This document shows, piece by piece, positions 1-64,000 of a stretch of 64,000 nucleotides of DNA. Source of the stretch: Bradyrhizobium ontarionense (GTDB taxonomy: Bacteria; Pseudomonadota; Alphaproteobacteria; Rhizobiales; Xanthobacteraceae); the NCBI RefSeq assembly GCF_021088345.1, contig NZ_CP088156.1, forward strand, positions 3,782,001 through 3,846,000. Reading direction: 5' to 3'. The position numbers and the translations under genes are program-made. Each line of letters starts with the position of its first letter. Positions within the stretch are counted from its first letter, which is position 1. A model generated the notes under the pieces. It saw nothing but the letters and a program-made list of their open reading frames with translations, was not told the DNA's origin and did not search any database.

Positions 1-159
1 GCCTGCATCCAGACTCATGGCGGCTTCGGCTTCGCCGAGGAATACGACGTCGAGCGCAAGTTCCGCGAGACGCGGCTCTATCAGGTCGCGCCGATCTCGA
101 CCAATCTCATTCTCTCCTACGTCGCCGAGCACGTGCTCGGCCTGCCGCGCTCGTACTGA
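1..159 (+). CDS. Acyl-CoA dehydrogenase, C-terminal end (partial)
   Basis: The last 52 codons of a gene that enters from the left edge, read in frame from base 1 and ending with GLPRSY and TGA. The residues THGGFGFAEEYDVERKFRE are the classic C-terminal acyl-CoA dehydrogenase signature, the helix near the FAD and acyl-CoA pocket. The enzyme would introduce the alpha-beta double bond into an acyl-CoA. It is followed on the same strand by a CoA-transferase and a MaoC-like dehydratase, which fits activation, oxidation and hydration of one organic acid. The substrate cannot be read from this fragment. Confidence 0.85.
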   Translation, partial: ACIQTHGGFGFAEEYDVERKFRETRLYQVAPISTNLILSYVAEHVLGLPRSY

Positions 160-187
160 TATGCCGCGGTCTATCCATCGCCCGCGG

Positions 188-308
188 CCATCCTTCGAGA
201 CGCCCGCCTGCGGCGGGCTCCTCAGGATGAGGATCTTAGGCGCAGCTACATCTCTCCACCCTCATGGTGAGGAGCGCCGCACTTGCGGCGCGTCTCGAAC
301 CATGAGGC
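188..308. repeat. Palindromic intergenic repeat between acyl-CoA dehydrogenase and CoA-transferase
   Basis: Two imperfect inverted halves. TTCGAGACGC (194-203) pairs with GCGTCTCGAA (290-299), and the CTCCTCAGGATGAGG block is mirrored by CCTCATGGTGAGGAG. Such Rhizobiales intergenic repeats occur in many copies per genome. This one fills nearly the whole gap between two genes transcribed in the same direction, so it could act as an attenuator or mRNA-stability structure. No T-tract is visible. Confidence 0.6.
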
Positions 309-329
309 CCCATTCTATGAGTTCACACC

Positions 330-1439
330 ATGCTGCCGCTTGAAGGGATCACCGTCGTCGCCGTCGAGCAGGCGGTCGCCGCGCCATTCTGCTCGTCGCG
401 CCTCGCCGATGCCGGCGCGCATGTCATCAAGATCGAGCGACCGGAGGGCGATTTCGCGCGCGGCTATGACGCCGCCGCCAAGGGCCAGAGCAGCTATTTC
501 GTCTGGCTCAACCGCGGCAAGGAGTCCGTCGTCGTCGATCTCGCGACGAAAGAAGGCCGCGCCGAGCTGGAGAGGCTGATCGCGAGCGCCGACGTGCTGC
601 TGCAGAACCTCAAGCCCGGCTCGATGGACAAAATGGGCTTTGCGCGCGAGCGGCTGCGCCAGGACTATCCGAAGCTGATCTGCTGCACCATCACCGGTTA
701 TGGCGACTCCGGTCCCTATGCCGATCGCAAGGCCTATGACCTGCTGATCCAGGCGGAGAGCGGGCTCGCCTCGATCACCGGCGGTCCGGACGGGCCGTCG
801 CGCGTCGGCATGTCGATCGTCGACGTCGCGACCGGCGCCACCGCGCATGCCGCGATCCTCGAAGCGCTGATCGGCCGCGGCCGCACCGGTGAGGGCGCCG
901 ACATCCGGATCTCGATGTTCGACGTGATGGCCGACTGGCTCACCGTGCCGCTGCTCAATGCCGAGGCCGGCCATCCGCCCAAGCGCATCGGCCTCGCCCA
1001 TCCCTCGATCGCGCCCTATGGCGTGTTCACCTCGCAGGACGGCAAGGACATCCTGATCTCGATCCAGAGCGAGCGCGAGTGGAAGACGCTGTGCGCCAAG
1101 GTGCTGGAGCAGCCGGCTCTGCCCGACGATCCGCGCTTTGCCAACATGGTCGCGCGCGTGCGCAACCGGACAGAGACCGACGGGATCGTGGCCGCACGTT
1201 TCGCGGCGCTGTCGCGCGACGAACTGCTCGCCAAGCTCGCGAGCGCCGACATCGCCTTTGCCGAGGTCAACAGCATGGCGGATCTCTCGACCCATCCGCA
1301 TCTGCGGCGCATTGACGTGAGCACGCCAAACGGCGTCGTCAGCTATCCGGCCCCGGCCGCCATCGTGGTCGGCGACGACAGGCGTTACGGCGCGGTGCCT
1401 GGTATCGGCGAAGCCGGCTCTTCCGCGCGAAAGGGATGA
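330..1439 (+). CDS. Family III CoA-transferase (CaiB/BaiF)
   Basis: A 369-residue class III CoA-transferase. These enzymes move CoA between carboxylic acids through aspartyl-CoA chemistry and form interlocked dimers. The N-terminal LADAGAHVIKIERPEGD block, the VWLNRGKESVVVDL segment and the Asp of KAYDLLIQAESG (Asp137, the catalytic aspartate position) are all present. The length is slightly below the usual 390-430. The stop is only two bases before the start of the next gene, so the two are probably co-translated. The neighbouring acyl-CoA dehydrogenase and MaoC-like dehydratase suggest it activates an acid for beta-oxidation-like breakdown. The acid cannot be told. Confidence 0.9.
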   Translation: MLPLEGITVVAVEQAVAAPFCSSRLADAGAHVIKIERPEGDFARGYDAAAKGQSSYFVWLNRGKESVVVDLATKEGRAELERLIASADVLLQNLKPGSMDKMGFARERLRQDYPKLICCTITGYGDSGPYADRKAYDLLIQAESGLASITGGPDGPSRVGMSIVDVATGATAHAAILEALIGRGRTGEGADIRISMFDVMADWLTVPLLNAEAGHPPKRIGLAHPSIAPYGVFTSQDGKDILISIQSEREWKTLCAKVLEQPALPDDPRFANMVARVRNRTETDGIVAARFAALSRDELLAKLASADIAFAEVNSMADLSTHPHLRRIDVSTPNGVVSYPAPAAIVVGDDRRYGAVPGIGEAGSSARKG

Positions 1440-1441
1440 TC

Positions 1442-2290
1442 ATGACGGACACGCTCGATCTCGATCGCTTGCGGCAATGGGTCGGCCGCAGCGCCGAGGC
1501 CACCGACATCGTCACCGCCCAGCTCACCAAGGGCCTGCGCGCGACCTTGTTCCAGGACATCGGCGAACCTGATACGGGCGACATCGCACCCTACACGGTG
1601 CACTGGTGCCTGGGCCAGCCGGTGTTTCCGCATGATCAGCTCGGCCCTGACGGCCATCCGACCCGCGGCGGCTTCCTGCCGCCGGTGCCGTTGCCGCGCC
1701 GGATGTGGGCCGGCGGCGAGGTCGCGTTTCTCGATCCGTTGCGCGTCGGCGATGTCGCCACCCGGGTCTCGACCATCTCCGACGTCGCCCTGAAGAGCGG
1801 CTCGACCGGCCAGCTCTGCTTCGTCGCCGTCGAGCATGTCGTGACGACGCCGCGCGGGGTCGCGATCCGCGAGCGCCAGGACATCGTCTACCGCGACATG
1901 GGCGGCGCGCAGCCCGCGCCAGCAAAGGCGCCGCCACCTTCTCCGGTCGCACAGCACAGCGAGACGCGTGTCTCCGATGCGGTGCTGCTGTTCCGTTATT
2001 CTGCGCTGACCTTCAACGGCCACCGCATCCACTACGATCGCGACTACGTCACCAAGGTCGAGGGCTATCCGGGATTGATCTTCCACGGCCCGCTGCAGGC
2101 CGCGCTCTTGGTCGAGTTCGCCGCCAAGCTCAAGGGCAAGGCGCCGGCGAAGTTCGCCTATCGCGGCGTGCAGCCGCTGTTCGAGGGCTCGGAATTCTCG
2201 GTCAACGCCAATGACATTGATGCGGGCCTGGACGTTTGGATCGCCAATGCCGAGCGGCAACCGACTATGAAGGGCACCGCGACCTGGTAG
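1442..2290 (+). CDS. MaoC/FAS1-like dehydratase (HTD2 or mesaconyl-CoA hydratase type)
   Basis: About 282 residues of the double hot-dog dehydratase type that resembles mesaconyl-C4-CoA hydratase and HTD2. An N-terminal half holds GGFLPPVPLPRRMWAGGEV, and a C-terminal MaoC-like half holds the substrate-tunnel motif FNGHRIHYDRDY with its conserved His, then YPGLIFHGPLQAALL. It would hydrate an enoyl-CoA or dehydrate a hydroxyacyl-CoA. The start at 1442 is preferred over the overlapping ATG at 1436 because AAGGG (1431-1435) lies six bases upstream of 1442 but abuts 1436. It belongs to the operon with the CoA-transferase upstream. Confidence 0.8.
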   Translation: MTDTLDLDRLRQWVGRSAEATDIVTAQLTKGLRATLFQDIGEPDTGDIAPYTVHWCLGQPVFPHDQLGPDGHPTRGGFLPPVPLPRRMWAGGEVAFLDPLRVGDVATRVSTISDVALKSGSTGQLCFVAVEHVVTTPRGVAIRERQDIVYRDMGGAQPAPAKAPPPSPVAQHSETRVSDAVLLFRYSALTFNGHRIHYDRDYVTKVEGYPGLIFHGPLQAALLVEFAAKLKGKAPAKFAYRGVQPLFEGSEFSVNANDIDAGLDVWIANAERQPTMKGTATW

Positions 2291-2300
2291 AATACATCCC

Positions 2301-2437
2301 GTCGTTCCGGGGCGAGGCGTCGCGTCAAAGTGGCGAAGCCATTTTGCGCAGAGCATCGAACCCGGAACCTCGAGGAGAGGGAAAAGAAAAGCTCGAGATT
2401 CCGGGTTCGATGCTACGCATCGCCCCGGAATGACGAC
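2301..2437. repeat. REP-like palindromic repeat, copy A
   Basis: A long imperfect palindrome. The outer arms are GTCGTTCCGGGGCGA (2301-2315) and TCGCCCCGGAATGACGAC (2420-2437). The inner arms are CGAACCCGGAACCTCGAG and CTCGAGATTCCGGGTTCG. The same sequence family recurs at 6378-6533 and 56533-56641. It separates two co-directional genes and runs into the region just before the next start codon. Confidence 0.8.
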
Positions 2438-2454
2438 AAACAACGATCGCTCCC

Positions 2455-2460
2455 GAGGAA
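2455..2460 (+). promoter_or_regulatory. Ribosome binding site that decides the TTG start of the decarboxylase
   Basis: GAGGAA lies five bases before a TTG at 2466. The more upstream in-frame ATG at 2430 sits inside the palindromic repeat (its ATG is part of the repeat's GGAATGACG end) and has no Shine-Dalgarno sequence, so the TTG is the better start. Confidence 0.6.
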
Positions 2461-2465
2461 ACGTC

Positions 2466-4085
<1,620 letters not shown>

Positions 4086-4413
4086 CGGCGTTCGATCTAC
4101 GGACGCTTCGTCAAGACATTCCAACGAACGCGACAACGCGTCGCACCCTCGGTGGCAACAGCATGGCGTGCCCCGAAATCAGCATCGACCCGCCCCATCG
4201 GTGGAACGGCGCTTTCCGCGGCAAGCATTTGTTTCAAAAGCTTTCTGCTGAATTCCGCCGGCGCCTTGCAGTCAAGCTGCCGCAAACACCGCGAAATCCT
4301 GCCGCGTCCTGGCGGGCGACGCCATGCCGCGTGCAAGGTCCGACCATCCTGCAATCAAAAATCATTGTCAAAAGGAACGCCATACGATTCAGCGTACCAA
4401 GGGAGTTGAGCGG
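4086..4413. other. Intergenic region without recognised gene
   Basis: A 328-base gap between two + strand genes. It is less GC-rich near its end (4355-4400) and must hold the promoter of the Ala-rich protein gene. I see no convincing -35/-10 pair, RNA gene or terminator. Confidence 0.5.
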
Positions 4414-6132
4414 ATGGCGGACAAGAAGAACCTTCAAACCGCATCATCGAGGAACGACCTCTATCGCCACGTCAGCGTGCTGGCCCTGATGACCGCCCTG
4501 GCGATCACGGCGCTACCGCATCAGGCCAACGCGCTCGCCACGTCCGCGACCACCAACGCCGCAGCGCAGGCGGCGCAGAATGCTGCGGCCAAGGCGGCTG
4601 CGGCCGCCGCAGCGAAGGCCGCGCAGGATGCTGCAGCCAGGGCCGCTGCAACTGCCGCCGCCAAGGCGGCGCAGGACGCCGCCGCCAAGTCAGCCGCGAA
4701 GGCTGCAGCCACCGCCGCCGCCAAGGCTGCAGCCGACACTGCTGCGAAGGCCGCAGCCAGCGCAGCCGCCAAGGCGGCGACAACCGCAGCCTCCACGGCC
4801 GCGGCGAGCACGGCTGCCAAGGCTGCCGCGACGACGACCATGGCTGCGACCACCGCAACGACGACCACCGGCACGGCCGCCAAGCCGGCAGCTGCCACCA
4901 CGACTGCCGCGACCACGAGCACGTCCACCAAGACGGCCACGGCAGCGACGACCGGCACGGCCAAGACCGCAGCCACGAGCACCGGCACCGGCACGGCGGC
5001 CAAGACCACGGCGGCCACCACCACCGTCGCGATCGCGAAGGCCACCGCGACACCTGCCGCCGCCGCGACCCCGGCCAAGGCCGCCGCCGCAGGCTCGTCG
5101 AGCAGCAACGACGCCGTCGCCAAGGCCAACGCCGCCGCACAAGCCGCAGCCCAGACCGCCGCGACCGCCGAAGCGCAGGTCGCCGCCGACCGCAAGGCGA
5201 TCGACGCTGCACGCCAGGCCGAGCAGACTGCGCGCGGCGCCGCGATCGAGGCCCAGGAGCAGGCCGAGAAGAACCCGACCGCGGCCAATCAGGCGGCGGC
5301 CACAGCCAACGCTGCGAAGCTGACCGCGGCCTCCGCTGCGCTGCAAGCGGCCTTCACCAAGCTCGACAAGGACATCGACGTCTCCAACGAGGCCAAGGAA
5401 GCCGCCAACGCCGCCAAGGATACGGCGCGCGAGACCGCCGAGGCTGCCGGGAAGGCGGCTCAGCAGGCTGGCCAGGCTGCCGGCAACGCCAACAATGGCG
5501 GCACCGCCAATGCCGGCGGCACTGCCAACAACGGCGGCACCAAGCCCGCCGCCGGCAACCAGCAGAACCAGGCCGCCCAGGAGGCGGCCGAGCAGGCTGC
5601 ACTGCAAGCCGCGCTAAAGACCGGTGAGCAGGCGCGTGCAGTCGCCCAGCAGAAGACCCAGGCCGCGCAGGCCGCCGCGACGCAGAACCAGAAGGCGGTC
5701 GAGGCTGCGCTGAACCAGAAGATCGGCGCGCTCGATGCGGCGACCGAAGCGGCCGAGCAGAAGGTGAATGCCGACCGGCAGGCACTGGAGCAGGCGCGTC
5801 AGGTGGCACAGCAGGCCAAGCAGGACGCGCAGGAGGCGGCCGAGGTCGTCGAGCGGGCCAACACGGCCGCAAACCAGGCCGCGCTTGCCGCCGCCAATGC
5901 CAAGGCACAGACCACGGCCAACACCTTCAACCAGGCCAATGCCACGCTGACCGCCGACAACCAGGCTCTGACCCAGACCCGCGAAGCCGGCGAGCAGCAG
6001 GAGCAGGCGCTACGCGCGACCGCTCAGCAGCAGGTCCAGGCCGGCTACACGGCGGCGCAGCAGGCAACCCAGGCCGCCTGGGCCGAGGCACAACAGATCG
6101 GCAACGCTGCGCTTGCCGCGCTCGAGCAGTAA
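4414..6132 (+). CDS. Secreted alanine/lysine-rich low-complexity protein
   Basis: About 572 residues. I do not recognise a family. The start at 4414 is preferred to an upstream in-frame ATG at 4324 because AGGGAG lies eight bases before it and it gives a proper signal peptide (residues about 18-42, HVSVLALMTALAITALPHQANA). Residues about 45-165 are almost only Ala, Lys, Thr and Asp in an A-K-A-A pattern. Residues about 165-240 are Thr/Ala/Gly-rich. The rest has heptad-like AEAQVAADRKA and AEQKVNADRQALEQARQ segments, broken near the middle by a Gly/Asn tract (NNGGTANAGG). It is probably a long periplasmic or surface helical protein, reminiscent of TolA or histone-H1 tails in composition only. 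A strong terminator follows. Confidence 0.7.
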   Translation: MADKKNLQTASSRNDLYRHVSVLALMTALAITALPHQANALATSATTNAAAQAAQNAAAKAAAAAAAKAAQDAAARAAATAAAKAAQDAAAKSAAKAAATAAAKAAADTAAKAAASAAAKAATTAASTAAASTAAKAAATTTMAATTATTTTGTAAKPAAATTTAATTSTSTKTATAATTGTAKTAATSTGTGTAAKTTAATTTVAIAKATATPAAAATPAKAAAAGSSSSNDAVAKANAAAQAAAQTAATAEAQVAADRKAIDAARQAEQTARGAAIEAQEQAEKNPTAANQAAATANAAKLTAASAALQAAFTKLDKDIDVSNEAKEAANAAKDTARETAEAAGKAAQQAGQAAGNANNGGTANAGGTANNGGTKPAAGNQQNQAAQEAAEQAALQAALKTGEQARAVAQQKTQAAQAAATQNQKAVEAALNQKIGALDAATEAAEQKVNADRQALEQARQVAQQAKQDAQEAAEVVERANTAANQAALAAANAKAQTTANTFNQANATLTADNQALTQTREAGEQQEQALRATAQQQVQAGYTAAQQATQAAWAEAQQIGNAALAALEQ

Positions 6133-6300
6133 GGCCGCTGCGCTCCGCGCCGCTCGCCCGGGCGGCGCGGACCGGACAACAACAAAAAGGCCGTGACAAG
6201 CCGCATGCCGAACCAACCGGGAACTGCGCACGCGGCGGGATCTAACCTCACCCGCCGCGTGAGATGCCCCCGGCCCCCATCCGCCCGGCATGCACTGCCC

Positions 6301-6333
6301 TGAGCCCCGCCCCCCTGCGGGGCTCATTTTTTT
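6301..6333 (+). terminator. Rho-independent terminator
   Basis: A perfect ten-base stem TGAGCCCCGC (6301-6310) and GCGGGGCTCA (6317-6326) with a six-base loop, followed by seven T residues (6327-6333). It ends transcription of the Ala-rich protein gene, 170 bases after its stop. Confidence 0.92.
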
Positions 6334-6377
6334 GGTTCTACTGCGTTACAAAGAGCCGCACAGTCGCGTTTTCACTG

Positions 6378-6533
6378 TCATTCCGGGGCAATCGTCAATG
6401 CGAAGGCGCGAAGCGGCTGCGCGTTGACGATTGAACCCGGAATCTCGAAATTGTTCAGAACAGACCCAAGACAAGATCGAGACAATATCGAGATTCCGGG
6501 TTCAAGGCCTGCGGCCTTGCCCCGGAATGCCGG
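6378..6533. repeat. REP-like palindromic repeat, copy B
   Basis: The same family as 2301-2437 and 56533-56641: an outer TCATTCCGGGGC and GCCCCGGAATG pair, and inner GAACCCGGAATCTCGA and TCGAGATTCCGGGTTC arms around a variable centre. It lies between two convergent genes, after the terminator. Confidence 0.8.
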
Positions 6534-6747
6534 TCATTGTGACGCAGTCGGATTAGTTGGGCGCCGCACCGGGCTTTCGATCTGGGTCGGCGCGGCCTCA
6601 CCCGCCGCCCTTGTACGGCGCAGGCAGCCGCGTTCACGCTCCGCTCAGCACGGCTCTCGTCCGTATGCGTGGATGGCCTCGCATGAGAAGCATCCTGGCG
6701 ACGATACCTCGCGTGCGCGGCGCCCGGGTCAAAGCCCGATCACACGC

Positions 6748-8466
6748 TCAGTACTGGAAGCGCACGCCGACGACGCCGACCACGGCCATGAAATTGTTGA
6801 GCGCTATGTTGGAGCGGGTCCACTCGGTGCGGATCTCGCTCTTCAGCTGAACGTTGCGGTTCATCTTGTAGGTGCCGCCGGCGGCGACGAACGTGCGCTG
6901 ATCGGTCCGCCCGATGCCAACGAACTGATCCTGTCCATAGCCGCCGCGCAGCGTTCCGATCAGCCAGGGCTCGAACTGATGGTCGACCTGCATGATCACA
7001 TCGCGCGACAGGATGCCCGAGACGTTCAATGCCGGCGTTTCCGACGCCTGCGAACGCGCCACGAGCACGAAGGTCGTGGTATCGGTCGCGGCCCAGGCCA
7101 AGGTCGCATCCGCGATCACGCCGCTGATGTTCGGCATCGCAGGCGAGTCCATGCGGCGCGTGAGGTAGCCGACCGACGCTTCGCCGGTCAGCGATCCCAG
7201 GTTGACGACCGCGCCGCCGCGCGCGGCAATGCCGCTGGAGTCGCGGCGCTGGCCGTTGAAGTCGACCTCCAGATCGTGGTTACGGCGATCGAAGCTCATG
7301 TCGATGAAGGGCGAGATGTTCGGCGTCAGCACATAGGTGACGCGGACCTGCGCGCCAGGCTGGGTATAGTTGCGGTCCTGCGTCCGCAGCGGGACGTTGG
7401 TCGTGATCATCGCATCATTGAAGACGACGCGATCGAGCGATCCCTTGAACGCGATCTCGGCCGGACCGAGCTTCTGCACCACGCCCGCGCTGCCGCCGAA
7501 GGTGGTGACGCGCGGCAGTTTCAGCAGGCCCGGAATCGTCAGCGCGTCATTGACGAAACGCGCTTCGCCGGTGATCGCGGTGCCCTCGGTGACGTCGTAG
7601 CGTCCCTGCGCGCGCGCCTCGAAGGTCGGATGGCTGATCGAACGGACGTTGGTGTCCTCGGTGTAGGCGCCCCGGAAATCGGCGTTGAGCTGATGCCGCT
7701 CCCATTGCGAGCGCACCGAGACTTCCGTTGCCACGATGGCGACCGGTGATCCCGGTCCGCCCGTTCGCCGGGTGGGATTGTTGTCATAGCCGGCCTGGAT
7801 CTCGACCGCCGGCTTCACCAGGAACGACCCAACGGTCACGCCGGTCGGATCGTAGGGCTTGGCTTCGGCGGTGACCGGCGGCGGCTTCACGGTGTCGAGA
7901 TTGCGATCGGGCAGGACGTCGCGGTTGCGCAGCACGCCCACCGGCTGGACAGCGGCGACGGCTTCGTCGGCCGGCGCTGGCTTTGCGGCAATCTGCTTCG
8001 GCGCCGCGCGGGCGATCTCGCGCGGCGGCTCGGTCTTCGGCACCATGGCGCCGCGAACCGGCTGGAACGCCGCCTGTGCGAACGCCGGGCTGCCGGTCGG
8101 CAGACCGCCCTTGCCCGCAGGCGTGAGCGGCGGCGCGCCGGCCTCGCGCACCGGACGCAACAGCGCACTGATGCTGCGCGGGTCCTGGCGCATCATCAGC
8201 GTGCGGCTGTCGTTCGCGATCCGGGGCACGTTGTAATAGATGCTGCGCGCGGTGACGTGGCGAAAGAACAAGCGATCGGACCGCCCCGGAACGACGTCCG
8301 TCGGCTTGGCCTTGATCGTCTGCTGCGCGGACGCGTCGGCCACCATGACGGCCAGAAGCAGCACCTCGACGAGCGCGAGCGTCACGCCCTTCTGGGTGCG
8401 CGTCAGGATCAGCCGCTTCGTCCGCACGGCGAACGCGCCGGTCTTGTGGGAATCGGAGGCTTGCAA
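6748..8466 (-). CDS. Outer-membrane beta-barrel protein (BBP2-like)
   Basis: A 572-residue exported protein. A hydrophobic segment (VTLALVEVLLLAVMVADASAQ) ends in a signal-peptidase-like site. A proline-rich spacer of about 170 residues follows, then about 340 residues of alternating beta strands (for example GSFLVKPAVEIQAGYDNNPTR) that end in VVGVRFQY, an aromatic C-terminus as expected for Bam-dependent insertion. It resembles the BBP2 outer-membrane barrel families of Rhizobiales. The longest frame begins at a TTG without a clear ribosome site. A GTG at 8427 is an alternative that would give a tidier signal peptide. It is convergent with the Ala-rich secreted protein. Cargo or function is unknown. 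Confidence 0.75.
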   Translation of the reverse strand: MQASDSHKTGAFAVRTKRLILTRTQKGVTLALVEVLLLAVMVADASAQQTIKAKPTDVVPGRSDRLFFRHVTARSIYYNVPRIANDSRTLMMRQDPRSISALLRPVREAGAPPLTPAGKGGLPTGSPAFAQAAFQPVRGAMVPKTEPPREIARAAPKQIAAKPAPADEAVAAVQPVGVLRNRDVLPDRNLDTVKPPPVTAEAKPYDPTGVTVGSFLVKPAVEIQAGYDNNPTRRTGGPGSPVAIVATEVSVRSQWERHQLNADFRGAYTEDTNVRSISHPTFEARAQGRYDVTEGTAITGEARFVNDALTIPGLLKLPRVTTFGGSAGVVQKLGPAEIAFKGSLDRVVFNDAMITTNVPLRTQDRNYTQPGAQVRVTYVLTPNISPFIDMSFDRRNHDLEVDFNGQRRDSSGIAARGGAVVNLGSLTGEASVGYLTRRMDSPAMPNISGVIADATLAWAATDTTTFVLVARSQASETPALNVSGILSRDVIMQVDHQFEPWLIGTLRGGYGQDQFVGIGRTDQRTFVAAGGTYKMNRNVQLKSEIRTEWTRSNIALNNFMAVVGVVGVRFQY

Positions 8467-8609
8467 CGGAAAACCAGGCTACGCAGAACAACACGCGAGA
8501 CGTCGGGCCACCGCCGCCATGACACATGCTCGATGCCTGCGACCGGTTCCCTTGACGTCCAGGTAGCCGACGAACGTCGGCGGAAATTGTGCCGAGCTGA
8601 GGAGATTTC

Positions 8610-8789
8610 ATGCGAGATTGCGGATCATTTGCAGAACGGCGCTTCGACGCGATTCGAAGCGCCTGCAGACGTTCGCGGATAGAACTAATTAGTCAGGACG
8701 ATGATGCGCGCAGTGACGATGCACGCAGTGATGCCGCACGCACGCCGCAACTCCTCTCCGATCTTGACGGAAATCCGGCGCGGCCCTGA
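8610..8789 (+). CDS. Possible small protein, 59 residues
   Basis: An ATG preceded by GAGGAG (8599-8604) with five-base spacing opens a 59-codon frame (MRDCGSFAERRF to DLDGNPARP). It is charged, has no signal peptide and matches nothing I recognise. A perfect inverted repeat GGCGCTTCGA/TCGAAGCGCC (8638-8663) lies inside it, which may instead mark a structured or regulatory region. The surrounding 427-base gap otherwise separates two leftward genes. The only support is the ribosome site. Confidence 0.3.
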   Translation: MRDCGSFAERRFDAIRSACRRSRIELISQDDDARSDDARSDAARTPQLLSDLDGNPARP

Positions 8790-8893
8790 TGCCGTCTGAC
8801 GATCGCCTGATGCCTCGGATCTGAAGTCCATGCCCCGCACGCCGCTTGCGAGCTTGGTCTCGTCGACCCGAATCGGCGATCGGATCGTCAGGC

Positions 8894-9691
8894 TCACGAG
8901 GCTAGAAATCCGCCATCGGCCGCGAGCACGTGGCCGACGACATAGGCCGACGCGTCCGACAGGAGCCACACCACGGCTTCTGCGATGTCCTCCGGCTGCC
9001 CGATCCGGCGCAGCGGCAGGCCCGCGGCCACGGTCGCGATATCGCCGACACCCGCACGCAGCATCATGTCGGTGACGACCCGTCCCGGCGCGATCGCGTT
9101 GATCCGCACGCCACGCGGCGCAGCCTCCATCGCGGCCGAGCGGGTCAGCGAGATGACCGCGGCCTTCGATGCCGAATAGAGCGCAAGCCCGGCGTTCGGA
9201 TTGCGCACGCCGCTCACCGAGGCGTTGATCACGATGCGCCCCTGCCCGCGCGCATACATCGCCGCCAGTTGCGCGCGCAGACACAGGAATACCGAGCGCA
9301 CATTGGCGTCGAACACGTCGTCATAGATCCCGCCACCCTGCTGCTCCAGCGGCGCACGCCGTTCCTGGAAGCCGGCATTGTTGAAGGCGGCGTCGAGCCG
9401 GCCATAACGATCGAGCGCGGTCGCGACCAGGCGCTCGACCTCCTCCTGCCGTGTCACGTCGGCTCTGACGGCGATGGCCTCGACGCCGAAGGCGCGGCAG
9501 TCCAAGGCTGCCGCTTCCAGCTCGGCCTCGCGCCGGCCGGCGATCAGCACCGCCTCGGCGCCTTCCGCCGCCATCCTGAGCGCCGCGGCCCGACCGATGC
9601 CGGAGCCGCCGCCGGTGACCAGGCAGACCTTGCCGCGCATCCGCCCCTCGGATGACACGGCGCTCCCGGCGCGAGCCACAGCGTTGCTCAT
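8894..9691 (-). CDS. Short-chain dehydrogenase/reductase
   Basis: About 265 residues of the classical SDR fold. The NAD(P) motif is TGGGSGIG, followed by the NNAG motif and the catalytic Ser, Tyr and Lys (INASVSGV and YSASKAAV). The C-terminal GQPEDIAEAVVWLLSDASAYVVG block is typical of FabG-like members. The start at 9691 (MSNAVARAG) is preferred because GGAGAG lies seven bases upstream, and longer frames would run through the operator of the neighbouring regulator. It is divergent from a MarR gene with a perfect palindrome between them, so it is probably controlled by that regulator. The substrate is unknown. Confidence 0.88.
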   Translation of the reverse strand: MSNAVARAGSAVSSEGRMRGKVCLVTGGGSGIGRAAALRMAAEGAEAVLIAGRREAELEAAALDCRAFGVEAIAVRADVTRQEEVERLVATALDRYGRLDAAFNNAGFQERRAPLEQQGGGIYDDVFDANVRSVFLCLRAQLAAMYARGQGRIVINASVSGVRNPNAGLALYSASKAAVISLTRSAAMEAAPRGVRINAIAPGRVVTDMMLRAGVGDIATVAAGLPLRRIGQPEDIAEAVVWLLSDASAYVVGHVLAADGGFLAS

Positions 9692-9741
9692 CGCGCGCTC
9701 TCCACAACTCGATGCCCGGCGCGCCATTGCGCCGGAAATTT

Positions 9742-9756
9742 GTTGTATGATACAAC
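9742..9756. promoter_or_regulatory. Probable MarR operator
   Basis: The perfect palindrome GTTGTAT-G-ATACAAC lies 20 bases before the MarR start and 50 bases before the divergent SDR start. Its size and AT-rich core match MarR-family operators. It could control both genes. Confidence 0.7.
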
Positions 9757-9776
9757 TATCGTCGCTGGAGATCAAG

Positions 9777-10241
9777 ATGACCGATGCCACACTGGTCGAC
9801 GACATCCGTGCCGCTTCGCGCCTGATGGTGCGGGAGCTCGGCTTCATGGAAGCAACGGTGGCCGCGACCGACCATCCTCCGTCCGCTGTTCACACCATCC
9901 TGGAGATCGGCCTGCGCGGACCGATGACGGCGCTGCAGCTCGGCGAGATCTTGCATCTTGAAAAATCCAGCGTCAGCCGCATGGTGCGAAAGCTGATCGA
10001 CGGCGGCGAGTTGCAGGAGATGATCGATCCCGGCGACGCCCGCATCAAGCCGCTATCGCTCACCGCCAAGGGACGGCGGACGCTGGCCGCGCTGCACGCA
10101 TTCGGCCGCCAACAGGTTCGAGGCGCCCTGGCGTCGCTGTCGAAGACCGAGCAGCGCGCCGTGCGCGAGGGCCTGATCCTCTATGCCCGCGCGCTGAAGG
10201 CGTCGCGCTCCGCGGAAGAGGAGATGCAGCTGTCGCGTTGA
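9777..10241 (+). CDS. MarR-family transcriptional regulator
   Basis: 154 residues. A winged helix-turn-helix is visible in LQLGEILHLEKSSVSRMVRKLIDGGEL, followed by the wing DPGDARIKPLSLTAKGRRTL, with dimerisation helices at both ends. The start at 9777 has GGAG seven bases upstream and lies just after the palindrome at 9742-9756. MarR proteins usually repress themselves and a divergent neighbour and release on binding a small phenolic or lipophilic ligand. The divergent SDR is the natural target here. Confidence 0.9.
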   Translation: MTDATLVDDIRAASRLMVRELGFMEATVAATDHPPSAVHTILEIGLRGPMTALQLGEILHLEKSSVSRMVRKLIDGGELQEMIDPGDARIKPLSLTAKGRRTLAALHAFGRQQVRGALASLSKTEQRAVREGLILYARALKASRSAEEEMQLSR

Positions 10242-10249
10242 CGACGCGG

Positions 10250-10360
10250 CCGACGGGCAGATTGCGCATGCGGGCCATGACGAAACTGCCCGTCGTGTTG
10301 AAATGTCGCAGCGTGAAGCCTTGCGCCGTCGGGCAAATCAGGACGATCTTTCCGCGCATC
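10250..10360. repeat. Fragment of Bradyrhizobium-type intergenic repeat
   Basis: CGACGGGCAGATTGCGCATG (10250-10269) nearly matches CGACGGGCGGTTTGCGCATG inside the large repeat copy at 25.7-26.2 kb and has the same orientation. A mirrored CTGCCCGTCG and a GCCGTCGGGCAAATC block follow. No gene is visible between the MarR stop and the transposase. Confidence 0.45.
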
Positions 10361-10534
10361 CCGCCTCGATACGGAGCAACTGTGCTGTTGAGGTAGGCCG
10401 GCGAGCGGCCGGCCTCAAGGCTGGCGCGAGACGCGCCCCCGCCTTCGGCGGCTGAAGGCCTTGACCCCGTCCGCTCGCCGTCCTGTTGGCTTGGCATGCG
10501 CTCGGTCGTGGACCGAGCGCGGCATGGCGCTCGA

Positions 10535-11503
10535 TCAGCTCACCGCAACGCGTGGTGGCTTAGGATTCCACTTCTCACCGCGGGCGATCATCGTGTTGAG
10601 GATGATGATCAGCTTGCGCATGCAGGCGATGAGCGCAACTTTCGGCTCCTTGCCCTTGGCGGTGAGGCGCTCATAGTAGGCCTTGAGCACCGGATTATGC
10701 TGGGTCGCTGCGCCGAGGCAGGGAAGAAACAGGCCGTTTCTCACCCAGCGCCGGCCCCCCTTGATGTGGCGCTCGCCTCGGCGCTTGCCGCTGTCATCGT
10801 CGTAAGGAGCGACCCCGATCAGGGCGGCGGCGATCTCGTCGCTCACCTTGCCGAGCTCCGGCGCTCCTGCAATGAGGATCGCGGAGGTCGTGCCGGCAAG
10901 CCCTGGCACAGTTTCGATGATCTCGGCGCGCTTGGCAAACTCCGGTGTGGCCTTGACCTTGGCCGAGATCGCAGCCTCGAGCTTCGCAATCTGTGCAGCG
11001 AGCGTCTTCAACACCTGGGAATGGGCCTTCTGCGCCAATCCCGGCACGACATGTTCGTTCTGGTTCTGCAGACGGGTTTTCAGATCCATCAGGTTCTTGC
11101 GTGCTTTCACCAGTCCCGCCAGTTCCTCGCGGGCAGCATCGTAGGTCTGGCTCGGTGCGTCGTTGAACGTCTCGGCGAACCAGGCGATCATCTCCGCATC
11201 GATCGTGTCGTTCTTCGCCAGTCGACCGGCCGATAGGGCAAAGTTGCGAACCCGCTTGGGATCGACGATCCGCACCTCTATCCCGGCCTGGCGCAACACC
11301 TTGGCCCACTCGCGCTCATAACCGCCGCTGGCCTCCATGACGGCCTTGTTCACCTTGTGCTTGCGAAGCAAGGTCAACAGCTGGCGGTGCCCGTGCGGAG
11401 TGCTCGGGAACGTCTGCCGTAGTCCGAGGCTGCGAATGCAGCCGTCCACCTTGTCCTTGGCCACATCGATGCCAGCGACACCGTTTGCGATTTGTGTCAT
11501 CAT
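10535..11503 (-). CDS. IS110-family transposase (DEDD)
   Basis: 322 residues. The RuvC-like N-terminal domain carries the DEDD tetrad: Asp13 (GIDVAKDK), Glu57 (AVMEASGGYE), and Asp99 and Asp102 (KNDTIDAEMIAWF). A coiled-coil linker follows, then the C-terminal Tnp domain with VPGLAGTTSAILIAG and the catalytic serine in GVAPYDDDSGKRRG (Ser238). The frame is intact, so it may be active. The start is one of two tandem ATGs at 11503, preceded by AGGGAG. In this family a structured RNA from the leader (bridge or seeker RNA) guides target choice. Confidence 0.92.
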   Translation of the reverse strand: MMTQIANGVAGIDVAKDKVDGCIRSLGLRQTFPSTPHGHRQLLTLLRKHKVNKAVMEASGGYEREWAKVLRQAGIEVRIVDPKRVRNFALSAGRLAKNDTIDAEMIAWFAETFNDAPSQTYDAAREELAGLVKARKNLMDLKTRLQNQNEHVVPGLAQKAHSQVLKTLAAQIAKLEAAISAKVKATPEFAKRAEIIETVPGLAGTTSAILIAGAPELGKVSDEIAAALIGVAPYDDDSGKRRGERHIKGGRRWVRNGLFLPCLGAATQHNPVLKAYYERLTAKGKEPKVALIACMRKLIIILNTMIARGEKWNPKPPRVAVS

Positions 11504-11634
11504 CCACTCCCTTCCTTGCCTTGTATGGGCTCGAGGCCCTTGCAACTGTTCGGGTTGAGGAAGATCACCGGAGCTGTCCCTCGCTCTGAAACAGGCTCTG
11601 CTGCGTTTGGGGCGTTACGGGCTCAGATCCAGCG

Positions 11635-11661
11635 ACGGGCGGTTTTGCGAGAACCGCCCGT
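11635..11661. ncRNA. Hairpin in the IS110 leader, candidate part of a bridge RNA
   Basis: ACGGGCGGTT (11635-11644) and AACCGCCCGT (11652-11661) form a perfect ten-base stem with a seven-base loop. It lies 130 bases upstream of the transposase start, on the side where IS110-group elements encode their guide RNA. It could equally belong to the host repeat next to it, since similar ACGGGC palindromes occur at 10250 and 26115. The RNA assignment is inference. Confidence 0.3.
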
Positions 11662-11692
11662 TCGCATATTCTGACAGACTTTCTGAACACAA

Positions 11693-12034
11693 GGGGCGTT
11701 GCGCGCGATCGTCACGACACGCGAGGCGGGGATGCGGTGGCCGCGAGACGTCGCAGCATGTCCTTAACGGAGATGCGGACGAACGATGCTCTTGCGGACG
11801 TGAAGTTGCGTGGTCCTGGCGCCCCGACGCTGGCGCTAAGTTCGTGATGATGCTTGCGCATCGCGCGGACGACGGTGGCTAACAAGCCCGGACACCGGGG
11901 AGAGCGCGATATAAGCGTGAAGACCATCGCGCAGGGAATGCCGGGTTGATCCGGCAGCACCTGTGGTACCTGCCGCCTGCATTTTTTTTCGCAGGCGGGC
12001 CATGGGTGAAGCCCTCACCCGGCATTCCCTGCGC
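11693..12034 (+). repeat. Large structured intergenic repeat, copy 1
   Basis: Outer arms GCGCAGGGAATGCCGGGT (11929-11946) and ACCCGGCATTCCCTGCGC (12017-12034) are a perfect 18-base inverted repeat. They enclose an inner eight-base stem CCGCCTGC/GCAGGCGG (11973-11980 and 11991-11998) around a T-rich loop. A less structured arm extends left to about 11693. Copy 2 at 25692-26165 has the same architecture in the opposite orientation. No protein-coding capacity is visible. Confidence 0.75.
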
Positions 12035-12156
12035 CCTTCGTTTGTCAGGAGGGACATGTCGACCGCAAGCCTCGGGCACAATCCGCCGCGAGACCGCACG
12101 GTCATGTCATCAGCTGTTTGAGATGTGAAATCGGGGCGAGCCTGAGTGACACTGCC

Positions 12157-12297
12157 GTAGGGTGGGCAAAGCGGCCGCCCGCAGGGCGGTCGCGTGCCCA
12201 CCGTCGCGCCGCAGCTCGGAGCCTGATGGTGGGCACGGCGCGCGAGCGAGCGCGGCATGATGCACGCAGTATGGACGCACGCCTTTGCCCACCCTAC
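12157..12297. repeat. MITE-like palindromic repeat
   Basis: A 141-base element bounded by the perfect 15-base inverted repeat GTAGGGTGGGCAAAG (12157-12171) and CTTTGCCCACCCTAC (12283-12297). A second nested pair, GCGTGCCCACCGTCGCGC against GATGGTGGGCACGGCGCG, makes most of it palindromic. It lies just downstream of the leftward SDR gene and could act as a terminator-like structure. Confidence 0.7.
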
Positions 12298-12325
12298 TCG
12301 CTTATCCGCATGCGCACGCGGGCAA

Positions 12326-13120
12326 CTACTTGCCGAACTCCTCGCGCATCTTCGCCTGGATCTTGGCCATGCCGGCGAGCCAGCGGTCGTAATTCTCGGT
12401 CTTCTTGCGCATGTAGCCGAGCACCTGCGGGTGCGGCAGGATCAGGAAGGTCTCCTCGGCGAGCCCCTTCAGCACGTCCTTCGCGACCCGCTCCGGCGTC
12501 AGGTCGCCGTCGCCGGATTGCGGCCCCTTCGGGATCGAGCGCAGCATGTCGGTGTCGACGCCCTGCGGGCACAGGATCGAGACCTTGATGTTGTCGGCCT
12601 TGTGCGAGATCGCGAGATTCTCGGCAAAACCGACCGCGGCATGCTTGGTGGTGGAGTAGGCAGCGCTACCGACCTGCGACAACAGGCCGGCCGCCGAGAT
12701 CGTGTTGAGGAAATAGCCGCCGCCGCGAGACTTGTAGCGCGGAACGAGGTGCCGCGCGGCATAGACATGGGCCATCACATGGATGGCCCAGCTCCGCATC
12801 CACGGCTCGTCCGAAGCCCCGCCGACATTCACCGCCAGCGGATCGAAGCCACCGCCGATGCCGGCATTGGAGCAGAACAACGCGATCGGGCCGAATTGCC
12901 GTTCGGTCTCCTCGATCACGTGAAGGATGTCCTTCTCCTGCGCCACGTCGCATTTGAATGCGGCGCCGCCGATCTCGGCCGCGACCGCGCGCGCGCCTGC
13001 ACCATCGAGATCGGTCACGATCACCTTGGCCGCGCCGGCATGCGCGAAGGCCTCGCACAGCGCCTTGCCGATGCCGCGGGCTCCACCAGTGACGACCACG
13101 TTCTTGCCGGTCACCTGCAT
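12326..13120 (-). CDS. Short-chain dehydrogenase/reductase
   Basis: 264 residues. The Rossmann motif is TGGARGIG, followed by CSNAGIGGG and the catalytic Ser (NTISAAG) and YSTTK tetrad members. The tail (ILPHPQVLGYMRKKTENYDRWLAGMAKIQ) is longer than in FabG and resembles SDRs annotated with fatty-acyl or steroid-like substrates, but the substrate cannot be read. A strong AGGAGGG precedes the ATG. The hemolysin III gene lies 24 bases upstream on the same strand, so the two could be co-transcribed. Confidence 0.87.
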   Translation of the reverse strand: MQVTGKNVVVTGGARGIGKALCEAFAHAGAAKVIVTDLDGAGARAVAAEIGGAAFKCDVAQEKDILHVIEETERQFGPIALFCSNAGIGGGFDPLAVNVGGASDEPWMRSWAIHVMAHVYAARHLVPRYKSRGGGYFLNTISAAGLLSQVGSAAYSTTKHAAVGFAENLAISHKADNIKVSILCPQGVDTDMLRSIPKGPQSGDGDLTPERVAKDVLKGLAEETFLILPHPQVLGYMRKKTENYDRWLAGMAKIQAKMREEFGK

Positions 13121-13144
13121 GCGAAGCCCTCCTGGTGGAATTTT

Positions 13145-13840
13145 CTATGTCAGAACGAGATCGAGCACCGCAGTGTAGTGGCAGCCGGCGCCCAGCAGGA
13201 CGAAACAATGCCAGATCGCGTTCTGGAAGCGCAAGCGGCGCCAGGAGTGAAAGATGACGCCCATACTGTAGAGAATGCCTCCCGCGAGCACGCAGGCCAG
13301 AACCGAGGTCGGCATGACGGCGACGACGCGGTCGTACATCATGATGCCGCTCCAGCCGAGCGCCAGATAGAGCCCGATCGACAGCGCGTCGAAGCGGCCC
13401 GGCCAGCGCAGCTTCAGCACGATGCCGAAAATGGCAACGCCCCAGACGCCGAGCAGCAGCGCCACCGAGAACAGCGTGTCCTTCAGCGCCGCGATGAACG
13501 GCGTATAGGTGGCCGCGATCAGCACGTAGATGGCGGAATGATCGAAGCGGCGCAGCACCCATTTGGTGGGCGACACCGGCCACAGATTGTAGGTTGCCGA
13601 CAGGATCAGCATCGACAGCAGGCCGGCGACATAGACCGACACCACGACAATGTCGACCGGGCTGGCATAGATCGAGGTCAGCACCACGAGCACGGTCGCG
13701 GCCACCAGGCCGGCGGCGATCCCGAGGATATGGATTACGCCATCGACGATCATCTCGACCTTGTCGTAATTCCACCGCATCGCACCGGTGGCGGCATGGA
13801 CGGAGGTCGAGGCGAACTGCTTCAGTTGGAATACGGTCAT
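13145..13840 (-). CDS. trhA: Hemolysin III / TrhA (PAQR-type membrane protein)
   Basis: A 231-residue inner-membrane protein with about seven hydrophobic segments. PAQR family landmarks are present: an N-terminal Glu and VDGVIHILG, then SATYNLWPVSPTKWVLRRFDHSAIYVLIAATYTPF, and the C-terminal FQNAIWHCFVLLGAGCHYTAV with paired histidines that would bind zinc with the earlier His. In Escherichia coli TrhA is linked to membrane energetics homeostasis. The hemolysin name is historical. Confidence 0.9.
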   Translation of the reverse strand: MTVFQLKQFASTSVHAATGAMRWNYDKVEMIVDGVIHILGIAAGLVAATVLVVLTSIYASPVDIVVVSVYVAGLLSMLILSATYNLWPVSPTKWVLRRFDHSAIYVLIAATYTPFIAALKDTLFSVALLLGVWGVAIFGIVLKLRWPGRFDALSIGLYLALGWSGIMMYDRVVAVMPTSVLACVLAGGILYSMGVIFHSWRRLRFQNAIWHCFVLLGAGCHYTAVLDLVLT

Positions 13841-14030
13841 GTAGGAACCTGGCGTTGGCTTGCCGGGACAAACTTAGCTGGACGATTATGGTTTCCAGTG
13901 GTCAACGATCCGTTGAAGCTCCGGTTCTACCCGAAAACGCGCCGGAAATGTGAGCTTGAATCCCGGGTTTTGCATCGCCACCTCTCACAAGTCGCTCACG
14001 CCCTTTTCAACTCGCGAATTCTCCTCCCGC

Positions 14031-15494
14031 ATGGTGTCTTTTTCTGAACTCGTCGACGAAGCGCGGCTTTCGGCCCGCGCCCTGCTCGATTATGGCGAGA
14101 GCTTCTTCAACCCGACCGTCCGGCTCGGCGTCACCGGGTTGTCACGGGCCGGCAAGACCGTGTTCATCACCGCGCTGATCCACGGGCTGATCCGGGGAGG
14201 ACGCCTGCCCATATTCGAGGCGCAGGCCACCGGCCGCATTGCGCGCGCCTATCTGGCGCCGCAACCGGATGACGGCGTGCCGCGCTTTGCCTATGAGAGC
14301 CACGTGCGGGCGCTGGTCGCGGAGCGGCGCTGGCCGAGCTCGACGGTCGACATCAGCGAGCTCCGGCTGGTGATCGAATTCCAGCGCGCCAATGGTGCCG
14401 AGCGCACGCTGACCCTGGACATCGTCGACTATCCCGGCGAGTGGCTGCTCGACCTGCCGCTCCTGAACAAAAGCTACGAGCAGTGGGCGCACGAAAGCCT
14501 CGCGCTGTCGCGGAGCGAGCCGCGGGCACATCTGGCCGGGGACTGGCACGCGCAATTGGCCACACTCTCCGCCGAGGGCCGCGAAGACGAGCCGGCGACG
14601 CTCGAGGCGGCCCGTCTGTTCACCGAGTACCTGCGCGCCTGCCGCGACGACCGCTTCGCCATGAGCCTGTTGCCACCGGGACGATTCCTGATGCCAGGGA
14701 ATCTCGCGGGATCGCCGGCGCTGACCTTTGCGCCGCTCGATGTGCCGGCCCACGGCCACGCGCCTGACGCCTCGCTGTGGGCGATGATGGTGCGCCGCTT
14801 CGAGGCCTACAAGGACATCGTGGTCCGGCCGTTCTTCCGCGACCATTTCGCGCGGCTCGATCGCCAGATCGTGCTGGTCGACGCGCTCTCGGCGTTCAAT
14901 GCCGGACCGGAGGCGCTGCATGATCTCGAGGCCGCGCTGACCGGCATTCTCGACTGCTTCCGCGTCGGCCGCAGCTCGGTGCTGTCGACGCTGTTCCGGC
15001 CCCGCATCGACCGCATCCTGTTCGCGGCCACCAAGGCCGATCATCTGCATCACACCAGCCACGACCGGCTGGAGGCCGTGCTGCGGCGCGCCGTCAACCA
15101 CGCCGTGGCCCGCGCCGAGAGCACCGGCGCCGACATCGACGTCGTGGCGCTGGCCGCTGTGCGGGCCACGCGCGAAGCGCTGGTCGCGCGCGGCCGCGAC
15201 AAGCTGCCGTCGCTGCTCGGTACCCCCGCCGCCGGCGAAAGCGCCAATGGCGAGATCTTCGACGGCAACACCGAGGTGGCGACGTTTCCGGGCGAGCTGC
15301 CTGTGGATGCCGAGGAGCTGTTCAAGGGCGGTGCCTATCGCGGCCTGTCCAGCGCCGACGCCGATGGGACCGATTTCCGCTTTCTTCGCTTCCGCCCGCC
15401 TTTGCTGGAGCCCGACGCTGGCGGCGAGCCCGCTTTTCCCCATATTCGTCTCGACCGCGCCCTTCAGTTCCTGATCGGAGACCGGCTGCAATGA
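14031..15494 (+). CDS. ycjX: YcjX-family P-loop protein (DUF463)
   Basis: About 487 residues of a predicted NTPase conserved with YcjF. Walker A is GLSRAGKT (residues 36-43) and a Walker-B-like TLDIVDYPGEW follows. The downstream LPPGRFLMPGNLAGSPALTF and LVDALSAFNAGP blocks are typical of the family. The start at 14031 (MVSFSELVDEARL) is chosen over an upstream ATG because family members begin just before this segment; no strong Shine-Dalgarno sequence is visible for either. The next gene overlaps it by ATGA, so the two are translationally coupled. The family is induced with envelope or heat stress in gammaproteobacteria; the precise function is not established. Confidence 0.88.
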   Translation: MVSFSELVDEARLSARALLDYGESFFNPTVRLGVTGLSRAGKTVFITALIHGLIRGGRLPIFEAQATGRIARAYLAPQPDDGVPRFAYESHVRALVAERRWPSSTVDISELRLVIEFQRANGAERTLTLDIVDYPGEWLLDLPLLNKSYEQWAHESLALSRSEPRAHLAGDWHAQLATLSAEGREDEPATLEAARLFTEYLRACRDDRFAMSLLPPGRFLMPGNLAGSPALTFAPLDVPAHGHAPDASLWAMMVRRFEAYKDIVVRPFFRDHFARLDRQIVLVDALSAFNAGPEALHDLEAALTGILDCFRVGRSSVLSTLFRPRIDRILFAATKADHLHHTSHDRLEAVLRRAVNHAVARAESTGADIDVVALAAVRATREALVARGRDKLPSLLGTPAAGESANGEIFDGNTEVATFPGELPVDAEELFKGGAYRGLSSADADGTDFRFLRFRPPLLEPDAGGEPAFPHIRLDRALQFLIGDRLQ

Positions 15495-16519
15495 GCGAAC
15501 GCGCCAAGCCACGTCGCCCCCAGACGTTCCGGCTCGATGATCCCGACGTCGTGGTGGTCGATGCAGAGGATACCGGCCGGCCGGGCCGCGGCACGATCCA
15601 GATCACGCCGGAAGCCGACCCCGCGCAATTGCCGGTGCCGGTCGAGGTCGTGCTGCCGGCGCGGCACGGCTTCCGCTGGGGTGCCCTTTTTTGGGGATCG
15701 GTGGCCGGCCTCGTGCTGCTCGGCCTCGGCCTCGGCGTCACGCATCTGATCGAGGATCTGTTCGCCCGCAGCGAGGCGCTCGGCTATCTCGGCGCTGGGC
15801 TAGCCGCCGCCGCCGCGGTCGCGCTCGCCGCCGTGATCGCGCGCGAAACCTTTGGGCTGGTGCGGCTGGCCACGATCGAGAAGCTGCATCAGCGCGCCGC
15901 CGCGGTGCTCTTGTCCGACGATCGCGCCGAGAGCCGCGAAGTCATCGCCGAGCTGCTGCGGATCGCACATGCGAATCCGCGACTGGCGCGACCGCGCGCA
16001 GAGCTTGCTGGCCATGCGGACGACATCATCGACGGCAGCGACATGATCAAGCTCGCCGAGCGCGAGCTGATGACGCCGCTCGACATCGAGGCGCGCCGGC
16101 TGGTCTCGGTGGCGGCGCAACGGGTGTCGGTGGTCACGGCGGTGAGCCCGCGTGCGATGATCGACGTGCTGTTCGTGTTCGTGGCGTCGCTGCGGCTGAT
16201 CCGCCAGCTCGCGCGGCTCTATGGCGGCCGCCCCGGCGCACTCGGCATGATCAGCCTGCTACGCCACATCATCGCCCATCTCGCGATCACCGGCGGCATG
16301 GCAGCGAGCGACAGCCTGATCCAGCAGGTGCTGGGCCACGGCATCGCTGCAAAACTGTCGCAACGGCTTGGCGAGGGCGTGCTCAACGGCCTGCTCACGG
16401 CACGGCTCGGCCTCGCGGCGATCGACGTGACGCGGCCGCTGCCGTTCACGGCGTTGCCGCGGCCGGCACTGGCCGATCTCGCCAAGGACCTGCTGCGCAA
16501 GCGGGAGGATGAGGAGTGA
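15491..16519 (+). CDS. ycjF: YcjF-family membrane protein (DUF697/TIGR01620)
   Basis: 342 residues. A hydrophilic N-terminus is followed by two membrane segments (about 60-82 and 98-120). The conserved soluble region holds the RAMIDVLFVFVASLRLIRQLARLYGGRPG block and a C-terminal PLPFTALPRPALADLAKDL. The start overlaps the ycjX stop (ATGA at 15491), the usual arrangement for this pair. It is likely the membrane partner of the YcjX P-loop protein. Confidence 0.88.
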   Translation: MSERAKPRRPQTFRLDDPDVVVVDAEDTGRPGRGTIQITPEADPAQLPVPVEVVLPARHGFRWGALFWGSVAGLVLLGLGLGVTHLIEDLFARSEALGYLGAGLAAAAAVALAAVIARETFGLVRLATIEKLHQRAAAVLLSDDRAESREVIAELLRIAHANPRLARPRAELAGHADDIIDGSDMIKLAERELMTPLDIEARRLVSVAAQRVSVVTAVSPRAMIDVLFVFVASLRLIRQLARLYGGRPGALGMISLLRHIIAHLAITGGMAASDSLIQQVLGHGIAAKLSQRLGEGVLNGLLTARLGLAAIDVTRPLPFTALPRPALADLAKDLLRKREDEE

Positions 16520-16522
16520 TGC

Positions 16523-18115
16523 TCAGCCGCGGGCAGTGGAGTCGGGATCACCGGCGAGCCAGCGCCATTGGTACAATGGCGATGTCGGTGGCGGCGACAG
16601 GTCGGGCGTCCATCCCGTCAGCTTCTCGAGCGCGTAGGTGTCCATGACCGTGCCGCGCCACGTCCGCTGCACGCTGCCGAGCGGCTCCCGGCGCGCGGTC
16701 GTGTCAGTCCACACCCGACCGCTGTTGTCCGGCTCGCGCACGACGTAGAGGCCGGGATGTCCTGCGATCAGGCTCATGCCGGGATCACGAAAGCCCAGGA
16801 AGCGGGCGCGCTCATTGATCTGGACGACCGGCACGCGCCCCCTGAAGAACCAGCGCAGCATCGCATAGGTGCGGTAGTCGGAGGTGGCGATCCAGGTGGC
16901 GCCGGTGCTCGCCAGTTCTTCTTCGGCCCGCGCCGCCACCTGCTGGTACCCCGCCTCGCCGCCAATGGGATCGGCCCTGCCGAGGAAATTCCAGGGTGCG
17001 GCGACATAATAGAGGAAGATCAGGACGACCATGGCGATGCCCGTCCCGACAGCCGCGCGCGCCCAGCCGATAGTCGAGCGGATCATCCATTTCGGCCAGC
17101 CTTCCTGCGGCAGCCGTACGATGTTGATGGCGACCGCCGCAAACCCGATCGGCCACATGAACATCGGCCAGGTATCGCCGATCCGCAGGGTGAGCGACTT
17201 CCACAGGAAGTACAGGAATGGCACGAGCACCGCGGTGGACAGCAGGATCGCAACAGGCTCGCGCGTGCGATAGCCACGCCACGCCGTGAGCGTCAGCGCC
17301 GACAGCGTGACGGGCAACAGGATGAATCCGACCTGTCCGAGTTGCAGTCCGATATAGTCGCCGAGCGTCCGAAAGGAAAAATCGCGCGGCGCGGTGGCGC
17401 GAACGAGTTGAAACCAGAACGACGCCCAGTCGTGCTGGGCGTTCCAGATCAGCACAGGCGAGAACACCGCCAGAGCGATCAGCGCGCCGCACCAGGGATA
17501 GGGACTGAAAAGCCAGCGGCGACGCCAGGCGGGAACGAGCAGGAACGCCGCCACCGCCGGCAACAGCATGACCACGGTGAACTTCGACAGCAGCGCCAAT
17601 CCGCCGAACAGGCCGGCGGCGAGCCACCAGCGGCCGTCGCCGCTCTCGGCAAGTCGGACCAGGGCGCAGATCATCGCGAGCGCAAACGGGATCGCCGCGA
17701 TATCGGGCGCAACCTTGGCCATCAGCAGGCCATAATACAGCGCCGCCTCCGGCAGCAGCACCGCGAGAATCACGGCCCTGACATTGTGTGTGACGCGGCG
17801 GACGATGTCGGCGAGCAGCAGCTGCGATGCGCCCATCGCGAGGATACCTGCGAAGCGAACGCCGAGATTGGTATCGCCGAACAGCGTGGTTCCCAGCCGG
17901 ATGAACCAGGCGATCATGGGCGGATGATCGAGGAAGCAGAGCTGCAGCTCTTTCGACCAGGTCCAGTAATAGGCCTCGTCGGTGCGCAGATCGAGCGCGC
18001 TCGCGTAAACGATGCGGATCATCGTCATCGCCGCGATCACGACCGCCGCCATGAGCCACGCGGCGCGCGTGGACCGAGGATGTGGACTGTCGATGCTGGG
18101 GGAAATGGCCGTCAC
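16523..18115 (-). CDS. GT39-family membrane glycosyltransferase
   Basis: About 530 residues with roughly ten to twelve membrane segments. The first periplasmic loop has the acidic motif LRTDEAYYWTWSKE, diagnostic of ArnT/PMT-type glycosyltransferases that use polyprenyl-phosphate sugars, and FLDHPPMIAWFIRL follows. It would transfer a sugar from a lipid carrier to a lipid or glycan on the periplasmic face. The start appears to be GTG. It is convergent with ycjF, with stops four bases apart, so transcripts must overlap. The acceptor and sugar are unknown. Confidence 0.85.
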   Translation of the reverse strand: MTAISPSIDSPHPRSTRAAWLMAAVVIAAMTMIRIVYASALDLRTDEAYYWTWSKELQLCFLDHPPMIAWFIRLGTTLFGDTNLGVRFAGILAMGASQLLLADIVRRVTHNVRAVILAVLLPEAALYYGLLMAKVAPDIAAIPFALAMICALVRLAESGDGRWWLAAGLFGGLALLSKFTVVMLLPAVAAFLLVPAWRRRWLFSPYPWCGALIALAVFSPVLIWNAQHDWASFWFQLVRATAPRDFSFRTLGDYIGLQLGQVGFILLPVTLSALTLTAWRGYRTREPVAILLSTAVLVPFLYFLWKSLTLRIGDTWPMFMWPIGFAAVAINIVRLPQEGWPKWMIRSTIGWARAAVGTGIAMVVLIFLYYVAAPWNFLGRADPIGGEAGYQQVAARAEEELASTGATWIATSDYRTYAMLRWFFRGRVPVVQINERARFLGFRDPGMSLIAGHPGLYVVREPDNSGRVWTDTTARREPLGSVQRTWRGTVMDTYALEKLTGWTPDLSPPPTSPLYQWRWLAGDPDSTARG

Positions 18116-18246
18116 GCGGTGCTTTTCCCCGACTCCGTCGGGCGAGTCAACGCTCCCCCGGCACCGCCGGCCCGCCTCCGCAACCCGCCCTCTAGGCCAT
18201 CAGGGAATAAATCTCTAGCATCGCGGTTCACGATGACACGGACCCC

Positions 18247-19980
18247 ATGACCATTTCGATTTCCCATCGGTTGCGAACTGCCTTTCGCGGCATCGGCGTG
18301 CGGCAGCTGCGACTCATCTGCGGCATCATTCTGTTCAGCTATCTCCTCAGTCATTTCCTCAATCATGCGCTCGGCAACATCTCACTGCAGGCGCTTGGCG
18401 AGGGCCTCTACTATCACGTCAGGTTCTGGCAATTCCCGCCGGTCGCCGTGCTGTTCTATTCGGCCATTCTCGTCCATGGCGGCCTCGGCGTCTGGGCGCT
18501 CTATCAACGCCGACAGTTCAGCCGCAGAACGCTGGAGCCGCTGCAACTCGTCCTGGGTCTGAGCATCCCGGCGCTGATCTTCGCCCATATCGCCGGCGTC
18601 CGCCTCGGTCAGACCCTCTACGGACATGAGAAGCTCTACCCGCAGGTTCTGTATTCCTATTGGACTGGGCCGTCCTGGCGCGTCTGGCTGATGACGGCCT
18701 CACTGCTGACGTCATGGACCCACGGCTGCATCGGCCTGCATGGCTGGCTGCGTCTGAAGCCATTCTACAGGCGGATCGCGCCGGGACTGCTCGCCTGCGC
18801 CGTTCTGATCCCGGCGCTGGCCCTGCTCGGCTTCTACCGCGGAGGCCGTGACGTCATCGCGACGAGCGCGACAGCGGAGTGGCGCGCCGAAAATCTGTCC
18901 AAGAAGCAGATGGGCACGCCTTCCGAGCAGGCGACCCTCGAAACCATCATGAACGGTTTCCTGATCGCCTATCTCGGCCTGATCGGGGTCGTGCTCACAG
19001 CGCGCGGCGTCCGCGCCTTGCATGAGCGCCGTGGCGGCATGCTCACGCTGTCCTACAACAACGGCCGGACCATCCGGGTACCGAAGGGTCTTTCCGTGCT
19101 CGAGGCCAGTCTGCGCAACAACGTTCCGCATGCCAGCATGTGCGGCGGCCGCGCCCGCTGTTCGACCTGCCGCATCAGGGTAATCGGAGATTGCAGCGCG
19201 CTGCCGGCGCCTTCGCCGCGCGAAGCCTTCGTGCTGACCCAGGTCGGCGCCGCGGATCCTTCGATCAGACTGGCCTGCCAGCTGCGTCCCACGGGTGACC
19301 TCTCCTTCTTTCAGCTATTCATGCCGAACCTGACGCCAAGCGGGCACAGCGGCCCAAGGGCCGGGATCGGGCAGGAACGCTATCTCGTGAGCCTGTTCGT
19401 CGACATGCGGGGATCGACCAGCCTCGCCGAGAAGCGGTTGCCGTTCGACGTCGTGTTCATCGTCAACCGTTTCCTTGGCGCGGTGTCACAGGCGGTCCTG
19501 ACGAATGGCGGCCAGCCCAACCAGTTCATCGGCGACGGCATGCTGGCGCTGTTCGGCCTCTCGGTCGATCCGCATATCGCGTGCGGGCAGGCCATCCAGG
19601 CAGCCCGGGACATCGCCGCCAACATCGCCGAGCTCAACGGCTTCCTGAGCCATGATCTGCACGAGCCGATCCGCTTCGGCATCGGCATTCACGGCGGCGA
19701 AGTGATCGTCGGCGAGATCGGCTACCGTGATCACATGGTGTTCACCGCGCTTGGCGATTCCGTCAACGTGGCGTCACGGCTGCAGGACCTGACGAAGACT
19801 CTCGGCTGCCAGGTGATCATTTCCGAGGACGTCTGCGCGCGGGCGGGACTTGCCGCCGGCGCACTGCCGCAGCAGGAAGTGGAAATCCGCGGCCGCGCCG
19901 AACCGATGCACGTACGAACGGCCACGGATGCGTCCGACCTCGCAGCGCAGAACTCATCGGACGAGGGTGCCGCGGCATGA
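18247..19980 (+). CDS. Membrane / [2Fe-2S] ferredoxin / class III adenylate cyclase fusion
   Basis: 577 residues in three parts. Residues 1-255 are a membrane domain of about six helices with histidines near helix ends ([22 protein letters not shown]), reminiscent of diheme cytochrome b folds. Residues 265-355 are a plant-type ferredoxin with Cys299, Cys305, Cys308 and Cys344 in the C-x5-C-x2-C...C spacing. Residues 378-560 are a class III cyclase with metal-binding Asp386 (FVDMRGSTS) and Asp430 ([10 protein letters not shown]) and transition-state Asn507 and Arg511 ([10 protein letters not shown]). The position that is often lysine before the second metal Asp reads NQFIGD, so nucleotide preference is uncertain. 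The domain order suggests redox control of cyclic nucleotide synthesis. Confidence 0.88.
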
Positions 19981-20237
19981 GACGGCGCGTTGAACCTGAT
20001 TGCGGACTACGCCGTCATACGCAGAACGGTTGCAGTGGATCAGTAGTGGCCGGCGAGACGATGGGCAGCGCGGCGTTCAAAAGCCGCAAAGCCGCCATGA
20101 TATCGGTCACTTCGGGCCAAAGGCCGCCCGCTGTTTGCGCTATCAAGCCTGTCCCAACCGCAGTAGTCTCGAATTCCGGGCCTGATGGTTTGCGGGGACC
20201 GCCGGCTCGATCTGGATTGATCCCGCGGAGGCAAGGT

Positions 20238-20438
20238 ATGGCTAAAGGTACGGTCAAGTGGTTCAACCCGACCAAGGGCTATGGTTTCATTCAGCCCACG
20301 GCCGGGGGCAAAGACATCTTCGTCCATATCTCTGCAGTGCAGAAGGCGGGGCTCACGACCCTCAACGAAGGCCAGACGATCGAGTATGACGAGATTGCCA
20401 ACCGCGGCAGGAGTTCGGCCGAGAACCTGAAAGTGTAG
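20238..20438 (+). CDS. cspA: Cold-shock protein (CspA family)
   Basis: 66 residues. The RNP1 and RNP2 motifs are KGYGFIQP and DIFVHISAV, inside a single OB-fold beginning [10 protein letters not shown]. It binds single-stranded RNA or DNA as an RNA chaperone. The ATG is preceded by GGAGG. The 257 bases between the cyclase stop and this start probably form its promoter and a long leader, as in other csp genes. No cold-box was confirmed. A perfect hairpin lies about 90 bases after the stop. Confidence 0.95.
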
Positions 20439-20530
20439 CGGACGCCGTGCAGCGCCATTCCGCCTCGTGGCCTCTCGGCGCGCACCGTCCTCTCACCAAG
20501 CCATCGCAAGTCCTGAAAATCACGACAAGA

Positions 20531-20551
20531 CAGGAGCGGTGCCCGCTCCTG
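20531..20551. terminator. Hairpin downstream of cspA, possible terminator
   Basis: CAGGAGCGG and CCGCTCCTG form a perfect nine-base stem with a three-base loop. Only scattered T residues follow on the + strand, so it may be a factor-assisted terminator or a 3' stability element for cspA mRNA. Confidence 0.4.
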
Positions 20552-20688
20552 ATCATATCTACGTTTGTTTGTAGTTTCAGCTCACGCCGCACCATTGCCT
20601 CGACTGCCCGACCTGGGTCAAATGGGTATCGAACCGCGCCAAGAACGAATTCCAGCACGCGGAAAGCAATAAATGGGAGCGACACCTC

Positions 20689-21897
<1,209 letters not shown>

Positions 21898-21898
21898 T

Positions 21899-23461
21899 CT
21901 ATCGCGTGGCGATGAAGCACATGCCGAACCGCGTCGCGGGCCCGGCCTGGCAGGACAGGTTCGCGGCGCAGGTCCAGGCCGAAAAGCTCTTGTCGTTGTC
22001 CGCGGCCTCGGGGCGGCTCGCGTAGCAATGCCCGCCCCAGCCGTCATTGTAGACCGTGCCGGCGAGCTCATCGCTGCCGCGCAGCTGCGGACGGCTGGCG
22101 AAGCCGCGGGAGAAATCCGGCGCGCGGCCTTCGGCAAAAGCGGTGAGGATGTCGCGGCGGCGCACCTGATCGCCGAAGAAGTGCGGCGAGCCGGGCACCA
22201 CGACCGTATTGGACGGCTTCTCCGCCATCCAGTCGACACCGGGGAAGTGGAAGCCGCCGATGCCGCGGGTCTGATGACAGCCGCCGCAGCTCGCATCGTT
22301 CAGGCGGCGCTCGAAGCCGGCGACCGACTGGATGTTCTGCAGCGCCATGCCCTGCGCGGCCGCCTTTTCGAGCGCGCCGACGACATCGGCCTCCGTGAAC
22401 ACCGGAGCCGGTCCGTTCGCGTCTCCCTGCACCAGCCCGTAGGCGGGCAGCAGATCGGAATTGACGAAGCCGACCGGCGTCGGCGCCACCGCGACCTTGG
22501 CCAGGAACTTGTCGGGGATGACCGCCGTGCCGCGATCGAGCTCGCCGAGATGCACGGGGTCGAGCAGCCAGGCCCTGAATTCGCGCGCAAGCGCCGCATC
22601 GGCGAGCAGCCGGTCGCGGTCGACCTGATCCTCCAGCACCGCCTCGTCGAACGTGCCGCCGGCAGCGTTGTAGTCGAACACCTTCATCATGTAGTCGGTG
22701 CGAAAATCCCGCACCGACGATTTCGGCGCATGCGCAATCTGAAGGTTGGTCTCGATGCGGTGGATGTTCTCCGGCCTGATCAATGCGAGCGGACCATCCG
22801 GCGACATCAGCTTCGCGGCAAGCTCCGGCCCGGTCAGCGGCAGATCAGCCGTCGCCAGCCAGCGCTTGGCAATATCGGCACAGCTCGGCGCATTGCTTCT
22901 GGCCTGATCGTCGCTGCGTGCCTTGAGCACGATGTTGAGCGTCATCGGCAGCCGCGGTGAGGTCAATTCGCCGCCCATGTCACTGCCCTTGGACTCGGGC
23001 GGCGTGGTCCGCGTCAGGCGGTACAGCAGCCGCACCTCACCGCAATGGGCGGGATCGACGAAGGCACGATCCATGCGGTTGACGATGCCGGCCAGCACGA
23101 AGCGGGCATCGGGGGAATCCAGCACCGCGCGATCGAACAGCTGGAACGCATACGACGTACCTACGCCGATGCTCTCGTCCGGCAGCGTCGCCTTGTGCTT
23201 CTCGACATAGCGGTCGAACTCGACCTCCAGCGCCTTGCGCACGGGGCTCATCGACGGCAGCGCAAACAGCGCGGCATCGGTCAGCGGCGCATCGCTCGGA
23301 GCCGCGAGCATCCGGCCGAGAGCAAACGGCCCCTTGTCGAGCTCACGCAGCGCGAACGGCTCGAGGATGGCAGCGCCGCGCTCGAGCGGCGCGCTTTCAT
23401 CCGCATGCGCGAGCGAGCCGCAACACAGCATCACAAGGCCAAATACCGACAGTCGCAACAC
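21899..23461 (-). CDS. Exported mono-heme protein, function unknown
   Basis: About 520 residues. The start is a GTG at 23461 placed directly after GGAGGAGGCGG, which gives a clean signal peptide (LRLSVFGLVMLCCGSLAHA). A TTG one codon later is equally possible. A single CxxCH heme motif, CGGCHQTRGIGGFHFPGVDWM, lies about residue 390. Paired cysteines elsewhere (HCYASR, TCAANLSC, GMCFIATR) suggest disulfides. The long N-terminal part (NRMDRAFVDPAHCGEVRLLYRL) matches no family I can name. It is probably a periplasmic or outer-membrane c-type cytochrome-like protein, convergent with the CoA-transferase, stops two bases apart. Confidence 0.7.
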   Translation of the reverse strand: MLRLSVFGLVMLCCGSLAHADESAPLERGAAILEPFALRELDKGPFALGRMLAAPSDAPLTDAALFALPSMSPVRKALEVEFDRYVEKHKATLPDESIGVGTSYAFQLFDRAVLDSPDARFVLAGIVNRMDRAFVDPAHCGEVRLLYRLTRTTPPESKGSDMGGELTSPRLPMTLNIVLKARSDDQARSNAPSCADIAKRWLATADLPLTGPELAAKLMSPDGPLALIRPENIHRIETNLQIAHAPKSSVRDFRTDYMMKVFDYNAAGGTFDEAVLEDQVDRDRLLADAALAREFRAWLLDPVHLGELDRGTAVIPDKFLAKVAVAPTPVGFVNSDLLPAYGLVQGDANGPAPVFTEADVVGALEKAAAQGMALQNIQSVAGFERRLNDASCGGCHQTRGIGGFHFPGVDWMAEKPSNTVVVPGSPHFFGDQVRRRDILTAFAEGRAPDFSRGFASRPQLRGSDELAGTVYNDGWGGHCYASRPEAADNDKSFSAWTCAANLSCQAGPATRFGMCFIATR

Positions 23462-23610
23462 CCGCCTCCTCCGTCCGAACAACAGTGCAGCCGACGGCCT
23501 GCTAACCCTCGAAGATAGCCGAAAAGCGACGGCTGCGGGCAAATGTGCGACGAGGCGCCTCACGTCGCGGTGAGGCGCCTCGTCAGAACTGTTCACGAAA
23601 AGATGGGCCG

Positions 23611-25380
23611 TCAGCGCGCGACGACAAGCCCCTTGGTGGTGAAGACCACCCAGCGGCCGTCCTGCTTGCGGATCGCATCGACCTTGCCGAGGCCGGGCAC
23701 CGGATCGCCGGCATAGACCTCGTAGAGACCGCCGCGCCCCTCGATCAGCGCGCCGCCACGACCGACGTCGCGCAGCACCCAGCCGTCGACGACCTTGGGC
23801 TTGCCGGCATCAGCGCGGTTCGCCTCGGCCTTGCTCGCCTCGGCGCGGGCGGCCTCCGCCCTGGCCGCTTCAGCCCTGCTCGGTTCGGTCCTGCTCGCCT
23901 CCTGCCGGGTCGCAACGCCAGCCGGAGGCGCGGCAGCATTGATCGCGCCCACCGCCTGCGGCACGGACGCCGCATTGTCACGCGACGCGGCATTGTCACG
24001 CGATGCGGCATTGTCACGCGATGCGGCCTGCGAGGCCACCGACGCCTGTGCCGCGCGCAGCCGGTCCACGGCCTCGCTGAGGCGCTGCAGTTCGCTCGGC
24101 TTGCCGGACGACTTCGTCGACAGCTCACCCAGAATCTTTTCGAGCCGGTCGAGACGCTCGGCCGACTTGTTCAGCTCGACGAGACTGGTCTGGTTGGTCT
24201 GCTCCAGGCTGGCCCTGAGCGTCGCAACATCGTTGTCGATCCGCGACACGGCCGCGGCCAGCGTCGCATCATCCGCGCCGCCGCTTCCCGGCGCTCCCGC
24301 GGTGCCGTCACTGGCGCGATGCACGAAGACGGCCGTCGCGAGGCCGCCAGCGACACCGCCGACCACCATCGCCAGCAACAGCACAGCGGCCATGGCCGGA
24401 AGCCCGAACCGGCCCCCCGCCGTCAACGCGGACGATCTGGTCTTGCCCGACTGCGGAGGCGGCACCGCGCCGGCATTCGTTGCACCGGCAGCAGCCGCCG
24501 CTCCGCCAGCAGCGGACTTGGCCGTATCGAACTTGGCCGGCTCAGCCTTGAACGTCGCTTTGGCCCAGGCCGCGGCCTTGTCGACCGCAGAGCCAGCCAT
24601 GCTGGCCGGCGCCGCATCGGCCTCGGTCGACATGATCGGGCGTTTGACGGGCGTTTCCGGCTTTGGCGCAGCCTCGGGCTTCACCGCAGCTTCGGGTCTC
24701 ACGGCAGCCTCGGGCTTGGCGGCGGCGATCGGCTTGATCGGCGTTTCCGGCTTTGGCGGGGTGGCCGCCATCGGGCCGATCTTCGGCGCGCTTGACGCGA
24801 GCGTCGACAGCTTGGGCGTCTCGACCTTGAGCGGCTCGGCAACGGCCACGGCCTTGATCGTATCGGTCTTGATCGGATCGGCCTTGACCGGCTCGGTCCT
24901 GATCAGGTCGAGGATCGTCGAGGGCGACTTGAGTGTCGCTTCGACCTTGGCCGACTTTGGCTTCGCCGCAGCCGCCTTGACGGCCTCCGGCTTCGCTGCA
25001 TCGGCCTTGACGATGTCGAGCCGGGCCGGGTCCGGCTTGCGGGCCTCGGTCTTGATCGGCTCCACCTTGACGGCGTTCGGCTTGACCGGCTCGGCCTCGG
25101 TCGAGATCTCGCTCTTCACCTCGGTCGTGGCAGCCGCCGCTGTGGCGGGCGCGGGATTGGCGACCGGCGGCACGGCCACGAGCGGCGCGGGCTTGACGTC
25201 GTTGGCCGGCCTGTCCGCCGTCGGCGCTTCATGGTCCGGCGAGATCATCGGCTGCACGAGTGGAGCGATCGCAGGCACCGCCATGTCGACAGCTTCGGGG
25301 GACGCAGAGGTCTTCACCACCGGCTCAGCGCTGGCAGCGCCAAGGCTGGTCTGTTCGGCCGTTTGGTCGCTCACGTTCAA
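23611..25380 (-). CDS. One-TM, Ala/Lys/Pro-rich scaffold-like protein
   Basis: 589 residues of unrecognised family. Residues about 1-320 are disordered and dominated by EPVKADPIKTD-like repeats. A single membrane helix follows (about 326-350, FGLPAMAAVLLLAMVVGG), then a coiled coil (ASLEQTNQTSLVELNKSAERLDRLEKIL), a triple ASRDNA repeat and an EAARAEA stretch. The tail of about 55 residues is compact and conserved-looking (GWVLRDVGRGGALIEGRGGLYEVYAGDPVPGLGKVDAIRKQ). Topology is probably cytoplasmic N-terminus and periplasmic C-terminus. The start is TTG 25380 or GTG 25374, with GGGAGA upstream. Confidence 0.65.
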   Translation of the reverse strand: MNVSDQTAEQTSLGAASAEPVVKTSASPEAVDMAVPAIAPLVQPMISPDHEAPTADRPANDVKPAPLVAVPPVANPAPATAAAATTEVKSEISTEAEPVKPNAVKVEPIKTEARKPDPARLDIVKADAAKPEAVKAAAAKPKSAKVEATLKSPSTILDLIRTEPVKADPIKTDTIKAVAVAEPLKVETPKLSTLASSAPKIGPMAATPPKPETPIKPIAAAKPEAAVRPEAAVKPEAAPKPETPVKRPIMSTEADAAPASMAGSAVDKAAAWAKATFKAEPAKFDTAKSAAGGAAAAAGATNAGAVPPPQSGKTRSSALTAGGRFGLPAMAAVLLLAMVVGGVAGGLATAVFVHRASDGTAGAPGSGGADDATLAAAVSRIDNDVATLRASLEQTNQTSLVELNKSAERLDRLEKILGELSTKSSGKPSELQRLSEAVDRLRAAQASVASQAASRDNAASRDNAASRDNAASVPQAVGAINAAAPPAGVATRQEASRTEPSRAEAARAEAARAEASKAEANRADAGKPKVVDGWVLRDVGRGGALIEGRGGLYEVYAGDPVPGLGKVDAIRKQDGRWVVFTTKGLVVAR

Positions 25381-25691
25381 AGTCTCCCGATGACGTTGAG
25401 CCCTTGGTAACCTTAGTTAGCGGTTGATTGATTGCCAAAATCTTACTTCCGTAGGGCTAACCGAAATTTTAGGGATTCATCCGAGGCGGATTTGCGCCCA
25501 CAAAGTGGAGCAGATGTGGCGAGCGGTGCCCGAATAATCATCGTTGGGCGGGCACGAGAGCGGCACCGGGGAACAGCGGTACCGGAGAACAGCGGTCTGC
25601 CGGGGATCGGCCGTCAAGGTTGCAACCGAGAGCGTTCCCGCGGCACCTGAGCGCCCGAGGCATCGATGTTTTCCCCCCTTCCGGTCGGAGG

Positions 25692-26165
25692 GCGCAGGGA
25701 AGACCGGGTGCCGACTGGCACCCGTGGCCCCCGTGCGGAAAGAATGCACGGGGCAGGAACCACAGGCTCAGCCGGACCAACCCGGCCTTCCCTGCGCGAT
25801 GGTTTAGCGGCTGCTTCGTAGTCTCCCCGGTGCGCCGGGCTTTCTGGTCACCGTGACCTGCGCAACGCCTCAGCGTCATCGCAAGCGTGGCATCGGCATC
25901 GGGATGCCAGGACCCTACGACTTGACCGTCCGCACCGGACTTGCTCGCCGGCCTGCGAATGCAGAGCCCCAAGTCCGATACGTCCATCGCTCCCCGCTGC
26001 TACGCCTCGTGACGATCGGCCGAAACGTCCCTCTTCATCGCGAACGGGATGGCCGGGATCATCGTGGTGATTTGCCCGACGAGGCAAGCCGCGCGCGTGC
26101 GACAAACTGGCTCGACGGGCGGTTTGCGCATGACGGGGATGCGGGAAGTGCCCGTCGGGCGAACG
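25692..26165 (-). repeat. Large structured intergenic repeat, copy 2
   Basis: The second copy of the element at 11693-12034, in opposite orientation. The outer arms GCGCAGGGAAGACCGGGT (25692-25709) and ACCCGGCCTTCCCTGCGC (25780-25797) pair with one mismatch. The inner stem CCCCGTGC/GCACGGGG (25729-25736 and 25746-25753) differs from copy 1 by paired changes. The long arm to about 26165 carries TCTCCCCGGTG, CCGGGCTT and CCAGGACC blocks shared with copy 1. No gene is visible between 25381 and 26209. Confidence 0.75.
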
Positions 26166-26209
26166 GCGTGAGAGAAAGTCGCGCGGAGTTTAGTGCACTG
26201 TCACCGTAA

Positions 26210-26380
26210 GACCACCGTGACCCAACCCGATTGTATACGGGAACGCCTATTTCGTGGCAGGCCAACTTGTCTCTCGTAGGAATCAACTCAAACGGCTCCT
26301 ATGACGTCCTGAAAACCGTATCGTACGGCCTTACTCGCAACGCAACGGGAGTGCATTTAATGCCGGTGGTGGAAAAATGA
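26210..26380 (+). pseudogene. C-terminal remnant of a truncated gene
   Basis: An open frame of 56 codons without a start codon. It follows the junction motif ACTGTCACCGTAA (26197-26209) and ends at TGA 26378-26380, overlapping the next gene's ATG as ATGA. The translation (ISWQANLSLVGINSNG then SYDVLKTVSYGLTRNATG) looks like real protein, and base composition matches the lower-GC gene that follows. The 5' part seems to have been replaced by repeat sequence. I cannot name the family. Confidence 0.5.
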
Positions 26381-26874
26381 GAAGCATGGCAACAAAAGCG
26401 GCAGCAATCGTTGTTGTCCTTCTCGCAATGGCGATGAACTGCTTTGCTCGGTCAAATGAGCGCATGACATACTCAGTGATTGCGATTGAATACATCGGAG
26501 AGTCCGACGGTCTTGTGAGATCTGTGCTTATTAGCAATTCTGAAGCAGGAGCGGAGTGGTACCGTCGAATGGTGATGAGACCATTCGACGCAAAGCAGGC
26601 AGACCCGCATGTAATCAGCATATCTCTATTGAACGATCTCATCGCAGCGATAGATACGTTCCAAAGCGCGCGACAAACACATGTGGTGTCTCCCAAAGGT
26701 GCTGCGGTTCAGGTGTCTATTATTACACCTGAGAGAAACAGTCCCCTTTTCCATAACTCAACAGAAGCATTGTCATTATTAGAGGGCGTGCAGAAGACTT
26801 TTAGCAAGGACGAATCCTTGTCTGGAGATATCGCATATTTCCAAAAGCGGATATTGCAATACCGGAGATGGTAG
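26377..26874 (+). CDS. Exported hypothetical protein, lower GC
   Basis: 165 residues. A signal peptide (MATKAAAIVVVLLAMAMNCFA) is followed by a soluble domain with alternating strands and helices (MTYSVIAIEYIGESDGLVRS, HVISISLLNDLIAAIDTF). No family is recognised. Codons are visibly less GC-rich than in the surroundings, a sign of transfer. The ATG overlaps the stop of the truncated frame upstream, so the two were once a coupled pair. A secreted small protein paired with a broken larger partner would fit an effector-immunity or chaperone pair, but that is inference. Confidence 0.6.
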   Translation: MRSMATKAAAIVVVLLAMAMNCFARSNERMTYSVIAIEYIGESDGLVRSVLISNSEAGAEWYRRMVMRPFDAKQADPHVISISLLNDLIAAIDTFQSARQTHVVSPKGAAVQVSIITPERNSPLFHNSTEALSLLEGVQKTFSKDESLSGDIAYFQKRILQYRRW

Positions 26875-27222
26875 CGTGAACGGGGGTGCAGCGCTTGCGG
26901 CCGCTCCCAAAACCTAACCACCGCGCAGCTTCACCACCCGTGCCAGCTTTGCGTGGATGGACGATGAACCAGCCGAGCTCTGATCTGTTTTTTCTACCCC
27001 GGCAGACTTGGCCGGCGGCTTTTGCGGCGCGTTCGGTCCGGTATCGTCGCGGGCTTCAGACTTTGGTGCCCTCTGTTCCTCGTTCCTCCGTGACAACGGC
27101 AAGCCGGGGCGCGCTGCTCTGCGGCAATGCATTTACGATGACAGTCCGACACTGTCACCGTAATTCGCGCGTGCACCGTAATTGCCCAGCGCCCCGGCCC
27201 GTGCGCCTTCGGCGAGGTCGGA
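26875..27222. other. Intergenic region of repeat fragments
   Basis: 348 bases between the exported protein and the methyltransferase stop. It holds the motif ACTGTCACCGTAA (27151-27163) and a related GCACCGTAATTG a few bases on, but no gene, terminator or RNA that I can support. It appears to be repeat-derived filler. Confidence 0.4.
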
Positions 27223-28425
27223 CTATGCTCTCGTGGGAGGCTTGATGATCAGGCCTTGTCCGGTGGGAATGGCCAGGATCTCGACTCCTCGCTCTGCGGC
27301 CCAAGCGTCAAACGCCCGCTTTTGAGTTTCGTATCTGACGAAACCATAGTCATCGAGCAGAACCGGGGCGCCGGGCTGCAGCTTGTCCCAGAAATGGTTG
27401 ATGGCGGCGATCTCGGGCGTGACGTTGTTCATGTCGATCGAGAGATAGGCCACGGCCTCGATATCGACGCTGGACAGCGTGGACGGGACGCTCCCTCGCA
27501 CGATCTCGACGTTCTCGAACTCGGCAAAATTGCGGACGACGCGCTCGTAGATGTCTTCTTTGTACATTTCTCGGAAATAGCCGAGATTGCCGGAAGCGAC
27601 TTCTTCCGCAGACACGATCTTTTCGTCCACTCCGGTGAAGGTGTCGAACAGGACGAAGCGTCGGTCGATCTGGTTCCAATTGAGATAGGTCATGATCGAC
27701 GAGCTCAACATCCCGCGACACACACCGCACTCAACGAAATCACCCGCAAGGCGGGCCGCCACGCTTGCACACCACAGCGCCACGTGTGTCCGCCAGAAAT
27801 AGCGCGGCTCGTAGCCCTCGGCGGCGACGCCGCGCTGGTAAGCGGCGATGAACCGCGGGTCCAGCATGAATTCGTGATTGTGCACGATCGCAGGATCTGT
27901 CCTCAATCCCGAATGGTCGTACACGGGGGTATATAGCCGGTGATTTCCGGCCTCGGCATCGGTTGGGGTGCCGGAGCCTGCTCCGTCGGTCACGCCCGCA
28001 AGCTGAAGCTTCAGCTTGATCAGTTCGGCGGACATGTCACGAAGCGCCAAGCTCTCGCGCTGCAGGTTCTGCAAATATGAGACGGAGACCTGCTCCATCG
28101 GCTCACCGGCCAGCGCGACCTTGCGAAAATTGTGCGCGACTGCGTTGGCGCGCAAGGCGGGGTCGTCCAAGGCGGGGTCATCCGGGGCCGGATCATCCAA
28201 GACGGCATCATCCAGGGCGACATCATCCAGGGCGACATCATCCGGGGCGGCATCATCCGGGGCGGGATCATCGTCGGCAAGGGCCGACAACGGCTTCGTG
28301 TCTGGTTCGCTCATGTGCCCGTTGCGGGCGGAGGAGGTCAGCCGATCAAGCGTCGATCGCCGGACGAGATGCAAACCGACGCCATTCAGCAGGCGATTCA
28401 ATGCGGCCGCGTATGTTACAGACAT
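27223..28425 (-). CDS. TylF/MycF-like class I methyltransferase with Asp-rich repeat insert
   Basis: About 400 residues. The C-terminal 230 residues hold FVECGVCRGMLSS (SAM-binding loop), FVLFDTFTGVDE, AYLSIDMNNVTPEIAAINHFWDKLQPGAPVLLDDYG and a final QGLIIKPP. This is the pattern of macrocin O-methyltransferase (TylF) relatives, which methylate sugar hydroxyls using Mg2+ and SAM. The N-terminal third is unusual: an acidic tract of about eight five-residue units (DDVAL, DDPAP and similar) encoded by a 15-base minisatellite. The start at 28425 has GGGGA upstream; a longer frame to 28584 would read through a junction motif. It stands alone, without glycan genes beside it. Confidence 0.72.
   Translation of the reverse strand: MSVTYAAALNRLLNGVGLHLVRRSTLDRLTSSARNGHMSEPDTKPLSALADDDPAPDDAAPDDVALDDVALDDAVLDDPAPDDPALDDPALRANAVAHNFRKVALAGEPMEQVSVSYLQNLQRESLALRDMSAELIKLKLQLAGVTDGAGSGTPTDAEAGNHRLYTPVYDHSGLRTDPAIVHNHEFMLDPRFIAAYQRGVAAEGYEPRYFWRTHVALWCASVAARLAGDFVECGVCRGMLSSSIMTYLNWNQIDRRFVLFDTFTGVDEKIVSAEEVASGNLGYFREMYKEDIYERVVRNFAEFENVEIVRGSVPSTLSSVDIEAVAYLSIDMNNVTPEIAAINHFWDKLQPGAPVLLDDYGFVRYETQKRAFDAWAAERGVEILAIPTGQGLIIKPPTRA
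28153..28272. repeat. 15-bp minisatellite inside the methyltransferase gene
   Basis: Eight head-to-tail 15-base units of the form CRRGGCGRSRTCRTC, in frame, coding Asp-Asp-x-x-x pentapeptides. Two adjacent units are identical, which points to recent slippage. Copy number may vary between strains without shifting the frame. Confidence 0.85.
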
Positions 28426-28683
28426 CGTTATCCCCAATGCGGCGGCTGCAATGGCAGCTACCTTAAATGACCAGAAATCGTAGAAAAAAATCTGGGTTAC
28501 CCCAGGTTCAGTGACGGTAACACTATGCGCACCCGCACTACAATCTCGAATTGAATCCTGGAACCGGGGGGCGCCGGATGACATTTGAAATTGCGCGCTA
28601 CAGCTATTCCTTGCGTGAATTGCGGTGACGGTCCAGCACTGTCACCTTAATTCCATTGACTCTCCGCCGCCGCAAGATCGGGC

Positions 28684-29715
28684 TCAGCTTCCTGTATCTT
28701 TCAACCAGGAGGCAATCGTCTGATTAAGGTAGTCCGGCACTTCATGCTGAATGAAGTGGCCAACGCCAGGCACGATCTTGACCGAGAGATTGTCGGGATT
28801 TTCAATCCATGACTTTTCCAAATCAAGAGTGCTCAGCAAAGCGTGGCTCTCCTCGATTCCGTGCACATGCAAGACCGGACACTTGATCACGGCACCGTAG
28901 AGTTTCTTCATGGTTGGATCGAAAAGATTGAGCGCAAGCCGAGAAAACGCGTAGTTGGCTTTGTAATAGCTCATCATGGACAAGATCGACGATTTCGCGA
29001 AAGCCTCGATGTATCGACTCTTAACCTGTGGATCTGCAACCCAGTACGCCAAATCTTGCGCAGTCAGATTGTCGCCTTTGCCTTGAGCGAAGAACCGTGT
29101 GGCGTAGGCGCTGGCCCTCGCCTGCGCGATAGGATGGTTCCAAGGGAGCAATTCCTTCGTGATGGCGCCAGGATGAGGAACGCTGAGGACGACAAGTCTT
29201 TCGATCATGTCCGGATTTTGCCCGGTGAACAGCCACGACAGAGCGGCGCCCCAGTCGTGCCCAATCAGGATGGCCTTGCGACCGTTCCCCTCTGCATTGA
29301 TCACGGCACGAATGTCATCGAGGAGAACCGGAAACTTATAGTTCTCGACACCTTCGGGCCGATCGCTCAAATCGTACCCGCGCAGATCAAGAGCGACCAC
29401 CTGGTAATTTGCTGAGAATGCCTGGATCTGATTTCGCCAAGAATACCAGAAGTCGGGAAATCCGTGCACGAACACCATAAGCGGTTTTTGATTGGATCCC
29501 ATTGTGACGTAGTGGATTTTCGTTCCCGCATTTTCCGCATATCTGTGCAGAAGGTTCGGATCCTTATCGATATCAACGGCAGGCTCACTCAAAGCGACAG
29601 GGATCTTATTGTGCCAGATGGCATCGCTTGACGTCTCTCCGGACACAACGCGAGTGAACATCGCAGTGAACATGGCAGCTCCTAAAAGCATCATCGCGCA
29701 GGTTCGAGAGGCCAT
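28684..29715 (-). CDS. Exported alpha/beta hydrolase, epoxide-hydrolase-like
   Basis: About 343 residues. A signal peptide (MASRTCAMMLLGAAMFTAMFTRVVSG) supports the start at 29715 rather than at a longer upstream ATG, although the ribosome site is weak. The hydrolase core has the oxyanion HGFPDFWYSWR motif, the nucleophile aspartate in GHDWGAALSW and the catalytic histidine in GVGHFIQHEVPD, as in epoxide hydrolases and haloalkane dehalogenases. Codon use is less GC-rich than average for the window. The divergent TetR gene and the palindrome between them suggest ligand-induced expression. Confidence 0.8.
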   Translation of the reverse strand: MASRTCAMMLLGAAMFTAMFTRVVSGETSSDAIWHNKIPVALSEPAVDIDKDPNLLHRYAENAGTKIHYVTMGSNQKPLMVFVHGFPDFWYSWRNQIQAFSANYQVVALDLRGYDLSDRPEGVENYKFPVLLDDIRAVINAEGNGRKAILIGHDWGAALSWLFTGQNPDMIERLVVLSVPHPGAITKELLPWNHPIAQARASAYATRFFAQGKGDNLTAQDLAYWVADPQVKSRYIEAFAKSSILSMMSYYKANYAFSRLALNLFDPTMKKLYGAVIKCPVLHVHGIEESHALLSTLDLEKSWIENPDNLSVKIVPGVGHFIQHEVPDYLNQTIASWLKDTGS

Positions 29716-29868
29716 CTCAGTGATCCCGTTCGCGAGAACAGTTGCCGAAATCGAAGTTGCTCGAACGCATTTGAGTATTTCCTGCGCAGCAATCTGGGAG
29801 AACGGCACTTGCCTGCGTGCAACTTCTGGATTGAGATTCGATGGCGGCGATACGGCGGGACACAGTCA

Positions 29869-29903
29869 CTATGGTGATCGCCGTAGTATGGCGATCACCA
29901 TAG
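29869..29903. promoter_or_regulatory. Probable TetR operator
   Basis: CTATGGTGATCGCC and GGCGATCACCATAG form a perfect 14-base inverted repeat with a seven-base spacer. It lies 33 bases before the TetR start and about 150 bases before the divergent hydrolase start. Confidence 0.75.
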
Positions 29904-29935
29904 CCCTGTCAAGCCAGGCGTGGTATGGTTGCGGC

Positions 29936-30556
29936 ATGCCCCGTAAGACTGACGCCCGCGATCGCGCGATTGCCACTGCCGAGCGACTGTTTCGCATCCA
30001 AGGCTACACCGCGACGGGGTTGAACCAGATCATTGAAGAAAGCGGCTCGCCCAAAGGATCGTTCTATTTTCATTTTCCGCGCGGCAAGTCACAGCTCGCA
30101 GAAGAAGCGATCGATCATTACGTGGCGAGTCGAATTGCTGTCTTGCGGGATATCTCGGCGAATACGACGGGTGATGCCCTGAGTTTTGTTCACCAGCTTT
30201 TCGGCACGTTCGCGGCCGAAATGATCGCCTCTGATTTCCAGTATGGATGTCTGATGCAAAATCTGGCGAATGAGCTTCCTGCACTCGACGCTGATCTGAC
30301 CAAGCGGGTAGCGCGCGGATTTGTTGATTCAACCGCGATCGTTGCGGAGCATTTTAGGGGGTGCGGTTTCACGTCCGCGCGCGCATCTTCTACCGCAGCC
30401 GCATTGGTAGCTGCCCTCGAAGGCGCACGTACGATCGCCCGCCTGGAGCGCACAGCGGCTATATTCGAGGCGCTGGCGGATGTGAGTGTCCAGGGGTGGG
30501 CGGCCCCCGAGGGGAGATCCGCTGTCGAGGCCAGCTCTCGGCGGCGCGGACGGTAG
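29936..30556 (+). CDS. TetR-family transcriptional regulator
   Basis: 206 residues. The N-terminal helix-turn-helix is ATGLNQIIEESGSPKGSFYFHFPRGK, with the SFYFHFP stretch characteristic of TetR proteins. The C-terminal ligand domain (FGTFAAEMIASDFQYGCLMQNLANELP) resembles LmrA/YxaF-type repressors. The start at 29936 follows the palindrome and gives the usual family length. It is expected to repress itself and the divergent hydrolase gene. Confidence 0.9.
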   Translation: MPRKTDARDRAIATAERLFRIQGYTATGLNQIIEESGSPKGSFYFHFPRGKSQLAEEAIDHYVASRIAVLRDISANTTGDALSFVHQLFGTFAAEMIASDFQYGCLMQNLANELPALDADLTKRVARGFVDSTAIVAEHFRGCGFTSARASSTAAALVAALEGARTIARLERTAAIFEALADVSVQGWAAPEGRSAVEASSRRRGR

Positions 30557-30696
30557 CTGCAACCCCGGACTTGCTTGCCGCTGCAATTGCCCGGCCGTCG
30601 TCACGCTGTCTCTCGATGGCGTCGATGCCAGCTTCGGATCAAAGTGTGACTTCCGCGCTTGCTCTCTGGGTGGCCGCTTCTACCCCGAAACCGGAC

Positions 30697-30780
30697 ATGG
30701 CCCGGCTTGCCCGTGTCTTCGTCGCCGGTCTGCCGCACCATCTCACCCGGCATGGCAATGCACAAAATAGATCGAACTGA
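30697..30780 (+). pseudogene. N-terminal scrap of a REP-associated tyrosine transposase (RAYT)
   Basis: 27 codons starting MARLARVFVAGLPHHLTRHG, which matches the conserved N-terminus of Y1-type RAYT transposases (MARLARVVVPG then PHHVTQRGN), then a premature stop at 30778. The rest of the gene is gone. RAYT proteins mobilise REP palindromes, and REP-like repeats occur elsewhere in this window. The 289-base gap around it holds no other gene. Confidence 0.6.
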
Positions 30781-30845
30781 ATACGTGAGGCGAAGCGGTT
30801 TCCCCTCCCCGGCAGCTGCATTGCAGTGAAGCGGCGGCGATCCTC

Positions 30846-32441
30846 TCACCCCGCCCCGATCGCATGCTGCAGCACGCGGGTCGGCTCGGCCCGATCATCC
30901 GACAGGCCGTCCGACACCCAGGCGATGAACTGGTCGGGCCGCACCAGGACCAGCCTGGCCTGATACTTCTCGCGCCCGCGCGCGGGCGTGTCGCTGATGA
31001 CCTTGAGCGGCACACCGAGATCGGAGGCGGCGCGGGCGAAGGCGATCGCGGCATCGCCGGCGCCGAGCTCGATCAGGCTGAAGCCGGAGCCCAGCTCCTC
31101 ATAGACGTTGCGCCCGGTCGACATCACCTGGGGGCTGAGATGGTGGCCGGCGCGCGCCGCAAAGGCGTGGCCGCCGATCGCGCTGCAGGCGACGCCATCA
31201 GGTCCAAACACGATCGGCGAGCCCTCGTAGTGCGGCTCGAACGCGTTCACCTCGGCGCGCGCGCCGGAGCGGCGCTCCTCCCAGGCGGCCTCGAAATCGG
31301 CGAGGTCGCGCGCCGGATCGTGTTGACGCAGGAAATCGCGGTCGACAAAGATCGACTGCTCGATGAAGTCGCGCGCCGTCGAGGCGAACACCGGCTGCCG
31401 CTCGGCGCCGTAGCTGTCGAGCAGGCCGGGTCCGCCCCAGCCCTGCAGGGTCGCCGCGAGCTTCCATGACAGGTTGACCGCGTCCTCGAAGCCGCTGTTG
31501 ACGCCATAGCCGCCATAGGGCGGATGGCTGTGCGCGGCATCGCCGGCGATGAACAGCCGTCCCTGGCGATATCTGTCGGCCACCGCGAAGCGGAGATCCC
31601 AGAAGCCGATATGGTCGAAGGCGACGTCGAATTCGGCGCCGGCGGCTTCGTGCAGGAAGCGCTCGAAATCGAAATTATCCCGCGTCGTATCGGCCGGCAC
31701 GGGGGCATGGAAGAACCAGGTGGTGCCGAGATCGACGCGTCCGAAGAACTTCCAGTAGCCGTCGAGCTCAGGATGCAGCACGTTGTAGAACGACTTGCCG
31801 GGATAGCGTTCGAGCAGCTGATGCAGCCCGGTCGAGCGGAACACCAGGAGCACCATCAGCCGGTCGTGATCGGACTTTGTCTGAGTGAGGCCGGCCTGCT
31901 CGCGCACCAGCGAGCGGCTGCCGTCGCAGCCGACCACGAAGTCGGAGCGCAAGGTGCGCCGGTTGCCGTCCGCGTCGACGATGTCGGTCTCAGTGCCGTG
32001 CTCGTCCTGGCGCACGGCGGTCGCGGTCCAGCCGATCAGCGTCTCGATCGCCGGGATCTCGGCCGCGCGACGCCGCAACACCGCCTCGGTGGCGTATTGC
32101 GGCAGCCGCTCGTTGTCGGTGTAGTAGAACGGCCGCACCAGCTCACGCTGCAGCCAGTCATGGGTGATGCCGCTCAGCAGCGTGCGGTAGGTGGTCATGC
32201 CGCCAATACCGTATTCTCGGCGGATGGTGCGGGAGGCGCGCAGCGCATCCTCCGCGCCCCAGAAATGGAAGTGCTCCATCGTGCGCTGGGTCAGGTTCTG
32301 GCCCTTCGGGATCGGCACCGGCGCCAGGTGGCGCTCGACGACGACGGATCTGATGCCGCGCTGTCCGAGATCGATGGCGAGGCCAAAACCGACCGGGCCG
32401 CCGCCGACGATCACCACCGGCGCCTGCTTGCTGGGTTCCAT
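30846..32441 (-). CDS. FAD-dependent aromatic monooxygenase (PheA/TfdB-like)
   Basis: About 531 residues. The N-terminal FAD motif is VVIVGGGPVGFGLAIDLGQRG, the NAD(P)H/FAD DG motif is DFVVGCDGSRSLVR, and the second FAD motif is RLFIAGDAAHSHPPYGGYGVNSGFEDAVNLSWKLA, followed by a thioredoxin-like C-terminal domain. This is the layout of class A flavoprotein phenol and chlorophenol hydroxylases. The start at 32441 is preferred over 32447 because AAGGAGG is seven bases upstream. It lies downstream of an IclR gene and opposite an aromatic-acid permease, so a hydroxylated aromatic is the likely substrate. Confidence 0.88.
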   Translation of the reverse strand: MEPSKQAPVVIVGGGPVGFGLAIDLGQRGIRSVVVERHLAPVPIPKGQNLTQRTMEHFHFWGAEDALRASRTIRREYGIGGMTTYRTLLSGITHDWLQRELVRPFYYTDNERLPQYATEAVLRRRAAEIPAIETLIGWTATAVRQDEHGTETDIVDADGNRRTLRSDFVVGCDGSRSLVREQAGLTQTKSDHDRLMVLLVFRSTGLHQLLERYPGKSFYNVLHPELDGYWKFFGRVDLGTTWFFHAPVPADTTRDNFDFERFLHEAAGAEFDVAFDHIGFWDLRFAVADRYRQGRLFIAGDAAHSHPPYGGYGVNSGFEDAVNLSWKLAATLQGWGGPGLLDSYGAERQPVFASTARDFIEQSIFVDRDFLRQHDPARDLADFEAAWEERRSGARAEVNAFEPHYEGSPIVFGPDGVACSAIGGHAFAARAGHHLSPQVMSTGRNVYEELGSGFSLIELGAGDAAIAFARAASDLGVPLKVISDTPARGREKYQARLVLVRPDQFIAWVSDGLSDDRAEPTRVLQHAIGAG

Positions 32442-32547
32442 CGCCATCCCTCCTTCACGCCCCTGTCCTGGTCCGGCGGTTTGGCCGGGCCGCCCGAGGC
32501 GCTGTCGCGGATCACATGCCGTCGCGCCGGGGAAGCGTCAATAAGAT

Positions 32548-32562
32548 TCTCACATTGTGAGA
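32548..32562. promoter_or_regulatory. Probable IclR operator, monooxygenase side
   Basis: The perfect palindrome TCTCACA-T-TGTGAGA lies between the IclR stop and the monooxygenase start, about 105 bases upstream of the latter. With flanks it matches the site at 33399-33413 in 17 of 21 positions. Confidence 0.65.
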
Positions 32563-32563
32563 T

Positions 32564-33331
32564 TTAGATGTCTTGACCGAACGCATCCGCGGCAATCCGC
32601 CGGGCGGCGTCGCGAACCTCGCCGCTGATCCGGTCGATCACTTCGCCCGTCGCCTTCAGCCCCGCGATCGTGACGCAGAGGCTCGCTACCGGATAGCCGG
32701 CGTCGACGATGGGGGCGGCAATGCCGACCGCTCCCGGGGTGACCTCGCCGTATGCGATCGCGACGCCGGCGCGCCGGATCTGCCGCAGCGCCGCCACGAT
32801 CTCATCCGCCGTCGCGCCGACGCCGACCGCGCGCAGATCCGCGGCATAGCGCGCGATCAGCGGCTGCAGTTGCGGCTTGGGCAGGAACGCCATGATCGCG
32901 CGGGCGATCGCACCGCGCCCCATCGGCATCGGCCGTCCGCGTGGATAGCTGCTGACCGGATTGGGCGCCGAGGATTGCGAGGCCACGCACAGCATCTTGT
33001 CGCCGTACCAGCGCACGATCAGCGCCGTGCAGGGATGCGCGGCCGTGAGCCGCGCCAGTTGCGGGGCTGCCGCGGCGACCAGCGGGTCGGCGCGCCGGCT
33101 CAGATAATCCATCTCGACGACGCGCGGGCCGAGCGTCAACTGCCCGCCGCGGGTCGTCATCAAGAGCCCGCTCTGTTTCAGGCTCTTCAGATAGCGGTAG
33201 AGGGTCGGCCGGGTGTAGCCGAGCTCGCGCATCAGCTCGTCCGGCGTCCAGTGCGGACGCTGCTCGCTGAACAGGTCCAGCACGGCCAGCAGCCGATCCT
33301 GGCTGTTCGCCTTCTTCAACCGCTGTTCCAA
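32564..33331 (-). CDS. IclR-family transcriptional regulator
   Basis: 255 residues. An N-terminal winged helix (DELMRELGYTRPTLYRYLKSLKQSGLL) is followed by the IclR effector domain (YPRGRPMPMGRGAIARAIMAFLP, VGIAAPIVDAGYPVASLCVTIAG). The family commonly controls aromatic-acid catabolism. The start appears to be TTG, with GGAG upstream. It is flanked by two near-identical palindromes, one before the monooxygenase gene and one before the divergent permease gene, which makes the three genes one regulon. Confidence 0.9.
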   Translation of the reverse strand: MEQRLKKANSQDRLLAVLDLFSEQRPHWTPDELMRELGYTRPTLYRYLKSLKQSGLLMTTRGGQLTLGPRVVEMDYLSRRADPLVAAAAPQLARLTAAHPCTALIVRWYGDKMLCVASQSSAPNPVSSYPRGRPMPMGRGAIARAIMAFLPKPQLQPLIARYAADLRAVGVGATADEIVAALRQIRRAGVAIAYGEVTPGAVGIAAPIVDAGYPVASLCVTIAGLKATGEVIDRISGEVRDAARRIAADAFGQDI

Positions 33332-33398
33332 GTCGTCCGCTCTCCATCGTGCCCGGGGCGCGAGTCACGGCCGCCGGCTGCACTTGAACTCGACAAAA

Positions 33399-33413
33399 TC
33401 TCATAATAAGAGA
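33399..33413. promoter_or_regulatory. Probable IclR operator, permease side
   Basis: TCTCATA-A-TAAGAGA, an imperfect copy of the palindrome at 32548-32562, lies in the 135-base divergent gap between the IclR and permease genes. It could regulate both directions. Confidence 0.6.
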
Positions 33414-33466
33414 ATTTCCAATAACAATGATAGCGCAGGCCAATGGCCTCGGGGAAGGACACGCGG

Positions 33467-34798
33467 ATGAAGATCGACCGCATGGAGGGGCCATCGACGG
33501 CCGAGATCGACGTGCCGGCGCTCATCGACCGGCTGCCAATCAGCTCTTTCCAGATCCGCGTTCTCCTGATCTGTGCCGCGGTTCTGTTCGTCGACGGCTT
33601 CGACACCCAGGCCATCGGCTATGTCGCGCCGGCGCTGGCGCAGGAATGGAAGCTGGCGCGCGGCGCGCTCGGGCCGGTGTTCAGCGCCGGGCTGTTCGGC
33701 CTCATGCTTGGCGCGATCGCGTTCGGAACGCTGGCCGACCGGGTCGGACGCAAGCGCATCATCGTGATCGCCACCGCCGCGTTCGGCCTGGGCACGCTGG
33801 CGACGATGCTGGCGCAGGATGCGACCTCGTTGATCGTGCTGCGCTTCCTCACGGGTCTCGGCCTCGGCGGCGCGATGCCGAACGCGGTCGCGCTGACCGC
33901 CGAACTGGCGCCGCATCGGCGCCGCGCCACCATGGTGATGGCGATGTTCGCGGGCTTCTCGATCGGTGCAGCGCTGGGCGGGCTGGTCGCGGCGGCGCTG
34001 ATTCCCGCGTTCGGCTGGCGCGCGGTGTTTCTGGTCGGAGGTCTGGTGCCGCTGCTGCTGACGCCACTGCTCGCCGTCTCACTGCCGGAGTCGATCCGCT
34101 ATCTCGCGCTGGCGGGCGGCCGTGACCGCGATGTCGCGGCGATGTTGCGGCAGGTCGATCCGACGCTGCAAACGGCGGACGACGTCCGCTTCGTGGTGCC
34201 GGAGCCGCGTCTTTCCGGCCTGCCCGTCGCACATCTGTTTGCCGAGCGCCGCGCCGGCACCACGCTGCTGCTCTGGGTCGTGTTCTTCATGAGCCTGCTC
34301 GACCTCTATCTGCTGTCCAACTGGCTGCCGACGGTGCTGAACGATCTCGGCGTGTCGGTGTCATCCGCGGCCGCGATCGGCGCCATGCTGCAGGTCGGCG
34401 GCGTGGTCGGCACCTTTGCGCTCGGACGCATCATCGACCGGTTTTCGTTTCGCGCGCTCGCGGTCACCTATCTGTTTGCGGCGATCGCGGTGGCGGCGAT
34501 CGGCCTGTCCGGCCACGCGATCGCGCTCGTCACGGTGGCGATCTTCGCCGCGGGCTTCTGCATCGTCGGCGGACAGATCGCCGCGAATGCGTTGACCGCG
34601 ACCTATTATCCGACCGCGATCAGGGCCACCGGCATGGGCTGGGCGCTCGGCATCGGACGCATCGGCTCGATCGTCGGTCCGCTGATCGGCGGCGCGATGC
34701 TGGCGAGCCATGTCGACGTCGAGACGCTGTTCTTCGCGGCGGCCGTCCCGGCGCTGGTGGCCGCCGCGACAGCGCTGCTGCTGGCGCGGATCGTGTGA
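33467..34798 (+). CDS. MFS permease, aromatic acid:H+ symporter (AAHS) type
   Basis: About 443 residues with twelve membrane segments. AAHS landmarks are the first-helix DGFDTQAIGYVAPAL motif and the loop 2-3 GTLADRVGRKR motif, as in PcaK and BenK. An ATG at 33467 with AAGGA eight bases upstream is preferred to one at 33443. It probably imports the aromatic acid that the divergent monooxygenase acts on, under the IclR regulator between them. Confidence 0.88.
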   Translation: MKIDRMEGPSTAEIDVPALIDRLPISSFQIRVLLICAAVLFVDGFDTQAIGYVAPALAQEWKLARGALGPVFSAGLFGLMLGAIAFGTLADRVGRKRIIVIATAAFGLGTLATMLAQDATSLIVLRFLTGLGLGGAMPNAVALTAELAPHRRRATMVMAMFAGFSIGAALGGLVAAALIPAFGWRAVFLVGGLVPLLLTPLLAVSLPESIRYLALAGGRDRDVAAMLRQVDPTLQTADDVRFVVPEPRLSGLPVAHLFAERRAGTTLLLWVVFFMSLLDLYLLSNWLPTVLNDLGVSVSSAAAIGAMLQVGGVVGTFALGRIIDRFSFRALAVTYLFAAIAVAAIGLSGHAIALVTVAIFAAGFCIVGGQIAANALTATYYPTAIRATGMGWALGIGRIGSIVGPLIGGAMLASHVDVETLFFAAAVPALVAAATALLLARIV

Positions 34799-34847
34799 TG
34801 CAGGCACGAGCCCGTTCGCCGTCCTGACGCGATCGTTCCACGCAGGT

Positions 34848-35699
34848 CTATGCCGAGCGTTCGAACTGCGGTTGCCAGCGCAGCAGATAGGACTGCAGCG
34901 ACTGCACCGCGAGCGCGAGCAGGATGCCGACGAACATCATGACGAAGATCGCCACCATCATCTCGCTCGCATTGGCGCGCGCCTCCGCCTCGATGATCAG
35001 CTTGCCGAGCCCGCGCTCGGCGCCGATGAACTCGCCGACGATGACGCCGACGAGCGCGAAGGACACCGCCGGAAGCAGCGAGGCGAACACCCAGGCCAGG
35101 GCCGACGGAACGACCACGGTGCGCAGCACGGTCAGCTCGCTTGCCCCCATCAGGCGAGCCGCCGCGATCTGGTCGCGATCGACGGCGCGCGTGCCTTCGA
35201 AGGTGTTGAAGAAGACCACGAAGAACACGACCAGCCATGCGGTGGCGATCTTGGAGAGATCGCCGAGCCCGAAGATCAGGATCACCAGCGGCACCAGCGC
35301 GATGCGCGGAATCGAGTTGAGCGCGATGATGTAGGGGCCGAACACGCGGGCCAGGATGTCGGAGCGACCGAGCACGACGCCGGCGGCGACACCGCTCACC
35401 GAGCCGAACAGGAAGCCCCACCAGGTGTTCCTGAGCGTGACGAGGGTCGCGACCCACAGATTGTTGTCGGTGGACTGGACGCAGGCGACGAGGCCGGCGG
35501 GATCGCTGAAGCAGCCGAGCCGCAGGAAGCTCTGCCAGATCAGCGACGGCTTCGCCACGAAATAGGGATCGAGGATCTTCGGCACATAGGCCTTCGGCAG
35601 CAGCGCCCTGCTCCACTCGAACCCCCACTGCCAGACGACCAGAATCACGACCAGGATTGAGATCTGCCAGAACAGGATGACGGCGCGGCGGGTCGACAT
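34848..35699 (-). CDS. ABC transporter permease, NitT/TauT (SsuC-like)
   Basis: 283 residues with about six membrane helices. The EAA loop is visible (QIAAARLMGASELTVLRTVVVPSALAWVFASL), as is the family's C-terminal GVIVGEFIGAERGLGKLI. It is the last gene of a three-gene leftward operon: binding protein, ATPase, permease. The gap to the ATPase is 15 bases. The substrate is unknown; the neighbouring catabolic genes suggest an organic acid. Confidence 0.9.
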   Translation of the reverse strand: MSTRRAVILFWQISILVVILVVWQWGFEWSRALLPKAYVPKILDPYFVAKPSLIWQSFLRLGCFSDPAGLVACVQSTDNNLWVATLVTLRNTWWGFLFGSVSGVAAGVVLGRSDILARVFGPYIIALNSIPRIALVPLVILIFGLGDLSKIATAWLVVFFVVFFNTFEGTRAVDRDQIAAARLMGASELTVLRTVVVPSALAWVFASLLPAVSFALVGVIVGEFIGAERGLGKLIIEAEARANASEMMVAIFVMMFVGILLALAVQSLQSYLLRWQPQFERSA

Positions 35700-35714
35700 G
35701 ATCAGTCAGCCTTT

Positions 35715-36559
<845 letters not shown>

Positions 36560-36563
<4 letters not shown>

Positions 36564-37606
36564 TTGTATTTCGCCTTTGCGGCCGCAAGGAAGCTCGGGT
36601 CGACGATGTCCTCGTATTTCATTTCGGGGATATCCGTCCCCTTGCGATACCACGGCTTGGCACCGCGCGCGTAGGACGCCTTGTCGATGCTGCCGTCATA
36701 GGCCCAGGTGGATGTGTCGAAGCCGAGCTCGGCGCTGACCGCATCGGGATCGATCCCGGCGAAGTACTTCGGCGCCACCAGCGCCTGCACCTCGGCCACT
36801 GGCGTGGCCTTCACCCAGGCCATGGCGCGGTAGATGGCATTGACGACCGCCTGCACCAGCGCCTTGTCCTGTTCGACGGTGTCCGCCAGCGCGTAGATGA
36901 CGAGCACCGGGACCGTGCCGCCGAAATCCTTTTCGAAGATGCCGGGCTTCGAGGTGTCGTAGATCACCTTGCCAAAACCCTTCTTCTCGATCTCGACGAT
37001 CCAGCTCGGCGGCGCCATGATGGCGTCGAACTGTTTGGTCTGCAGCGATGGAAACATGGTGTTGGGTCCGCCGCCCGCGACCCAGTTCACTCTGTCGCCG
37101 AGGCCGCGCGACTCGAACACATAGGTGCCGTAGACCCAGGTGCCGGAGCCGATCGCGGTGGCGGCGACGACCGGCTTCGCGCCGTCGGTGCGCTTGTAGG
37201 CCGCGAGCTTTTCGACCGAGGTGAGGCCGCTCTCGTAGAGATCCTGGCGCACGACGATGTTGGCGTAGGAGCAGACCATCTCGGTCGCGAGCAGGATCTT
37301 GCACGGCTTGCCACGCGCCGTGAGCTGCAGCGGATGGCTGGCGTCGCCATGCGCGAACAGCGCCTGGTCGGCGGCGAGCGTCTGGCGGCCGAACGTGCCG
37401 GAGTTGCCGGTCAGAAGCTTGGAATCGAGTCCTTCGTCCTTGAAATAGCCCTTGAGCTCCGCAATCATGGAGATCGCATAGACCGGCGAGACCGGACCGA
37501 ACGCAACGGTCGCGGACTTGGTCTCGGCCCGCAGCCGACCCGGCAGCAGCGAGGTGCCCGCGAAGGCCGCGCCGGAAGCCAGCGCGTGGCGCCGTGTGAT
37601 CGTCAT
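36560..37606 (-). CDS. ABC transporter substrate-binding protein, NMT1/SsuA-like
   Basis: 348 residues. The N-terminus MTITRRHALASGAAFAGTSLLPGRLRA is a Tat-type signal with an Arg pair. The mature part has the NMT1-like GPVSPVYAISMIAELKGYFKDEGLD opening and NWVAGGGPNTMFPSLQTKQFDA. It would capture the substrate in the periplasm. First gene of the operon with the ATPase and permease. The preceding gene on the same strand is a CoA-transferase ending 50 bases upstream, so the whole set may be one transcript. Confidence 0.9.
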
Positions 37607-37655
37607 GAATTCCTCCCGCAGTTCTTATGTTTTCGACGGCGCGCGATCTAAGGGC

Positions 37656-38870
37656 TCACGAAGGCGATGGGAGAATCGTTCCGTCCTCCTCCAGCACGGC
37701 AACCTCATCGGGCAGCAGCCCGAGCTCGGCCAGGACGTCGCGCGTGTGCTCGCCGATCCCAGGCGGATCATAGCGGTTCGGCAGCCGCTGTCCGTCCAGC
37801 GACACCGGGAGCACCGGCGTCATGGCGCGGCGGCCGTCCGGCAGACGGATCTCGGTGAGGCCGCCCGACGCATTGAGATGCGGATCGTCGAACAGGTCGC
37901 CGGGTTTGTTGACCGGTGCGTAGGGCAGCTCGAGGCGCTCGAGCAGCGCGGCAAGATCATCCTTCGCCCATGTCTTGAAGATCGCGGCGATCTCGGGGAT
38001 CAGCCAGCCGCGATGGTCGACGCGGCCCTGGGCCGTGGCGAAGCGCGGATCGTCCAGCCATTCCGTGCGGTCGAAAGCACGGCAGAACGCCACCCACTGC
38101 TCCTCGCCAACGATGGTCACGAACAGCTTGGAGCCGTCGCTGGTGTCGAAGAGATCATAGACCGGCCACGGGCTGTCCTTGATCGAATACGGGATCGAGG
38201 GCTGGCCGGTGACAACCTCGTACATCATCGCCTGCGCCATCAGGAACACGTTGTTCTCGTACAGCGCGCTCTGCACGTAGCGCCCGCACCCGGTGCGCTG
38301 GCGCTCGGCGAGCGCAGCCTGGATCGCGATCACACCGAACATGCCGCCCATGATGTCGTTGACCGAGGCGCCGGCGCGCATCGGCCGATCCGGCAGGCCG
38401 GTCATGTAGGCGAGTCCGCCCATCATCTGCACGACCTCGTCGAGCGCGAGGCGGTTCTCGTAGGGGCCTGGAAGATACCCTTTCAGCGAGCAATAGATCA
38501 GCCGCGGCGCGAACGCCGCCACCTGCTCGTAGTCGAGCCCGATGCGCTTCATCAGTCCGGGACGGAAGTTCTCGATCAGCACGTCGCTGCGCGCGATCAG
38601 CCGGCGCGCCACGCTCTGGCCCTGCGGCGTCGACGTGTCGAGCGCGATGCTGCGCTTGTTGCGGCAGTAGGTCGCGAAAAAGCCGGCGGCCGGCCCTTTG
38701 AAAGTGCGCGTGCGATCGCCCTTGAGCGGCTCGACCTTGATCACGTCGGCGCCGAGATCGGCGAGGATGAGCCCGCAACTCGGCCCCATCACCATCTGGC
38801 TGAACTCGACCACGCGCACGCCCTCCAGCGGGCGAAGCGGGGCGTCGCGGTCTCCGGGCGCGTGCGTCAT
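37656..38870 (-). CDS. Family III CoA-transferase (CaiB/BaiF)
   Basis: 404 residues. LADLGADVIKVEPLKGDRTR, CRNKRSIALDTSTPQGQ, ENFRPGLMKRIGLDYE and the catalytic Asp144 (NRLALDEVVQMMGG) are all present. Its start overlaps the stop of the HMG-CoA-lyase-like gene upstream (ATGA at 38867-38870). A CoA-transferase coupled to this kind of lyase suggests a route in which a branched hydroxy-dicarboxylic acid is made into its CoA ester and then cleaved. Confidence 0.9.
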   Translation of the reverse strand: MTHAPGDRDAPLRPLEGVRVVEFSQMVMGPSCGLILADLGADVIKVEPLKGDRTRTFKGPAAGFFATYCRNKRSIALDTSTPQGQSVARRLIARSDVLIENFRPGLMKRIGLDYEQVAAFAPRLIYCSLKGYLPGPYENRLALDEVVQMMGGLAYMTGLPDRPMRAGASVNDIMGGMFGVIAIQAALAERQRTGCGRYVQSALYENNVFLMAQAMMYEVVTGQPSIPYSIKDSPWPVYDLFDTSDGSKLFVTIVGEEQWVAFCRAFDRTEWLDDPRFATAQGRVDHRGWLIPEIAAIFKTWAKDDLAALLERLELPYAPVNKPGDLFDDPHLNASGGLTEIRLPDGRRAMTPVLPVSLDGQRLPNRYDPPGIGEHTRDVLAELGLLPDEVAVLEEDGTILPSPS

Positions 38871-39802
38871 GCCGCTCTCCGCAGAACCTTGGGGATGCCG
38901 GCCTCGTGCAGATGGCCGGTCAGGTGCTTCGCGGCGATGTGGCGGGCAAGGATCTCACGCGTCTGCATCAACCGGTCGAGGTCGATCCCGGTCGACAGTC
39001 CCATCCGTTCAAGCATGAACACGAGATCCTCGGTGACGATGTTGCCGCGCGCGCCCGGCGCAAACGGACAGCCGCCGAGACCGGAGACGGCGGCATCGAA
39101 GCGGCGGATGCCGGCTTCGAGCCCGGCCACGGCATTGGCAAGACCAGCGCCGAGCGTATCGTGCAGATGCAGACGGAGCGTCACATCCGGCCCGACCTCG
39201 CATCGTACCGCCGAGACGATCTGCCTGACGAGCGTTGGCGTCGCATAGCCGACGGTGTCGGCCAGCCCGATCTCATCGGCCCCCGCCTCGGCGAAACGCC
39301 GCGCCAGATTGCACACGGCCGCCTCGCTGATGTCGCCTTCCAGCGAGCAGCCGAACGACGTCGAAATCGCGCCCATCAGCTGCGGCCTCTCGGCGGCCGG
39401 CCGGGCGTCGATCGCCGCGCGAACGGCGCGGAAGGCCTCGACCTGCTCATCGACCGTGCGGCGGACATTGGCGCGGTTGTGCGTCTCGCTCGCCGAGATC
39501 ACGAAATAGATGCTGTTGACGCCGGCTGCGATGGCGCGCTCGGCGCCCTTGAAATTCGGCACCAGCGCGCCGATCCTCTTGTCCTGATGAGACAGCGCAT
39601 GGGCCATCACCACATCGACATCGGCGAATTGCGGCACCACCTTCGGCGGCACGAAGGAGCCGGCATCGATCTCGCGCACGCCCGCGGCGGCAATGGCGTC
39701 GATCAGCGCGCACTTCGCCTCCGTTGGAACGAAGACGTCGAGGTTCTGCAGGCCGTCACGCGCCGCGACCTCGCAGATATGGATATCCGGTTCACGGACC
39801 AT
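38867..39802 (-). CDS. Hydroxymethylglutaryl-CoA lyase family protein
   Basis: About 311 residues of an alpha/beta TIM barrel. HMGL landmarks are Arg15 (ARDGLQN), the metal-binding His212 and His214 (LRLHLHDT) and the flexible-loop cysteine Cys245 (GLGGCPFAPGARGN). The enzyme cleaves HMG-CoA or a similar 3-hydroxyacyl-CoA into an acyl-CoA and a keto acid. The start at 39802 is preferred to 39823 because GGGGGAGGAG (39807-39816) lies just before it. It is divergent from a GntR-type regulator and coupled to the CoA-transferase downstream. Confidence 0.88.
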   Translation of the reverse strand: MVREPDIHICEVAARDGLQNLDVFVPTEAKCALIDAIAAAGVREIDAGSFVPPKVVPQFADVDVVMAHALSHQDKRIGALVPNFKGAERAIAAGVNSIYFVISASETHNRANVRRTVDEQVEAFRAVRAAIDARPAAERPQLMGAISTSFGCSLEGDISEAAVCNLARRFAEAGADEIGLADTVGYATPTLVRQIVSAVRCEVGPDVTLRLHLHDTLGAGLANAVAGLEAGIRRFDAAVSGLGGCPFAPGARGNIVTEDLVFMLERMGLSTGIDLDRLMQTREILARHIAAKHLTGHLHEAGIPKVLRRAA

Positions 39803-39828
39803 CGGCGCTCCTCCCCCGCTCATTTATC

Positions 39829-39858
39829 GATTGTACATTTTCAATATAAAGAACAATC
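39829..39858. promoter_or_regulatory. Probable operator for the GntR-type regulator
   Basis: GATTGT and ACAATC at the ends of a 30-base AT-rich stretch form an inverted repeat; the extended arms GATTGTACAT and AAGAACAATC match at eight of ten positions. It lies in the 98-base gap between the divergent lyase and regulator genes, the only AT-rich part of it. Confidence 0.5.
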
Positions 39859-39900
39859 TGCGCGACGATCTGTCAAGCCCAAAGAGGTTTCATCCGCGTC

Positions 39901-40809
39901 ATGACCGATTCGGACACATCTCCCTCCCCGGCCCGGACAGGCGCGACCGACCGGGCCGAGCACCTGGCCGGCCTGATCCTGGCGTTTGCGCGCCGCGAAG
40001 GCATGAAGGCGGGTGACCGCCTGATCGAGCAGAAGCTTGCCGATGCGCTCGACGTGTCGCGCGCACCGATCCGCCTTGGATTGAAGGCCCTGGAGGCGGC
40101 AGGGCTCGCACGCGGCGAGCCCAATCGCGGCTTCGTGCTGACCAAAAGTCCAACGAGCGGCGCGGCGCGACCGACGCTCGCGGCGGTCAGTCGCGCCGAG
40201 CAGGCCTATGCCGACATTGCCGCCGACGTTCTGGACCAGCGCATCGACGCCGACGTCACCGAGGCCGAGCTGATGCGTCGCTATGAGCTGAGCCGCACCG
40301 AGTTGCAGCGTCTGCTGGATCGCATCGCCGCCGAAGGCTGGATCGCGCGGTTGCCCGGCTACGGCTGGCGTTTCGCCGACACCGTGTCGAGCCCGGAAGT
40401 CCAGGCCCAGGCCGCGGCATTCCGCGCGGTTATCGAGCCAGCGGCGATCCTGCAGTCCGGTTTTCACCTGGAGCGGGAGATCATCGATCGGCTGCGCCAG
40501 CACCAGCAGCGTGTGCTCGGCGGCGAGCTCGACAAGATGACGATCGGCGAGGTCTATCAGTCCGGCTGCGAGTTTCATGAGGAGATCGCGCGCGGCGCGG
40601 GCAATCCGTTCTTCGTGGATTCGCTGCGGCGCGTGAACTCGATCCGCCGCCTGTTCGCCTATCGCAGCTTCGCTGACCGCGACGGCATGCGCCGGCACGT
40701 CAAGGAGCACCTGCGCCTGCTCGATCTGCTCGAAGCCGGACGCCATGCCGACGCCGCCGAGCTGATGCGGCGCCATCTGCAGCGGCCGCTGTCGTCACGC
40801 ATTTCTTAA
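39901..40809 (+). CDS. GntR-family regulator with two winged helices and an FCD-like domain
   Basis: 302 residues. Residues about 20-80 are a GntR winged helix (LIEQKLADALDVSRAPIRLGLKALEAAGL). Residues about 98-160 look like a second one (VTEAELMRRYELSRTELQRLLDRIAAEGWI). Residues about 165-295 are an FCD-like ligand domain (FRAVIEPAAILQSG, CEFHEEIARGAGNPFFVDSL, HVKEHLRLLDLLEAGRHADAAELM). Normal FadR-type proteins have one winged helix and about 230 residues. It is divergent from the lyase and CoA-transferase operon and probably senses their substrate. Confidence 0.82.
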   Translation: MTDSDTSPSPARTGATDRAEHLAGLILAFARREGMKAGDRLIEQKLADALDVSRAPIRLGLKALEAAGLARGEPNRGFVLTKSPTSGAARPTLAAVSRAEQAYADIAADVLDQRIDADVTEAELMRRYELSRTELQRLLDRIAAEGWIARLPGYGWRFADTVSSPEVQAQAAAFRAVIEPAAILQSGFHLEREIIDRLRQHQQRVLGGELDKMTIGEVYQSGCEFHEEIARGAGNPFFVDSLRRVNSIRRLFAYRSFADRDGMRRHVKEHLRLLDLLEAGRHADAAELMRRHLQRPLSSRIS

Positions 40810-41099
40810 GCCCATTTGTTGATCCTATGCCTTGAGCCCATGACGCCGCGCGTCCAACTACAGCAATTGGATTACAGTGCACTCAACTGACAGGAGAGGC
40901 GGAGGCTCGCCGAATGTGTATGGTCCGTCTTGCCCGCGTCGTTATGAATTCCCACCGCCGTTTGGCTGTGGGCGGTTCTACCTTGCGAGTTGCGCTGTTT
41001 TTGCATCTTCGTTTTCGATGAACGCTCTGGTTGCTTTCGTAGACTAATACTCTGCGTTCGGTTATTTCTTCATATTCGGCATTTCAAAAGGAAGCACTC

Positions 41100-41960
41100 A
41101 TGCGAAAGTTGTTTTCGTCGATCCTGTTTTTGTGCGTTGCGATGGTGGTCCTTGCCTCGACAGGGGCGCACGCGCAGGCGACGCGGACCTGGGTCTCCGG
41201 CGTCGGTGATGACGTCAACCCGTGCAGCCGCACGGCTCCCTGCAAGACGTTCGCCGGCGCAATTTCCAAGACGGCCGCCGGCGGTGAAATCGACGTGCTC
41301 GATCCCGGCGGGTTCGGCGCCGTGACAATCACCAAGTCCATCACGATCGATGGTGGGGGAACCCTGGCATCGGTCCTGGCGTCAGCGACCAACGGCATCA
41401 ACGTGAATGCCGGCGCATCCGACGTCATCATCCTGCGCAACCTGAGCATCAACGGCGCCGGCACGACCCTCGGCGTCAACGGCGTCAACTTCCTGGCCGG
41501 CCGAAAGCTCATCATCGAGAACTGCACGATCGAGAACTTCTCGCAAAGCGCCATTTCCATCACGCCGACCGGTGCTGCGCAGGCGGTGATCTCGGACTCG
41601 ACGCTCAAGGTGTCCGCGTTCGGCATCAAGATCTCGACCGCGAACGCGACCGACGCAGTCAGCGTGCTCGTGTCGAATACGAAGACCATTCTGAACAGCA
41701 ATGCCGGAGTATCCGCCACGGTCCCCGCCGGAAAGCCGGGTATGGGCGTCTTCCTCGATCGCCTGATTTCCGAGTTCAACAGCACCGGCGTTCTGGCGAG
41801 CGGCAGCGGCGCCACTGTCACTGTGGGAAATTCCATCATCCAGGGCAACACCAGCGGTGTGGTCCAGACCGGCGGCGGCGCGGTCTCGTCGTTCAAGACC
41901 AACGAGATCAGCAACAACGGCGCTGACGGCACGCCGCTTACGGGAATCAGCCTGAACTAA
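41100..41960 (+). CDS. Secreted right-handed beta-helix protein
   Basis: 286 residues. A signal peptide (MRKLFSSILFLCVAMVVLASTGAHA) is followed by TRTWVSGVGDDVNPCSRTAPCKTFAGAISKTAAG, whose two cysteines probably form a disulfide, then about eight coils of a parallel beta helix (for example DVIILRNLSINGAG, RKLIIENCTIENFSQSAISI). It resembles pectate-lyase-like fold proteins without an obvious catalytic site. AAGGAAG precedes the ATG. The 290-base gap upstream is relatively AT-rich and holds no gene I can support. Function may be surface binding of polysaccharide. Confidence 0.75.
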   Translation: MRKLFSSILFLCVAMVVLASTGAHAQATRTWVSGVGDDVNPCSRTAPCKTFAGAISKTAAGGEIDVLDPGGFGAVTITKSITIDGGGTLASVLASATNGINVNAGASDVIILRNLSINGAGTTLGVNGVNFLAGRKLIIENCTIENFSQSAISITPTGAAQAVISDSTLKVSAFGIKISTANATDAVSVLVSNTKTILNSNAGVSATVPAGKPGMGVFLDRLISEFNSTGVLASGSGATVTVGNSIIQGNTSGVVQTGGGAVSSFKTNEISNNGADGTPLTGISLN

Positions 41961-41977
41961 CGGCTTAGCCGTGAAGT

Positions 41978-42005
41978 CCCAGACGTTGGCCGACCTGCGT
42001 CTGGG
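41978..42005. terminator. Hairpin after the beta-helix gene
   Basis: CCCAGACG and CGTCTGGG form a perfect eight-base stem with a 12-base loop, 18 bases after the stop. No T-tract follows. It may serve as terminator for two convergent genes. Confidence 0.35.
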
Positions 42006-42121
42006 CGTCAGTCAGACGTCGGTGCGGCGGTCGTGCGGCCCGCCTGCGCCTCGTCCTCAAACGATCCTTCTCTCGAAAGCATGATCGGCGTCCCCGATGG
42101 CGGCGCCGTCAGAGGCTCTGC

Positions 42122-44629
42122 TCACGCCGAGCGGGCAGCGCCCTTGCGGGGCGGACGTGAACCCGTCGTGCCCCGCGCGGTGCGACGCTGGCGCGGCGGC
42201 GCCGTCCGGCGCTGGGGCGGCGCAGACAGCGGTTCGGAGCTCTCGGCGTGGAGCTCAGGCCGGCCGCGCAGCACCTTGCCGATCTGTCCGATCGTCAGCG
42301 ACGGCAGGAACTTGTCGTCCTTGACGATGTCCATCGCCTGATCCGGCGTGAGCGTGCCGCGGCGCGTCACGTGACGCTCGCCTTCGCCGACCGTCCATGC
42401 GCTTTCCCAGAGCACGGCAAGGAGATGGGCGCCGTCCTGCATCACGCCGATGGTCTGCCGGCCGAACAGCGACCACAGCTTGGACGACGCGGCATTGCCG
42501 CCCTTGCCGATGTCGACATAGGCCTGCACGATCTTGGCCGGGGGCACGGCCTTGAAGGTGTTGCGCATCAGCCGGATGGTCGCGATCGCCGCCTCGCGAC
42601 CCGAGCCGACCAACTCGGACTGCTGCACCTTCGCCGTCTGCTTCAGCCCGTCGAGGATGGCCACCCTGTTCTGAAACACCATGGCGTCCTCATAGGCGCT
42701 GTGGACACCCGAACCCAACGGCTGCAGCTTGGTCTGGCCCGCCTTCTTGCCCTTGCTGAAGACGTGCTTCACGGGCCGCTCGGGATCGCCATCATGGAGG
42801 TACGAGATGTGCAGCGGCTGGCAGGAATCGCCGACATAATGCGCCAGCACGCCGGCGGCACAGACGAACTCCTCGGCCTTGCCGGCCTTGGCGTAGTCGC
42901 ACATCTTGTCGAAGATCTGCCAGACCCGGAACGGCAGCAGGCCACGGCGATCCTCCTTGATCTTGTCGCCGCTCAGGATGTCGGTCACGTTGTCGTAGAA
43001 GCGCTCCCAGATGTCCGGATCGACATTGGCATCATCCTTGGTCAGATCGAGCAGCGTCTTGCCGCCGGGTCCGGGCTGATCCATGTCGGCGAAATGATTG
43101 CTGCCCTCGAACTTGCGGGCAAAGCCCTGCTTGCCGACACGCGGCTTCCAGAAGAAGTCGGGCACATCAGCCATCGGCACGAAATCCTCGCTGCCCATGC
43201 CCTTGAACTCGCCCTGCTTCAATTTTGCATCATCATGGCTGATGATCTGCAGATTGTTGTCCATCAGCGCCTTCAACTTCGGCAGCCGGTTCGACAACGC
43301 GCCGAGCGCGCGCGAGGCGATGGAGAAGTGCCCGAGCGCGCCCCACGTGTCCGGCTGGTCGATGTTCCAGTCCTGCAGGAAATCCACTTCCAGCATGGCG
43401 CAGACGCGCGACAGCAGGGTCGCGAGGACAAAGCTCTGCGGCGGCGCCTTGTCTGTCGAGCGGAACATGTTGCGGCCCCATTGCATCGCCAGCGGCATGA
43501 ACTCGCTGGCGTCGGGTTCGTGCTTTTTGCTCGTGCCGTTGCGATGCGCGCCATTCCTGCCGCCATTGCGATGCGCTCGCCCATCATCGTCAATCCGCTC
43601 GGCCGGTTCCAGTAGCCACAGGGCACCGGAATCGCCAGGAAAAGTCGCAAATCCGGGAGGGCGCTCCTTGCTGCCGCGCCTCTGCGTGCGCGCGCCGATC
43701 ATGAGGTCCGCGACATATTCGAAACCGCCCTGCTTCTTGTAGCGGTAGAACAGCCCGTGGATCTCGCCGAGCATGGTGCCACCGGCCGCGCCGATGCCGC
43801 GGACATAGCAGCCGACCAGCGACAGCGAGAGATTGATGCCGGAAAAATCCGCCATCGGCCCGACCCGCCCGAGCCCCTTGATCGCCGTCGTCCAGCGCGA
43901 GATGTCGTCGATCTCGACCATGCCGACATCGAGATTGACGAACGTGTCGCTGACCACGAAGTTCGGGTACAGCGCCGAGAACGGCAGCCGCGTGAGCTGC
44001 TTGTCCGAACTCTCGCCCACCCGCTCCTCGGCGCCGGCGATGATGGCCGAGACCACCTCGCCTTCGTCGCCGGTGACGTGACGGTTGGTGAGCGCGTAGA
44101 CGAGATGGCCGTCGCTGACGAGCGCGCCGATGGTCGCGACATATTGCTGGCCCTGCACGGTCGCGATCAGCGGATTGCCCGGACCGATATTGTTGATGGG
44201 GTAGACGATCCGGTTGGGCGCCTCGATCGGCGTGACCTGTTCCTTCGGCGCTTCGACCACGCAGATCGGAACGCGCGAGCCATCGGGCATGAAGACGGTG
44301 CTCGGGATCAGTTCGCCCGGCCGTGACAGCTCCTTGGGATCCTGCCACTCGGACACGAACACCAGAATGCAGGGCCACGAATAGGAACGCACCTGTGAAT
44401 TATCGAGCCGGCGCACGCCCGCGCCGTGGCGCTTGACCTTGTCGTGCGGCCAGCTGTCGCTGCTGCGAATCCGATAGCGGCCGAGCGCGGTCGCAACGAC
44501 ATTGGGATGACGCATCAGATGAACGTGGAACAGTTCGCGCGCATCGACGAGATTCTTCAGCGACAAATGGGCGAAATCATCCTCGGCCTGGAATGCGGAG
44601 AGGTCGATCTGCGGCTGTGGGCGCACCAT
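42122..44629 (-). CDS. Trypsin-like protease fused to S1/P1-type zinc phosphoesterase
   Basis: 835 residues, no signal peptide or membrane segment. Residues about 130-345 look like a trypsin-fold protease with the triad His184 (ALTNRHVTG), Asp234 (FVNLDVGMVEI) and Ser334 (TFPGDSGALW). Residues about 429-660 carry the S1/P1 nuclease ligand set: Trp429 and His434 (TWGALGHFSIA), Asp488, His512 (SNHFADMD), His597, Asp601 and His607 (LAHYVGDSCQPLH), His643, and Glu647 (HSAYEDAM) where P1 has Asp and phospholipase C has Glu. In that family Trp1 must be the free N-terminus to bind zinc; here it is internal. The tail is Arg/Pro-rich. GGAGGAAA precedes the ATG. Function unknown. Confidence 0.78.
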   Translation of the reverse strand: MVRPQPQIDLSAFQAEDDFAHLSLKNLVDARELFHVHLMRHPNVVATALGRYRIRSSDSWPHDKVKRHGAGVRRLDNSQVRSYSWPCILVFVSEWQDPKELSRPGELIPSTVFMPDGSRVPICVVEAPKEQVTPIEAPNRIVYPINNIGPGNPLIATVQGQQYVATIGALVSDGHLVYALTNRHVTGDEGEVVSAIIAGAEERVGESSDKQLTRLPFSALYPNFVVSDTFVNLDVGMVEIDDISRWTTAIKGLGRVGPMADFSGINLSLSLVGCYVRGIGAAGGTMLGEIHGLFYRYKKQGGFEYVADLMIGARTQRRGSKERPPGFATFPGDSGALWLLEPAERIDDDGRAHRNGGRNGAHRNGTSKKHEPDASEFMPLAMQWGRNMFRSTDKAPPQSFVLATLLSRVCAMLEVDFLQDWNIDQPDTWGALGHFSIASRALGALSNRLPKLKALMDNNLQIISHDDAKLKQGEFKGMGSEDFVPMADVPDFFWKPRVGKQGFARKFEGSNHFADMDQPGPGGKTLLDLTKDDANVDPDIWERFYDNVTDILSGDKIKEDRRGLLPFRVWQIFDKMCDYAKAGKAEEFVCAAGVLAHYVGDSCQPLHISYLHDGDPERPVKHVFSKGKKAGQTKLQPLGSGVHSAYEDAMVFQNRVAILDGLKQTAKVQQSELVGSGREAAIATIRLMRNTFKAVPPAKIVQAYVDIGKGGNAASSKLWSLFGRQTIGVMQDGAHLLAVLWESAWTVGEGERHVTRRGTLTPDQAMDIVKDDKFLPSLTIGQIGKVLRGRPELHAESSEPLSAPPQRRTAPPRQRRTARGTTGSRPPRKGAARSA

Positions 44630-44924
44630 GACTTTCCTCCAAATGACATGTCAGTAAAAATTGAAAATGCCGGTAGCGATGACGCCGGCAATAACAACGA
44701 TGCGGTGCCGGCGCGTGGCTCGAACCGCGGCGCAACAAGGCGCCGCCGGCGGAATTGCATCATGGATCGCGCACAACTGCAAGACGACACCTCACGATGC
44801 GGCGGGCCGCGTGCTTGCGCCCGTCGCCGCGACGTCTGCGGGGCAGCCGCCTCCGCCCCGCTCCTGCCACCGCCGACGAGGTGACTTACGCCGCCCGCTC
44901 GCGTGCGGCAGGACGCAATCGCCG

Positions 44925-45566
44925 TCAGCCGCAAGCTGCCGCGTGCTGCGCCGCCATATCGACATCCGCGGCCGTGACACGCTGGAACGCAGAACGCGAT
45001 GTGATGCGCTCGGCATAGCGCGCGAACACGTCCTTGCGCGGCACGACCCCGAACATCATGGTCCAGTTGAGGGCGACGCCCCAGAGCACGTCGGCGGCGG
45101 TCATGCGCTCGCCCAGCAGATAGGGCCCCTTGGCCAGTTGCTGCTCGAGCGCGCCCAGCATCGTGTCGTAGTCGGCGTAGGGCGACTGCGTGACCGGGGC
45201 CGGCTCGCGCTTCATGAAACGGTCGATCACGGCCGGCTCGAACGATGAACCGTAATAGGCGATCCACCGCAGGTAAGGCCCGCGCATGGCATCGTCGAGC
45301 GCCGGCGTCAGCCCCGCGTTTGGAAACAGATCGGCGAGATAGATGAAGATCGCGACCTGCTCGGTCACGATCTGGCCGCGATGGCCGATCGCCGGCACCT
45401 TGCCGAGCGGATTGATTGCGAGGTAGTCGGCCTTGCGCTGCTCGCCCGCCTTCATGTTCAGGACATGCAGATCATGGGGCGCGCCGAGCTCCTCCAGCAG
45501 GATGCGTGCGCCGGCGGCGCGGGTCTGCGGCGAATAATACAGCGTGATGCGGTCGTCGGTGGTCAT
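44925..45566 (-). CDS. Glutathione S-transferase family protein
   Basis: 213 residues. The N-terminal thioredoxin-like half has LYYSPQTRAAGARILLEELGAP, the cis-proline segment INPLGKVPAI and the glutathione-contacting EQVAIFIYLADLFP. The helical C-terminal half has GPYLLGERMTAADVLWG. It conjugates or reduces electrophiles with glutathione. GGGAGGAGA precedes the ATG. It is divergent from a WYL-domain regulator, with a perfect palindrome between them. The 295 bases downstream (44630-44924) hold only the promoter region of the protease-phosphoesterase gene. Confidence 0.88.
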   Translation of the reverse strand: MTTDDRITLYYSPQTRAAGARILLEELGAPHDLHVLNMKAGEQRKADYLAINPLGKVPAIGHRGQIVTEQVAIFIYLADLFPNAGLTPALDDAMRGPYLRWIAYYGSSFEPAVIDRFMKREPAPVTQSPYADYDTMLGALEQQLAKGPYLLGERMTAADVLWGVALNWTMMFGVVPRKDVFARYAERITSRSAFQRVTAADVDMAAQHAAACG

Positions 45567-45612
45567 GATGGTCTCCTCCCATGGTCGCTGCGATGCCGGG
45601 CTTGTCGCACAC

Positions 45613-45639
45613 CATACCTGACATCCCGTGTCAGGTATG
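45613..45639. promoter_or_regulatory. Probable operator of the WYL regulator
   Basis: CATACCTGACA and TGTCAGGTATG form a perfect 11-base inverted repeat with a five-base spacer. It ends 12 bases before the regulator start and lies 47 bases before the divergent GST start. Confidence 0.75.
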
Positions 45640-45651
45640 TTTTAAGGGGGC

Positions 45652-46632
45652 ATGCGTGCGAGCCGGCTCTTATCCATCCTCACCACGTTGCAGGCCAAGG
45701 GCCAAGTGACGGCGCCCGAGCTTGCGGAGGCCTGCGAGGTCTCGGTGCGCACGATCTATCGCGACGTCGACGCGCTCGCGGCGGCGGGCATTCCTGTCTA
45801 CGCCGAGCGTGGCGCCGAGGGCGGGTTCCGCCTGCTCGACGGCTATCGCGTGCGGCTCAACGGACTGTCGCCCGCGGAAACCGACGCGCTGTTCATGGCG
45901 GGGCTGCCCGGCGCGGCCGCCGCGCTCGGCCTCGACGGCATGAATGCGGCGCAGACCAAGCTCGTCGCGGCGCTGCCGCAGAGCCTGCGCGCCAACGCCA
46001 GCCGCATGCAGGCGCGCTTCCATCTCGATGCGCCCGGCTGGTTCGGCGAGGCCGAGGAACCACAGCATCTGCGCCTGATCGCCGATGCGCTGCTCGCCGA
46101 TCTCTTGATCGACATCCGCTATCAGACGTGGCGCGCCGAGAAGCGCCGCCGCGTGGCGCCGCTCGGCCTCGTGCTGAAAGGCGGCAGCTGGTATCTCGCC
46201 GGCCAGGTCGAGCGCAGCGTGCGCACCTACCGCGTCGCCCGCGTGCTCGACTGCGCCGTGACGGATGAGACCTTCACGCGGCCCGCCGATTTCGATCTCG
46301 CCGCACACTGGCGCGCCGCGACCGAACGGCTGGAAGCGGAGCTGCATCCGAACGAGGCGACGGTGCGGCTGTCGCCGCTCGGCGTGAAGCTCCTGGAGGC
46401 GCTGAGCCAGCCTTATGTCAGGACGCGCACGTGCCTTGCCGACGAGAGCGATGCCGACGGCTGGCGCGTCGCGACGATGCCGGTCGGCACCACATTGTGG
46501 CACGCGGCGTCCGAATTGCTGCGCTTCGGCGCCGAGGTTGAGGTGCTGGCCCCACCCGAGCTGCGCGCGAAGATGGCCGAGGTCTCGCAGGCGATGGCGG
46601 AACGTTACGGCGGCTCTGCGACGACGCTATGA
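45652..46632 (+). CDS. YafY-type HTH and WYL-domain regulator
   Basis: 326 residues. The N-terminal helix-turn-helix is VTAPELAEACEVSVRTIYRDVDALAAAGIPVYAERG, followed by GGFRLLDGYRVRLNGLSP. A WYL domain is visible around GLVLKGGSWYLAGQVERSVRTYRVARV, and a C-terminal WCX-like extension follows. WYL domains bind nucleic acid or small ligands. AAGGGGG lies just before the ATG. It is divergent from the GST gene and has its probable operator in the gap. Confidence 0.88.
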   Translation: MRASRLLSILTTLQAKGQVTAPELAEACEVSVRTIYRDVDALAAAGIPVYAERGAEGGFRLLDGYRVRLNGLSPAETDALFMAGLPGAAAALGLDGMNAAQTKLVAALPQSLRANASRMQARFHLDAPGWFGEAEEPQHLRLIADALLADLLIDIRYQTWRAEKRRRVAPLGLVLKGGSWYLAGQVERSVRTYRVARVLDCAVTDETFTRPADFDLAAHWRAATERLEAELHPNEATVRLSPLGVKLLEALSQPYVRTRTCLADESDADGWRVATMPVGTTLWHAASELLRFGAEVEVLAPPELRAKMAEVSQAMAERYGGSATTL

Positions 46633-46652
46633 ATTGCAGACAACTGCTCCAT

Positions 46653-46738
46653 CCCCGTCATTGCGAGCGCAGCGAAGCAATCCAGACTGTCCCAGCGGGG
46701 GAATTCTGGATTGCTTCGCTGAGCTCGCAATGACGGGG
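46653..46738. repeat. Palindromic repeat between convergent genes
   Basis: CCCCGTCATTGCGAGC and GCTCGCAATGACGGGG at the ends, and GCGAAGCAATCCAGA and TCTGGATTGCTTCGC inside, make an 86-base near-perfect hairpin. This is a common Bradyrhizobium intergenic repeat. It sits between the convergent WYL and TPM genes and could act as a two-way terminator. Confidence 0.8.
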
Positions 46739-46795
46739 TGAGAGCTGCGCAAGGCAACATCGAGCCGGGATTGAGCAGGTCGGCAGAACGACGAG

Positions 46796-47293
46796 CTACA
46801 GCACCACCGGCGCGTCTGGTAGTTCGTTGATATCGCTGGCGTGCGGCGGATAGTACTTGGCCAGTTCGCCGGACACGGCGGCGATGCCCTGCATGACGCC
46901 CTGCTCGAAGCGCCCCTGACGGAACTCGGCCTCCATCGCCTGGCAGATCGCTTCCCAGCGCGCCGCGCCGACCTTTGCATGGATGCCGCGGTCGGCGATG
47001 ATCTCGACGTCGCGATCAGCCAACAGCAGGTAGATCAGGACGCCGTTGTTGTGCGCGGTGTCCCAGATCCGCAAGTTGGAAAAGACGTCGAGCGCCCGCT
47101 CGCGCGGCAACTGGTTGCGCCACAGCGGCGGGCCGTCGAGCGCGCCCTCGACGACGAAGCGCAGCTGGCCGGCATGCGTGCGCTCGCTGTCCTTGATCGC
47201 CTGTTCGATGCGCGCCAGTACGTCAGGCGTGAAGATGCGCTTCAGCTTCCAGTGGTGATGCAGAAGGTGCCGGCCGATCCGCTTGATGCCCAT
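46796..47293 (-). CDS. TPM-domain protein, short
   Basis: About 165 residues of a TPM (YgcG-type) domain without signal peptide: FTPDVLARIEQAIKDSERTHAGQLRFVVEG, then NNGVLIYLLLADRDVEIIADRGIHAKV. TPM domains occur in thylakoid and membrane-associated proteins, some with phosphatase activity. The ATG at 47293 has AGGG upstream. A GTG at 47314 that overlaps the previous stop is an alternative. It is the last gene of a LemA/TPM/TPM operon. Confidence 0.82.
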   Translation of the reverse strand: MGIKRIGRHLLHHHWKLKRIFTPDVLARIEQAIKDSERTHAGQLRFVVEGALDGPPLWRNQLPRERALDVFSNLRIWDTAHNNGVLIYLLLADRDVEIIADRGIHAKVGAARWEAICQAMEAEFRQGRFEQGVMQGIAAVSGELAKYYPPHASDINELPDAPVVL

Positions 47294-47310
47294 GGTCGCG
47301 CGCCCTGTCC

Positions 47311-48210
47311 TCACCAGCTGCCCGAGGCGCCGCCGCCGCCGAAGCTGCCGCCGCCGCCGGAAAAGCTGCCGCTGTCGCTCGAACTGCCGCTGCTCCAGCC
47401 GCCCGAGGACGAGCCGCTCGACCAGCCGCCGCGGCGGCCGCCCGACGACGGCATCGTCGAGGACAAGCCGCCGGCGATGAACGCGATGACGAGGCCGGCC
47501 ACGCTGGACAGCAGCGCCAGCGATATCGATCCGACCAGGACCCAGGTCAGAATCCCGATCGCGCCGCCGGTGGCCAGCGAGCCGAGCAGCCGGCCGAACA
47601 GGGTGCGCAGCACGCCACCTAGGAAGATCGCTCCGAAGAAGGCGACGGGCGCGAACGAGGAGATGGAATCGATGTCGAGATCGACGCCATGCGATGCCTG
47701 CGGCTGCGGCACCGGCAGGGCCTCGCCATTGATCACGCCGATGATGCGGTCGACGCCGGCGTCGATGCCGCCGGCGAAATCGCCGCTGCGGAATTTCGGC
47801 GTGATGACCTCGTCGATGATGCGGCGCGCGGTCACGTCGGTCAGGCTGCCTTCGAGCCCGTAGCCGACCTCGATGCGCAGCTTGCGGTCGTTCTTGGCGA
47901 CCACCAGCAGCGCGCCGTCGTCGACCTTCTTGCGGCCGATCTTCCAGGCTTCGGCAACGCGGATCGAGAATTGCTCGATCGTCTCCGGCTGCGTCGTCGG
48001 CACGATCAGCACCGCGACCTGGCTGCCCTTGCGGGTCTCCAGGTCCTTCAGCTTCTGGCTGAGACCCGCGATGTCGGAGGACGACAGCGTACCGGTCTGG
48101 TCGACGACGCGGCCGGTGAGCTGCGGCACCGCGACGTCGGCAAGCGCGATCGCTGCCAGGCAGACGAACAGCGTCGCAAGCAGGGCCTTGACGACCGACA
48201 GCGCGCGCAA
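47311..48210 (-). CDS. TPM-domain membrane protein (YgcG-like)
   Basis: 299 residues. A signal peptide precedes the TPM domain (VVDQTGTLSSSDIAGLSQKLKDLETRKGSQVAVLIVPTT, VDDGALLVVAKNDRKLRIEVGYGLEG). Membrane segments lie around residues 180-245, and the tail is the Gly/Ser-rich GGGGSFGGGGASGSW that is typical of this family. The start is TTG, with GGAG upstream. LemA and YgcG-type genes are found together in many bacteria and are thought to work at the envelope. Confidence 0.88.
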   Translation of the reverse strand: MRALSVVKALLATLFVCLAAIALADVAVPQLTGRVVDQTGTLSSSDIAGLSQKLKDLETRKGSQVAVLIVPTTQPETIEQFSIRVAEAWKIGRKKVDDGALLVVAKNDRKLRIEVGYGLEGSLTDVTARRIIDEVITPKFRSGDFAGGIDAGVDRIIGVINGEALPVPQPQASHGVDLDIDSISSFAPVAFFGAIFLGGVLRTLFGRLLGSLATGGAIGILTWVLVGSISLALLSSVAGLVIAFIAGGLSSTMPSSGGRRGGWSSGSSSGGWSSGSSSDSGSFSGGGGSFGGGGASGSW

Positions 48211-48224
48211 GGCAGGATGCTCCG

Positions 48225-48836
48225 CTATTTCGACGGCGCAGGCGCGGGCACGTTGAAGTCGACCTTCGGAGCGACCGAGATCTCGCGCTCGTTCTCGACC
48301 GTGAAGTTCGCCTTCTCCTTGTAGCCGAACGCCATCGCGGTCAGGTTGTTCGGGAAGGTGCGGATGCCGACGTTATACTCCTGCACCGACTTGATGTAGC
48401 GGTTGCGCGCCACCGTGATGCGGTTCTCGGTGCCTTCGAGCTGGGACATCAGGTCGCGGAACAGCGCGTCGGATTTCAGCTGCGGATAGTTCTCGGTGAC
48501 GACCAGCAGCCGCGACAGCGCGCCGGTCAGCTCGCTCTGGGCGGCCTGGAACTTCTGCAGCGCGGCGGGATCGTTGACGACGTCGGGCGTGGCCTGGACG
48601 CTGCCGACCTTGGCGCGAGCATTGGTCACGCCGAGCAGCACGTCCTTCTCCTGCTGGGCAAAACCCTTGACGCTGTTGACGAGGTTGGGAACCAGATCGG
48701 CGCGGCGCTGATACTGGTTGACGACCTCGGACCAGGCCGCCTTGACCTGCTCATCATTGGTCTGGATGGCGTTGTAGCCGCAATTGGTCAGGCTCAGCGT
48801 CATGAGCGCCGCCAGCACGGTCAGCAATCTCCGCAT
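48225..48836 (-). CDS. lemA: LemA family lipoprotein
   Basis: 203 residues. The lipobox LTNCGYN follows a short hydrophobic N-terminus. The LemA core is visible: VKAAWSEVVNQYQRRADLVPNLVNSVKGFAQQEKDVL, then NRITVARNRYIKSVQEYNVGIRTFPNNLTAMAFGY. It is predicted to be an envelope protein with a long three-helix bundle. First gene of the operon with two TPM proteins; the gap to the next is 14 bases. AGAAGGGGA precedes the ATG. Confidence 0.93.
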   Translation of the reverse strand: MRRLLTVLAALMTLSLTNCGYNAIQTNDEQVKAAWSEVVNQYQRRADLVPNLVNSVKGFAQQEKDVLLGVTNARAKVGSVQATPDVVNDPAALQKFQAAQSELTGALSRLLVVTENYPQLKSDALFRDLMSQLEGTENRITVARNRYIKSVQEYNVGIRTFPNNLTAMAFGYKEKANFTVENEREISVAPKVDFNVPAPAPSK

Positions 48837-49013
48837 CGCGCGTCCCCTTCTCCCGGTTGTGCCGCCTCGTCACAGCACAGCTTGGGCGGCGACGCAATGA
48901 CGGCACGCGGCCGCCGGACATGTGTCTCGGCGGCCGTGTGGTGGGTTCAGCGAGAGTTCCGGTCAGGCCTTGCGGATGCGAGTCGTTCGCCCCGCATGCG
49001 TTTGCGGCTGTGC

Positions 49014-50030
49014 TCAGCTGCCGTTGCGGTCGCGCAGCTGGGTCACGAACATGTCCTGCCAGCTCGCCGGCTTGACCTTGATCGAGCCGACGCCGTGCAT
49101 GAACTCGGCGATCTTCAGCACGCCTTCGGGCGTCGCGGAGAACCAGGTGTCCTTGTCCTGCAGCATCTCCTGCACCTCCTCCTTGGTGGTCTTAACCTTG
49201 GCGGTGCGGGCATAGATCTCGGCGGCCGCGGCCTTGTCATTGGCGATCAGCGTGCAGGCCTCGTCGAGCGCATCCAGGAACGCCTGAACGACCTTCGGAT
49301 TGGCGTCGACGAAACGCTTGGGCGCGAACACGACGTCCATGGTCAGCCGTCCGAGCACGTCGGCCGAATTGGCGACGCGATGGATCTTGGAATCCTTCAG
49401 CTCGATGTAGGAGAACGGCGGCGAGGTGAAATGCGCCGTGATCTCGGTCTTGCCCGAGATCAGCGCCGCGACCGCTTCCGGATGCGGCAGGCCGACCGTC
49501 ATCGGATCGAGCTTGGCATAGTTCTCCTTGCCGAATTCGTGCGCCACCATCATCTGCAGCATGACCGCCGACAGCGAGGTCTTGATGCCGGGCAGCGCAA
49601 TCTTGTCACCGGATTTGAGATCCTTCAGCGACTTGATCTCGGGATTATTGCTGTTCATCCACAACGAGGTCGAGCTCAGCCCGCTGACGCCGACGACCTC
49701 GACCGCCGGAATGCCCTTGGCCTTGGCCCACAGCGTGATGAAGCCGGGCGCGCCGGTGCCGGCGATGTCGAGCGAGCCGGCCATCATCGCATCGTTGATG
49801 ATGTTGCCGCCATCGAGCAGCAGCCAGCTCACCTTGAGCGCACCGAGCCCGGCCTTCTCGGCCTGCTTCTCCATCAGCTTCTGATCCTCCATCACGATCA
49901 GCGGCAGATAGAGGATGCCGTAGCCCTTGGAGAGCCTGAGCTCCTTGACCTCGGCCTGCGACGCGCTGGTGGCGCCGAGCAGCGTGGCGAGGCCGATCGC
50001 GGCCGCCGCGAATGATTTGCTCCAGGACAT
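49014..50030 (-). CDS. ABC transporter substrate-binding protein, NitT/TauT
   Basis: 338 residues. A signal peptide (FAAAAIGLATLLGATSASQA) precedes an NMT1-like domain: LRLSKGYGILYLPLIVMED, then LLLDGGNIINDAMMAGSLDIAGTGAPGFITLWAKAKGI. It belongs to the family for nitrate, sulfonate, taurine and thiamine precursors; the ligand is not clear. It is the last gene of the leftward operon ATPase-permease-binding protein. AAGGAGA precedes the ATG. Confidence 0.9.
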   Translation of the reverse strand: MSWSKSFAAAAIGLATLLGATSASQAEVKELRLSKGYGILYLPLIVMEDQKLMEKQAEKAGLGALKVSWLLLDGGNIINDAMMAGSLDIAGTGAPGFITLWAKAKGIPAVEVVGVSGLSSTSLWMNSNNPEIKSLKDLKSGDKIALPGIKTSLSAVMLQMMVAHEFGKENYAKLDPMTVGLPHPEAVAALISGKTEITAHFTSPPFSYIELKDSKIHRVANSADVLGRLTMDVVFAPKRFVDANPKVVQAFLDALDEACTLIANDKAAAAEIYARTAKVKTTKEEVQEMLQDKDTWFSATPEGVLKIAEFMHGVGSIKVKPASWQDMFVTQLRDRNGS

Positions 50031-50071
50031 GTTCGTCTCCTTATCCCTTGTTGTTTTGCTTATAGCCCAGA

Positions 50072-50938
50072 TCAGTGCTGCATGCCCCAGCGCCGCACCG
50101 TCTTGCGCTCGATCGTGGCGAACACGACGTTCTCGACCACGAGGCCGATGAAGATCACCGTGAACAGGCCGGCGAACACGTTCGCCGTCTCCAGCTGGTT
50201 GCGGTTCTCGAAGATGAACCAGCCGAGCCCGCCCGAGCCCGAGGACACGCCGAACACCAGCTCAGCCGCGATCAGGGTGCGCCAGGCGAAGGCCCAGCCC
50301 ACTTTTAAGCCGGTGAGAATGGCCGGAAATGCAGCCGGAATGAGGATGTAGCGCACCAGCTTCAGGCCACGCAGGCCGTAGTTCAGGCCGACCATGCGCA
50401 GTGTGTTCGACACCGAGCGGAAGCCGGAATGGGTGTTCAGCGCGATCGCCCACAGCACCGAATGCACGAGCACGAAGATGATGCTGCCCTTGCCGAGCCC
50501 GAACCAGATCAGCGCCAGCGGCAACAGCGCGATCGCCGGCAGCGGGTTGAACATCGAGGTCAGCGCCTCCAGCATGTCGGCGCCGATCCGCGAGCCGATC
50601 GCGATCGTGGTCAGCACCGCGGCGAGCGCAATGCCGACGCCGTAGCCGATCAAGAGCGTCTCCAGCGACACCAGGGTCCGCGCCGGGATGACGCCGTTGC
50701 CGATGTTCTCGAAGAACGCCGTGAGCGTGTCGGTGAAGGTCGGAAACAGCAGGGGATTGCCGAGCCACAGGCCGTAGGCCTGCCACAGCGCGGCCAGCGC
50801 CACCAGGATGATGGCCTTGCGGACCGCACCGATGTGGTAGATGCGTTCGATGATGGACAGGCTCGCCTCGACCTTGATGTCGCCGAGGGGCGTGTCTGCA
50901 TTGACGATTTCGGGGCGCAGCGCCAGCGTCTCGCTCAT
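50072..50938 (-). CDS. ABC transporter permease, NitT/TauT
   Basis: 288 residues with about six membrane helices. The EAA-like loop NTLRMVGLNYGLRGLKLVRYILIPAAFPAILTGLKVG and ELVFGVSSGSGGLGWFIFE are present. The start at 50938 (MSETLALRPEI) has GAGGAGAG upstream, and a longer frame would run into the ATPase gene. The gap to the ATPase is 16 bases. Confidence 0.9.
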   Translation of the reverse strand: MSETLALRPEIVNADTPLGDIKVEASLSIIERIYHIGAVRKAIILVALAALWQAYGLWLGNPLLFPTFTDTLTAFFENIGNGVIPARTLVSLETLLIGYGVGIALAAVLTTIAIGSRIGADMLEALTSMFNPLPAIALLPLALIWFGLGKGSIIFVLVHSVLWAIALNTHSGFRSVSNTLRMVGLNYGLRGLKLVRYILIPAAFPAILTGLKVGWAFAWRTLIAAELVFGVSSGSGGLGWFIFENRNQLETANVFAGLFTVIFIGLVVENVVFATIERKTVRRWGMQH

Positions 50939-50954
50939 GGATGCTCTCCTCGTC

Positions 50955-51734
50955 TCAGTGTTGGCCGAACAGCATGTCGTTGATGCGCCCTTCGAGCGCG
51001 ACCTGTTCGGGCGAGCCCATCGTGCCCGGCGGCACGCTGTTGAGCTCGGCGCGGACGCGGCCGGGATGCGGCGACAGCAGCAGGATGCGCGAGCCGATCT
51101 TGATCGCCTCCTCAATCGAATGCGTCACGAACAGCACGGTGAAGCGGGTGTCCTGCCACAATTGCAGCAGCTCATCCTGCATCTTGCGCCGGGTCAGCGC
51201 GTCCAACGCGGCGAACGGCTCGTCCATCAGCAGCACGTCCGGCTCCATCGCCATGCCCCTGGCGATCGCGACGCGCTGCTTCATGCCGCCGGACAACATG
51301 TGCGGATAGGAGTCGATGAACTTGGTCAGGCCGACCTTGTCGATATAGGACCTGGCGCGCTCGTTGGCCTCCGCCGCGCTGAGCCGGCCGCTCGCCGTCA
51401 GCGCGAACACGACGTTCTCGCGCACGGTCTTCCAGGGCAGGAGCTGGTCGAACTCCTGAAATACCATCATCCGGTCGGGGCCGGGCTCGGTGACGTCATG
51501 GCCCTTCAGCCGGATACGGCCCTCGGTCGGCTTCAGATAGCCGCCGATCGCCTTCAGCAGCGTCGACTTGCCGCAGCCTGAGGGCCCGAGCAGCACGAAG
51601 CGGTCGGCGTCGAAGACCTTGAAATCGACGCGATAGGTCGCCGTCACCAGCGTGTCCGGCGTCTTGTATTGCAGGGTCACGCCCTCGACGGAGAGCAGTG
51701 GCTCGAACTGAGATTGCGATTGATGGACGGTCAT
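50955..51734 (-). CDS. ABC transporter ATP-binding protein, NitT/TauT
   Basis: 259 residues. Walker A is GPSGCGKST, the Q-loop is VFQEFDQLLPW, the signature is LSGGMKQR, Walker B is VLLMDEPFAALD and the switch is THS. First gene of the second NitT/TauT operon. AGGGGAGGA precedes the ATG. It is divergent from the response-regulator gene, with about 120 bases between them, so the two-component system may control the transporter. Confidence 0.92.
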   Translation of the reverse strand: MTVHQSQSQFEPLLSVEGVTLQYKTPDTLVTATYRVDFKVFDADRFVLLGPSGCGKSTLLKAIGGYLKPTEGRIRLKGHDVTEPGPDRMMVFQEFDQLLPWKTVRENVVFALTASGRLSAAEANERARSYIDKVGLTKFIDSYPHMLSGGMKQRVAIARGMAMEPDVLLMDEPFAALDALTRRKMQDELLQLWQDTRFTVLFVTHSIEEAIKIGSRILLLSPHPGRVRAELNSVPPGTMGSPEQVALEGRINDMLFGQH

Positions 51735-51852
51735 GCGTCCTCCCCTCTTTTATATTGCAGTGCGAAATTTCGCCCGGTGCACTTCGGCGCCCTTATGTGA
51801 AGTGATAGAGCAGGAGACTGACGCGAACCTGACTCGGAGTTCTCAAGGCGCC

Positions 51853-52518
51853 GTGCGCATCCTGCTGGTGGAAGACACCCCCGAAATCGGCGCCGCCGTG
51901 ACCAGCCGGTTCGAACGGATCGGCTACGCCGTCGACTGGGAAAAGGACGGCCGCACGGCGAGCGAACTGATCGAGGTCCAGACCTACGATCTGATCGTGC
52001 TCGACGTGATGCTGCCGAACATGGACGGCTTCGCTGTGCTCAAACATCTGCGCCGGCGCGGGCTACGCACGCCGGTGCTGGTGCTGACCGCGCGCTCCGC
52101 GGTCGACGACCGCATCGGCGCGCTCGACCTCGGCGCCGACGACTATCTGGTCAAACCGTTCGACTATCGCGAGCTGGAGGCGCGGGCGCGCGCGCTGCTG
52201 CGCCGCGCCGCCGGCCAGTCCGACAATCTGCTGACCTTGGGTCCGCTGGTGATCGACCGTGCCGGGCGCACGGCGAGCGTGGCCGGCCAGCCGCTGGACC
52301 TGACACGCCGCGAGCTCACCGTGCTGGAGATCCTGGCCGCGCGGCCGGGGCGCTACGTCGCCAAGGAGGAGCTGATCGAGCAGCTGTTCAGCTTCGACCA
52401 GGATCCGAGCCCGAATGCCGTCGAGCAGTTCATCACGCGGCTACGGCGCAAGCTGGCGGCCACGTCCGTCGAAATCAAGACAGAGCGCGGCCTTGGCTAT
52501 CAGCTCCAGGCTTCGTGA
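51853..52518 (+). CDS. OmpR-family response regulator (TctD-like)
   Basis: 221 residues. The receiver domain has the phospho-accepting Asp51 (LIVLDVMLPNMDG), Thr79 (VLVLTARS) and Lys101 (DDYLVKPFDY). The OmpR winged helix has LTRRELTVLEILAARPGRYVAKEELIEQLF and ends GLGYQLQAS. The start is taken at GTG 51853, just before RILLVEDTPE; an upstream ATG in frame at 51733 would add an unusual 40-residue leader. The kinase gene overlaps its end. Confidence 0.9.
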   Translation: MRILLVEDTPEIGAAVTSRFERIGYAVDWEKDGRTASELIEVQTYDLIVLDVMLPNMDGFAVLKHLRRRGLRTPVLVLTARSAVDDRIGALDLGADDYLVKPFDYRELEARARALLRRAAGQSDNLLTLGPLVIDRAGRTASVAGQPLDLTRRELTVLEILAARPGRYVAKEELIEQLFSFDQDPSPNAVEQFITRLRRKLAATSVEIKTERGLGYQLQAS

Positions 52519-53869
52519 ACTCCGCGCCTCGTTGCGCGCGCGGCTGCTGATCGCGATCGGCGCGATCCTGGCCGTCGGTGCGGTCGTGCTCAGCCTCGCC
52601 GCCTGGCAATACGCCGCCACCGCCGCCCGCGATGCCTACGACAAGCTGCTGGCCGGCGGCGCCGTGCAGATCGCCGAGAACATCTACATGCAGGGCGGCG
52701 TCGTAACGCTCGATCCGCCGGCGGCGGCGTTCGCGACGTTGTCGGCCTATGATCTCGTGTTCTACCGCGTCACCGATCCGCGCGGGGTCGTCGTCGCCGG
52801 CTATGACGATCTTGCCGTCACCGCGCCCGCCAAGGCGCTGCGTGAGGGCGTCGTCCTGCGCGACGGCCTCTATCGTGACCAGGCCGTGCGCATCGCGGCC
52901 GTCGCGCGCAAGCTCGACGGCGCGCTCGGTGACGGCTGGAGCGAGATCGTGCTGGCGCAGACGCTGCGCGCCCGCGACGCGCTGACCTGGGACTTGGCCT
53001 CGAAGGCGATCGGCCTGATCGCCGCGATGAGCGTGCTGGCGCTGGCGGCCACCGCGCTATGCCTCCGGCTGGTGTTCGCACCGCTGACGCGGATCGAGTC
53101 GGAGATCACGCAGCGGCGTCCCGATGACCTCAGTCCGATCGCGATGACGCCGCCGCGCGAGGTGCGCGCCCTGGTCGGCGCGATCGACGGCTTCATACAG
53201 CGCCTGTCCGAGCGCATCACGCTGATGCAGCGCTTCATCGCCGACGCCACACATCAGCTGCGCACACCGCTGGCGGCAATCGACGCCGAGGTCGAGCTGC
53301 TGACAGATCAGACCAGGGACCCGAACGCGCTCGACCGGCTGCGCGGCCGCATCTCGGACCTCGCGCGGCTGACCAGCCAGCTGCTCGATCACGCCATGAT
53401 CCAGCACCGCGCCCAGGCGCCGCGTTTCGCAGCTACCGACATCAATGCGCTGGCCAAGTCGGTGCTGTCACAGAGCGTGCCGTTGTCACTCGACCGTGAG
53501 GTCTCCATCAGCTTCGTGCCCTCGGAGAGTGAGGCCATCGTCGCAGCCGATGTGATCAGCCTGCGCGAAGCGCTCGCCAATCTCATCCACAACGCGCTGG
53601 CGCATGGCGCGCAGAGGCGGCTGATGGTGAAGGTGGAGAGATCGGCGACGCATGTCGCGGTCATCGTGTGGGACGACGGACCGGGCATCGCGGCGGGCGC
53701 GCAAGAGCGGCTGATCACGCCGTTCCAGAAGGGCGACGGCTCCCACGGCTCCGGCCTCGGCCTGGCCATCGCAGCCGAAGTCGCACAGGCCCATGGCGGG
53801 AGCTTGCGGTTTGCCGGAGGCGCAGGCGATTTCAGTGCGGCGATCGAATTGCCCTTGGAGCGCAAGTAG
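52493..53869 (+). CDS. Sensor histidine kinase (TctE-like)
   Basis: About 458 residues. Two membrane helices (about 17-38 and 172-195) enclose a periplasmic 2CSK_N-type sensor (YAATAARDAYDKLLAGGAVQIAENI). Then come HAMP, the H-box with His254 (ADATHQLRTPLAAIDAEVELL), the N-box NLIHNALAHG, the G1 box DDGPGI and the G2 box GSGLGLAI. TctE relatives sense tricarboxylates, but no tctCBA genes are here. The start is a TTG at 52493 that overlaps the regulator stop by 26 bases; a TTG at 52532 is possible. Confidence 0.88.
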   Translation: MAISSRLRELRASLRARLLIAIGAILAVGAVVLSLAAWQYAATAARDAYDKLLAGGAVQIAENIYMQGGVVTLDPPAAAFATLSAYDLVFYRVTDPRGVVVAGYDDLAVTAPAKALREGVVLRDGLYRDQAVRIAAVARKLDGALGDGWSEIVLAQTLRARDALTWDLASKAIGLIAAMSVLALAATALCLRLVFAPLTRIESEITQRRPDDLSPIAMTPPREVRALVGAIDGFIQRLSERITLMQRFIADATHQLRTPLAAIDAEVELLTDQTRDPNALDRLRGRISDLARLTSQLLDHAMIQHRAQAPRFAATDINALAKSVLSQSVPLSLDREVSISFVPSESEAIVAADVISLREALANLIHNALAHGAQRRLMVKVERSATHVAVIVWDDGPGIAAGAQERLITPFQKGDGSHGSGLGLAIAAEVAQAHGGSLRFAGGAGDFSAAIELPLERK

Positions 53870-53890
53870 CCGCCCCAGCGACGGTGCACT

Positions 53891-54028
53891 CCCTCTCCCC
53901 GTCCTGACGGAGAGAGGGCTGGGGTGAGAGGCAGACGCACGGGGAGTGTCAGCGGAAAGACCTGTACCCCCTCACCCGGATTGCATCTGACGATGCAATC
54001 CGACCTCTCCCCGCAAGCGGGGCGAGGT
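53891..54028. repeat. Double-hairpin intergenic repeat
   Basis: CCCTCTCC/GGAGAGAGGG and, further on, GGATTGCATC/GATGCAATCC and CCTCTCCCCGC/GCGGGGCGAGG arms make a chain of hairpins in the gap between the kinase and the convergent molybdoenzyme gene. It belongs to a common Rhizobiales repeat type that often lies after genes and may terminate both transcripts. Confidence 0.6.
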
Positions 54029-54099
54029 GACACTGCGCAAGCGGTGAGACTTCGAGCCCAACTAACGGACGCGGCTCAACACCTCCGCAACGTCGAAGC

Positions 54100-56433
54100 T
54101 CATGCCGCAGCCTTCGCCGCCTTCGCATCCCGGATCGCCGCCCACACCTTCTCCGGCGTCAGCGGCGTCTGCAAATTGGTGATCCCGAGCTCGAACAGCG
54201 CGTCCATCACGCCGTTGGTGACGCAGGGCGGGCCGCCGATGGCGCCGGATTCGCCGCAGCCTTTTGCGCCGAGCGGGTTGGTCTTGCATGGCGCGGAACC
54301 GTCGAGCGTGACCGTGATCGGTGGCACGTCGTCGGCGCGCGGAATGCAGTAGTCCTGATAGGTCGCGGTCAGGAGCTGCCCCTCGGAATCATAGGACACA
54401 TTCTCGTAGAGCGCCTGGCCGATGCCCTGTGCGACACCGCCATGAATCTGGCCCGCCACCAGCATCGGGTTGACCGCGACACCGACGTCATCGACGGTGG
54501 TGTAGCGCACCACGCGGCTGATACCGGTCTCGGGATCGATCTCGAGCTCGCAGATATGCGTGCCGTTCGGCCAGCTCGGACCATCGACCTCGCCCTCGCT
54601 GTCAACCGACAGCTTGGCCTGCTTCTCCTTGCCGGCGATCTCGAACAGGCTGATGCGGCGGTCGGTGCCGACGACGGTCAGGAAACCGTCGCGATATTCG
54701 ATGTCCTCGACCGCGGTCTCCAAGAGGTTCGACGCCTTCTCGCGGGCCTTGCTGATGAGATCGTTCGACGACACGGCCACGGCCGTACCGCCGACGAACA
54801 GCGAGCGCGAGCCGACGCTGCCGAAGCCGGTGGCGAGATCGGTGTCGCCCTGCACGACGTCGATCTTGTCGAGCGGAATCCCGAGCGTGTCGGAGATCAT
54901 CTGGCTGTAGGTGGTCTGCAGGCCCTGCCCCATCGCCATGGTGCCGGAATGCAGGATAACGCGGCCCTCCGAGGTCGCGTGCAGCGACACCTTCTCGGTA
55001 TGGGCGCGGCCGCCAGTCCATTCGATGTAGCTGGTGAGGCCGCGGCCGTAGAGCATGCCGCGCTTCTTGGCCTCGCGCTTGCGCGCGTTGAAGCCGTCCC
55101 AGTCGGCAAGCTTGGAGGCGCGCTCGAGCATGTGGGCGAACGCGCCGGAATCATAGACCTGCCCGACGGCGTTGGTGTAGGGCAGCTGCGCCGGCTTGAT
55201 GTAGTTCGCTTTGCGGATGGTGCGCGGATCGATACCGATCTGGCGTGCCGCCGCGTCGAACAGGCGCTCGACGATGAACACCGCTTCGGGGCGTCCGGCG
55301 CCACGATAGGCACCGACCGGCGCGGTGTGGGTCATGACAGTCTTGACCTCGAAATGCACCAGCGGCAGGTCATAGACGCCCGTTTGCACGAATGGCCCGA
55401 GCACCAGCGGGATGATGTTGGCAGCCCCCGACGAATAGGCGCCGGTGGCGCCGATCGAGCGCACGCGATAGGCCAGCACCTTGCCCTTGGCATCGAGCGC
55501 GAACTCCGCGGTCGAAGTCAGATCGCGGCCATGGGTGCCGCCGACGAACTCGTCGGTGCGCTCGGCGCGCCAGCGGATCTTCCTGTTAAGCTTGGTCGCG
55601 GCGTAGGCGACGATGCCGTCCTCCGGATAGAGGTTGGTCTTCTGGCCGAAGCCGCCGCCGATGTCGCCGACCAGCACACGCACGCTCTCCTTCGGCCGCT
55701 TCAGCACGGCCTCCGCCAGCACGTCGCGGGTCGAGGCCGGCGTCTGCGACTGCACATAGAGCAGCAGCCGGCCGGTCTTCTTCTCGATCTCGGCGATGGT
55801 CGAGCGTGGCTCCATCGCCGACGGCACGAGCCGCTGGCTCACGATGTCGAGCGACACCTTGTGCGCAGCGTTGGCGAAAGCTTCCTCGACCTTGGCGGCA
55901 TCGCCGTAGCTCATCGCCGCTACGATGTTGTCGGGCGCTTCAGCCCACACGACAGGCGCGCCCGCCTCGAGCGCCTTCACCGGGTCGGTCACCGCGGCCA
56001 GAACCTCATAGTCCACGACGATCGCTTCCGCGGCCTCCTGCGCAATCACGCGCGACGTCGCGACCACGGCGGCGACCGCCTCGCCGGTGAAGCGGACGAT
56101 CTCGTGGGCGAGCAGCCGGCGCGGCGGCACGGTCATCGGCTTGCCATCCGGCCGCTTGAAGATCGCCAGCGTCGGGATGGTGCCGACATCGTCGGCGACG
56201 AGATCCGCACCGGTATAGATCGCCTGCACACCTGCGATCCCGCGGGCCGCAGCGCTATCGATCGACAGGATCTTGGCGTGGGCATGCGGCGAACGCAGCA
56301 CGTAGAGCCACAGCGCGCCGTCCTCCGGCTTGTCGTCGATGAACTGCCCTTTCCCCGTGAGCAGCCGCTGATCCTCCAGCCGCTTGACGGGCTGGCCCGC
56401 ACCGAACCGCATGTTGCCGGGAAGAATGTTCAT
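54100..56433 (-). CDS. Molybdenum hydroxylase large subunit (form II CoxL-like)
   Basis: About 777 residues of the xanthine-dehydrogenase family: [25 protein letters not shown] (375-381) and [13 protein letters not shown] with the active-site glutamate. AYRGAGR is the form II signature; true CO dehydrogenases carry a cysteine motif (form I), so CO oxidation is not implied. The enzyme would hydroxylate an aldehyde or N-heterocycle with molybdenum cytosine dinucleotide. The start at 56433 has GAGG eight bases upstream. The medium FAD subunit and small Fe-S subunit are not adjacent on either side. Confidence 0.88.
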
Positions 56434-56532
56434 TCGTGAATCCTCGATCAGTTCAGATGCAATTGTGGTGCGTTCTAGCGGATTGACGTTGCGGTGGCCA
56501 AGGCGTGTTTGAGCCGGTGCGTCATGACGAAT

Positions 56533-56641
56533 CGTCATTCCGGGGTGCCTCGCAGAGACGCCCCCCGCAAATCTCGCGATTCCGGGTTCGATGCCACCCG
56601 GCCGCGCTCCACACGCCGGTCGCGTCGCCCCGGAATGACGG
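56533..56641. repeat. REP-like palindromic repeat, copy C
   Basis: The third copy of the family at 2301-2437 and 6378-6533. CGTCATTCCGGGG and GCCCCGGAATGACG are at the ends, with CGCGATTCCGGGTTCGATGC inside. It lies between two leftward genes. Confidence 0.75.
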
Positions 56642-56659
56642 GCGCGTGCAGTTCGAGCA

Positions 56660-57535
56660 TCACCCCAGGCTGTGCAGAACCTCTTCGACCACCTTGCGCT
56701 GCCCGGGCGTCAGCGCCGCCTGCGGCGGCACGGGATCGCCGACGTCGTAGCCCTGGATCGACAAACCCGCCTTGATGCAGGCGGCGAGATTGAAACGCGC
56801 GAACGCCTCGTTGACGCGCCATAGCTTCTTCTGCAGCCTGAGCGCATCATCCCAGCAGGACGCCTTGCACAGATTGTAGAGCTCGACGCTCTGCTTCGGG
56901 ATGATGCAGGCGGGCCCGGCCATCCAGCCCTCGCCGCCGATCAGCATCACGGCCGCTGGAATGTGAGACGACGCGGCGAACACCTTGATGGCGTCGCCGC
57001 AGCGGTTGATGATCGACAAGAGCCGCCCGGTGTTGGTGGACGCGTCCTTGATGTAGTTGATGCGTGGATGCTCGGCGAGCCGTGCAATGACGTCGAGCGA
57101 CAAGTCGGAGCGCTGGAACTGCGGATTGGTGTAGATGACGACTGGAATGTCGACAGCGTCGGCAATGGCGCGGAAGTAGGCTTCGATGCCGGCGTCGCTG
57201 ACGGGGAAATAGGCCTCGAGCACCGCGAGGATGCCGTCCGCGCCGCGCTTCTGATAGGCCTTGGCCTGCGCCACCGCGTCGGCAATGGCGGTCGAGGCCA
57301 CGCCGGCGATGACGGGCACGCGCCCCTGTGCGGCATCGATTGTCGTCTCCACCACGGTCATGCGCTGGGCGCGATCGAGATAGGCGAACTCGCCGGTCGA
57401 GCCGAGCGGCGTCAGCCCGTGAATGCCGGCATGGATCAGATCGTCGCACAGCCGGCCCAGCACGCCGGTCCGGATCACGCCATCCGCGCCGATCGGTGAA
57501 GCGAGATAGGGAAAGACACCATGAAAATCAATCAT
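56660..57535 (-). CDS. Dihydrodipicolinate synthase (DapA) family aldolase/lyase
   Basis: About 291 residues of the (beta/alpha)8 DapA/NAL superfamily. GSTGEF (45-50), Tyr135 (VIYTNP) and the Schiff-base Lys163 (NYIKDAST) are present. Members include dihydrodipicolinate synthase, N-acetylneuraminate lyase and various keto-acid lyases. A lone copy away from lysine genes suggests a catabolic lyase rather than DapA itself. The start at 57535 ([10 protein letters not shown]) gives the normal family N-terminus, although the ribosome site is weak. The orphan molybdoenzyme gene lies downstream on the same strand. Confidence 0.87.
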
Positions 57536-58053
57536 GCGGCCGGTATAGCGGCCGGGCCGCCGCCTCCGCAAGCAGGCGAGCCGACCGCGATAGCCCCGGG
57601 CGTCCCGCCTGCCCCACCATTTCCAGTGGCGAAATGGCTGCCTTTCCCGAGATCGGGAAAAAAGTCCAATCCGCCTCCTCGAGGAGTGCCCGGCTTCTCA
57701 AGGAGAGCGGCGGTCGAGCTGATGTGCCTGATGTCACATGATGTGAACGGTAATGAGCTGCTCCGTTAAATCCCGCTTCAAACTTTTTCGTCACCATGCG
57801 CCCGGGTGATGCGGCTGGAGGCGACCGGACAGCCGCACTCAATCGAGGATTGCGAGCGCCCAAGACGAGGGAAAATGCGCGCAATGGTTCCATGCTCGGC
57901 AGAAATGGCTGCAAGCTCCGCCATTTTCAGTCATTTTTCCGCCGGATTGGGCCATCATCATGCAAGGCGGAAAGAGTTAGTACGAGTGCTCCAGCGTAAA
58001 TTCGCCGTAGGAATTTCGATCGGAGACGAGGGAATTCTGCAGCGAGAGCGACG
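57536..58053. other. Divergent intergenic region with three inverted repeats
   Basis: 518 bases between the leftward DapA-like gene and the rightward DnaJ-like gene. It holds CCATTTC/GAAATGG (57617-57637), TTTCCCGA-GA-TCGGGAAA (57643-57660) and TCACAT-G-ATGTGA (57734-57746). Any of these could be operators for the DapA-like gene. The rest, down to the DnaJ start, shows no gene that I can support. Confidence 0.45.
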
Positions 58054-59115
58054 ATGAAGACGCTTTACGATTTGCTCGGAGCTCTTCCGGACGATGACGC
58101 TGAGGACATCAGGGCCGCCTTCCGCAAGGCTGTCAAAGTGAACCATCCCGACGTCAATCCGGGAGACCCCGACGCCGCGCTGCGATTTCGAGAGATTGTC
58201 CGCGCCAACGACATTCTCGGCGACAAGGAGCAGCGCGCGGCCTACGACCGTCTGCTCGGAGCGGCGCATGACGAGCAGCAGCAGGAGTCCAAGCTCGCCG
58301 TCGTCGCCAAGGTGCACAAGGTCGCATCCGGCGTGATGGCGCTGGCTGGCGCGTCGGCGGTGGCGCTGACGGGCTACCTGCTGTTCACGCACATGTCTGC
58401 AGCCTCCGTCGTGCCGCTGAAGCCGATCGTGGTCTCGACCAACCGGGTCAAGCCTCACGAGGTGCCTGCCAAGCCGATCGAGACGGCTTCCGTCATTCCG
58501 GACGTGGCGACGAGCGGCGATGCAGCCCCGAACGCCGGCAACGAGACGACCGCCAATGCAGCGGGCGCAGAGGCCTCGGCCGAGCAGTTGCCGCTGCGGG
58601 TCAGCAAGGTCGACGCGGTCTATTCCACCGACCAGGATCGTCCGTCCTGCGGACCGTCGGCAGCTGCTCCGTGCAGTTCCGATGTGGCGTTCCCCGGCAA
58701 TACGCCCTCGAACGATGCACGCACGCATCATGACCGCGGCATGGCTTCGTTCCAGAAAGGCGATTTTGCCGCGGCGCTGGCCGATCTCGATGCAGCGATC
58801 CAGCTCGACCCGCGCTACCAGGATGCCTATATCGATCGCGGCATCGTATTCTATCGGATGCGCAAGTTCGACCGCGCCTTTGCCGACGTTGCAGCCGCCA
58901 AGCGGATCGACAAGGCGAACCGGGCCGTGCTGGATGCGATGGCAAAGCGGCAGCCGCTGCGGCCCTTGAAGCTCGAGCCGCCGAAGGCTGAGGTGGCCAA
59001 GGTGGAGATGCCGAAGGCGGATCCGCCAAAAGTGGCGGCGGCGGCTCCGATCTCGCCGCGGATGTCGTCAGCGACGCCGGTCTATGCGACCAGTGACCCC
59101 AGCCGCGCCCCGTGA
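58054..59115 (+). CDS. Membrane-anchored J-domain protein with TPR repeats
   Basis: 353 residues. A J-domain fills residues 1-68 with the HPD motif at 31-33 (KVNHPDVNPGD), which would stimulate a DnaK-type ATPase. One membrane helix follows (about 90-111, GVMALAGASAVALTGYLLF), then a low-complexity linker and a short cysteine pair (SCGPSAAAPC). Two TPR units lie at about 225-292 (RGMASFQKGDFAAALADLDAAIQLDP). The tail is a KAEVAKVEMPKADPPK stretch. Topology places the J-domain in the cytoplasm and the TPRs outside. This is not canonical DnaJ, as there is no Gly/Phe or zinc region. Confidence 0.8.
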   Translation: MKTLYDLLGALPDDDAEDIRAAFRKAVKVNHPDVNPGDPDAALRFREIVRANDILGDKEQRAAYDRLLGAAHDEQQQESKLAVVAKVHKVASGVMALAGASAVALTGYLLFTHMSAASVVPLKPIVVSTNRVKPHEVPAKPIETASVIPDVATSGDAAPNAGNETTANAAGAEASAEQLPLRVSKVDAVYSTDQDRPSCGPSAAAPCSSDVAFPGNTPSNDARTHHDRGMASFQKGDFAAALADLDAAIQLDPRYQDAYIDRGIVFYRMRKFDRAFADVAAAKRIDKANRAVLDAMAKRQPLRPLKLEPPKAEVAKVEMPKADPPKVAAAAPISPRMSSATPVYATSDPSRAP

Positions 59116-59222
59116 GGCATTACGAGGTCTATTGACGAAGATTTAAGGTAATCGCGAACCTCTTCGTCGCGCGAACTGTCTCCACCCATCAACTGTTAGG
59201 AAAGCTGTCCCATGGTGACGCC

Positions 59223-60359
59223 ATGGGACATGGGCTGCTCTCGACATTCATCCATCCGAACCCGGCGATCCGGCGCGAGCTCGTCGATCTCCTCTACACG
59301 TCCCTGCCGCAGGTGATGTCGATCAACGCGGCCGCAATCACCGGATCGGTCACGCTTGCGGTCTTGCATCGCGATCCCGGCTACATCGCGATCGCCTTTG
59401 CGATCATCGTCAACGCGATCGGCCGCGTCGTGAGCCTGCTTCGCTACAAGCAGCATTCCGCACGCCTGTCGGACAGAGACGTGATCCTCTGGGAAAACGT
59501 CTACGCCGCTGGCGCATCGGCCTTCGGCCTCGCGCTGGGTGCCCTGTCGTTCCGCGCGTTTCAGCTCGATGACGCGCCGGGGGCCTGGATCGCCTTTGGC
59601 CTGTCGATGTCCTATTGCGTTGGCATGGTGTCGCGGGCGGCGATCCGCCCCTGGGTCGTGCTCACCACGACCGCCCTGCTGTTCACGCCGACATTGATCG
59701 GCGGCCTGATGCGCCCCGAATTGCCCTATCAGCTCGGCGCCACCATGCTGGTGCTGTTCTGGTTCACGATTCGCGAAGCGTCGCGCCATCTCAGCACCGC
59801 CTTCATCGAACGGCTCGAGGCCAAGCACGCGCTGGCGCGCCGGGCCAGCCACGATTTCCTGACTGGCCTGCCCAACCGCGCCGCCTTTCTCCAGATGCTG
59901 GAGACTGCCCTCGGCCATGTCGCAATCGTCGCCATCGATCTCGACGGCTTCAAGCCGGTCAATGACCGGCACGGTCACCACGCCGGCGATGATCTGCTGC
60001 GCGAGGTCGCCACGCGGCTGTCGCGCTGTGTCGGCAGCGGTGGACTGGCGGCACGATTCGGCGGCGACGAGTTCATGCTGCTGAAGCCGGTGGCCAGCGG
60101 CGCCCAGGGGCGCGACGAGGCGCTGGCGCTGGCGCGCGAAGCCGTTCAGAGCTTGTCGGTGCCGTATCTGCTGTCGGACATTCCGGTCGTGATCGGCGCC
60201 AGTGCCGGCCTGCTCGTGAACGACCAGCCCCTGACGGACGGCGCGGTCGACGCGTTGCTCCGCCGGGTCGACGATGCGCTCTATGCCGCCAAGCGCGCCG
60301 GCGGAGGCCGCTGCAGCTGGGCCGAGTCCGGCGCCGGCGCGTTGCGGCAGGCGGGCTGA
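59223..60359 (+). CDS. Membrane diguanylate cyclase (GGDEF)
   Basis: 378 residues. Five to six membrane helices occupy about residues 25-182 with no recognised sensor motif. A GGDEF domain follows: DFLTGLPNRAAF, AIDLDGFKPVND with metal-binding aspartates, and ARFGGDEF (GGDEF at 280-284), so it should make cyclic di-GMP. The RxxD inhibitory site that often precedes GGDEF is not present. Several ATGs are crowded at the start; 59223 is the one in frame. Confidence 0.88.
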   Translation: MGHGLLSTFIHPNPAIRRELVDLLYTSLPQVMSINAAAITGSVTLAVLHRDPGYIAIAFAIIVNAIGRVVSLLRYKQHSARLSDRDVILWENVYAAGASAFGLALGALSFRAFQLDDAPGAWIAFGLSMSYCVGMVSRAAIRPWVVLTTTALLFTPTLIGGLMRPELPYQLGATMLVLFWFTIREASRHLSTAFIERLEAKHALARRASHDFLTGLPNRAAFLQMLETALGHVAIVAIDLDGFKPVNDRHGHHAGDDLLREVATRLSRCVGSGGLAARFGGDEFMLLKPVASGAQGRDEALALAREAVQSLSVPYLLSDIPVVIGASAGLLVNDQPLTDGAVDALLRRVDDALYAAKRAGGGRCSWAESGAGALRQAG

Positions 60360-60382
60360 GCGCGCGAGCAGCCCTTCAATGC

Positions 60383-61312
60383 TCAGGACACGACGATGCG
60401 GCCAAGCAGCTCGTCGATCTCTCCGGCATCCAACTCTCCCGCGCGTCCGATCAGCACGAGTTGCGCCGTCAGCCCGTCGGCCGGCGGCAATGGCGAGGGC
60501 GCCAGGGTGCCGCGCGTGGCCACCGATTGGAACAGGATCGGCTGCGCGGGATGTTCGGCGAACAGCAGGATGCCCTTGATGCGCAGGGTGTGCGGCGCGA
60601 GCTGGCCGATCACCTGCTGAAAACGCTGCAGCGACAGCGGCGCCTGCGAGGTCCAGGTGATCGTGGCGAACGGCTCCGACGTGGTGGGAAGCTGCCGCGG
60701 CGGCGTTCGCGGTGCGCGCATGTCGCGGCTGAACAACAGGTCCGGCGCGACGACGCCGTGCGCGATCTCGAAGATTGCAGATTGCGGCTTGGTACGGCCG
60801 ACGATGGCACGGACCTCGTCGAGCACAGCACGGTCGAGCAGATCCGACTTCGTCAGCAGCACGAAATCGGCGGCGCGCAGCTGCGACCGCCACAGCGCAT
60901 CCTGCTCCAGATCAGGATCGTCGCGCAGTCGCTGCGGATCGACCAGCGTCACCACCGTCTCCAGCGGCGCCACCTTGAAGATGACCGGGTCCATCAGATT
61001 GCGGATGATTTCGGCGGGATCGGAAATGCCGGACGTCTCGATCGCGATCGCATCCGGCGCCGGATCGCGCTTGATGACGGCGGACAGCGTGCGCAGGAGA
61101 TCGCCCTGCAGCGAGCAGCAGATGCAGCCGTTCTTCAGGCTGATCACCCCCTCCGAGACCGTCCCAAGCAGCTGCGCGTCGATGTCGACCGCGCCGAAAT
61201 CATTGACGACGGCGGCGATGCGCCGGCCGTCCGGATTGGCGAGCAGGTGATTGAGCAAGGTCGTCTTGCCGGCGCCGAGCGAGCCGGCGACCAGCAGGAC
61301 CGGAACGATCAT
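60383..61312 (-). CDS. CobW/COG0523-family GTPase metallochaperone
   Basis: 309 residues. The P-loop is GSLGAGKTT (10-18), the metal-binding CxCC motif is GCICCSL (Cys63, Cys65, Cys66), ETSGISDP follows, and the GTP-specificity motif is LLTKSDLLD. The C-terminal CobW_C-like domain has TLRIKGILLFAEHPAQPILFQSV. The family hands zinc or cobalt to client enzymes. Its ATG overlaps the stop of the metal-dependent amidohydrolase gene upstream (61309-61312), so that enzyme is a plausible client. Confidence 0.9.
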   Translation of the reverse strand: MIVPVLLVAGSLGAGKTTLLNHLLANPDGRRIAAVVNDFGAVDIDAQLLGTVSEGVISLKNGCICCSLQGDLLRTLSAVIKRDPAPDAIAIETSGISDPAEIIRNLMDPVIFKVAPLETVVTLVDPQRLRDDPDLEQDALWRSQLRAADFVLLTKSDLLDRAVLDEVRAIVGRTKPQSAIFEIAHGVVAPDLLFSRDMRAPRTPPRQLPTTSEPFATITWTSQAPLSLQRFQQVIGQLAPHTLRIKGILLFAEHPAQPILFQSVATRGTLAPSPLPPADGLTAQLVLIGRAGELDAGEIDELLGRIVVS

Positions 61313-62802
61313 GACAGCACGGGCCGGCGCACCGCCTGCCCGGGCCGGATGTCGCGCACGAGATTGCCGTCGGCAATGACGGCACGGCCGTTGACCAGAA
61401 GATGCCTGACGCCTTCGGACGGCCGGTTCATGTTGAGGAAGTCGGCGCGGTCGTGCAGGCTCGCCAGATCGAGCACGGCGATGTCGGCATCACAGCCGGC
61501 CTGCAGCCGCCCCTTGCGGCGCATCGCCGGCGTCGATGGTTCCAGAATCCGGGCCGGGATCAAGGTGCACTTGGCGATGCCGTCCATCAGCGGTACGGTC
61601 TTGCGATCGAGCACCCACTCGCGCAGGAACTTGGTGAAGGTTGCCGACGAGCGCGGATGCGACACCGCATCGTCCGGCAGCGGCCAGGCGTCGCCGGTGT
61701 ATTGTGCGCCGTTCGTCAGGATCCAAGGCATCGCATCGGAGGCAATCGCGCCTCCCGGATACAGCACGGAGACGTCGAGCAGCTCGCGATGGCGCTGGTC
61801 GACGGCGACGTCGAGGAAGTGGATCAGCACCAGCGCGCCGGGGTCGCGCTCCTGGCGTTCGAGCAGTTCGTCGCGGCTGCCCAGACGATGGCGCTCGGCC
61901 ACCATCTCGATGGCGTCATAGCCGGTCCCCATGCGCTGGCAGAACGCCGGATCGGCGAAGAATCCGGCGCCGACCACCGTCGAGCCGGTGCCATAGGGAT
62001 AGGCCTCCACCGTGACCTTCAGGCCCTGTGCCTGCGCGGTCTGCACCAGCTCGGCGCAGCGCTCGACATCCTGCAGGCTGGTGCTGTTGAAATGGCAGAT
62101 GTGCATGTGGGCGCCGGTCGAGCCGGCGAGCCCGATCAGCCGCGTATACGCATCGACCGAGCTGCGCGGATCGACGTTCGACATGTAGGCGATGTGGGTA
62201 TAGGTCGGCACGTCGTGCTTCGCAGCCAGGCTGCACAGCTCCGACAGCTCCTTGAGCCCAGTCCCTGGCGCATAGGCATTCGGGAAGGCGATGCCGAGGC
62301 CGCCCTGCTCCAGGCCCTGCCGCACCCGCGCGACGATCTCTGCCGTCTCGGCGGCCGTCGCGACCTCCTCGACCCAGCGCTTGTCGCGCATCGCCTCGCC
62401 CATGCCCGAAATATTGGACGTGGTCTGCTGCATGGTCATGGTCGCGATGCGCGCGAAGGCCCAGCCCGTGGCTGCCCCATAATTCAGCGTTCGGCCGATC
62501 GCGGCCTGCTCGTCATACCAGCGCGCCACCGGCAGCACGCCGACCTCGAGCTCGAGCGTCGTGGTGACGCCGTCGAACGCCTGCATGCGGTCGGCCGGCA
62601 GCGACTGGCCGTGGGCGTGGAGATCGATGAAGCCGGGCACGACGGCAAGGCCCGCCGCATCGACGATGTGATCTGCTGCGCCGGCGACGTCACCAACGGC
62701 GGCGATCGCGCCATCCTTGATCGCGACGTCGGCCGCCGCGTCGAGCTGGGTTTCCGGGTCGAGCACGCGACCGCCGCGAATGATCAGATCGTAATGGGGC
62801 AT
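61309..62802 (-). CDS. Metal-dependent amidohydrolase, D-aminoacylase type
   Basis: 497 residues. The N-terminal beta-sandwich strand pair (LIIRGGRVLDPETQL) leads to the metal-binding HxH motif (GFIDLHAHG, His62 and His64). Further candidates are THIAYMS, HMHICHFNS and the late aspartate in IASDAMPW. The C-terminal GCDADIAVLDL returns to the sandwich. It resembles N-acyl-D-amino-acid deacylase and D-glutamate deacylase relatives. It overlaps the CobW-type gene by four bases. The divergent neighbour is a gamma-glutamyltransferase, suggesting breakdown of glutamyl or acyl amino acids. Confidence 0.86.
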   Translation of the reverse strand: MPHYDLIIRGGRVLDPETQLDAAADVAIKDGAIAAVGDVAGAADHIVDAAGLAVVPGFIDLHAHGQSLPADRMQAFDGVTTTLELEVGVLPVARWYDEQAAIGRTLNYGAATGWAFARIATMTMQQTTSNISGMGEAMRDKRWVEEVATAAETAEIVARVRQGLEQGGLGIAFPNAYAPGTGLKELSELCSLAAKHDVPTYTHIAYMSNVDPRSSVDAYTRLIGLAGSTGAHMHICHFNSTSLQDVERCAELVQTAQAQGLKVTVEAYPYGTGSTVVGAGFFADPAFCQRMGTGYDAIEMVAERHRLGSRDELLERQERDPGALVLIHFLDVAVDQRHRELLDVSVLYPGGAIASDAMPWILTNGAQYTGDAWPLPDDAVSHPRSSATFTKFLREWVLDRKTVPLMDGIAKCTLIPARILEPSTPAMRRKGRLQAGCDADIAVLDLASLHDRADFLNMNRPSEGVRHLLVNGRAVIADGNLVRDIRPGQAVRRPVLS

Positions 62803-63004
62803 GAATTCAACAGGCTCGCTCGTCAGGACACTACGTCACGCCTAACATAGGCCGATAACGATGGGAAATGAGCCCAGCGGGTCCATGCCCTCCGTACAGC
62901 GCATGACGCAGGGCTGCGGCGCCTGCCGCGCGGGTTTTCAGCGTCGCTGCGATCGGTCAGGATCAGCGGGAGCCCCATTTGCATCCTACCTGCCGGAGCC
63001 GTGC

Positions 63005-64000
63005 GTGACCTCTTCTGTCTCTTCGAACCGTGTTGCTCGCTTCACGTGCGAGAAGCAGCCTGCGATCGGCTCGCGCGGCATGGTGGTGACCAACCATCCG
63101 CTCGCATCGAGCGCGGGCACCGAAATGCTGATGCGTGACGGCAATGCAATCGACGCCGCCGTTGCGGCGCTGTTTGCGCTCACCGTGGTCGAACCGATGA
63201 TGGTCGGCATTCTCGGCGGCGGGCTGGCGCACATCCGCCTCGCCGATGGCCGTCACATCGTGCTCGACGGCTTGAGCACCGCGCCGTTGCGTGCCGCGCC
63301 CGGCATGTATGATCCGGTCTCCGACGAGATCGCGCTGGCGCGCGAGACGCGCGGCCGCCGCAACGTCGTGGGCGCACTCGCCGTTGCCGTACCCGGCGCA
63401 CTGAAGGGATGGTGCGCGGCGCTGGCACGTTACGGCCGGCTGCCGCTGGCCGAGGTGATCGCGCCGGCGATCCGGCTCGCCGAGCACGGCTTCATCGCGA
63501 GCCCCTATCTCAATGACTGCGTGCGGCTGGTCGCCCAGGACCTCGCGCGTGATCCGCATCTTTCCGCATTGTTCCTGCCCGGCGGCGAACCGGTGAAGGC
63601 AGGCATGCGCGTCGTCCAGACCGAGTACGCCGCATCGCTGCGGCTGATCGCGGCGCAAGGCCCGGACGCGCTCTACGACGGAGCGCTCGGCGCGGCGCTC
63701 GCCGACTACATGGCAAAGAGCGGCGGCTTGATCGCTGCGGCGGACCTCGCCGCCTACGGCGTGATCGAGCGCGAGCCGGTGCGCGGCACCTATCGCGACC
63801 ACGAGATCATCGGTCCGCCGCCGCCCTCCTCCAGCGGCGTGCACATCGTGCAGATGCTCAATATCCTCGAAGGCTTCGACGTCGGTGCGCTCGGCTTCGG
63901 CTCGGCCGACGGCGCGCACCTGCTTGCGGAAACGCTGAAGGTCGCGTTTGCCGATCGCGCGGTCGCGACCGCCGACCCGGCGTTCGTCGACGTGCCGATC
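63005..64000 (+). CDS. ggt: Gamma-glutamyltransferase, N-terminal part (cut by window edge)
   Basis: 332 codons, open to the last base. The start is a GTG at 63005 with GGAG (62995-62998) six bases upstream. Family landmarks are GMVVTNHPLASSAGTEMLMRDGNAIDAAVAA, GGGLAHIRLADG, VPGALKGWCAALARYGRLPL, PPPPSSSGVHIVQMLNILEGFD and AETLKVAFADRA. The autocatalytic cleavage threonine lies beyond the window. There is no obvious signal peptide, so it may be a cytoplasmic relative. It would transfer or hydrolyse a gamma-glutamyl group. Confidence 0.9.
   Translation, partial: MTSSVSSNRVARFTCEKQPAIGSRGMVVTNHPLASSAGTEMLMRDGNAIDAAVAALFALTVVEPMMVGILGGGLAHIRLADGRHIVLDGLSTAPLRAAPGMYDPVSDEIALARETRGRRNVVGALAVAVPGALKGWCAALARYGRLPLAEVIAPAIRLAEHGFIASPYLNDCVRLVAQDLARDPHLSALFLPGGEPVKAGMRVVQTEYAASLRLIAAQGPDALYDGALGAALADYMAKSGGLIAAADLAAYGVIEREPVRGTYRDHEIIGPPPPSSSGVHIVQMLNILEGFDVGALGFGSADGAHLLAETLKVAFADRAVATADPAFVDVPI

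Follow-up and report, generated by a model that had tools for sequence, protein, structure and literature searches.

We found that one gene of Bradyrhizobium ontarionense joins in a single chain a NAL1-type trypsin-fold protease and a zinc phosphoesterase of the phospholipase C/P1-nuclease fold, with Trp429, the counterpart of the amino-terminal Trp of such zinc enzymes, lying internally just behind the protease. An unusual requirement is common to zinc phospholipases C and S1/P1 nucleases: their amino-terminal Trp is itself a metal ligand. In a widespread family this Trp is invariant yet lies inside the chain, directly preceded by a protease whose triad is intact, and from this follows a sharp prediction: a cut before Trp429 would create a metal ligand. 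We consider it rather probable that the protein starts out as a zymogen and that its own protease matures it at this point. The gene is present as a single copy in the 8.44-Mb one-contig genome and lies within the 64-kb stretch of DNA analysed here as a whole (the window). The fusion of a protease with a zinc enzyme had been proposed in the initial annotation and was borne out, both domains being seen by alignment and by structural comparison (Table 1).

Table 1. Features of the fusion gene and its product (window coordinates; fractions give conservation in the 154-sequence set)
Feature	Position	Strand	Remark
Whole gene, 835 aa	42122..44629	minus	
Ribosome-binding site GGAGG, 6 nt 5' of ATG	44636..44640	minus	read from sequence
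NAL1-type trypsin-fold protease domain, residues ~20-415	43385..44572	minus	
Catalytic His184 (TNRHV)	44078..44080	minus	154/154; aligns with NAL1
Catalytic Asp234	43928..43930	minus	154/154
Catalytic Ser334 (PGDSG)	43628..43630	minus	153/154
Linker, residues 416-428, ends D-T before Trp429; proposed cleavage segment	43346..43384	minus	
Phospholipase C/P1-nuclease-fold domain, residues 429-755	42365..43345	minus	
Trp429, equivalent of Trp1 in PLC/S1/P1 (WGALGH)	43343..43345	minus	154/154
Metal ligand His434	43328..43330	minus	154/154
Metal ligand Asp488	43166..43168	minus	154/154
Metal ligand His512	43094..43096	minus	154/154
HxxxDxxxxxH metal-ligand motif (His597, Asp601, His607)	42809..42841	minus	154/154; aligned to ENDO2 and SmNuc1
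Metal ligands His643 and Glu647	42689..42703	minus	154/154
Disordered Arg/Pro-rich C-terminal tail, residues ~798-835	42125..42238	minus	pLDDT under 50 for 797-835

The protease domain has both a NAL1-type fold and a His-Asp-Ser triad, as judged by alignment, structural comparison and two predicted models. Pfam Nal1_C scored the window protein at 22.5 bits against a cut-off of 26.1, and at 26.5 bits with its neighbours in frame. Rice NARROW LEAF 1 (NAL1; PDB 8pn2, 7y77) is a trypsin-fold protease like that of the fusion, but it is a plant protein with no zinc phosphoesterase behind the protease, judged from the solved constructs listed; the structural match to NAL1 stops at about residue 425, just ahead of Trp429. 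Stand-alone NAL1-like proteases lacking the zinc domain occur in other Bradyrhizobium species (L082:6227-7240, L083:6144-7151), and a motif scan of two loci with such proteases found no S1/P1-type neighbour.

The zinc domain has the helical fold of the phospholipase C/P1-nuclease superfamily; the fold prediction that the initial annotation had named as a check matches the zinc enzymes. By sequence, all nine metal-ligand positions are filled (W429, H434, D488, H512, H597, D601, H607, H643 and E647). The Pfam profile of S1/P1 nucleases (PF02265) scored the window protein at 15.4 bits, below its gathering cut-off of 29.5, and that of zinc-dependent phospholipase C (PF00882) at 20 bits, below its cut-off of 26.8; at E <= 0.01 the two matched 18 and 19, respectively, of 28 sequences, and PF00882 is listed in the database for a few relatives. 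NCBIfam yielded no match to the window protein. Both in this protein and in an Archangium homologue, the Pfam S1-P1 match starts at the Trp in question. Glu as the ninth ligand is a trait of phospholipase C, known from the B. cereus enzyme, and Glu647 points towards the phospholipases C, while the Trp-x4-His spacing points towards S1/P1. Structural matches to phospholipase C and S1 tie, within 1 Z unit. SmNuc1, in the available text on it, has Asp at the ninth place, where the fusion has Glu.

Structural alignment paired residue 429 with the first residue of B. cereus phospholipase C (1ah7), with residue 21 of S1 nuclease and with residue 27 of SmNuc1, each of them the N-terminal Trp of its enzyme, in agreement with the earlier proposal that Trp429 stands in place of Trp1. 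A second model, of the approximately 40%-identical Archangium homologue, aligned residue 395 with 22 of S1 and 28 of SmNuc1; this puts its W394 on 21 and 27, the register seen for the window protein. Among clostridial phospholipase C rows, 428 or 429 fell on residue 1; the register of Listeria PC-PLC is unequal to that of the fusion (427 on 10), and the Archangium model against B. cereus rows starts with 393 on 4, four residues off. In these models, the register is not uniform across phospholipase C-like rows. The ENDO2 alignment contains a weak segment that pairs Trp with Trp1 at –2.5 bits, which is not significant.

Conservation was assessed in 154 sequences, window protein included, defined as those of 263 aligned rows with a residue at five key positions; some of the 154 may repeat each other, and the remaining 109 rows lack at least one key position. 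Trp429, the eight side-chain ligands, His184 and Asp234 are kept throughout, and Ser334 in all sequences but one, so the triad and the zinc ligands named in the initial annotation, Glu647 at the ninth place among them, stood up across the family. Of all 263 rows, 228 have W at position 429 and 34 have a gap there; a single row, the fragment P0200, has L. The incomplete rows that depart (P0122, P0136, P0146, P0192, P0198, P0200 and P0218) are taken for fragments, misalignments or sequence errors. The expectation that homologues would retain both Trp429 and the triad held for the former, with no complete sequence lacking it among the rows listed of 1141 hits, and failed once for the latter: in metagenomic row P0041, Phe replaces Ser334 while Trp429 is retained.

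The two-domain order that the initial annotation had suggested looking for in other genomes was found at 24 genome loci; triad, Trp and linker are jointly conserved in the 154-sequence set. Identity matrices of the protease and zinc domains run parallel (Mantel r 0.87, 0 of 2000 permutations as high; 23 of 48 sequences, near-identical rows removed and L048 left out). Such parallel divergence makes an old origin of the fusion probable. A search for a stand-alone zinc domain gave 271 hits; among the 120 listed, those short proteins whose starts were inspected seem to be truncated within the two-domain protein, and no stand-alone zinc domain with a signal peptide was seen by eye.

The domains are joined by a linker of 13 residues, and the segment from 406 to 434 contains no insertion or deletion in any of the 154 sequences. 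Mean entropy over the linker (1.55 bits) is close to that of the protease (1.59) and of the zinc domain (1.64), and lower than the 2.1–2.8 bits of three other variable stretches (24 of 48 rows kept after removal of near-identical ones); the linker is constrained both in its length and in its sequence. In the predicted model of the window protein, residues 422–429 have pLDDT below 50. In the Archangium model, confidence drops only slightly over the linker (block means 79 and 69), so this distant homologue does not reproduce the disorder. The residue preceding Trp429 is Thr in 137 of the 154 sequences, Tyr in 14 and Arg, Val or Phe in one each, and the one before that is mostly Asp (135) or Glu (13), which gives the dipeptides DT, EY, NY, ER, QY and others. 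Because these residues vary, there is no single cleavage motif. In the same set, residue 428 (Thr/Tyr) covaries with 386 (Arg/Gly, beside the protease WG; P0001 numbering). This is a possible specificity link, but it is confounded by clade and was for that reason set aside as evidence.

Instead of a signal peptide ending just before Trp1, 428 residues stand ahead of Trp429. N-terminal hydrophobicity by a crude test was 0.67 for P0001 versus 2.01 for a secreted S1/P1 control, and over the first 60 residues it stayed below 2.0 in 119 of 120 rows. By the same measure the family shows no sign of a signal peptide or of secretion, as the initial annotation had it. In S1 nuclease, according to the available text, the signal sequence ends before its Trp, where the fusion has the protease. 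The usual solution is also seen in Mesorhizobium sophorae, in which a conventional S1/P1 nuclease (L007:12350-13210; PF02265, E 5e-48) lies about 40 bp downstream of a fusion homologue: a hydrophobic signal-like N-terminus runs up to its WGDRGH Trp, whereas the fusion family has a protease ahead of the Trp.

The metal cluster of S1 and of SmNuc1 is bound by the N-terminal Trp through its main chain, as stated in the available parts of their descriptions. Listeria produces PC-PLC as a proenzyme without activity, from which Mpl removes the propeptide; one residue before W1 is reported to abolish its activity, a statement made from earlier work (ref. 51 therein), and its W1F variant stays active (available text of PMC10576769). 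Zinc phospholipases C (B. cereus 1ah7, Listeria PC-PLC 8cqm) differ from the fusion in being secreted, with a short propeptide and a protease encoded by a separate gene. Since a single residue before Trp1 is reported to silence Listeria PC-PLC, the uncut domain should be off, by analogy with this enzyme, S1 and SmNuc1. We propose that in the uncut protein the zinc phosphoesterase would be inactive, as Trp429, whose amino terminus should be free to bind a metal, is still peptide-bonded. A signal would activate or cluster the NAL1-type protease, which would cut the fixed linker between 428 and 429, either in its own chain or in an adjacent subunit; trans cleavage within an oligomer is as possible as cis. 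The new amino terminus would complete the metal site, and the activated domain would act in the cytosol as a phosphoester hydrolase, with membrane phospholipids as the likeliest substrate and nucleic acids as the alternative. The cleavage, the activation, its trigger, the substrate and a role in defence are steps that we infer. The protease fold ends a few residues from the proposed cut site, and alphavirus capsid proteins provide a precedent for cis-cleavage just behind a chymotrypsin fold.

No description of this protease–zinc enzyme fusion was found in a literature search of titles and abstract starts. The nearest published idea is the trans-acting trypsin-MBL pair of Hachiman, AVAST, Lamassu and DRT, whose trypsin-activated pro-nucleases in defence are described in the available text of PMC12799240. 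The idea shared with the fusion is that a trypsin-like protease turns on a dormant hydrolase. In those pairs the MBL-fold nuclease is encoded by a separate gene and activation removes a gate, while the fusion is one chain and its activation would create a metal ligand. 'Phospholipase' effectors are cited in the accessible part of PMC13236601. The PADLOC-DB model PDLC03017, 'trypsin-like', matches both domains of the window protein (E 7e-33) and 28 of the 28 sequences given, window protein included; the similarity is distant (best E 2e-49), and the model states neither system nor mechanism.

The fusion gene stands alone at its locus. Upstream, a glutathione S-transferase gene lies on the same strand across a gap of 295 bp, in the place where a trypsin-MBL pair would have its MBL nuclease, and the gene is convergent with a beta-helix gene. 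Five window neighbours were scanned (glutathione S-transferase, WYL regulator, beta-helix protein, GntR regulator and HMGL-like lyase); there is no NLR-like ATPase, CARD protein or gasdermin gene among them, as a CARD-NLR gasdermin-type system would have. The convergent neighbour (window 41100-41960) has a signal-like N-terminus and a right-handed beta-helix (PF13229), and the GC content of its stretch is lower, 0.606. No tRNA genes were found in the 64-kb window and no Rfam families at 36000-50000. The Arg/Pro-rich basic tail of the fusion protein (last ~38 residues) has no conserved positions across the family.

The nearest named homologues are from Bradyrhizobium. The 24 genome loci come from Alphaproteobacteria, Gammaproteobacteria, Cupriavidus, Ktedonobacter, myxobacteria, Acidobacteria, Ignavibacteria and others. 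Presence is patchy: the gene was detected in 26 of 195 genomes of the genus, its own included (one, G150, with a weak partial match only, and two, G070 and G119, with pieces only), and at E <= 1e-20 its own genome alone was positive in a sample of 398 from the phylum, with at most two candidates scored per genome among the genomes listed. At 11 loci of relatives with neighbouring glutathione S-transferase and WYL regulator genes, the fusion gene is absent within 1.5 kb on either side, and around two 75–77% identical copies no other of ten window genes lies within 1.5 kb. Several copies are broken by splits or in-frame stops (L017, L023, L047, L048; G083, G070, G119), as expected of a costly accessory gene. 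A conserved operon partner was rejected, no neighbour family being common to more than three loci (24 genome loci and the window).

A defence island around the gene was likewise rejected. The scan covered 90 of 171 called proteins within 5 kb at 21 of 24 loci, with the near-duplicates L011, L015 and L017 left out, and no recurrent defence family was found among these 90 neighbours. They matched 28 PADLOC families; among the 25 listed, two (both PycC) had two members and the others one, the matches thus being mostly singletons, AbiEii, HEC-01B, mad3, LeoA and LeoBC among them. Next to the copy on plasmid p1 of Sphingobium fuliginis (L046) are genes for ParDE, HipA and an annotated anti-phage dGTPase, as well as transposon genes; no such ParDE/dGTPase/HipA-like group accompanies the other three plasmid copies. 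A phage origin was rejected, with zero matches in 50,697 phage records.

Invariance of Trp429 is by itself no proof of a zymogen, since other Trp residues of the zinc domain are invariant too. HET-C domains are predicted to have the same fold; for them the available text of PMC3482391 lists His and acidic residues as conserved but no Trp, so perhaps not every member of this fold has a free N-terminal Trp. Both points speak for a two-enzyme scaffold, in which the zinc domain would work uncut, the indole or carbonyl of Trp429 would account for its conservation, and the targets of the protease would be other proteins. We regard such a scaffold as unlikely, given an invariant Trp429 at the edge of a low-confidence segment and in register with Trp1 of B. 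cereus phospholipase C, S1 and SmNuc1, a linker constrained in length and sequence, and the reported silencing of Listeria PC-PLC by an extra residue before W1 (available text of PMC10576769). The harm might also be done by proteolysis of cell proteins, with the zinc domain as a regulator or ligand-binding sensor of the protease; trypsin-like peptidases are indeed named as effectors in other bacterial conflict systems (available text of PMC10907252). Nine metal positions kept in every sequence of the set are seemingly more than a binding domain needs, and this arrangement strikes us as very improbable.

The scanned neighbours, mostly unrelated to defence, and the lack of a match in phage records would also suit an ordinary metabolic or scavenging phosphoesterase that is matured by its own protease and plays no part in conflict. 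We give this little credence in view of the patchy presence, the different neighbours even of 75–77% identical copies, the several broken copies, the lack of any sign of secretion and the PADLOC match. Patchy presence, changing neighbours, broken copies and the PADLOC match fit an accessory gene that is mobile and costly to keep, as a defence gene would be. Of the conflict role suggested in the initial annotation, the PADLOC match and the distribution are in favour, while gene neighbourhoods add little. With no signal peptide, a patchy spread, no conserved partner gene and the PADLOC match, the protein is probably a zymogen of the cytosol that acts by itself and may serve in phage defence.

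More speculatively, the gene could be a one-gene death switch, whose cytosolic NAL1-type protease would sense a threat, cut its own fixed linker and create the amino-terminal metal ligand of the fused phospholipase or nuclease; we hold this as a tentative possibility. If the self-maturation proposed here is true, the zymogen would be switched on by building a missing catalytic ligand and not by opening a gate, and the family would parallel, within one polypeptide, the protease-plus-effector pairs known from bacterial immunity. It would add an all-in-one design to the protease-activated bacterial effectors and would hint at a role for NAL1-type proteases in bacteria.
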